Virus record (IMG/VR): IMGVR_UViG_3300010373_000136
Location: 1 to 24,174 of that record
Direction: 5' to 3' (one strand)
Length of the DNA: 24,174 nt
Source: a virus
Shown here: piece after piece, positions 1-24,174 of the stretch
How the letters are laid out: each line of letters begins with the position of its first letter
How positions within the stretch are numbered: position 1 is the stretch's first letter
Position numbers and translations under genes: made by a program
The notes under the pieces: generated by a model
The model's input: only the letters and a program-made list of their open reading frames with translations
Databases searched by the model: none
What the model was told of the DNA's origin: nothing

Positions 1-123
1 CTTTGTTCTCAGATGCAATTTGTCTTGATCCTTCGCCTTGCGGAGCAATTCGACAAGCGAATGCAAATCATCAAGGTTGTCGGCAGGGTTGCTTGATGCT
101 TTGCTCTCAGCTTCTTTTAACGC
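1..123. repeat. Terminal direct repeat, left copy (circular contig overlap)
   Basis: Bases 1-123 are identical to 24052-24174. The overlap lies inside the recombinase gene and keeps its reading frame: 1425 bases on the left and 183 unique bases on the right join into one 535-codon frame. This fits an assembly overlap of a circular or circularly permuted molecule of 24,051 bp better than a biological terminal repeat. Confidence 0.95.
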
Positions 124-1425
124 ATTTTCAACCTCGGCTAGTTCCTTGCTTTTGGATCGGAGAAGTTGCATCAAATGAGGCTCAACTCCGTTTTCATCCA
201 TATCTTTCTGTAGCATTTCGCAATCCCTGCGCAGAGCCTTCACCTTGCCATCAAGAACGCTCACTTCATCCTCGGCGTTAACCTTTGTCTCTCCGGTCAA
301 CTCATGTGCCTTGATTTCATAGAGTCTATCGAGTATCGCGTTCTCGATATGGGCATAGGGGAAAGTTGCTCTATCGGCGTCTTCCTCTCCTCTTTGAGCC
401 TTTGCCGTCTGAATGATCGTCCGATTCCAGTTAGGTTGATCCTTCTTTCTGGCTTTGTTCGTGAGATGGTACTTGCTACCATCTTGAACGGACACCATTA
501 AGCCACTAAAGAGATTGGCAACTTGCTCGCCTTTCCTTCCGCGATGAATTTTCCTAGATGTTAAAGCCGCTTGTGCGCGGTAGAAAGTTTCATCGCTGAT
601 AACGCGGGGGAAGTAGTCAGGAATTACCTTGCCTACAGGAGTAGGCTTGCCGTCTACCATCTCGCAAGGTTGAAACTCGCCTAAGACATTGCGATTGCGG
701 AGCAACTTTCCAATGCGCGGACGATTCCAATTGAGACTATTGCGGCGGACATGGGGAGGTTTGATGCCTCGTCGGTATAGTTCCTCGGTGATGCTATCGA
801 GTCCGTATCCATCAATGCACAATTGAAAGATCGTCTCAACAAGCCGCACCATATCGGGGAGGACTTCCCATTTTAACCGATCCGCTGACAACTTGAGCCA
901 GAAAGGAGCCTTTCCGGTCAACTTGCGAGTGTTAGCCTCGGCTCGCCGTCCGTCCCAGGCTTCTTTCGCACGGTGAGACTTCATGGAGGATTCTTCATGG
1001 GCGCGGCAGAGCGTTAACACGATTTCCAGAGCAAGGAAGGTATCGCCTGCGCTCTCTGCGGTATACTCGCGCTCCGGTTGAAGAGTCACAATGGAGATGC
1101 CAGCGCTGAGAATTTGATTGACAAGGGAGGCTCCGTCTAGCGGCTTCTGCCTGGAGAGCCGATCAAGCGATTCAAGGATGAGGACTGAGCCGGACGGGAC
1201 TTTCCCCGCTTTGATTTGTTCAAGGAACATGGATAGCGCTGCTCCCTCCCGCAAATGCCGTCCGTGGAACGCCGATTTGCCGTGATCGGCTTTGAGGGAG
1301 TTGTCTAGGGTCAACTCAAGATGGCGAGCGAGGTAAGCATCTCTCAGCTTGAGTTGTCGTCTAACGCTGTCTCCCTTGGCTTGTTCCGTTGACGAAAACC
1401 GTAGGTAACTGTACGCTCGCTTCAT
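1..1425 (-). CDS. Large serine recombinase (integrase), N-terminal 475 codons; continues at 24051
   Basis: A site-specific recombinase of the large serine family, likely the phage integrase. Joined across the contig ends it is 535 aa, a normal length. Resolvase domain about 1-150: YLRFSSTEQ gives the catalytic Ser11 and Arg9, and LESLDRLSRQ (84-93) carries the conserved arginines of the active site. The recombinase domain follows at about 165-290 (NWNRPRIGKLLRNRNVLGEF). The zinc-ribbon region (about 304-345) is recognisable from NLFSGL and FPYAHIENAIL, but all four expected cysteines are missing. A coiled-coil stretch (about 385-470) follows. The start ATG at 1425 is chosen because the family motif begins five residues later and an AGGAG site lies upstream. 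It stands alone behind its own promoter. No excision factor is recognised. High confidence in the family; target site unknown. Confidence 0.95.
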   Translation of the reverse strand, partial: MKRAYSYLRFSSTEQAKGDSVRRQLKLRDAYLARHLELTLDNSLKADHGKSAFHGRHLREGAALSMFLEQIKAGKVPSGSVLILESLDRLSRQKPLDGASLVNQILSAGISIVTLQPEREYTAESAGDTFLALEIVLTLCRAHEESSMKSHRAKEAWDGRRAEANTRKLTGKAPFWLKLSADRLKWEVLPDMVRLVETIFQLCIDGYGLDSITEELYRRGIKPPHVRRNSLNWNRPRIGKLLRNRNVLGEFQPCEMVDGKPTPVGKVIPDYFPRVISDETFYRAQAALTSRKIHRGRKGEQVANLFSGLMVSVQDGSKYHLTNKARKKDQPNWNRTIIQTAKAQRGEEDADRATFPYAHIENAILDRLYEIKAHELTGETKVNAEDEVSVLDGKVKALRRDCEMLQKDMDENGVEPHLMQLLRSKSKELAEVENALKEAESKASSNPADNLDDLHSLVELLRKAKDQDKLHLRTK

Positions 1426-1467
1426 CGTAGATGCTCCTGTTTTCGCGGTAAAGATCGACCTACAAGC

Positions 1468-1495
1468 ATTCTACGGATTGCGGAGTATTTGTCAA
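1468..1495 (-). promoter_or_regulatory. Promoter of the recombinase gene
   Basis: Reading leftward, TTGACA (1495-1490), a 16-base spacer and TAGAAT (1473-1468) form a near-consensus sigma-70 promoter about 45 bases before the recombinase ATG. An AGGAG ribosome site lies between promoter and start. Confidence 0.75.
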
Positions 1496-1499
1496 CAAG

Positions 1500-1514
1500 A
1501 GCGAACTGTTCGCT
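1500..1514. promoter_or_regulatory. Palindromic operator candidate AGCGAACTGTTCGCT
   Basis: A perfect 7-base inverted repeat around one central base, ending four bases upstream of the -35 box of the recombinase promoter. This is a typical regulator position. It resembles a Gram-positive LexA box (CGAAC, four bases, GTTCG) but the centre is three bases too short. It could also be a recombinase or excision-factor site. Confidence 0.5.
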
Positions 1515-1634
1515 ACACATACCCCTATAGGCTCACCTGACTTGTTCCGGCTCTGTTCGGGATGGGGAGAGATGGGAGAGCCTCCCCCAGCGCCGCCCGA
1601 TCCGCGAGGAACCTAGACGGCTCTGGAAATGGCA

Positions 1635-1659
1635 AGAGCGGAGGGAAGTCCTCCGCTCT
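1635..1659 (-). terminator. Hairpin after the 56-aa gene, probable terminator
   Basis: Ten-base perfect arms (AGAGCGGAGG and its complement) around a 5-base loop, 15 bases beyond the stop codon of the 56-aa gene. There is no strong U-tract, so termination may be weak. The stretch 1515-1634 beside it shows no gene or clear signal; the phage attachment site could lie here but cannot be identified without the host junctions. Confidence 0.5.
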
Positions 1660-1674
1660 CTGCTTTGCCGTCGA

Positions 1675-1845
1675 TCATTCGCCATTGTCCTTTGGCTCGC
1701 CGAAGGCAAGGACATAAGCCTCCATGCGGGTTTCCGAGTTGTCCGGCTCTCCCGCTTCCCAGAGCTTCAGCAACTCTACCGCGAAGCGATCATGTCCTCT
1801 GTCCTTGATCCGTTGAATCAAGTCCACTTGTTCAAGAGACAACAT
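1675..1845 (-). CDS. Hypothetical protein, 56 aa, last gene of the leftward operon
   Basis: An unrecognised acidic 56-aa protein beginning MLSLEQVDLIQRIKDRG. It is probably mostly helical, with no membrane segment and no cysteines. The start is well supported: AAAGGGG lies seven bases before the ATG, and the gene follows the ATPase stop by 21 bases on the same strand. The hairpin at 1635-1659 closes the unit. A real co-transcribed partner of the ATPase is likely; its function is unknown. Confidence 0.65.
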   Translation of the reverse strand: MLSLEQVDLIQRIKDRGHDRFAVELLKLWEAGEPDNSETRMEAYVLAFGEPKDNGE

Positions 1846-1858
1846 TGTCATTCCCCTT

Positions 1859-1874
1859 TCTAAAGTCTAAAGTC
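1859..1874. repeat. Dispersed repeat TCTAAAGTCTAAAGTC, copy A
   Basis: One of six copies of the TTAGACTTTAGA family. It contains the TAG stop of the ATPase gene and sits directly before the ribosome site of the 56-aa gene. Confidence 0.7.
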
Positions 1875-2733
1875 CACCGTTACCGCGATGCTTGCCTCGT
1901 TCGTCCGTCTCGGTTAGTGAGCCTTCCTCGATCAACTCCTTGCGAAGGTTGTAGAAGGTAGCCTTGCATTGCCCGGTTTCCTTGACAAACTTCTCAAGGC
2001 GTTGTCGAGGCGTCAAAGTTTTGTCCTTGCACAACTCCAAAACCTTCAAGACAACCTCGTCGTAGCAGAAGGCGTTGAGGATGTTCTCTTTCCAGTTAAC
2101 GCCGGCTTTCTTGTCGGCGATGGGATCGTTGTACAGCTTCCGCATGTCCATCTTGGCAGGGTCGATGCGGTCGAGGATGCTACCGATAAACTCATAGACT
2201 TCCTTGTCCTTAACCCAAGAGCCTGCGAGGTTGTGGACTTCCACCGGGCTAGGGCGGAAGTAAATCAACCGGGCGCGGGACTGCAAAGCAACATGCTTCG
2301 TAGGGTAGTTGGCGATGATGCAAAGCCGGCTCGTTGTGGAGAAACTTGCCGGTATGTCGTTGCTCTTTAGCCAAGTGTTGCTTGTCCCATAGATCAAGTC
2401 TTTAACGGGACGATGTTCGCCCAGCGCTGAAAGCAACTTCGCGCCTACCGTGTACTGTGCAACGTGTTCCGCATCGTCGAGGATCAAAGGCTTGTTCTTA
2501 TGCCGGAAACACTCCGCGTAGAAGAACATGGGGGAGAGTTGTCCGCCGCTAAGAATGACGGCATCCGTCCCTTTAACGGCTTTCTTGATGGACTCGGATT
2601 TACTGAGTCCGGGTTTGCCTTGAACCCAGAGAAACGGATAGTGTCCTTGGGCAAAGCCCTTGAGGTACTTCTCAAGTTGTTCGTAAGAGCGCACGATGGT
2701 AGCGCCCTCCGGTATTTCGGCGATTCGTGGCAT
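1867..2733 (-). CDS. AAA-type ATPase with C-terminal helix-turn-helix-like region, possible replication protein
   Basis: A 288-aa P-loop ATPase. Visible parts: Walker A GKPGLSKSE (39-47), Walker B LILDDAE (83-89), a sensor-1-like CIIAN (138-142) after a Ser/Thr-rich stretch, and a likely arginine finger in QSRAR (151-155). The C-terminal 60 residues (TPRQRLEKFVKETGQCKATFYN and onward) look like a winged-helix DNA-binding unit. This combination suggests an initiator, helicase-loader or regulatory ATPase, and it is the only candidate replication gene on the element. It is the main gene of the leftward operon, with AAGGAGG ten bases before the chosen ATG. An earlier out-of-frame ATG seven bases upstream is closer to that site and may reduce expression. 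Family name not assigned. Confidence 0.85.
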   Translation of the reverse strand: MPRIAEIPEGATIVRSYEQLEKYLKGFAQGHYPFLWVQGKPGLSKSESIKKAVKGTDAVILSGGQLSPMFFYAECFRHKNKPLILDDAEHVAQYTVGAKLLSALGEHRPVKDLIYGTSNTWLKSNDIPASFSTTSRLCIIANYPTKHVALQSRARLIYFRPSPVEVHNLAGSWVKDKEVYEFIGSILDRIDPAKMDMRKLYNDPIADKKAGVNWKENILNAFCYDEVVLKVLELCKDKTLTPRQRLEKFVKETGQCKATFYNLRKELIEEGSLTETDERGKHRGNGGL

Positions 2734-2848
2734 TGTTCATGGTCCTCCTTTTCTTTCGTCGTTCACCCTACTAGGGGTAGTGGGGGTTAGCTTTCCTGTC
2801 TAATTTGGACGCTTTTTCGGATTTTTAGGAAAATAGTTGCAAGTCCTC

Positions 2849-2941
2849 TTACTGTCGCCTTTTGCGTGGATTCTTGGACTCAACAACCCTCGTCCGCCTC
2901 GTCCGGTCATGTCTAGTTCTGTCTAGTTTCGCCCTCCTCAT
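2849..2941 (-). CDS. Possible 30-aa arginine-rich leader peptide
   Basis: A short frame in the early leader beginning MRRAKLDRTRHDRTRRTR. About half its residues are Arg, Lys or His. GGGAG lies immediately before the ATG. The coding DNA is made of short tandem repeats, so the frame may be a by-product of repeat expansion. It could be a small nucleic-acid-binding peptide or an uORF controlling the ATPase. No family recognised. Confidence 0.3.
   Translation of the reverse strand: MRRAKLDRTRHDRTRRTRVVESKNPRKRRQ
2888..2930. repeat. Two short tandem repeats in the early leader
   Basis: CCTCGTCCG is repeated head to tail at 2888-2896 and 2897-2905. GTCTAGTTCT / GTCTAGTTTC follow at 2911-2920 and 2921-2930. 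Both lie in the 5' leader of the leftward operon. Confidence 0.75.
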
Positions 2942-2975
2942 CTCCCAGGCTCTAGGGTTCGTGGGGGATAGCGGC

Positions 2976-2993
2976 GTCAATGTCAACATTGAC
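2976..2993. promoter_or_regulatory. Operator candidate GTCAATGTCAACATTGAC
   Basis: A perfect 8+8 inverted repeat with a two-base centre, located at about +1 to +18 of the early leftward promoter. A repressor bound here would block transcription start. The most likely binder on this element is the helix-turn-helix protein at 4879-5316 (inference). Confidence 0.6.
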
Positions 2994-2999
2994 GTAGAC

Positions 3000-3027
3000 A
3001 TTATATCAACACGTTAACGCCAATCAA
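3000..3027 (-). promoter_or_regulatory. Early leftward promoter for the ATPase operon
   Basis: Leftward TTGATT (3027-3022), a 16-base spacer and a consensus TATAAT (3005-3000). The word GTAGACATTA occurs at 2994-3003 and again at 3028-3037, flanking the promoter as a possible second regulator site. Transcripts would carry a ~260-base leader before the ATPase. Confidence 0.75.
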
Positions 3028-3089
3028 GTAGACATTAAACTTTTTTTCTGATTGATCGGAGCCGGCTCTATGCTATAACCGCCATTCGC

Positions 3090-3104
3090 TTAGACTTTAG
3101 ACTT
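3090..3104. repeat. Dispersed repeat TTAGACTTTAGACTT, copy B
   Basis: A copy of the TTAGACTTTAGA family upstream of the early promoter, in non-coding DNA. Confidence 0.7.
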
Positions 3105-3132
3105 GTCACTTGTTTACAGAAAAGATATGCGA

Positions 3133-3204
3133 GATGCCTGGCAACGAGACATCTTTGAAAGATGTTCGTGCATTTTGAACACCTCGGAAAGGTATGCAGG
3201 CATC
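3133..3204. repeat. Nested palindromes
   Basis: An outer inverted repeat GATGCCTG (3133-3140) / CAGGCATC (3197-3204) encloses the 17-base palindrome ACATCTTTGAAAGATGT (3149-3165). The word CATCTTTGAA recurs at 3150 and 3201. No gene here; this looks like a protein-binding or replication-control region. Confidence 0.5.
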
Positions 3205-3224
3205 TTTGAAGTTGTCTCTTTACG

Positions 3225-3265
3225 AAAAAAAAGCGCCGTCGGATTGTAGGAGTCCGACGGCGCTT
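3225..3265 (-). terminator. Strong leftward intrinsic terminator
   Basis: A 13-base perfect stem (arms 3231-3243 and 3253-3265) with a 9-base loop. Read leftward it is followed by eight U residues (3232-3225). There is no U-tract in the other direction. No leftward protein gene ends near it, so it should end an untranslated transcript from the right or block read-through into the early promoter. Confidence 0.9.
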
Positions 3266-3720
3266 AACCGAAAGTGAAACTCGTAAAGGACAATTTAAGT
3301 ATAGTGCGGCAAGGTTGAAGTTGCAATTCGAGTCTCACCGTTCTATATAAAAGGTAGGTTGTGAGCAACGGACTTTATCCTGACCGGCTCGCGGTCGAAA
3401 AAGGAAGGATGACGGCAGGCGTAACGTCGCGTAAAAGATTAACGCCAGAGGAACAAGTTAATCGGAGGCTCTACTCGACATGAGCAAGAGCAACGGGTAT
3501 TAAAACCTCTACCCGAAGTAAGAGGCAACCGAAAGAGATCGCGTAAAGGCGTTCCGGGCAACGGGCAAGTATTTGATCTTGTGTAGAACCCATACGTCCC
3601 GGTCATTAAGACACATACTATCGAGTGAGGCACACCAGCCGTTGACCTTGGTAGATAAAAAATCTCGTCAGTAGGGGCAACGCCGTAGGAGTTGCTGCTT
3701 TCTTCGCTTAATCATCTCCG
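3266..3720. ncRNA. Gene-free region with many hairpins, candidate structured RNA
   Basis: About 450 bases with no convincing ORF between the leftward terminator and the iteron cluster. Local stems include GACCG/CGGTC near 3382-3396, CGGGTA/TACCCG near 3494-3515, CAAG/CTTG near 3566-3581 and GCAAC/GTTGC near 3677-3695. Read leftward, one hairpin (about 3506-3525) closes with a C(UUCG)G tetraloop, and the region ends at the T8 terminator, which favours a leftward RNA. A weak leftward promoter (TTGCCC, 17 bases, TATCTA, about 3651-3679) is possible. A rightward one (TTGCAA, 17 bases, TATATA, about 3321-3350) also exists, so the strand is unresolved. No known RNA family recognised. Confidence 0.35.
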
Positions 3721-3727
3721 CATACTT

Positions 3728-3978
3728 CTAGCGCTTACTCACTCTCGATACAGAGCATTCTTTACTTCAATACGCTTTAATACGCTTTCAAATGCGCTAA
3801 AGAGAAGAGTAAAGAAAGAACATTAAAAGGCTCTGTGTGTGTAGGGAATGGGGCGCTATTGTCTTTAACTGTATTTAACTCTTTCTTAAGCGCATTTGAG
3901 AAGTTGTCTTCCCATTTAAGCGCATGACATCCCTCTTGCAATTTACTCCCAAAAGAGCGAACATCGAATTACGCTTTA
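3728..3978. other. Iteron cluster, candidate replication origin
   Basis: Repeats of a word near ATRCGCTTWA. Forward copies start at 3769 and 3779 (AATACGCTTT in perfect tandem), at 3791 (AATGCGCTAA) and near 3968 (ATTACGCTTTA). Inverted copies lie at 3886-3896 and 3915-3925 (TTAAGCGCAT). A weaker form is at 3729 (TAGCGCTTA). The tandem pair sits in the loop of a long imperfect hairpin (ACAGAGC 3750-3756 with GCTCTGT 3830-3836; TTCTTTACTTC 3758-3768 with 3804-3816). The surrounding DNA is A/T-rich and gene-free. These are common marks of a plasmid or phage origin. Inference from pattern only. Confidence 0.5.
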
Positions 3979-4082
3979 GGATCAACTCAGACAAGAGATA
4001 ATCCTGAAGAGGACAATCCGCTCATGTGAACGGAGAAGTCTCAACAGAAACGAAATGGTAACGATTAAACCGAAAGGGAAAG

Positions 4083-4340
4083 ATGACCGTCAAACAACTT
4101 ATCGAGAAACTGAAACAGGCGAAGAACCAAGAGCAAGACGTTCTGCTCTGTATCCATGAAGGTATCGAGACTCATGTGGAGCCTCTCGATTTCGTGGATG
4201 TTATCAATACGGAGAAGACGCCGGTTATTCTTGAGTCTGCCATTTTCAAGAACGAATGGGACGATGTAAGCATGGCAACCAGAGCCAAGGACGATTTGAC
4301 GCTAGGCGAACAGGTGGCTTTTGGTCTGGTTGAGCCGTAA
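4083..4340 (+). CDS. Hypothetical protein, 85 aa
   Basis: An acidic 85-aa protein starting MTVKQLIEKLKQAKNQEQDV. This N-terminus is typical of a widespread group of small phage proteins of unknown role in which a short helix precedes a beta-rich body. There is no membrane segment or metal motif. A GGGAAAG ribosome site lies directly before the ATG, and a rightward terminator at 4367-4398 closes the unit, so it appears to be a single-gene transcript. No clear promoter is visible; a GATAAT -10 with a poor -35 near 3978-4006 is the best guess. Confidence 0.75.
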   Translation: MTVKQLIEKLKQAKNQEQDVLLCIHEGIETHVEPLDFVDVINTEKTPVILESAIFKNEWDDVSMATRAKDDLTLGEQVAFGLVEP

Positions 4341-4344
4341 AGAA

Positions 4345-4356
4345 TCTAAAGTCTAA
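4345..4356. repeat. Dispersed repeat TCTAAAGTCTAA, copy C
   Basis: It lies 4 bases after the stop of the 85-aa gene. With its left flank it matches the end of the recombinase gene over AAGAATCTAAAGTCTAA. Confidence 0.7.
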
Positions 4357-4366
4357 GCGAATATCG

Positions 4367-4398
4367 AATAGCCAAGGTCAACGCCTTGGCTATTCTTT
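4367..4398 (+). terminator. Rightward intrinsic terminator
   Basis: An 11-base stem (AATAGCCAAGG / CCTTGGCTATT) with a 6-base loop, followed by CTTTTG. It ends the 85-aa gene transcript and overlaps the stop codon of the opposing HNH gene. Confidence 0.8.
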
Positions 4399-4704
4399 TG
4401 CGCTCTTGGCGTTGTGACATGGAACACAGAGAGCCTGCCAATTGCGACTATCCCAAAACTTCACCATGTCGCCTTTGTGGGGAACGACATGATCCACAAC
4501 CGAAGCTGCAACCGTCTTACCATCTCTGAGGCAGTAGACACAAAGCGGATTGGCTCGCAAGAACAAGAGCCGTTCGCGTTCCCATCGTGAGTTATAGCCG
4601 CGCTGGGTAGAGGACGGTCGAGGCGACCATGCCTTGACCGATGCGCACTTGCCGCCACAAACTTTGCGGCACTTGCTACATATCTTAGGTGCGGAATGAG
4701 GCAT
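4390..4704 (-). CDS. HNH endonuclease, packaging-associated type
   Basis: A 104-aa HNH nuclease. Zinc cysteines C55/C58 (PLCVYC) and C93/C96 (LCVPC) frame the active site: DHVVPHKGD with His72, Asn88 and CHN with His97. The STQRGYNSRWERER stretch is typical of small phage HNH proteins encoded next to terminase genes. Members such as HK97 gp74 assist the terminase in cos cleavage. The N-terminus adds four more cysteines (ICSKCRKVCGGKC), possibly a second zinc knuckle. Here it sits about 1 kb from the terminase genes and on the opposite strand, which is unusual for a packaging partner. The start has no strong ribosome site, so an alternative start is possible. It could act instead as a homing nuclease. 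Confidence 0.9.
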   Translation of the reverse strand: MPHSAPKICSKCRKVCGGKCASVKAWSPRPSSTQRGYNSRWERERLLFLRANPLCVYCLRDGKTVAASVVDHVVPHKGDMVKFWDSRNWQALCVPCHNAKSAKE

Positions 4705-4848
4705 AAACTATCTATCAAACGCGAAGAACAACTCTTTAAGCATCTTGAGGCTTTGTTGAATGATTGGCGGCAACGTCCATCTCAAGATTTGCAGCGCCGA
4801 ATTGAAGAAACGATCAAGGCTCTATCAAACGAAAGAGCCTCGACATAA
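4696..4848 (+). CDS. Possible small helical protein, 50 aa
   Basis: A short frame beginning MRHKLSIKREEQLFKHLEALL. It is rich in charged and Leu residues and probably a single amphipathic helix pair. It overlaps the first 9 bases of the HNH gene on the other strand, and its stop lies inside the hairpin at 4834-4860. An AGGTGCGGA purine stretch precedes the ATG. It fills a gap otherwise without genes, but coding is not proven. Confidence 0.4.
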   Translation: MRHKLSIKREEQLFKHLEALLNDWRQRPSQDLQRRIEETIKALSNERAST

Positions 4849-4860
4849 CGCCGAGGCTCT
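4834..4860. terminator. Hairpin between converging genes
   Basis: Nine-base arms (AGAGCCTCG / CGAGGCTCT) around a 9-base loop, between the end of the helix-turn-helix gene (leftward) and the possible 50-aa gene (rightward). Leftward it is followed by TTTCGTTT, a modest U-tract. Confidence 0.55.
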
Positions 4861-4878
4861 CACGAACCAGCGTAACTA

Positions 4879-5316
4879 TCACTTCGTCAGTTTCGCCAGC
4901 GCCTCAAGACATTTGGCGAGCCGGTCAAAGCCTCCGACTTCATCCGCCATTTCCTTAAGCGCCGCCATTTGCGCAGCGATTGCCTCAACGCTGTCTCTCT
5001 TTTCGGCTAGTTCCTTGACCGTAAGCAAATCGGTCAAGGTTGGCTCGCCGTCGTCCTCCTCATCATTGTCTTTCTTCTTGCTCTTGCTCTTGTAAACGCT
5101 CCATGTCTTAGCGTCCACAGTGACGCCGTACTTTGCCTTGATCCAGTCCCGCGCCTCTTCGCCGTCTAATTTCTCAGCGATGGCAGCGCGGACAGCCCCA
5201 GCCTTACTCATCGGCTTTTGTGGCTTTGCCGCCTCTGGTGCCGATTGTTTAGGACTTGTCTGCTTTGCTGCCGTTGGTTGTGGAGGATGCGTGTCTGCTG
5301 CTTTGTCCTTTGCCAT
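4879..5316 (-). CDS. Helix-turn-helix-like basic/acidic protein, candidate regulator
   Basis: 145 aa. Residues 1-35 are a Pro/Ala/Lys/Gln-rich disordered tail. SKAGAVRAAIAEKLDGEEARDWIKAKYGVTVDAKTWSVYKSKSKKK (about 37-82) has the pattern of a small winged-helix unit seen in many planctomycete proteins I recall. A Lys-then-Asp/Glu linker follows, then a C-terminal helix (EAIAAQMAALKEMADEVGGFDRLAKCLEALAKL) likely to dimerise. It has its own promoter and a GAGGT ribosome site. It is the only recognisable DNA-binding regulator here besides the ATPase, so it is the leading repressor candidate, possibly self-regulated. That role is inference; the family is recognised by pattern, not name. Confidence 0.8.
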   Translation of the reverse strand: MAKDKAADTHPPQPTAAKQTSPKQSAPEAAKPQKPMSKAGAVRAAIAEKLDGEEARDWIKAKYGVTVDAKTWSVYKSKSKKKDNDEEDDGEPTLTDLLTVKELAEKRDSVEAIAAQMAALKEMADEVGGFDRLAKCLEALAKLTK

Positions 5317-5350
5317 TGTCGTTTACCTCAAAGCGTTGTTCATGTTGCCC

Positions 5351-5402
5351 GTTGACGTTAACGGCAACATCAATCCTACTCGCCGAGGTTAACGCTGTCA
5401 AC
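5351..5402 (-). promoter_or_regulatory. Promoter and operator-like repeats of the helix-turn-helix gene
   Basis: Leftward TTGACA (5401-5396), a 17-base spacer and TAGGAT (5378-5373). GTTAACGCTGTCAAC (5388-5402) overlaps the -35 box, and GTTGACGTTAAC (5351-5362) lies just downstream of the start point. Both are imperfect palindromes built from GTTRAC/GTYAAC. The word GTTAACG also lies inside the early promoter spacer (3013-3019), which would fit one regulator acting at both places. Confidence 0.7.
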
Positions 5403-5407
5403 ACAAA

Positions 5408-5435
5408 CGCCGTAGGTGTTGAGGAACCTACGGCG
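5408..5435. terminator. Hairpin upstream of the helix-turn-helix promoter
   Basis: Ten-base perfect stem (CGCCGTAGGT / ACCTACGGCG) with an 8-base loop and no clear U-tract on either side. It may insulate the divergent units. Confidence 0.5.
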
Positions 5436-5513
5436 CAAGTGAAAAAGAGTTGTTGCATCTCTGGGATTCCCATTCCAGATTAGCAACCATATATAGAAGC
5501 GCTGCCATCAAAA

Positions 5514-5552
5514 CCAAGAGCCGTTGTGATAACGTCTCACAACGGCTCTTGG
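5514..5552. terminator. Long hairpin in the pre-terminase region
   Basis: A 16-base perfect stem (arms 5514-5529 and 5537-5552) with a 7-base loop. The U-tract is poor in both directions. It could be a terminator, an RNA processing site or part of the packaging region. Confidence 0.5.
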
Positions 5553-5636
5553 GAAATGGGTTTGTCGAGGCAATTAACATAGCGTCATGTCATCAATTCC
5601 ACATCACATCAACACATAAACGCATAACCATCCATC

Positions 5637-5763
5637 GGAGTATACCCCATCCGTTTCTTAGGAGCCGTTCCGCCACCGACCGCGAGCCGAGTCGCGCACA
5701 TTTTTTTCGCCGTTTTGACCCCATTTCAGGGGGAAATCAAGGCGGAATTGACCTAGATACGGC
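5637..5763 (+). other. Candidate packaging (cos) region before the small terminase gene
   Basis: A gene-free stretch, unusually G/C-rich for the neighbourhood, ending at the small terminase ATG. It holds CGCGA/TCGCG (stem near 5680-5695), a T7 tract (5701-5707) and CCCC/GGGG arms around ATTTCA (5720-5733) inside a longer imperfect inverted repeat (5708-5745). Its position beside a P27-type small terminase, with an HNH nuclease nearby, is where cos sites usually lie. Over 5436-5636 I see only the hairpin above and a weak rightward promoter (TTCCCA, 17 bases, TATATA, near 5468-5496), so the late promoter is not identified. Confidence 0.35.
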
Positions 5764-6135
5764 ATGTTACCTGAAAATCGCTTCAAATGTCCAACGTGGG
5801 TCAACTCGCAAGGAAAAGCATGGTGGAAAAGAAATGCGCCGTCCTTGCTTCACGTTGGCATCCTCCATGAAGGCACGTTTGACCTAGTGGCGAGCATGGC
5901 GGAAAACTTCGGCATCTACCTTGAGGCTAATAGACACCTCAGAGAAGAGGGAAGAGTTATCGAGTCCCATACGGGCGCACGCAAAGTTAATCCCTATGTG
6001 CAAGTCGAGAAACAAGCCTGGGAGATGTATTGCAGAGCCTTCAAAGAGCTACGAATCATTGGCGAGCCGGTCAAGGGTTCAGAGGACGAACTAGAACAAT
6101 TCCTTAACGTCGAAAAGGGAGTTGAGACACGATGA
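5764..6135 (+). CDS. terS: Terminase small subunit, P27 family
   Basis: A 123-aa DNA-recognition subunit of the packaging motor. The P27 pattern is clear: a W-rich start (CPTWVNSQGKAWWKRNAPSLLHVGIL), a helical middle (FDLVASMAENFGIYLEANRHLREEGRVI), then the family signature HTGARKVNPYVQVEKQAWEMYCRAFKELRIIGEP. The protein should bind the packaging site and load DNA onto the large subunit encoded two genes downstream. The start has no good ribosome site but carries CTAGATAC a few bases upstream, a variant of an element seen before other starts here. The stop overlaps the next start by four bases (ATGA), so the two are translationally coupled. Confidence 0.9.
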   Translation: MLPENRFKCPTWVNSQGKAWWKRNAPSLLHVGILHEGTFDLVASMAENFGIYLEANRHLREEGRVIESHTGARKVNPYVQVEKQAWEMYCRAFKELRIIGEPVKGSEDELEQFLNVEKGVETR

Positions 6136-6389
6136 ACGACCTTGACATAGAAGCGTTAAGGGACGAATGGGAAAGGCTCCATCCGACCGAAAGCGTTCAT
6201 TACATGCCTTGGGGTAAGTACAAAGATCGACCGCTACTTAGAGTACCGATGTACTATCTCAATTGGCTCCTCACTATTGATATTAAAGAATCGCTCCGCC
6301 AATCGGTGAGAGAAGCGATTCAACACAAATCAAACATTTTGGAAATCGAGCAAATGGCTTTAACTGATGACTTGCCCTTATACCTTTGA
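6132..6389 (+). CDS. DUF3820-like protein
   Basis: 85 aa with the signature MPWGKYKDRPLLRVPMYYLNWLL (about residues 25-47), which matches the DUF3820 pattern (M-P-F/W-G-K-Y-K-x-R/K-P-L). That domain is found alone in phages and at the C-terminus of some exonucleases, where it is thought to help contact DNA. Here it stands alone between the two terminase genes, overlapping the first by 4 bases and the large subunit by 23. This tight nesting suggests a link to packaging or DNA processing, but its activity is unknown. Confidence 0.8.
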   Translation: MNDLDIEALRDEWERLHPTESVHYMPWGKYKDRPLLRVPMYYLNWLLTIDIKESLRQSVREAIQHKSNILEIEQMALTDDLPLYL

Positions 6390-7926
6390 TGAACAAGCCG
6401 CATTAAGAGTCCGCAAATTCATAGAGACATTTTGCCGCCAATCCAAGGGCAAGTTTGCCGGTCAACCTCTCTCCCTTCTTACTTGGCAATGGGAAGATGT
6501 AATCAAGCCTCTGTACGGCTGGAAACGTGCCGATGGTACGCGGAAGTATCGACAAGCCGGAATATGGCTTCCCAAGAAGAACGGTAAGTCAACGCTCGCC
6601 GCAAGTCTGGCTCTCTACCATCTCATTGCGGACGGAGAACAGGGAGCCGAGGTTTACATTGTCGCAAACGATCAACAGCAAGCCGGTATCGTCTACTCCG
6701 AAGCTGTCAACATGGTGGATCAATCGCCATTGTTGGCGAAGAGACTGGACATTAGAAAGAGCCAAAAGAAAATCCTTCATGCTGAGACAAGATCAATCCT
6801 CCGCGCACTCAGTAGCGAGAAGTCCGGCAAACATGGTTACAACTCAAGCCTCGTCCTTGTCGATGAAGTTGCGTTCTTGAAAGACCGCGAACTATGGGAC
6901 GTTCTCCGCTACAGCACGGCATCCCGCGAGCAACCTTTAATCATCACCATTTCAACGGCTGGATACCTGGCGAGCGAATCAATCGGTAAAGAGTTGTACG
7001 ACTATGCGAAGAACGTGAAGGAAGGAAAGATCAAGGACGAACATTTCCTCCCTTGCATCTACGAAGCTGACGCGGACGGAGATTTCCGAGACTCCGAACA
7101 ATGGTACAAAGCGAACCCATCCCTCGGCGTTACATTGTCCGAAGTCGAATTCAAGGAAGCTGTCAAGGAAGCTGAGTCCGACCCAAGAAAAGAAGCCAAC
7201 CTAAGAACGCTCCGTCTCAACCAATGGCTCGGAAGTGCGGCGCAATGGCTCTCAACTCCCCTATGGGACTCTTGCGGCAAACCGTTCGCCGAGGATGCCT
7301 TACATGGAGCCGAGGCATTCGTCGGACTGGACTTAGCTAGGAAGCATGACCTTGCCGCCTACGTCCTTCTCTTCCACCAGGGCGGACTCTACTACTTGCT
7401 CCCGCGTTTCTTCATCCCCAGAGAGAACGCCATTAGGAAAGAGCAAGTAGACCATGCTCCGTACATGACATGGGCAAAGCAAGGACTCCTAACGCTCACC
7501 GATGGAGACGTTATCGACTACTCGTTTATCAGGGAGTCCTTGAAGAAAGACAAAACCCAATATGACATTAAGGAAATCGGCTATGATCCTTACAACGCCG
7601 AACAACTTTGCAATCAACAACTCCGATTAGAAGATGGTTTCGAGGTTGTCGAGATTAAACAGACCATGCCGTTCCTTGCTCCCGCTACCTCCATGTTTGA
7701 AAGGCTCTTGAAGGAAAAGAAGATTCGCCACAATGGTAATCCTGTCCTACGTTGGCAAGCTGGAAATGTTGCTGTCCGTCAAGATGCCAACCAAAACATT
7801 ATGATAGACAAACTCAAATCTACCTCAAGGATCGACGGCATAAGCGCCGCAATCATGGCGCTACAGAGACAGATTAACGCGCCGTCTCAACCTCAGATGC
7901 CTCGAATATGGAGTTTCGATTACTAA
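6367..7926 (+). CDS. terL: Terminase large subunit, HK97/Terminase_1 type
   Basis: The 519-aa motor and nuclease that pumps DNA into the prohead and cuts it. ATPase domain: an adenine-binding-like Q near LLTWQW (38-43), Walker A LPKKNGKST (68-76), Walker B LVLVDE (162-167) and coupling motif ITISTAGY (193-200). RNase-H-like nuclease domain: metal aspartates in GLDLARKHD (Asp322), GYDPYN (Asp407) and RIDGISAAIMAL (Asp490). Length and order of motifs are normal and the gene appears intact. It begins inside the DUF3820 gene, and the portal frame overlaps or abuts its end. The presence of P27 TerS, HNH and this TerL type favours cos packaging. Confidence 0.97.
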   Translation: MTCPYTFDEQAALRVRKFIETFCRQSKGKFAGQPLSLLTWQWEDVIKPLYGWKRADGTRKYRQAGIWLPKKNGKSTLAASLALYHLIADGEQGAEVYIVANDQQQAGIVYSEAVNMVDQSPLLAKRLDIRKSQKKILHAETRSILRALSSEKSGKHGYNSSLVLVDEVAFLKDRELWDVLRYSTASREQPLIITISTAGYLASESIGKELYDYAKNVKEGKIKDEHFLPCIYEADADGDFRDSEQWYKANPSLGVTLSEVEFKEAVKEAESDPRKEANLRTLRLNQWLGSAAQWLSTPLWDSCGKPFAEDALHGAEAFVGLDLARKHDLAAYVLLFHQGGLYYLLPRFFIPRENAIRKEQVDHAPYMTWAKQGLLTLTDGDVIDYSFIRESLKKDKTQYDIKEIGYDPYNAEQLCNQQLRLEDGFEVVEIKQTMPFLAPATSMFERLLKEKKIRHNGNPVLRWQAGNVAVRQDANQNIMIDKLKSTSRIDGISAAIMALQRQINAPSQPQMPRIWSFDY

Positions 7927-7934
7927 ATACCACA

Positions 7935-9590
7935 ATGTTTAATTGGCTTACGAATTGGTTCAAGGGCAAAGAACAACGCTCTCTTGAAAATCCCGCTGTC
8001 CCGTTGTGGACTCCAACGGCTTACGATTACCTCGTAGGGCGCAGAAGTAGCGCAGGCGTTCCGGTCAACCGTCAATCCGTCCTTGGTATTACTCCCCTTT
8101 GGCGCGGCGTCAATCTCATCTCTCAGAAGGTTGCACGTCTCCCGCTGAACGTCTACAAGAAGAACAAGGACGGCGGAAGAGAAATAGACGTTGAACATCC
8201 GGCACAATGGCTCTTGGCTTGCAGACCATCGGCTCTCTATACGCCATTCTCTTTCAAACAAACGATGGTCTATCATGCGCTTCTTCATGGCAACGCCTAC
8301 GCCTACATTTTTCGTCAAGAGTTTGGCGAGCCGGAAGAGTTGTTGATTCTCAATCCCGATTACACTTTCCCAGCGCTGGACAATGGGAAACTCTGGTATG
8401 TAACGAGGATGAACAACACGGACAGGAAGCTACTTCCCGAAAACGTCTTTCATCTCAAAGGTTTGTCCGATGATGGCATTGTTGGACATAGCGTTATCGA
8501 CGTATTAAGAGAGGCTCTTGGTTTGACAATGGCTCAACAGCGTTACGCCTCGACGTTCTTCCGCAACGACGGCTCGCCTGGTCCTCTCATTCTGAAAACG
8601 CCAAACTTCTTGAAGGATGACGAATACAGGAAACAATTCAGAGAGCAATGGAGCAAGATTCACGAAGGACTTGATAACAAACATCGTGTCGCAATCTTGG
8701 AGAACGGACTAGAACCTGTTGTCAACGAGATTGACCACGAAAAGCAGCAATTCATAGAGAGCCGTCAATTCTCCATCATTGACATTGCTAATGTGGTTGG
8801 TGTTCCTCCGCACAAGTTAGGAGCCAATGTCACAACGTCCTATGGCTCTCTTGAGTCCGAGGAAAGAGCGTTCCTTAACGATACCTTGGATGGATGGTTG
8901 ACGGCGATTGAAGAAGAAGCAGAACTAAAGTTGCTTACAACCAGGCAAGTAACAAGCGCTTCAAGGTTTATCGAGTTTGACAGACGATCCCTAGAGCAAG
9001 CCGACTACAAGACGCGCTCCGAGTCCTTGATAGGGGAAGTTAACAATGGCATCCGCACAGAGAACGAAGCAAGAGCGCTCCTCAACCTTCCGTCCGTTGG
9101 TTCAGACGGAGATAGGCTCCGTATGCCGTCCAACATTACGTTCATCGACCTTGTAGGACCAAAAGACGATCCGGCAACCGATGAACCGGAGCCGATGGTT
9201 GAAACCAGTCCGGCAACGGGAGACACCGACGAAAAAGAGCCTGTGAATACCGATCCGAACGGCGCAGGCATCGGCGTTGATGCGCCAGACTCTAACCGAT
9301 TCAAGGCGCTTCTCAAGAGCGTTGTAGAACGTGCCTGTAAACGCATTAGGAAAGCGATGGAGGCGAGAAAACATGCGGAGCCGTCCCAAGTCCTAGCCGA
9401 ACATCAAAGCGTTGTAATCGAGAGCCTGGAGCCGGCAACCGACCATGCCGCCGCGTTCGTGGATGAATGGTTCAAGGGACTCGCCGAGGAATGCCGCGCT
9501 GTCCTTCCCGAACAACTCGATTCCGTCCTAGATCGGATCGACGCAAACGCCATTACAGAGAGGTTGATGAAACATGGAAACGAGAACTAA
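7935..9590 (+). CDS. Portal protein, HK97 family, with C-terminal extension
   Basis: 551 aa from the chosen ATG. The dodecameric ring at the head vertex through which DNA passes and to which the connectors attach. Family marks: VLGITPLWRGVNLISQKVARLPLNVYK, HALLHGNAYAYIFR, and SIIDIANVVGVPPHKLG ... YGSLESEERAFLNDTL. An upstream in-frame ATG (7908) lies inside terL; 7935 is preferred because it gives the typical MFNWLTNWF start and follows ACTAAATACC by three bases. The conserved core ends near residue 405. The remaining ~145 residues comprise an acidic Pro/Thr-rich linker and a helical block (FKALLKSVVERACKRIRKAME and onward), beyond the usual ~400-430 aa. The extension may contact scaffold or protease; unknown. 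Confidence 0.95.
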   Translation: MFNWLTNWFKGKEQRSLENPAVPLWTPTAYDYLVGRRSSAGVPVNRQSVLGITPLWRGVNLISQKVARLPLNVYKKNKDGGREIDVEHPAQWLLACRPSALYTPFSFKQTMVYHALLHGNAYAYIFRQEFGEPEELLILNPDYTFPALDNGKLWYVTRMNNTDRKLLPENVFHLKGLSDDGIVGHSVIDVLREALGLTMAQQRYASTFFRNDGSPGPLILKTPNFLKDDEYRKQFREQWSKIHEGLDNKHRVAILENGLEPVVNEIDHEKQQFIESRQFSIIDIANVVGVPPHKLGANVTTSYGSLESEERAFLNDTLDGWLTAIEEEAELKLLTTRQVTSASRFIEFDRRSLEQADYKTRSESLIGEVNNGIRTENEARALLNLPSVGSDGDRLRMPSNITFIDLVGPKDDPATDEPEPMVETSPATGDTDEKEPVNTDPNGAGIGVDAPDSNRFKALLKSVVERACKRIRKAMEARKHAEPSQVLAEHQSVVIESLEPATDHAAAFVDEWFKGLAEECRAVLPEQLDSVLDRIDANAITERLMKHGNEN

Positions 9591-10170
9591 TCAAAGCCAA
9601 GTGACGATTGAAACCCGCGCCGATGGTAGCCGCAAGATCAAAGGACTTGCCTCCCCGGTCTACAACGGCAGCGCAGGGACGGAGTACGAATTGATGGACG
9701 GAGTTTTCGAGCGCTTCATGCCTGGTGCCTTTGATCGACACTTACAGACCGCGCCCGAAATCATCTCCACCTACAACCACGATAAGAGCAAGGTACTAGG
9801 TAGGACTCCGCACACGTTAAGAGTATGGAGCGAAAGAGACGGGTTGCATTACGAGGTTGACTTGCCCGAAACTTCTTTCGGCAAGGACTTGTTAATCTCC
9901 ATCGAAAGAGGAGATGTTAAATTCTCTAGTTTCGGCTTCATTCCATCAAAGGCGAAATGGACAAGGGACGGCGATAAGGAAGTGAGAGAGATACATGAGG
10001 CAAAGTTAATCTCCGTCGATCCTGTGACGGTTCCGGCTTATGGTGGATCAAACGTAGGACTCCGAAGCGCCGAGGAACGTGCCGCCATTGAAGCTGAACG
10101 ACAAGCCTGGCTCGCCGAGGTTGAGACGGAGAAGAGAGAAGCAAGGTTGAAGGAAATCTTGAGCAAGTGA
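9574..10170 (+). CDS. Prohead (capsid maturation) protease, HK97 family
   Basis: A 198-aa serine protease that removes the scaffolding part of the capsid protein during head maturation. Expected residues are visible: His69 in YNHD, the Ser118/Ser119 pair in KFSSFGF, and the conserved VDPVTVPAY strand (148-156). GLASPVYN and FERFMPGAFDRHL are typical of the N-terminal half. The C-terminal 35 residues are a charged helix (EERAAIEAERQAWLAEVE), perhaps a self-cleaved tail. It overlaps the portal gene by 17 bases and precedes the capsid gene, the standard HK97 order. Confidence 0.95.
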   Translation: METRTNQSQVTIETRADGSRKIKGLASPVYNGSAGTEYELMDGVFERFMPGAFDRHLQTAPEIISTYNHDKSKVLGRTPHTLRVWSERDGLHYEVDLPETSFGKDLLISIERGDVKFSSFGFIPSKAKWTRDGDKEVREIHEAKLISVDPVTVPAYGGSNVGLRSAEERAAIEAERQAWLAEVETEKREARLKEILSK

Positions 10171-10201
10171 ATACATACAGCATTAACCCAAGTGTTGATG
10201 T

Positions 10202-10251
10202 TAAGTCCCAAGAGGCTTATAGGAGAAACAACATAAGTCCAAAGAGGTTTA
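10202..10251 (+). promoter_or_regulatory. Duplicated leader of the major capsid gene
   Basis: TAAGTCCCAAGAGGCTTA (10202-10219) and TAAGTCCAAAGAGGTTTA (10234-10251) differ at two of 18 positions. The second copy runs directly into the capsid ATG and supplies its GAGG ribosome site. The first copy carries a second GAGG, and a GGAG follows at 10222. This looks like a duplicated translation initiation region for the most highly needed protein. Confidence 0.7.
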
Positions 10252-11613
10252 ATGAACAGTGTAGAACTACGCGAAAAACGCGGTCAACTCGTTAAGGAAT
10301 TGCAATCCCTTGTAACCAAGGCGAAAGAAGAAAAGCGCTCCTTGACCGGAGAAGAACAACAGATTTTCGACCGCATCGACGGCGAGCAGGAACGCCTCAA
10401 GACGGAGATTGACGGACTTGAGCGCATCGAGAAATTCGACGGCATGAGCCTTGAAGAGTCTCGCCAGCAAATCCGCTCTCAGTCCCGTAAGCCGGAACCA
10501 ATCATCAAGACGGAGGACAGGAAGAAAGCCTTGTCCGGTTGGTTCACTTTCGGCTCTCCAAGCTGTAAGCGCGAATGGCGCGAAGCTGCCGATAAGATGG
10601 GCGTAAATCTTGCATCCCCATATATCCGCGTTCCGCTCTTGAAGAACGCTCCCAAGCAGGAAGAGACGCGCGAGAACATCCGCGCCAAGGTCGAGGAACG
10701 TGCCCAGACCGTAGGAACCCTTACGGCTGGTGGAGACTTGGTAGCAACCGATATTCAGCTTATGTCAGAGGTTGAGGTAGCTCTCAAATACTACGGCGGC
10801 ATGTTGCAAACCGCGCGTGTTCTCCGTACCGAAACCGGAGCCAACCTCCCGATTCCAACGACAGACGATGTTGCGAACGCAGGCGTTATCATCGGTGAAG
10901 GTAGCAGCATTACCGAGGTAGATGAAACCTTCGGGCAAATCATCCTCAACGCCTACAAGCTGACAAGTGGAACCGTCCAAGTCTCTTGGGAATTGGCGCA
11001 GGATGCCGCCGTTGACCTACCGGAATTCCTCGGTCAACGCCTTGGTATTCGCCTGGGTCGAGGCATCAACAACTATTTCACCAACGGAACCGGCTCCGGT
11101 GGAAGTCCAGCACAACCGCGCGGCTTCATTCTTGATGCCACTAGCGGCGCAACGTCTCAGACCGCAGGCGGCACTACGCTTGTGTATGCTGACTTGGTTA
11201 ATCTGCAAATGGCTCTTGATCCTGCTTATTGGGAGGGCGCACGTTGGCAGTTTAACAGTAACACCATGAAGAAGTTGAAGTTGTTGGTTGACGGCAATGG
11301 TCGTCCATTGTGGCAACCAGGCTTGCAAGGTTTCGCGGAAAAGAATGAGGATACCATTTTGGGTTTCCCATTCACGTTGAATCAAGACATGCCGAACATG
11401 GGTTCTAGTGTTGTAGGACCATTGGCGTTCGGACGATTCGATAAGTACCTCGCGCGTATCGTGGCAGGCGATGATTCAGGCGTTGAACTGATTCGTTTGA
11501 ATGAGCGTTACGCGGATGTTGGGATGATTGCTTTCATCGCATTCGTTCGTATCGACGGACGATTGATTGACGCCGGTACTCATCCTATTCAAGTCCTAAC
11601 TTGCGACTACTAA
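10252..11613 (+). CDS. Major capsid protein, HK97 fold
   Basis: A 453-aa capsid subunit. Residues 1-80 are a charged coiled coil (delta/scaffolding domain: LREKRGQLVKELQSLVTKAK and onward) that the protease should remove; the maturation site is probably between about 80 and 165. The mature part starts around TLTAGGDLVATDIQLMSEVEVAL and contains typical HK97 elements: GANLPIPTTDD, KLTSGTVQVSWELAQDAAVDLPEFLGQRLGIRLGRGINNYFTNGTG (two pieces of the spine helix), ARWQFNSNTMKKLKLL, and the C-terminal P-domain strands GRFDKYLARIVAGDDSGVELIRLNERYADVGMIAFIAFVRIDGRLID. No decoration-type insertion is evident. A strong terminator follows, so capsid mRNA may be partly separated from the downstream genes. 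Confidence 0.97.
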   Translation: MNSVELREKRGQLVKELQSLVTKAKEEKRSLTGEEQQIFDRIDGEQERLKTEIDGLERIEKFDGMSLEESRQQIRSQSRKPEPIIKTEDRKKALSGWFTFGSPSCKREWREAADKMGVNLASPYIRVPLLKNAPKQEETRENIRAKVEERAQTVGTLTAGGDLVATDIQLMSEVEVALKYYGGMLQTARVLRTETGANLPIPTTDDVANAGVIIGEGSSITEVDETFGQIILNAYKLTSGTVQVSWELAQDAAVDLPEFLGQRLGIRLGRGINNYFTNGTGSGGSPAQPRGFILDATSGATSQTAGGTTLVYADLVNLQMALDPAYWEGARWQFNSNTMKKLKLLVDGNGRPLWQPGLQGFAEKNEDTILGFPFTLNQDMPNMGSSVVGPLAFGRFDKYLARIVAGDDSGVELIRLNERYADVGMIAFIAFVRIDGRLIDAGTHPIQVLTCDY

Positions 11614-11637
11614 GCATCGTTCCTTGAAGGTTAAGAC

Positions 11638-11676
11638 AAACCTCGGCGTTCTCGTTGACGCCGAGGTTTTCTTTTG
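11638..11676 (+). terminator. Intrinsic terminator after the capsid gene
   Basis: Twelve-base perfect arms (11638-11649 and 11658-11669), an 8-base loop, then TCTTTTGC. It lies 25 bases after the capsid stop and just before the ACTAAATACC element of the next gene. Confidence 0.85.
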
Positions 11677-11697
11677 CGCTCTCCACTAAATACCTTC

Positions 11698-12381
11698 ATG
11701 CTGGTATTAGTTAATCAAACCGCGTTCTCCGCTCTACAAGCAAGCGATATTAGGACTCACCTTAATATCACCGATACCTCTACGGATGCCTACATTCAGA
11801 GCCTCATTGATGCCGCCGTTGTCTATTGCGAGCGTATCACCGGACTTGATTTGCGCCCTACAACGTGGAACCTTGTTCTAGGTCAGTTTCCAATCTGGGC
11901 TAACTATTCATGGGGAGACAGATACGGCAACTATCTAAGCCTCTTCCCCTACCTTAACGAGTTTGCAATCGGTAGGGACTTGCAGCGCTGGCAGGAAATC
12001 CTCCTACCAAGAGGACCAGTAACCGCCGTCAACTCCATCAAATACTACGATGTAACGAACGCTCTGCAAACGCTGCCAACGAGTAGTTACAACGTAGTTC
12101 TTCCAAGTTACACAGCGGGAAGGATTGAGCCAAACATCTATTGGCAATTGGCGTATCCTCGCCCTGATGCCGTTACTGTCAGCTTCACTAGCGGCTTTAG
12201 CAACAACAGCGGAGATGTTAATTACATCCCGCAAACGCTCATTCATGCTGTCAAGTTGTTGGTTGGCTTATGGTGGAATCAGCGCGAGGACATTAACTAT
12301 GATCCTCGGACGGTTCAAGGGAACGTAGGCATGGCGGTTGATAGCCTGCTGTCTACCTTTAGACCAGCATTGTACAGATAA
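11698..12381 (+). CDS. Head-tail connector protein (gp6 / phiE125 gp8-like)
   Basis: A 227-aa adaptor that attaches beneath the portal. The N-terminal block ASDIRTHLNITDTSTDAYIQSLIDAAVVYCERITGLDL is the standard start of the head-tail adaptor family, and the C-terminal IPQTLIHAVKLLVGLWWNQRE helix also matches. The family contains short (~100 aa) and long (~200 aa) versions; this is the long one, with a beta-rich insert between (LLPRGPVTAVNSIKYYD and onward). The start is ATG 11698, three bases after ACTAAATACC; an in-frame TTG at 11674 would begin inside the terminator region and is rejected. Confidence 0.88.
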   Translation: MLVLVNQTAFSALQASDIRTHLNITDTSTDAYIQSLIDAAVVYCERITGLDLRPTTWNLVLGQFPIWANYSWGDRYGNYLSLFPYLNEFAIGRDLQRWQEILLPRGPVTAVNSIKYYDVTNALQTLPTSSYNVVLPSYTAGRIEPNIYWQLAYPRPDAVTVSFTSGFSNNSGDVNYIPQTLIHAVKLLVGLWWNQREDINYDPRTVQGNVGMAVDSLLSTFRPALYR

Positions 12382-12383
12382 CC

Positions 12384-12420
12384 TTAGACTTTAGACTTTG
12401 AGCCAGAGTCTAAAGTCTAA
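12384..12420. repeat. Inverted pair of the TTAGACTTTAGACT repeat (copies D and E)
   Basis: Perfect 14-base arms (12384-12397 and 12407-12420) around TTGAGCCAG. It lies directly after the connector stop and 13 bases before the next start. Without a U-tract it is a poor terminator; as RNA it would form a stable A/U-rich hairpin. It fills the only gap between these two genes. Confidence 0.75.
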
Positions 12421-12433
12421 CAGAATGGAGCCT

Positions 12434-12763
12434 ATGCGAGCCGGAAGCCTCAAGCATCAAGTGTTGATCCAAGAAAAGACCGTCACCGGAACCGGAGATA
12501 GAGGGCAACCCGTCTACACATGGAACACGTTGATAACGGTTCCCGCGTCCATCTCTCCATTGAACGGCAGAAAGGCGGAAATTGCACGGCAGTTAGTTGC
12601 ATCGGCAACCCATACCGTAACACTCCGCTACTATGCCGGTCTAACGGAAACCATGCGCCTCTTGTATGGCTCCAGGGTTTTCAACATCGGCTTTATCAAG
12701 AACCTCGACGAATTAAACTTCACGCAAGAACTACTTGTAACGGAACAAAAGAATGGCATCTAA
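12434..12763 (+). CDS. Head closure / head-tail joining protein
   Basis: 109 aa, starting MRAGSLKHQVLIQEKTVT. This matches the phage head-tail joining (head closure) family, a small beta-barrel ring that plugs the portal-adaptor channel. Conserved pieces: WNTLITVPASISPLNGRKAEIARQL, THTVTLRYYAGLTETMRLLYGSRVFNIGFIKNLDE. ATG 12434 is chosen because GGAG lies four bases upstream and the family begins here. An ATG three codons earlier and a TTG at 12398 inside the repeat are less likely. It overlaps the next gene by 11 bases. Confidence 0.9.
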   Translation: MRAGSLKHQVLIQEKTVTGTGDRGQPVYTWNTLITVPASISPLNGRKAEIARQLVASATHTVTLRYYAGLTETMRLLYGSRVFNIGFIKNLDELNFTQELLVTEQKNGI

Positions 12764-12971
12764 GATTTTGCATATCGACGTTGAACAAGTAGCCGATGGA
12801 TTTGTTTTCAACGGCTTAGAGGAAGGCATCCTCGAAGTAAGCAAGAGTATGCTTCCGTTCGTGTTGATGAAGTTTTCGGACGGCTCTCTCTACCCCTACG
12901 ATTATCAAATTGTCGGATGCAAACATGAGGAGCAACTTTACTACCTAGAGGTATATGAAGGTAACAGTTAA
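12753..12971 (+). CDS. Hypothetical protein, 72 aa
   Basis: A small acidic, probably beta-rich protein (KILHIDVEQVADGFVFNGLEEGILEVSKSML and onward) wedged between the head closure and HK97-gp10-like genes, overlapping both. Tight packing in the connector block suggests a head or tail-joining accessory, but no family is recognised. Confidence 0.7.
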   Translation: MASKILHIDVEQVADGFVFNGLEEGILEVSKSMLPFVLMKFSDGSLYPYDYQIVGCKHEEQLYYLEVYEGNS

Positions 12972-13353
12972 AGGCGTTGACAAGGTAAACAAGAAGCTCG
13001 ATAGCCTCAAGAAAAAGGTATTGAAGAAAGCCATTCGCAAGGGCAGTAGAGCCGGCGCAAAGATCGTCCAGAGCAAAGCCAGGGACTTAGCTCCGGTCAA
13101 GACAGGAGCCTTGAAGAAGGGTTTGAAAGTCCGCGCTCTCCCTCGGAGCCGGAGGTACGTCGGCACGATGGTTAGGCTCGCCGATACCGGAGAAGTCTTC
13201 TACGGCGCGTTCGTGGACTTGGGAACACACCGAATCGAGGCGCGGCACTTCCTTAAGCAAGCTGCGGACGATGAAAAGGAACGCGCCATCAACACGGCTC
13301 TAGCAATCATCAAAAAAGTAATTGAGCAAGGGATGAGTAGTAATGCAAATTGA
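12955..13353 (+). CDS. HK97 gp10-like tail completion / connector protein
   Basis: 132 aa, strongly basic in the first half. The pattern of the HK97-gp10 family is clear: MKVTVKGVDKVNKKLDSLKKKVLKKAIRKGSRAGAKIVQSKARDLAPVKTGALKKGLKVRA, then YGAFVDLGTHRIEARHFLKQAADDEKERAI. The A-P-V-K-T-G-A-L-K-K and F-V-D-L-G-T motifs are hallmarks. It joins the tail tube to the head connectors. A GAGG site lies six bases before the ATG. Confidence 0.92.
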   Translation: MKVTVKGVDKVNKKLDSLKKKVLKKAIRKGSRAGAKIVQSKARDLAPVKTGALKKGLKVRALPRSRRYVGTMVRLADTGEVFYGAFVDLGTHRIEARHFLKQAADDEKERAINTALAIIKKVIEQGMSSNAN

Positions 13354-13729
13354 CATTGACCTACGAAGTTATCTCGCCACGAACCTCGGCATTGGCGTTG
13401 AACAAAACAAGATTGCGGAGGACTACAACACTTCTCCCGCGCTGATGTTTCAGCGTAGACCATCGACACAAGACTTGTTTCTTAATGGAACCCCAAGTAT
13501 CAACGAGACAAACTTTGACATTGAAATCTACGGCATCGACATAGACGCCGTGGAAACGACAACCGATACTGCCAAAACTTTGTTGAACGGCTTTAAGGGA
13601 ACGATGGGAAGTACCTTTGTCCTCGGCGCGTTCGTAACCGACCATGAGGACGATTACACGCCGAAAGTCGAATTGCAAAACGATGAAGGCTTAAATGTCT
13701 GCACGTTCGCTCTACAAATCATTTACTGA
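13343..13729 (+). CDS. Tail terminator / completion protein (DUF3168-like)
   Basis: 128 aa beginning MQIDIDLRSYLATNLGIGV, with SINETNFDIEIYGIDIDAVETTTDTAKTLLNGFKG in the middle and a C-terminal VCTFALQIIY strand. This layout fits the tail terminator group that caps tail length and joins the head. Gene order (after gp10-like, before the tail tube) supports it. Its stop shares a base with the start of the methyltransferase gene (TGATG), so translation is coupled. Confidence 0.75.
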   Translation: MQIDIDLRSYLATNLGIGVEQNKIAEDYNTSPALMFQRRPSTQDLFLNGTPSINETNFDIEIYGIDIDAVETTTDTAKTLLNGFKGTMGSTFVLGAFVTDHEDDYTPKVELQNDEGLNVCTFALQIIY

Positions 13730-14295
13730 TGCTCTACGAAAACCTTCCTACAACCAAATTCCGCACACTGGTAATCGATCCGCCCTGGAACATCGGCGTA
13801 ACTTCGATGCGTTATAAGCACCACAAACGACCCAGGCACTTACCCTATCCAACGCTGCCAATCGACGAAATCAAGACGTTCCCTGTCCAGCAACTAGCAG
13901 AGGTTGGCGCACATGTCTACACATGGACAACAAACAAGATGTTGCCTGACACATTCGATGTTCTGAAAGCCTGGGGCGTGCGGTATCACCTGACAATGCC
14001 TCTCGTCAAGAAAAGCGGCATCGTAGGTGCAAACGGCTATGTTTTCGCCGCCGAATACTGCTTGCTAGGGTTCTTCGGAAAGCCCATGTTGCGGTTCGAG
14101 TCCATCGGCAAGTTGAATTGGCTCGTTACAAGTCCAGTACGAGGTAAGCACAGCGTAAAGCCCGATTCGTTCTATTTGTTGGTTGAAACCATGTCGCCTG
14201 GTCCTTATCTGGACTGCTTTGCGAGAAGACAGCGGGCTAACTGGACTGTATGGGGGAATGAAGTTGATAGCGACATAATTCTTAAAGCATCGTGA
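13729..14295 (+). CDS. MT-A70 family N6-adenine DNA methyltransferase
   Basis: A 188-aa S-adenosylmethionine-dependent adenine methyltransferase. Catalytic DPPW (17-20) in RTLVIDPPWN; YPTLPIDEIKTFPV, HVYTWTTNKMLPDTFDVLKAWGVRYHLTMPLVKKSG and the C-terminal KPDSFYLLVETMSPGPYLDCFARR...NWTVWGNE all match the MT-A70 group used by phages to protect their DNA from host restriction. Length is normal. Its location, coupled to the tail terminator gene and 12 bases before the tail tube gene, is odd for a DNA modification gene. No partner restriction gene is visible. The target sequence cannot be inferred. Confidence 0.93.
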   Translation: MLYENLPTTKFRTLVIDPPWNIGVTSMRYKHHKRPRHLPYPTLPIDEIKTFPVQQLAEVGAHVYTWTTNKMLPDTFDVLKAWGVRYHLTMPLVKKSGIVGANGYVFAAEYCLLGFFGKPMLRFESIGKLNWLVTSPVRGKHSVKPDSFYLLVETMSPGPYLDCFARRQRANWTVWGNEVDSDIILKAS

Positions 14296-14307
14296 CTAAA
14301 TACCTGC

Positions 14308-14736
14308 ATGAGTCTAGTAAAACGAATTGGTTACGGTTGTACGCTTGGTTGTGACCCAACGGGCGGCACGTCCTACGCTGTCCTTGGAGCCATTGTAGAC
14401 GGTTGGAAAGGACCGGAAGCTAAAGCGGATGAGGCGGATACGTCCATTCTTGTTGACAAATGGAAAAACTCTCAGCCTGCGCAAGTCGATCCAGGCTCCA
14501 TGACTTTTCAAATCGCCTATAGCCCAGAAGACACGGGAACAACCACTGTCCTAACTGGCTTGCTGACAAGTGGGGTTGTTGCAGGATGGGAGGTTACTCT
14601 TCCCGCTGTCTCCCCAGGAACGGCACAAACTAAGACCTTCTCCGGTTATGTCAGCGGTTTCTCGCCTGATGTTAAGAAGGCGAATCTTGTCGTTGCTGAT
14701 GTAACTGTTCGTGTTTCCGGTAATCCAGGGTTCTAA
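14308..14736 (+). CDS. Major tail (tube) protein
   Basis: 142 aa beginning MSLVKRIGYGCTLGCDPTGG. Typical tail-tube features: an N-terminal arm, ADTSILVDKWKNSQPAQVDPGSMTFQIAYSPED in the middle (the GS-x-x-F-x-x-x-Y pattern) and a C-terminal GYVSGFSPDVKKANLVVADVTVRVSGNPGF strand. It sits immediately before the tail chaperone genes, the canonical siphophage order. It starts three bases after ACTAAATACC, with no purine-rich site. Confidence 0.92.
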   Translation: MSLVKRIGYGCTLGCDPTGGTSYAVLGAIVDGWKGPEAKADEADTSILVDKWKNSQPAQVDPGSMTFQIAYSPEDTGTTTVLTGLLTSGVVAGWEVTLPAVSPGTAQTKTFSGYVSGFSPDVKKANLVVADVTVRVSGNPGF

Positions 14737-14738
14737 TT

Positions 14739-15092
14739 ATGCCTTGCTTGAATAAAGAATCATTTCATAATCCGCCTCGGCTCGCCTTAACGAGTTACCC
14801 CATACCGGAGTACGGGGCGGAATCCTATGTCAACATCGTTCCCATTACATCGAGGGACTTGCTAGAACTGCAAGCCACGAACGGCAAGGAAGGCAACACT
14901 TCCAACATTGATTTTACATTTGATCTTTTGTCGCGCTGTCTAGTCGATGATGACGGCAACCGTCTATTCGCCGATGCCGATGAATGCAAGTCAACGCTCA
15001 ATCTACCTATGCCTACCTTGGAGGACATTGCCGCCACAATCTTCAAGGCGAGCGGTCTTGATTACAAGAAGGTAGATGACCCAAAAAACTAA
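14739..15092 (+). CDS. Tail assembly chaperone G
   Basis: 117 aa. Analogue of lambda gpG, which coats the tape measure during tail assembly: helical, acidic, without catalytic motifs (PITSRDLLELQATNGKEGN, FTFDLLSRCLVDDDGNRLFADADEC). Identification rests on position between tail tube and tape measure and on the frameshift signal at its 3' end. Confidence 0.88.
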   Translation: MPCLNKESFHNPPRLALTSYPIPEYGAESYVNIVPITSRDLLELQATNGKEGNTSNIDFTFDLLSRCLVDDDGNRLFADADECKSTLNLPMPTLEDIAATIFKASGLDYKKVDDPKN

Positions 15093-15415
15093 CCAGCGCC
15101 GAGGCGTTTCTCTTTCACCTATGCCTACGCCTCGGCTATCCCCATCCCGACTATCTGTTAGACCATCTCTCCGCGCGTCAATTGCTGGACTGGCAAACCT
15201 ATGCGGAACAATTCGGACTTGGCATAGACCGCGATGATATTCATTGGGGAATGCTAATGTCTATGCTCTTTAACATCCACAGAGACAAAGATGCTCCCGC
15301 GAAGAAAGCAACTTCGTTCATGCCATATTACCAAGAGCCAGACATGCCTGATGTAAGCCAAGAGGATTTCAACGCTCAAATGAAGACTCTTTTTGCCTTG
15401 ATTCCAACTACATAG
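14739..15415 (+). CDS. Tail assembly chaperone G-T fusion by -1 ribosomal frameshift
   Basis: Ribosomes slipping back one base at A_AAA_AAC (15083-15089, in the G frame, directly before the TAA stop) continue in the -1 frame from CTA at 15089 to the stop at 15413-15415, giving a 225-aa fusion. The added 108 residues begin LTSAEAFLFHLCLRLGYPHPD, typical of gpT-like tail chaperones, and the T frame has no good start codon of its own near its beginning. As in lambda, the fusion should bind tape measure through G and the tail tube through T. The T frame ends four bases before the tape measure ATG. Confidence 0.9.
15080..15136 (+). promoter_or_regulatory. Programmed -1 frameshift signal
   Basis: Slippery AAAAAAC (15083-15089); CCCAAAA in the right phase overlaps it. 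After an 8-base spacer comes a strong stem: GCCGAGGCG (15098-15106) pairs with CGCCTCGGC (15128-15136) around a 21-base loop. Site, spacer and stem together are a textbook arrangement. Confidence 0.92.
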
Positions 15416-15418
15416 GGT

Positions 15419-16654
15419 ATGACATTAATCGCGGCATTAGACATTGCCATTAGGGGGGATACCCACAACCTCGACAAGTCCCTCGACAAAGCACAAAAGG
15501 GAGTCAAGGACTTCTCTTCCACAACCGCCATGATCGGAGGCGGCATCGGAGCCTTGTTCGGTGGGTTCGGTGCGCCCATAGGTGCCGCTATCGGCGGAGC
15601 GGTCGGTAAGGTAGGGGGCGCACTGGGCGGAATGTTCTCATCGGTCAAGGATGGCTTAGGAAATGCCGTCGATAAGGTCGGTGAGGATATGGGCGGCATG
15701 TTCGGCAAGGTATCGAGCGGGATCGACAAGCTAGTAAAGGAAGGATCGGATGAGGCACCAGGTATAGCCAAGAGCTACGCCTCGGCATGGGAGCAAATCA
15801 CCAGCATTACCAGCGATGCCTGGGAGCGTATCACTTCCGCCGCAAAGCCCGCTCTCGATTTGATTGGCTCTGGTTTCTCTGCTCTTGCCGCGCAGATTGT
15901 TCGCTTTCTTAAACCCGTCTTCAATTGGTTGGTCCAAGGCGTAGAAGGGTTCCTTTTTGCTGCGAACGAAGTCTTCATCAAGATAGGCGAGGCAATTAAA
16001 CCTGCTTGGGACTGGTTAGTCAAACTCATTGATAAATGGGTTGCATCTTCCGAGAATTGGACGGATGGAGGCGAGGTTGCGATCAAGGCATTAAAGGGAA
16101 TCGGCATCGGTCTATCCTATGTCTATGACGCGATTAGAGCGCTTGCGGGCGCAGCGGCTATAGTAATGGGCAAAATTGTTGACCATCTCGAAAAGCCTTT
16201 CTTGAACATGCTGGCGCGTATGTCGGAAGGGTTGGCGGCAATTTTCCCTGATGACTTTGGCGGCGCGTTCTTCAAAGGTATCTCTCAGAAACTCGACAAC
16301 CTAACAAAACAAGCGGGAGTTGTCGGAAAGGAAATGCAGAAATGGGGAAAGGATGCAATGAAAGGCTTTGGTACAACCGCCGTCAAGGTAGGCAAATTCT
16401 TTGATGATGTATTGGAGAAGTTTAAGAACCGTAAACCCAAAGAGAAAGAGGCAGAAGACGAAAAGCCTGGTAAGGCTCCGAAAGCCGTTGAACGCGGGAC
16501 GGATGCCGCCTTTGAAATCATTGCTAAGGCTCAAGGCGACAAGATGTACAAGGTTGCCAACGAACAACTTCAAGAGTTAAAGAAAATGCTTGATGAGTTG
16601 AAGGAAATCCGCCGTAAGAAAGGCGCACCAGGCGTACAAAAGGCAAAGTTGTAA
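15419..16654 (+). CDS. Tail tape measure protein (short)
   Basis: 411 aa. The ruler that sets tail length and is ejected with DNA. Gly/Ala-rich hydrophobic stretches (IGGGIGALFGGFGAPIGAAIG, about 39-60) and long amphipathic helices follow an N-terminal coiled region (IAIRGDTHNLDKSLDKAQKGVKDF). The C-terminus is Lys/Glu-rich: KEKEAEDEKPGKAPKAVERGTDAAFEIIAKAQGDK followed by a helix likely to bind the distal tail tip. Tape measures of siphophages are usually 600-1500 aa; at about 1.5 angstrom per residue this predicts a tail near 60 nm. Follows the frameshifted chaperone genes, as expected. Confidence 0.93.
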   Translation: MTLIAALDIAIRGDTHNLDKSLDKAQKGVKDFSSTTAMIGGGIGALFGGFGAPIGAAIGGAVGKVGGALGGMFSSVKDGLGNAVDKVGEDMGGMFGKVSSGIDKLVKEGSDEAPGIAKSYASAWEQITSITSDAWERITSAAKPALDLIGSGFSALAAQIVRFLKPVFNWLVQGVEGFLFAANEVFIKIGEAIKPAWDWLVKLIDKWVASSENWTDGGEVAIKALKGIGIGLSYVYDAIRALAGAAAIVMGKIVDHLEKPFLNMLARMSEGLAAIFPDDFGGAFFKGISQKLDNLTKQAGVVGKEMQKWGKDAMKGFGTTAVKVGKFFDDVLEKFKNRKPKEKEAEDEKPGKAPKAVERGTDAAFEIIAKAQGDKMYKVANEQLQELKKMLDELKEIRRKKGAPGVQKAKL

Positions 16655-16663
16655 CGGAGGAAA

Positions 16664-17674
16664 ATGGCAGTAGTCGGTATCGCCCAAATGCGCCCTGGAT
16701 ACCCAAGGGCGAGTTTTGAATTAGGCATTCAGACAATTATCTGTAAGTACCTTGTCGTTACGGACAGCGTAGAAGATGGTCCTATCACCGTTGTCCTTGC
16801 GCCCGGACTTCCGATCCTCTTTCAACCCTACCAATTTGGTAGCGAATATCATCCCTATTGTCGTTGTCGATCCGTGGTCCCTGAGCGCGTCAAGGACGGC
16901 TCGCCTGCTTGGGATGTAACCTGCACCTTCACCACGCCTCAGATAAAAGGAGGCGCACATGGAGACGGCGGCAATAGCGACAGCGGATCGGATGGAGGCG
17001 CGGACAAAGGCTCAGACGGTGGCGGCACAAAGGAAGAGACGGACGGACAGTTTGAAAACCCGCTCTTGGAAATCCCAGAGGTAGAAACCCATTTCGAGAC
17101 TTCCCAAATCCCCATCATGGGCGTCTACGATACCTCGCAAAACCCCGCTGTGTTCAAGCCGGCTCAAGCATCAACCGGCGAGATATTCGTTCCTCCTCCG
17201 CACATGGAGAATGCGTCTCTTATCTTGACCATAACGAGAAATGAGGCATTGTCCGCAGCGCATCCCCAGCTTGCCGCCACCTACATGAATACTTGCAACT
17301 CCGATACCTTTTGGGGTTGTAGTGCCGGACAGGTTAAATGTCAAAACATCACGGTTCAAAGGCAAGTGAAACAACTACCTGGAGGAACAATCTTTCCGTA
17401 CCTCAGAGTTACTTACATCTTCAAGATTAAAGACACATGGGACTTGAAGATTCTGGATAGTGGCTCTTGGTACTGGTTCCAAAAGAGCCAATCCGAACCC
17501 AAGGTAAAGCAGCGTTTCTTGTCTGAGGATAAACAACCCATCCAAGGACTACTTGACGGCAACGGCAACAAGTTAGCCGATGGAGGGACTCCGGTATGGC
17601 TGACGATCAGACCTTATAACCGTCTCGCCTTTGGAGCCTTGGGACTACCGCAAAGTTTCGCACAAGTACAGTGA
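16664..17674 (+). CDS. Distal tail / tip structural protein, unnamed family
   Basis: 336 aa with GGAGG four bases before the ATG. The N-terminal part (1-95) is beta-rich. A Gly/Ser/Asp linker (about 97-130: GDGGNSDSGSDGGADKGSDG) follows, then a C-terminal domain beginning FENPLLEIPEVETHFET, with SLILTITRNEALSAAHPQLAATYMNTCNSDTFWG and LRVTYIFKIKDTWDLKILD. I associate this C-terminal pattern with tail proteins of planctomycete phages. Position after the tape measure suggests the distal tail or baseplate hub. No enzymatic motif is seen. Confidence 0.7.
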   Translation: MAVVGIAQMRPGYPRASFELGIQTIICKYLVVTDSVEDGPITVVLAPGLPILFQPYQFGSEYHPYCRCRSVVPERVKDGSPAWDVTCTFTTPQIKGGAHGDGGNSDSGSDGGADKGSDGGGTKEETDGQFENPLLEIPEVETHFETSQIPIMGVYDTSQNPAVFKPAQASTGEIFVPPPHMENASLILTITRNEALSAAHPQLAATYMNTCNSDTFWGCSAGQVKCQNITVQRQVKQLPGGTIFPYLRVTYIFKIKDTWDLKILDSGSWYWFQKSQSEPKVKQRFLSEDKQPIQGLLDGNGNKLADGGTPVWLTIRPYNRLAFGALGLPQSFAQVQ

Positions 17675-17682
17675 GGAAAAAC

Positions 17683-18060
17683 ATGAGCCAAGAGATAACC
17701 GTTAACCTAACCTTCAATGTCAACAATCCATCGACCGGAGGCGGATATTCCAATTCGGTAAGGGCAAGCCAACAATATACGCAAAACGCACAAGGCGCTA
17801 ATGGGGAAGTTGTCAGCATTCCGACAACCGCAACGAACATCGACCTTACGAACCTTACAACTTACGGTTGGGCATACTTCCAAAATCTCGATACCACAAA
17901 CTTTGTAACGGTCGGATTAAGTGTATCCGCCGTCTATTACTCGTTCTTGAAGTTGAAGCCTGGGGAAATTGCTTTGTTGAGATTGGAGCCTGGCATTACC
18001 GTACAGGCGCAGGCAGATACGGCAGCGGTCAAACTCAATTACCTTGTGCTGCAAGATTAA
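17683..18060 (+). CDS. Hypothetical structural protein, 125 aa
   Basis: A beta-rich protein (ITVNLTFNVNNPSTGGGYSNSVRASQQYTQ, NLTTYGWAYFQNLDTTNFVTVGLSVSAVYYSFLKLKPGEIALLRL). Repeated strands and the phrase pattern 'FQNLDTTNFVTVG...LKPGE' are like small tail or head decoration proteins that form jelly-roll modules. Start ATG 17683 is preferred: GAGG lies just upstream, while the in-frame GTG at 17671 sits in that ribosome site. Probably a tail-tip or fibre-attachment protein. Confidence 0.7.
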   Translation: MSQEITVNLTFNVNNPSTGGGYSNSVRASQQYTQNAQGANGEVVSIPTTATNIDLTNLTTYGWAYFQNLDTTNFVTVGLSVSAVYYSFLKLKPGEIALLRLEPGITVQAQADTAAVKLNYLVLQD

Positions 18061-18068
18061 GGGGATGA

Positions 18069-20177
18069 ATGGCAGTCTATGGATTTGATGCACAAGACGT
18101 ACAACGGCTACGCAATCTGCTAATTGCTTGGGAGCAAGGCAGATTGAACGTACAGGCTCCGCATCAATATCCAGTTAATCCGAATGGTCAAGATACCTTC
18201 CTCGGCTACATTCCGCCGTATGATGCCAGTGTTGCAAACTCTGGCTCGATTCAAACGCAAGCAACCGGACTCGTTTATCTTGTTGATGTTTCGCCTAACG
18301 ATGTTCCTGCTACGCCAGACCTTACGAAACTGGACTACCTCGATACATCGACGCCGTACACTCTCTACAACACAACCGATACGGTTCTTGTTGCCGGTTC
18401 CTACGTCCCGATGGTACGGGAGCCGTCCTCTGGTCTGTTCATGCCGGTCGGACCACGGCTCGCCTTTGTCGAGGCTACTTCCTCGACGGCAAGCCTTATC
18501 AGCTTGTCGGACGGCGGCACACTAACGGCGTTCCCTGCCGTAGTCCAGCAATTCAACCCCACAAACGGCGGTTTCTCCGCTGGCTCCGCTGGCTGGATTT
18601 ATGAAATCAACGGCAACAAGCCGTCCTCTGGGACTCGCTATCCATGTCGCCTCATAGCTCAAGACACTTGCGGCGGGTTTGTATGGGGAACCTTCATTTG
18701 CTGCGCGACGACCACAACAACGGCGGCACCAACAACGACAACAACGGCAAGCGGCACCACAACATTAGCACCATGTACAGGCTCTTGTAAGTGGACTTGG
18801 AGCGCGTCTAGTTCGTCTTGGAGTCTCGACAGCAATACTTGTGCAGAGGCGACAACAACAACGAGTAGCACTACCTCGACAACTACCAGTACAACCACCA
18901 GCACGACCACAACCACAAGCGGAGGATCGACAACCTGTAGTCCTGTCATTCCGACAACAACTACAACTACCAGTACAACAAGTACAACAAGCACAACAAC
19001 GACAACGCCGGCTCCCTCAAACTGTCAGTGTGTCTATCCGACCTTCTGCGGATCGACAGACGGCGAATGCACCTACACATTCTGCACCAATGGGACAACA
19101 AGCGCTCCGATTAACTGCACAGGCACGACCACCACAACAACAAGCAGCGGATCGACCACAACGACAACGGCGGCACCATGTACAACGCCTGGTCCTGGGA
19201 CTGGTCCCGAAGGTTGCATCAGTCATTCGCCTTGCGTTACCTGTGGATATGTCTGGCATTCATGCCAATCTCAAGGCAACCCTTGCTGTACGCCTTATGG
19301 AGAGTGTGTGTGCGTATCGGAGCCTCCCCCTACTTGTGGCGGTGATTGCGAATGGACTTGCTATGCCGATGCCGGATGGGTTTTAAGTGGTGGAGGTTGT
19401 GCGGGAGGCGGTTGCGGGGCTTGTGGTGCATGTGGTTGTGAACCCCCAAGCATTGATTGTTCTTGCGGATCGAAGACAAAAACACCGTGCGGCTTTATGT
19501 GCGGTTCCGGTGGAGGCGGTACGACTATCAATCCGTGCGCCCCAACAACAACAAGCAACCCATCGACAACAACAACTTGCGCCCCTTGCAAGTGGGAATG
19601 CGACGGAACGAATTGGAATCAAACCTCAAGTTGCGCGGCGGGTTGTGGAGGGTGTTGTCCTCCTGTGTTTGCTTGTACCGAAGCATGTCAGACGGCGGAA
19701 ACTCCGTGTCTCGATCCGGCGTTGTGTACAACCACAAGTACAACAACGACAAGTACGACCACTAGCAGCACAACGGAAGGTCCGACAACAACGACAACGA
19801 CAACAACCTCGACCACAACCACGACGGGAACAACAACAACCTGTAACCCATCTGCTAATGATTGCCTATGGAACTGTATTAGTGGCTCGTGGCAGCAGGC
19901 GTTGATTTGTCCTGCCGATTGTCCGCAAAGCTGTAGTGAGCCTGGTTGCCCATGCGATGCCTCGCTTGAAGGGCAGCAATGGGCGAGCGATTGCAACGGC
20001 AATGTCTTGAACAATCCATGCTCGACAACATCCTCGCCGTGCGGTTCGTGTCAATACAAGTGGGACGCATCCAACAATGTTTGGAATCTTTCCTCTGGTA
20101 ATTGCTCTTGTGGCGGATGTACTCCACCGTATACGACTGGCACTTACGACGGACAGATTGCCTTTGTGAACTGCTAA
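18069..20177 (+). CDS. Thr-rich, Cys/Trp-modular surface protein (candidate tail fibre, glycan acceptor)
   Basis: 702 aa. Residues 1-210 are a folded N-terminal domain (MAVYGFDAQDVQRLRNLLIAWEQGRL and onward), probably the attachment part. The rest alternates almost pure Thr/Ser tracts (about 213-232, 262-315, 355-370, 495-503, 540-590) with cysteine-rich modules sharing a C-x-W-x6-9-W-x4-6-C pattern (near 236, 423, 504, 597 and 659). No signal peptide. The look is that of an extracellular mucin-like stalk with small disulfide domains, unusual for a virion protein since disulfides form outside the cell. Position after tail genes and AAGGGGATGA before the ATG support a late virion protein. The ACA/ACG repeats also keep other frames open; those are by-products. 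Function as receptor-binding fibre or decoration is inferred. Confidence 0.85.
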   Translation: MAVYGFDAQDVQRLRNLLIAWEQGRLNVQAPHQYPVNPNGQDTFLGYIPPYDASVANSGSIQTQATGLVYLVDVSPNDVPATPDLTKLDYLDTSTPYTLYNTTDTVLVAGSYVPMVREPSSGLFMPVGPRLAFVEATSSTASLISLSDGGTLTAFPAVVQQFNPTNGGFSAGSAGWIYEINGNKPSSGTRYPCRLIAQDTCGGFVWGTFICCATTTTTAAPTTTTTASGTTTLAPCTGSCKWTWSASSSSWSLDSNTCAEATTTTSSTTSTTTSTTTSTTTTTSGGSTTCSPVIPTTTTTTSTTSTTSTTTTTPAPSNCQCVYPTFCGSTDGECTYTFCTNGTTSAPINCTGTTTTTTSSGSTTTTTAAPCTTPGPGTGPEGCISHSPCVTCGYVWHSCQSQGNPCCTPYGECVCVSEPPPTCGGDCEWTCYADAGWVLSGGGCAGGGCGACGACGCEPPSIDCSCGSKTKTPCGFMCGSGGGGTTINPCAPTTTSNPSTTTTCAPCKWECDGTNWNQTSSCAAGCGGCCPPVFACTEACQTAETPCLDPALCTTTSTTTTSTTTSSTTEGPTTTTTTTTSTTTTTGTTTTCNPSANDCLWNCISGSWQQALICPADCPQSCSEPGCPCDASLEGQQWASDCNGNVLNNPCSTTSSPCGSCQYKWDASNNVWNLSSGNCSCGGCTPPYTTGTYDGQIAFVNC

Positions 20178-20185
20178 AATCAATA

Positions 20186-20220
20186 GCAACTTCCTCCTAT
20201 ATACAACATGAGGAAGTTGC
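20186..20220 (+). promoter_or_regulatory. Hairpin enclosing the start codon of the glycosyltransferase gene
   Basis: GCAACTTCCTC (20186-20196) pairs perfectly with GAGGAAGTTGC (20210-20220); the G of the ATG (20208-20210) is the first base of the right arm. There is no purine-rich ribosome site, and CTATATAC lies in the loop. It may act as attenuator or start-codon lock. Confidence 0.6.
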
Positions 20221-22001
20221 TTATTGGAATGGCTCATTACGATGATTTCGACGGAGTATACTTTACCGTTCAAAGTCTACGCCTACATCATCCCGAAGTA
20301 ATCAATGACATTGAAGTTGCCGTCATCGACAACAATCCAACGAGCGGACATGCAAACGCTGTCAAGAATTTGCTCAACTGGATTAAGGATATTCCCGCTT
20401 ACTACATCCCATATACCGAAGTAGGCGGAACATCCGCACCTAGAAACCATCTCTTCACGGTCGGTACGGCTCCCGCTGTCATGTGCATTGATCCACATAT
20501 CTTGTTTACGCCTGGATCAATCAAACGCTTAATCGACTGGTATGACGGACATCCTGATACCAAGGACTTGTACCAGGGACCAATGATCTACGATGATCTA
20601 AAGAACTATGCAACCCATTTCGACGATAGATGGGATGCCGAAATGTGGGGTAAATGGAACACGGCGTTTTATGCTGAACTTGAAAAGGTAACTACGCCAT
20701 TTTACGAGATGCCTCCGGTTGTCGAAATGCGAGATGGTAAAACCTTCACCCTACCGGACTATCGGGAAACGAACCGTAAAGCCATCCGTCCCGCTGGCGA
20801 AAACGCCGATGATCCACCGTTTGAAATACCATCAATGGGTTTAGGATGCTTCACCAGTAGAAGAGATGCTTGGCTAGGGTTTAACAAGGACTTCCGAGGC
20901 TTTGGTGGCGAAGAATGGTATATCCATGTCAAATACAGACAAGCCGGACATAAAACAATCTGTCTACCCTTCCTGCGCTGGCTCCATCGTTTCGGTAGAC
21001 CGAACGGCGTTAAGTACAACCTTCAAGCCTGGGACAAGTGTAGAAACTACGTCATAGGACACAAGGAACTAAACCTCGACCTACAACCCGTCTACGATCA
21101 TTTCGTCAAGACGGGCAAAATCTCTGAGGACAATTGGAAGGCTCTGCTAGACGGAGCAACTCAACCCGTTTCAACTTCGGGTTGTGGATGCAACAAGCCT
21201 CCAACCGCAATTAGCCTTGAAGACGCCTACAACAAAGCCGCGAACACTCCCTCCGACATTAACGAGCATGTTCCGACGTTGAAGGAATTGGCGAGCAAAT
21301 GCGATCATGTAACGGAGTTTGGCGTTAGAACAGGCGTTAGCACTACTGGACTCTTGGCGGCACAACCTAAACGCCTCGTCTCCTACGATCTAAACGACAG
21401 TCCGCAAGCCAGAGCATTAACGAACGTCAAAGGCAAAACGGAGTTTGACTTTATCATCGGAGATAGTCACAATGTAGACATAGAGGAAACCGACATGCTT
21501 TTCATTGACACGAAACATACCGGAGAGCATGTCTATGGAGAATTAACGCGGCACCATGCAAAGGTCAAGAAATGGATTGCCTTCCACGATACGGAGATAT
21601 TCGGCGAGAAGGGAGAGGACGGCTCGCCTGGCTTGCTTCACGGTCTGAGGCGCTTTTTGAAGGAAAATCCCGAATGGAGCGTTATCCGCCATGATGCCAA
21701 CAACCACGGATTCACCGTGATAAGCCGGCTCGCCGAGGACAAGCCAGAGTTACCATCCGGCATCAAGCAGGCATGGAATTTTGCCAAGGCAATGAGCAAG
21801 CATGTTGCCAACGGTCTAAAGGTTTTGACCGAAGAGAAGGTACAGGCTCGCCTCGATCATTGTTGGATTTGCCCATTGCGTAAGGATACCCGTTGTACCA
21901 AGTGCGGATGTTTCCTTGAAGAACGTCCCGATGGAGGACCAGGCAAGGCTCTCCTACCGAAAGAATCTTGTCCGCTAGGACATTGGCACGCGGAGGAATG
22001 A
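20208..22001 (+). CDS. Glycosyltransferase - methyltransferase - zinc domain fusion
   Basis: 597 aa, three parts. (1) About 1-310: GT-A glycosyltransferase of the GT2 kind. KLLIGMAHYDD opens the first strand, Asp41 and IDPH (94-97, DxH in place of DxD) are the likely sugar-nucleotide and metal residues, and GGEEW (233-237) is the acceptor-side acidic motif. (2) About 335-510: class I SAM methyltransferase, with TEFGVRTG (369-376) as the SAM loop, SYDL (392-395), FIDT (432-435) and FHDTEIFGE (459-467), resembling the Methyltransf_24 group. (3) About 550-595: six-cysteine zinc-binding tail (CWIC, CTKCGC, CPLGHW). One protein that adds a sugar and could methylate it suggests a capped glycan. Next to the Thr-rich protein and a GNA1-like gene. 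High confidence in domains, moderate in role. Confidence 0.88.
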   Translation: MRKLLIGMAHYDDFDGVYFTVQSLRLHHPEVINDIEVAVIDNNPTSGHANAVKNLLNWIKDIPAYYIPYTEVGGTSAPRNHLFTVGTAPAVMCIDPHILFTPGSIKRLIDWYDGHPDTKDLYQGPMIYDDLKNYATHFDDRWDAEMWGKWNTAFYAELEKVTTPFYEMPPVVEMRDGKTFTLPDYRETNRKAIRPAGENADDPPFEIPSMGLGCFTSRRDAWLGFNKDFRGFGGEEWYIHVKYRQAGHKTICLPFLRWLHRFGRPNGVKYNLQAWDKCRNYVIGHKELNLDLQPVYDHFVKTGKISEDNWKALLDGATQPVSTSGCGCNKPPTAISLEDAYNKAANTPSDINEHVPTLKELASKCDHVTEFGVRTGVSTTGLLAAQPKRLVSYDLNDSPQARALTNVKGKTEFDFIIGDSHNVDIEETDMLFIDTKHTGEHVYGELTRHHAKVKKWIAFHDTEIFGEKGEDGSPGLLHGLRRFLKENPEWSVIRHDANNHGFTVISRLAEDKPELPSGIKQAWNFAKAMSKHVANGLKVLTEEKVQARLDHCWICPLRKDTRCTKCGCFLEERPDGGPGKALLPKESCPLGHWHAEE

Positions 22002-22003
22002 CA

Positions 22004-22420
22004 ATGATTCGACCGCTCTATGGTCCCGATTTCAACGACGATTTCTTTGCAACGCTCGCCGCGCTCTCGGAAACATCAATGCCCAGAGCCAAGGCAGGCG
22101 AGATACTACGCAAGCGTATGGCAATGGGAATCAAAACCTTTGTCTACCTTGAGGGAGAGCGTATTATCGGAACGGCATCTATCTTTATCGAGCCTAAGTT
22201 TCTCCACAACGGCGGCAAGGTTGCTCATATAGAAGACATTGCCGTTCATCCCGATTATCAGCGCCGAGGTATTGGCTCCGCTCTCGTTGAACATCTTCTC
22301 AACCTGGCGAAGCAAGAGGGAGCCTACAAAGCGATTCTCTCTTGTCAAATGAAGAATCTAATCTTCTATGTTAATCAAGGTTTCAAGCAACACGAAATAT
22401 CTCTCAGAAAGGACTTATGA
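22004..22420 (+). CDS. GNAT acetyltransferase, GNA1-like (glucosamine-6-phosphate N-acetyltransferase type)
   Basis: 138 aa. The acetyl-CoA loop QRRGIGSA (86-93) marks a GNAT fold. The run GTASIFIEPKFLHNGGKVAHIEDIAVHPDYQ and later CQMKNLIFYVNQGFKQHEISL closely follow the pattern of GNA1 enzymes, which turn glucosamine-6-phosphate into GlcNAc-6-phosphate for UDP-GlcNAc synthesis. Bacteria normally use GlmU for this step. The start ATG 22004 is chosen because GGAGG (21992-21996) is seven bases upstream; the earlier ATG (21998) is too close. It follows the fusion gene by two bases. Exact substrate is inferred from sequence pattern. Confidence 0.85.
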   Translation: MIRPLYGPDFNDDFFATLAALSETSMPRAKAGEILRKRMAMGIKTFVYLEGERIIGTASIFIEPKFLHNGGKVAHIEDIAVHPDYQRRGIGSALVEHLLNLAKQEGAYKAILSCQMKNLIFYVNQGFKQHEISLRKDL

Positions 22421-22932
22421 AACTCTTACCAGTTACAGATAGGAAGAAAGAAGTTGTCGCGCATGCGATGGTAGATGATGACCTTTTTCCTCATCTCTCG
22501 AAAATGAGGTGGTACGACAATGGGTGGGGTTATCCCCATACTAATCACCAAAACGATGATGGAAGTAGCATCCATGTTTCCTTGCATTCAATTGTTTTCA
22601 AAGACAAGTATGGGCGGCATCCGCTTCCGGGCTACGAGATTGACCACATAGACCAGAACAAGCTAAATGCACAGCGTTCTAATTTGCGTGAGTTAACCAG
22701 AAGTTTCAACTGCGCCAACAAACCAAAACAACCAAGAAATACTTCCGGTTACAAAGGAGTCTCTTGGAATAAGAACGAACAGAAATGGGAGACACGAATT
22801 CAAGTGAACAGGAAACTTGTCTTCTTGGGCTACCACACAGATAAACATGAGGCAGCAAGAGCCGTTAACCGTGCATATGAGAAACATTTCCCCGGAATAT
22901 CAATTCCGAATCCAATCGCAGAGGTGTTATGA
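22417..22932 (+). CDS. HNH homing endonuclease with AP2 DNA-binding domain
   Basis: 171 aa. HNH nuclease core EIDHIDQNKLNAQRSNLRELTRSFNCANK (about 74-101) followed by an AP2 domain GYKGVSWNKNEQKWETRIQV...FLGYHTDKHEAARAVNRAY (about 111-155). This architecture is typical of free-standing phage homing endonucleases that spread by double-strand-break repair. It overlaps both neighbours by four bases (ATGA) and has AAAGGA before the start, so it is neatly inserted without breaking the operon. Probably selfish, not part of the glycan pathway. Confidence 0.95.
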   Translation: MKLLPVTDRKKEVVAHAMVDDDLFPHLSKMRWYDNGWGYPHTNHQNDDGSSIHVSLHSIVFKDKYGRHPLPGYEIDHIDQNKLNAQRSNLRELTRSFNCANKPKQPRNTSGYKGVSWNKNEQKWETRIQVNRKLVFLGYHTDKHEAARAVNRAYEKHFPGISIPNPIAEVL

Positions 22933-23615
22933 AAGCAAGTTGTATCTGTCCGACCTACGGGAGATGCCCGAACAAGCAATATCTACTTGAAGAAGCAATC
23001 GAAAGTTTCTTGCGCCAAGATCACAAGGACAAAGAATTGATCGTCCTAAACGATTGTCCGCGTCAGGAATTGATATGCAACGCGCCAGATGTTGTCATTG
23101 TCAATTACCCTGAACGCTTTACGAGTCTAGGCGAGAAACACAACAAGATGGTATCTCTCACTTCGGGAGATGTTGTCTTTCCTTGGGATGATGATGATAT
23201 ATCTTTACCTCATCGCATAAGCCAAGGCATCAAACATATCGGGAAAGCCGACTACTGGAATCCTCATCGGCTCTACTATTGGGAAACTGGTAAGCCTCCG
23301 GTCGATGATCATGGTGGAGTTTGTCACAACGCCTCTTGCTATCTTCGCTCTGCCTGGGTGAGAGCGAACGGCTATCCGCATGTTTCAGGCGCACAAGACG
23401 CAAGGTTTGATGTTGCATTAAGACGCCTCAAAGTTGCTCCGCAATTGAAGGGCGAAAAGCCAGCGTACATTTACCGATGGGGAGTATCTGACAGGCACCT
23501 ATCGGGCTACCATGACCATGAAAAGGCTTATCGAGACATTGGCGAACTATTGATGCCGCAAGGTCGGTTTGTGTTGAAACCACATTGGCGCATAGATTAT
23601 ACCAAAAGCACTTGA
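22929..23615 (+). CDS. Family 2 glycosyltransferase
   Basis: 228 aa, GT-A fold. CICPTYGRCPNKQYLLEEAIESFLRQDHKDKELIVLND is the standard GT2 opening, and PWDDDDISLP (85-94) holds the metal-binding Asp cluster. The second half (SCYLRSAWVRANGYPHVSGAQDARFDVALRRL) corresponds to the acceptor region. No membrane segments, so it is a soluble enzyme acting in the cytoplasm. Last gene of the rightward operon; its TGA stop overlaps the -35 box of the next promoter. Confidence 0.92.
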   Translation: MKASCICPTYGRCPNKQYLLEEAIESFLRQDHKDKELIVLNDCPRQELICNAPDVVIVNYPERFTSLGEKHNKMVSLTSGDVVFPWDDDDISLPHRISQGIKHIGKADYWNPHRLYYWETGKPPVDDHGGVCHNASCYLRSAWVRANGYPHVSGAQDARFDVALRRLKVAPQLKGEKPAYIYRWGVSDRHLSGYHDHEKAYRDIGELLMPQGRFVLKPHWRIDYTKST

Positions 23616-23639
23616 CAATCAACATTGACTCGCTAATAT
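23612..23639 (+). promoter_or_regulatory. Strong rightward promoter with no protein gene downstream
   Basis: Consensus TTGACA (23612-23617), a 16-base spacer and TAATAT (23634-23639). Expected start near 23646. Only the candidate RNA and a terminator follow. Confidence 0.8.
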
Positions 23640-23645
23640 ACCCTT

Positions 23646-23837
23646 CGTCGGGTTAAACCTGACAGCGAGGCGAACCCCATGCTATAAGGGGGCAAAACCG
23701 TCTGTTTGGTGGGATTAACAGAGAGTGAGGACAACTCCGATGGTCCTAGAGAGTTGCGAGCGATACAGCAACTAGGAGCTACCCGAAAGTAGCAACAAAG
23801 AAAGCCTCGGTGTCACACAACACCGAGGCTTTTCCTT
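23646..23837 (+). ncRNA. Candidate structured small RNA, about 190 nt
   Basis: Bounded by a strong promoter and an intrinsic terminator, without an ORF. Helices visible: CCCC/GGGG around ATGCTATAA (23675-23691), AGGAC/GTCCT (23728-23732 with 23743-23747), AGTTGC/GCAACT (23752-23757 with 23768-23773), GCTAC/GTAGC (23778-23782 with 23789-23793). AACTC in the loop at 23733-23737 can pair with GAGTT (23751-23755), a pseudoknot that competes with the AGTTGC stem. No known family recognised. It could be antisense-acting, protein-binding, or a phage-specific ornate RNA. Confidence 0.6.
23801..23834. terminator. Bidirectional intrinsic terminator
   Basis: Thirteen-base perfect stem (23801-23813 with 23820-23832), 6-base loop. 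Rightward it continues as TTTCC; leftward as TTTCTTTGTT. It ends both the small RNA and the recombinase transcript. Confidence 0.88.
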
Positions 23838-23868
23838 GCATGACAAATGACTAGCATCTTATGTAGCC

Positions 23869-23880
23869 TTAGACTTTAGA
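23869..23880. repeat. Dispersed repeat TTAGACTTTAGA, copy F
   Basis: Contains the stop codon of the recombinase (its last codons read through the reverse complement, TCTAAAGTCTAA). Confidence 0.7.
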
Positions 23881-24174
23881 TTCTTGCGGAAGACTCATTT
23901 CGATTTCAACCTCTCCCTTGCTGTTCACGATGAAGCCAGTTACTCCACCCTCCTGATAGTCGATCCTTACGGTTGCATACCGATCTTTCCGAGTCCTTGC
24001 CTGAACGGAGATAGTGATACGCTCAACTAGGTTAGCAATCAATGCCTTTGCCTTTGTTCTCAGATGCAATTTGTCTTGATCCTTCGCCTTGCGGAGCAAT
24101 TCGACAAGCGAATGCAAATCATCAAGGTTGTCGGCAGGGTTGCTTGATGCTTTGCTCTCAGCTTCTTTTAACGC
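23869..24174 (-). CDS. Large serine recombinase, C-terminal part (same gene as at 1-1425)
   Basis: The last 102 codons including the stop; 24052-24174 duplicate bases 1-123. It covers the end of the coiled coil (LRKAKDQDKLHLRTKAKAL), then a beta-rich C-terminus (ERITISVQARTRKDRYATVRIDYQEGG) typical of the large serine recombinase tail. The gene converges on the rightward operon and shares its terminator. Confidence 0.93.
   Translation of the reverse strand, partial: ALKEAESKASSNPADNLDDLHSLVELLRKAKDQDKLHLRTKAKALIANLVERITISVQARTRKDRYATVRIDYQEGGVTGFIVNSKGEVEIEMSLPQESKV
24052..24174. repeat. Terminal direct repeat, right copy
   Basis: Identical to bases 1-123; see the left copy. Confidence 0.95.

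Follow-up and report, generated by a model that had tools for sequence, protein, structure and literature searches.

Gene content and coupling of the locus

The window, i.e. the whole stretch of 24,174 nucleotides that was analysed, repeats its positions 1-123 at 24052-24174; the source genome was circularised and measures 24,051 bp. Five adjacent co-directional ORFs on the plus strand occupy positions 18069-23615, as proposed in a first-pass annotation, and all were recovered at the coordinates given there. The products assigned to the last four, i.e. a glycosyltransferase (GT) fusion, a GNAT acetyltransferase, an HNH endonuclease and a second GT2 enzyme, were confirmed by Pfam, and ATGA overlaps couple these four genes.

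The first gene (18069-20177) encodes a protein of 702 amino acids with 146 Thr, 77 Ser and 63 Cys residues, which is the proposed acceptor by composition, tracts and position after the tape-measure and distal tail genes. A tract-free N-terminal part (aa 1 to about 210) is followed by six Thr/Ser tracts and small Cys/Trp modules in alternation. Tracts 1 to 4 (aa 222-232, 262-289, 296-313 and 351-367) are encoded at 18732-19169, tracts 5 and 6 (aa 554-569 and 573-591) at 19728-19841. All four Thr codons are used in them (44, 18, 16 and 5 times), and no run of an identical codon exceeds three. The mixed codons and the lack of long identical-codon runs imply that the tracts are maintained at the protein level. 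Trinucleotide slippage as an artefactual origin was ruled out by the mixture of four Thr codons. A search of viral contigs with the N-terminal part of the protein yielded no relatives. Upstream on the plus strand, a tail gene (16664-17674) lies 5' of a 129-aa gene and the Thr-rich gene; its homologue in the related locus L071 (1581-2453, E = 2e-5) directly precedes the Thr-rich gene there. The 702-aa product is a predicted tail-tip or fibre component and presumably located in the virion.

The second gene (20208-22001) codes for 597 amino acids that combine a GT-A domain (aa 1-320), a methyltransferase domain (about 337-516) and a Cys-rich, zinc-type tail (about 542-597), as delimited by Pfam, an AlphaFold (AF2) model and the Thr-linked family described below. 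Glycos_transf_2 (17-137) and Methyltransf_24 (370-462) both scored above the gathering threshold, the latter with 30.6 bits versus 26.3 and with a VIA Z-score of 18.4 to an O-methyltransferase. Methyltransf_24 is a family of sugar-type, CmcI-like O-methyltransferases. The tail matched DUF6171 below cut-off and phrog_13558 at 524-593 with E = 1e-7. A direct sequence search of the PDB with the 597-aa protein gave no match.

The acetyltransferase gene (21998-22420) most likely starts with ATG 21998, not TTG 21968, as the former is preceded by GGAGGA and overlaps the stop codon of the GT gene in an ATGA. The 150-aa ORF counted from the TTG start is a GNAT by Pfam. It had been annotated as GNA1-like and as a possible source of GlcNAc-6-phosphate. 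The likeness held in part: the best nine PDB matches were GNA1 or GNA1-type enzymes (E = 6e-22 to 9e-13), which makes these the nearest GNATs of solved structure, and the stretch HIEDIAV is identical in yeast and Aspergillus GNA1. On the other hand, the Asp of the ILD(C/S) stretch in the Trypanosoma, Aspergillus and yeast enzymes, which we take to be a candidate catalytic residue, is replaced by Ser in the phage protein. Furthermore, a GNA1-like gene was not found in 15 phage relatives. Because of both the replacement and the absence in relatives, supply of GlcNAc-6-phosphate by the phage is speculative.

The free-standing HNH gene (22417-22932; 171-aa ORF, AP2-like) and the gene of the second GT2 enzyme (22929-23615; 228 aa with a WDDDD motif, Glycos_transf_2 by Pfam) share the same type of ATGA-coupled start, and the HNH gene has such an overlap at each end. 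HNH_3 scored above and AP2 below the Pfam cut-off. The gene is probably a mobile homing passenger rather than a part of the cassette. Homologues of the 228-aa GT2 with E below 1e-48 were all encoded in loci in which the first GT is present as well. The phage encodes a serine recombinase, whose convergent gene adjoins the end of the cassette; a terminator-like hairpin (23801-23836, plus strand) marks the boundary. The scan match was on the minus strand (23832-23801), but the hairpin is palindromic and the plus strand is likewise T-rich.

Likeness of the GT domain to polypeptide GalNAc-transferases

Polypeptide GalNAc-transferases (ppGalNAc-Ts, family GT27) are the animal enzymes that initiate mucin O-glycosylation. 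All 50 Foldseek matches listed for the AF2 model of aa 1-320 were ppGalNAc-Ts. The VIA comparison likewise ranked a ppGalNAc-T best, with a Z-score of 24.3 (258 residues, 3.0 Å) versus 18.9 for the next family. At the sequence level the profile of the GT family matched GalNAc-T10 over 35-222, the catalytic half, with E = 0.0014, and other GT2 enzymes scored better. With trimmed GT profiles the GT27 match was lost, and a residue-level alignment to GT27 was not obtained. The resemblance to GT27 therefore rests mainly on the predicted fold, and a likeness of modelled folds does not prove the acceptor.

The domain carries the motifs D95-x-H97 and G233-G-E-E and a further histidine, H260. D95, H97 and H260 were invariant across 48 aligned GT sequences down to 32% identity. 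H260 is followed by F and a basic residue like the HxFR motif of GT27; from this context we presume that it corresponds to the metal-binding His of GT27. The predicted fold and the DxH motif are common to the phage domain and ppGalNAc-Ts such as human GalNAc-T2 and Toxoplasma GalNAc-T3, and a Thr/Ser-rich acceptor is probably shared as well. Yet identity is only about 14%, and GT27 enzymes possess a C-terminal ricin-type lectin domain, where the phage protein has the fused methyltransferase and zinc-type tail. Many phage relatives end after the GT domain. The phage GT also differs from GT27 in being encoded by a phage beside its proposed acceptor and in that no strongly hydrophobic segment, signal peptide or membrane anchor was seen.

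Linkage of the GT family to Thr-tract genes

The family defined by the GT domain of the fusion comprised 71 genes in 43 clusters at 70% identity. Co-occurrence with Thr-rich proteins, which the first-pass annotation had suggested as a check, was borne out: in 29 of the 43 clusters a gene with a Thr tract lies immediately upstream of the GT. Such tracts were present in 49 of 68 GT-adjacent genes versus 17 of 885 other genes of the same loci (Fisher p = 1e-51, a value that overstates independence because the loci are related to differing degrees) and in none of 160 genes of 13 arbitrary viral loci. Together with the modelled fold nearest to mucin-type ppGalNAc-Ts, this supports the notion of a Thr-rich acceptor encoded beside its own GT. 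Outside the tracts, the acceptors of 30 representative loci could be sorted into 17 groups with no similarity detected between them, the largest homologous group holding 6 of the 30, while the GTs were about 39% identical. Thus, the Thr tract itself is the conserved feature. GTs without an adjacent Thr tract, which the annotation had named as evidence against the pairing if regular, formed a minority: 12 of the 43 clusters, among them a clade (L030, L041, L042 and L044) next to a nuclease-like gene, or 8 of about 36 viral clusters by a strict criterion.

Upstream genes in the family loci matched tape-measure, tail-spike and virion families. Downstream, a GT2 gene was present in 13 of 40 cases and O-methyltransferase genes occurred too; L038 held a GT29 sialyltransferase-type gene, L039 a cytidylyltransferase and L049 a sulfotransferase. 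Candidate genes for the extension and methyl capping proposed in the annotation do recur in relatives, while the glycan steps themselves are conjectural. L071 and L075, the nearest phage relatives by terminase, both keep the Thr/Cys protein, the GT and the zinc tail. Among the cassette genes only the GT and the Thr protein were conserved; the acetyltransferase was not.

The arrangement had been considered unusual for a 24-kb phage. This view was not upheld, as viral contigs that differ widely in size share the arrangement, some of them above 100 kb. No match was obtained when 50,697 phage records were searched with three different family members, and a PHROG search gave nothing beyond weak GtrB-like matches of two members. 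Cellular homologues were found in assemblies of Saprospiraceae, Desulfobulbaceae, Myxococcales, Streptomyces and Pyrinomonadaceae. In a literature search that covered few subscription papers, no account of a phage Thr-tract protein coupled to a GT27-like enzyme came to light.

Proposed tail glycosylation and alternative explanations

We favor the view, with a probability of roughly 0.7, that the cassette is a self-contained system by which the phage decorates its own tail in a mucin-like manner. The Thr/Ser tracts of the 702-aa protein would be mucin-like acceptor domains. The GT domain, a predicted soluble, metal-dependent GT-A enzyme acting like a polypeptide GalNAc-transferase, would put the first sugar on Thr/Ser of the newly made neighbour protein in the cytoplasm, with the nucleotide sugar drawn from the host. 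The 228-aa GT2 probably attaches a further sugar, capping of a sugar hydroxyl is the probable task of the fused methyltransferase, and the acetyltransferase may adjust the amino-sugar supply. Transfer to peptide and the order of steps are inferred. GlcNAc, suggested in the annotation as the attached sugar, found no support; a different sugar such as GalNAc is no less likely. The decoration may act as a shield, protect from proteases or mediate adhesion.

Few systems with glycosylated phage virions are known, and the prediction of acceptor sites is difficult. As cited in PMC12691614, PMC11652166 and PMC12619734, mycobacteriophage virions are O-glycosylated by phage-encoded GTs (Freeman 2023), with glycans on the C-terminal ends of capsid and tail-tube proteins. 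Phage-encoded GTs are common to both systems, and O-linkage to a virion protein is predicted here too. A link of the GT to a virion-type acceptor gene exists here as well, in 29 of 43 clusters and in tail-module context, the acceptor being predicted from the genes. In contrast to the mycobacteriophages, it is a dedicated Thr-tract, Cys-rich predicted tail protein, with a GT27-like enzyme as the presumed initiating GT.

Conceivably, the GTs and the methyltransferase modify a host surface polymer, so that a lysogen changes its serotype or excludes superinfecting phages, and the tail-side location is a region of exchangeable genes next to the integrase. The serine recombinase and the cassette end beside its gene, a usual place for accessory genes, agree with this, as do the two GtrB-like matches. 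Yet neither a membrane segment nor a flippase gene was recognised, and the GT follows a Thr-tract gene in most clusters, even on contigs above 100 kb; most groups of these Thr genes share no detectable sequence. We therefore regard modification of the host surface as unlikely. Somewhat less probable is that the GT acts on another virion protein such as tail tube, baseplate or capsid and that the Thr-tract protein is a mere fibre neighbour. The glycans on mycobacteriophage capsid and tail tube reported in PMC12619734 fit such a target, and so does a second GT-A family (see below), which in cultured phages lies behind major capsid genes or tail genes. However, the recurring neighbour of the GT in question is defined by its tract and not by homology, and the GT lies directly downstream of it, not of a capsid or tail-tube gene.

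Modification of phage DNA, i.e. glucosylation of a hypermodified base, appears very improbable. DNA-glycosylating phage GTs are known (Pyle 2024, as cited in PMC12619734) and one clade adjoins the nuclease-like gene, but the window showed no recognisable gene for base hypermodification and the cassette sits in the tail region beside a Thr-tract protein. Equally improbable is an inactive GT domain linked to the tracts merely as part of one inherited structural module. While incompletely independent clusters and some homologous acceptors would allow for it, inactivity is not expected of a domain with three invariant motif residues.

The two genes stand side by side in dozens of diverse phages, and the predicted fold is ppGalNAc-T-like. 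Many phages are therefore likely to coat tail proteins of their own with sugars, and glycosylation of the cassette type is probably common among phages rather than unique to this one. We give even odds to a broader reading of autonomous phage mucin-type O-glycosylation, in which a GT27-like initiator, GT2 extenders and methyl-, sialyl-type or sulfo-capping enzymes modify mucin-like tail proteins whose Thr tracts are dedicated to this purpose. The pairing would be widespread in uncultivated phages, extend into a few bacteria and have arisen more than once with different GT folds, and eukaryotic ppGalNAc-Ts may be related to the phage enzymes or have descended from them. If true, a GT27-like peptide glycosyltransferase in prokaryotic viruses would bear on the origin of mucin-type glycosylation. 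A GT directly behind a Thr-tract gene would then be a genome-readable rule for a glycosylated phage protein and its enzyme, predicting mucin-like tails in many metagenomes. Such tails may matter for host adhesion, resistance to proteases, immune recognition and phage therapy. In E. coli, the phage GTs could also serve as small, soluble enzymes for O-glycosylation.

Finally, in the reverse test 11 of 91 Thr-tract genes had a different GT-A family (AQP-type) immediately behind them, versus one case elsewhere. It is absent from the window, had no Pfam or NCBIfam match and shares its fold with glycogenin and GT8-like enzymes (Z = 15.5). One member is encoded by Lactococcus phage CHPC836 (QGT53126.1). 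In cultured Enterococcus and Lactococcus phages the AQP-type GT is annotated as hypothetical.

Thr-tract genes beside the glycosyltransferase

In the 702-aa protein encoded at 18069-20177, Thr makes up 21%, Ser 11% and Cys 9% of the residues, and small Cys/Trp modules alternate with six Thr/Ser tracts. Because all four Thr codons are mixed in the tracts and runs of an identical codon do not exceed three, selection for the tracts acts at the protein level. The protein had no match in Pfam, PHROG or NCBIfam, and no relative of its N-terminal part was found in viral contigs. A short Cys motif (P-x-F-C-G-x2-D/E-G-x2-T/I-x-T-x-C) recurs in the Thr-rich proteins of loci L002, L026 and L062. Upstream of the Thr gene, the relatives' loci have genes with matches to tape-measure, tail-spike and virion families. 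Gene order suggests that the 702-aa protein is part of the virion.

The first-pass annotation proposed this protein as a possible acceptor of the glycosyltransferase (GT) domain of the adjacent 597-aa fusion protein and named co-occurrence of both in relatives as a check. The GT domain recruited 71 genes in 43 clusters, defined at 70% identity. Co-occurrence was borne out in 29 of the 43 clusters by a Thr-tract gene (at least 10 Thr within 20 residues) immediately upstream on the same strand; in 2 more it was the second gene upstream. When all loci that had not been picked for Thr content were taken, such a tract was present in 49 of 68 GT-adjacent genes and in 17 of the other 885 (Fisher p 1e-51, a guide since the loci are not fully independent). 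In thirteen arbitrary viral loci, 0 of 160 genes had one. With tracts masked, 30 representative upstream proteins split into 17 groups that had no detectable similarity to one another; the GTs of the same comparison had a median identity of 39%. Hence the Thr tract is the shared feature, which argues for an enzyme-substrate relation and against one inherited gene pair.

L071 and L075, the nearest relatives by terminase, keep the gene order: the tail gene comes first, then the Thr/Cys protein, then the GT with its zinc tail. A Thr-tract gene before the GT is also seen with two bacterial homologues, L049 (Saprospiraceae) and L056 (Pyrinomonadaceae); in L049, a MAG, a Tat-signal-like Thr-tract protein, a GT27-like enzyme and a sulfotransferase lie in a row (6700-9980). 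A minority of GT clusters is without a Thr-tract neighbour. One clade (L030, L041, L042, L044) adjoins a nuclease-like gene, without a Thr-tract gene, in a region resembling a DNA-metabolism region, and its acceptor may be different. In the literature searched, with incomplete coverage, we found no description of a Thr-tract protein paired with a GT27-like enzyme.

Fold and conserved residues of the glycosyltransferase

In the AlphaFold model of the 597-aa protein, the GT was predicted with confidence, as was most of the methyltransferase. All 50 among the Foldseek matches listed were polypeptide GalNAc-transferases (GT27). VIA re-alignment with GalNAc-T2 gave a Z of 24.3 over 258 residues at 3.0 A; the next family was chondroitin polymerase with a Z of 18.9. 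A GalNAc-T10 profile match spanned the catalytic half, yet was weak (E 0.0014) and lost in trimmed profiles. In contrast to GT27 enzymes, the window enzyme has no lectin domain. Because of this and the weak sequence support we propose that the enzyme works like GT27 but do not class it there. D95, H97 and H260 were invariant in 48 aligned sequences, and GFGGEExxIHxKxR is present in most family members. PHROGs hold no family for these enzymes, and three different members had no match in 50,697 phage records.

Cassette layout and accessory genes

The terminal 123 bases of the window are identical at both ends, so it represents a circularised phage genome of 24,051 bp. HK97-type capsid, portal and tape-measure genes are present, and a large serine recombinase gene (1-1425 and 23869-24174) spans the circular join, convergent to the cassette; the phage is probably temperate. 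An MT-A70-type (adenine) methyltransferase gene (13729-14295) is inserted among the head-tail connector and tail genes. The five cassette genes were found where initially placed (18069-23615), except that the acetyltransferase start was moved from 21968 to 21998. The cassette comes after the tail genes and stops at a hairpin common to it and the recombinase gene; its last four genes are coupled by ATGA overlaps. The inserted HNH/AP2 endonuclease gene (22417-22932) has exact ATGA overlaps at both ends and thereby keeps the translation coupling of the operon.

The acetyltransferase had been proposed as a possible supplier of a sugar precursor. Its best nine PDB matches were GNA1 enzymes or an N-acetyltransferase of GNA1 type, with other GNATs clearly behind, and it has the HIEDIAV stretch of yeast and Aspergillus GNA1. 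On the other hand, where the three distinct GNA1 enzymes in the alignment have Asp, the phage protein has Ser, and no match was obtained in 15 relatives. Precursor supply is possible but lies outside the conserved system.

Among genes 3' of the first GT, 13 of 40 relatives have a GT2, and relatives of the window's 228-aa GT2, down to E 1e-48, were all in loci with the first GT. O-methyltransferases also occur downstream, as do single cases of a sulfotransferase, a GT29 sialyltransferase-type gene (L038, 10851-11414) and a cytidylyltransferase gene (L039, 13615-14247); the latter two suggest nonulosonic-acid-type capping. Such a gene set would be expected for glycan extension and capping.

A second GT-A family beside virion genes

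In a reverse test, runs of ten consecutive ACN codons were sought, which retrieved 90 loci with a Thr-tract ORF. Among the genes that directly follow, two were in the GT27-like family and 11 of 91 in another GT family, which had 1 further member at another position in these loci (p 2e-12). Metagenomic phage loci with this second family directly after a Thr-tract gene are L085, L095, L104, L117, L125, L135, L150, L157, L171, L179 and L198. The second family had no Pfam match; its AlphaFold model (pLDDT 93) shows a GT-A enzyme with glycogenin nearest (Z 15.5), and its sequence marks are a start of ...AQPxxxYYxWQVE..., DxD, GGAQ and HNAG.

Since both families adjoin virion genes, both often with Thr tracts, virion protein glycosylation is the simplest common reading. 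Virion glycosylation is known in mycobacteriophages (Freeman 2023, as cited in PMC12691614, PMC11652166 and PMC12619734). Cultured members of the second family are found in GQ478081.1 (25916-26824; L217), MN689521.1 (5815-6681; L218) and MT939241.1 (74200-75069; L220). In cultured Enterococcus and Lactococcus phages the gene lies directly 3' of the one for the major capsid or the major tail protein. The cultured-phage proteins are annotated as hypothetical; we regard the family as candidate virion glycosyltransferases.
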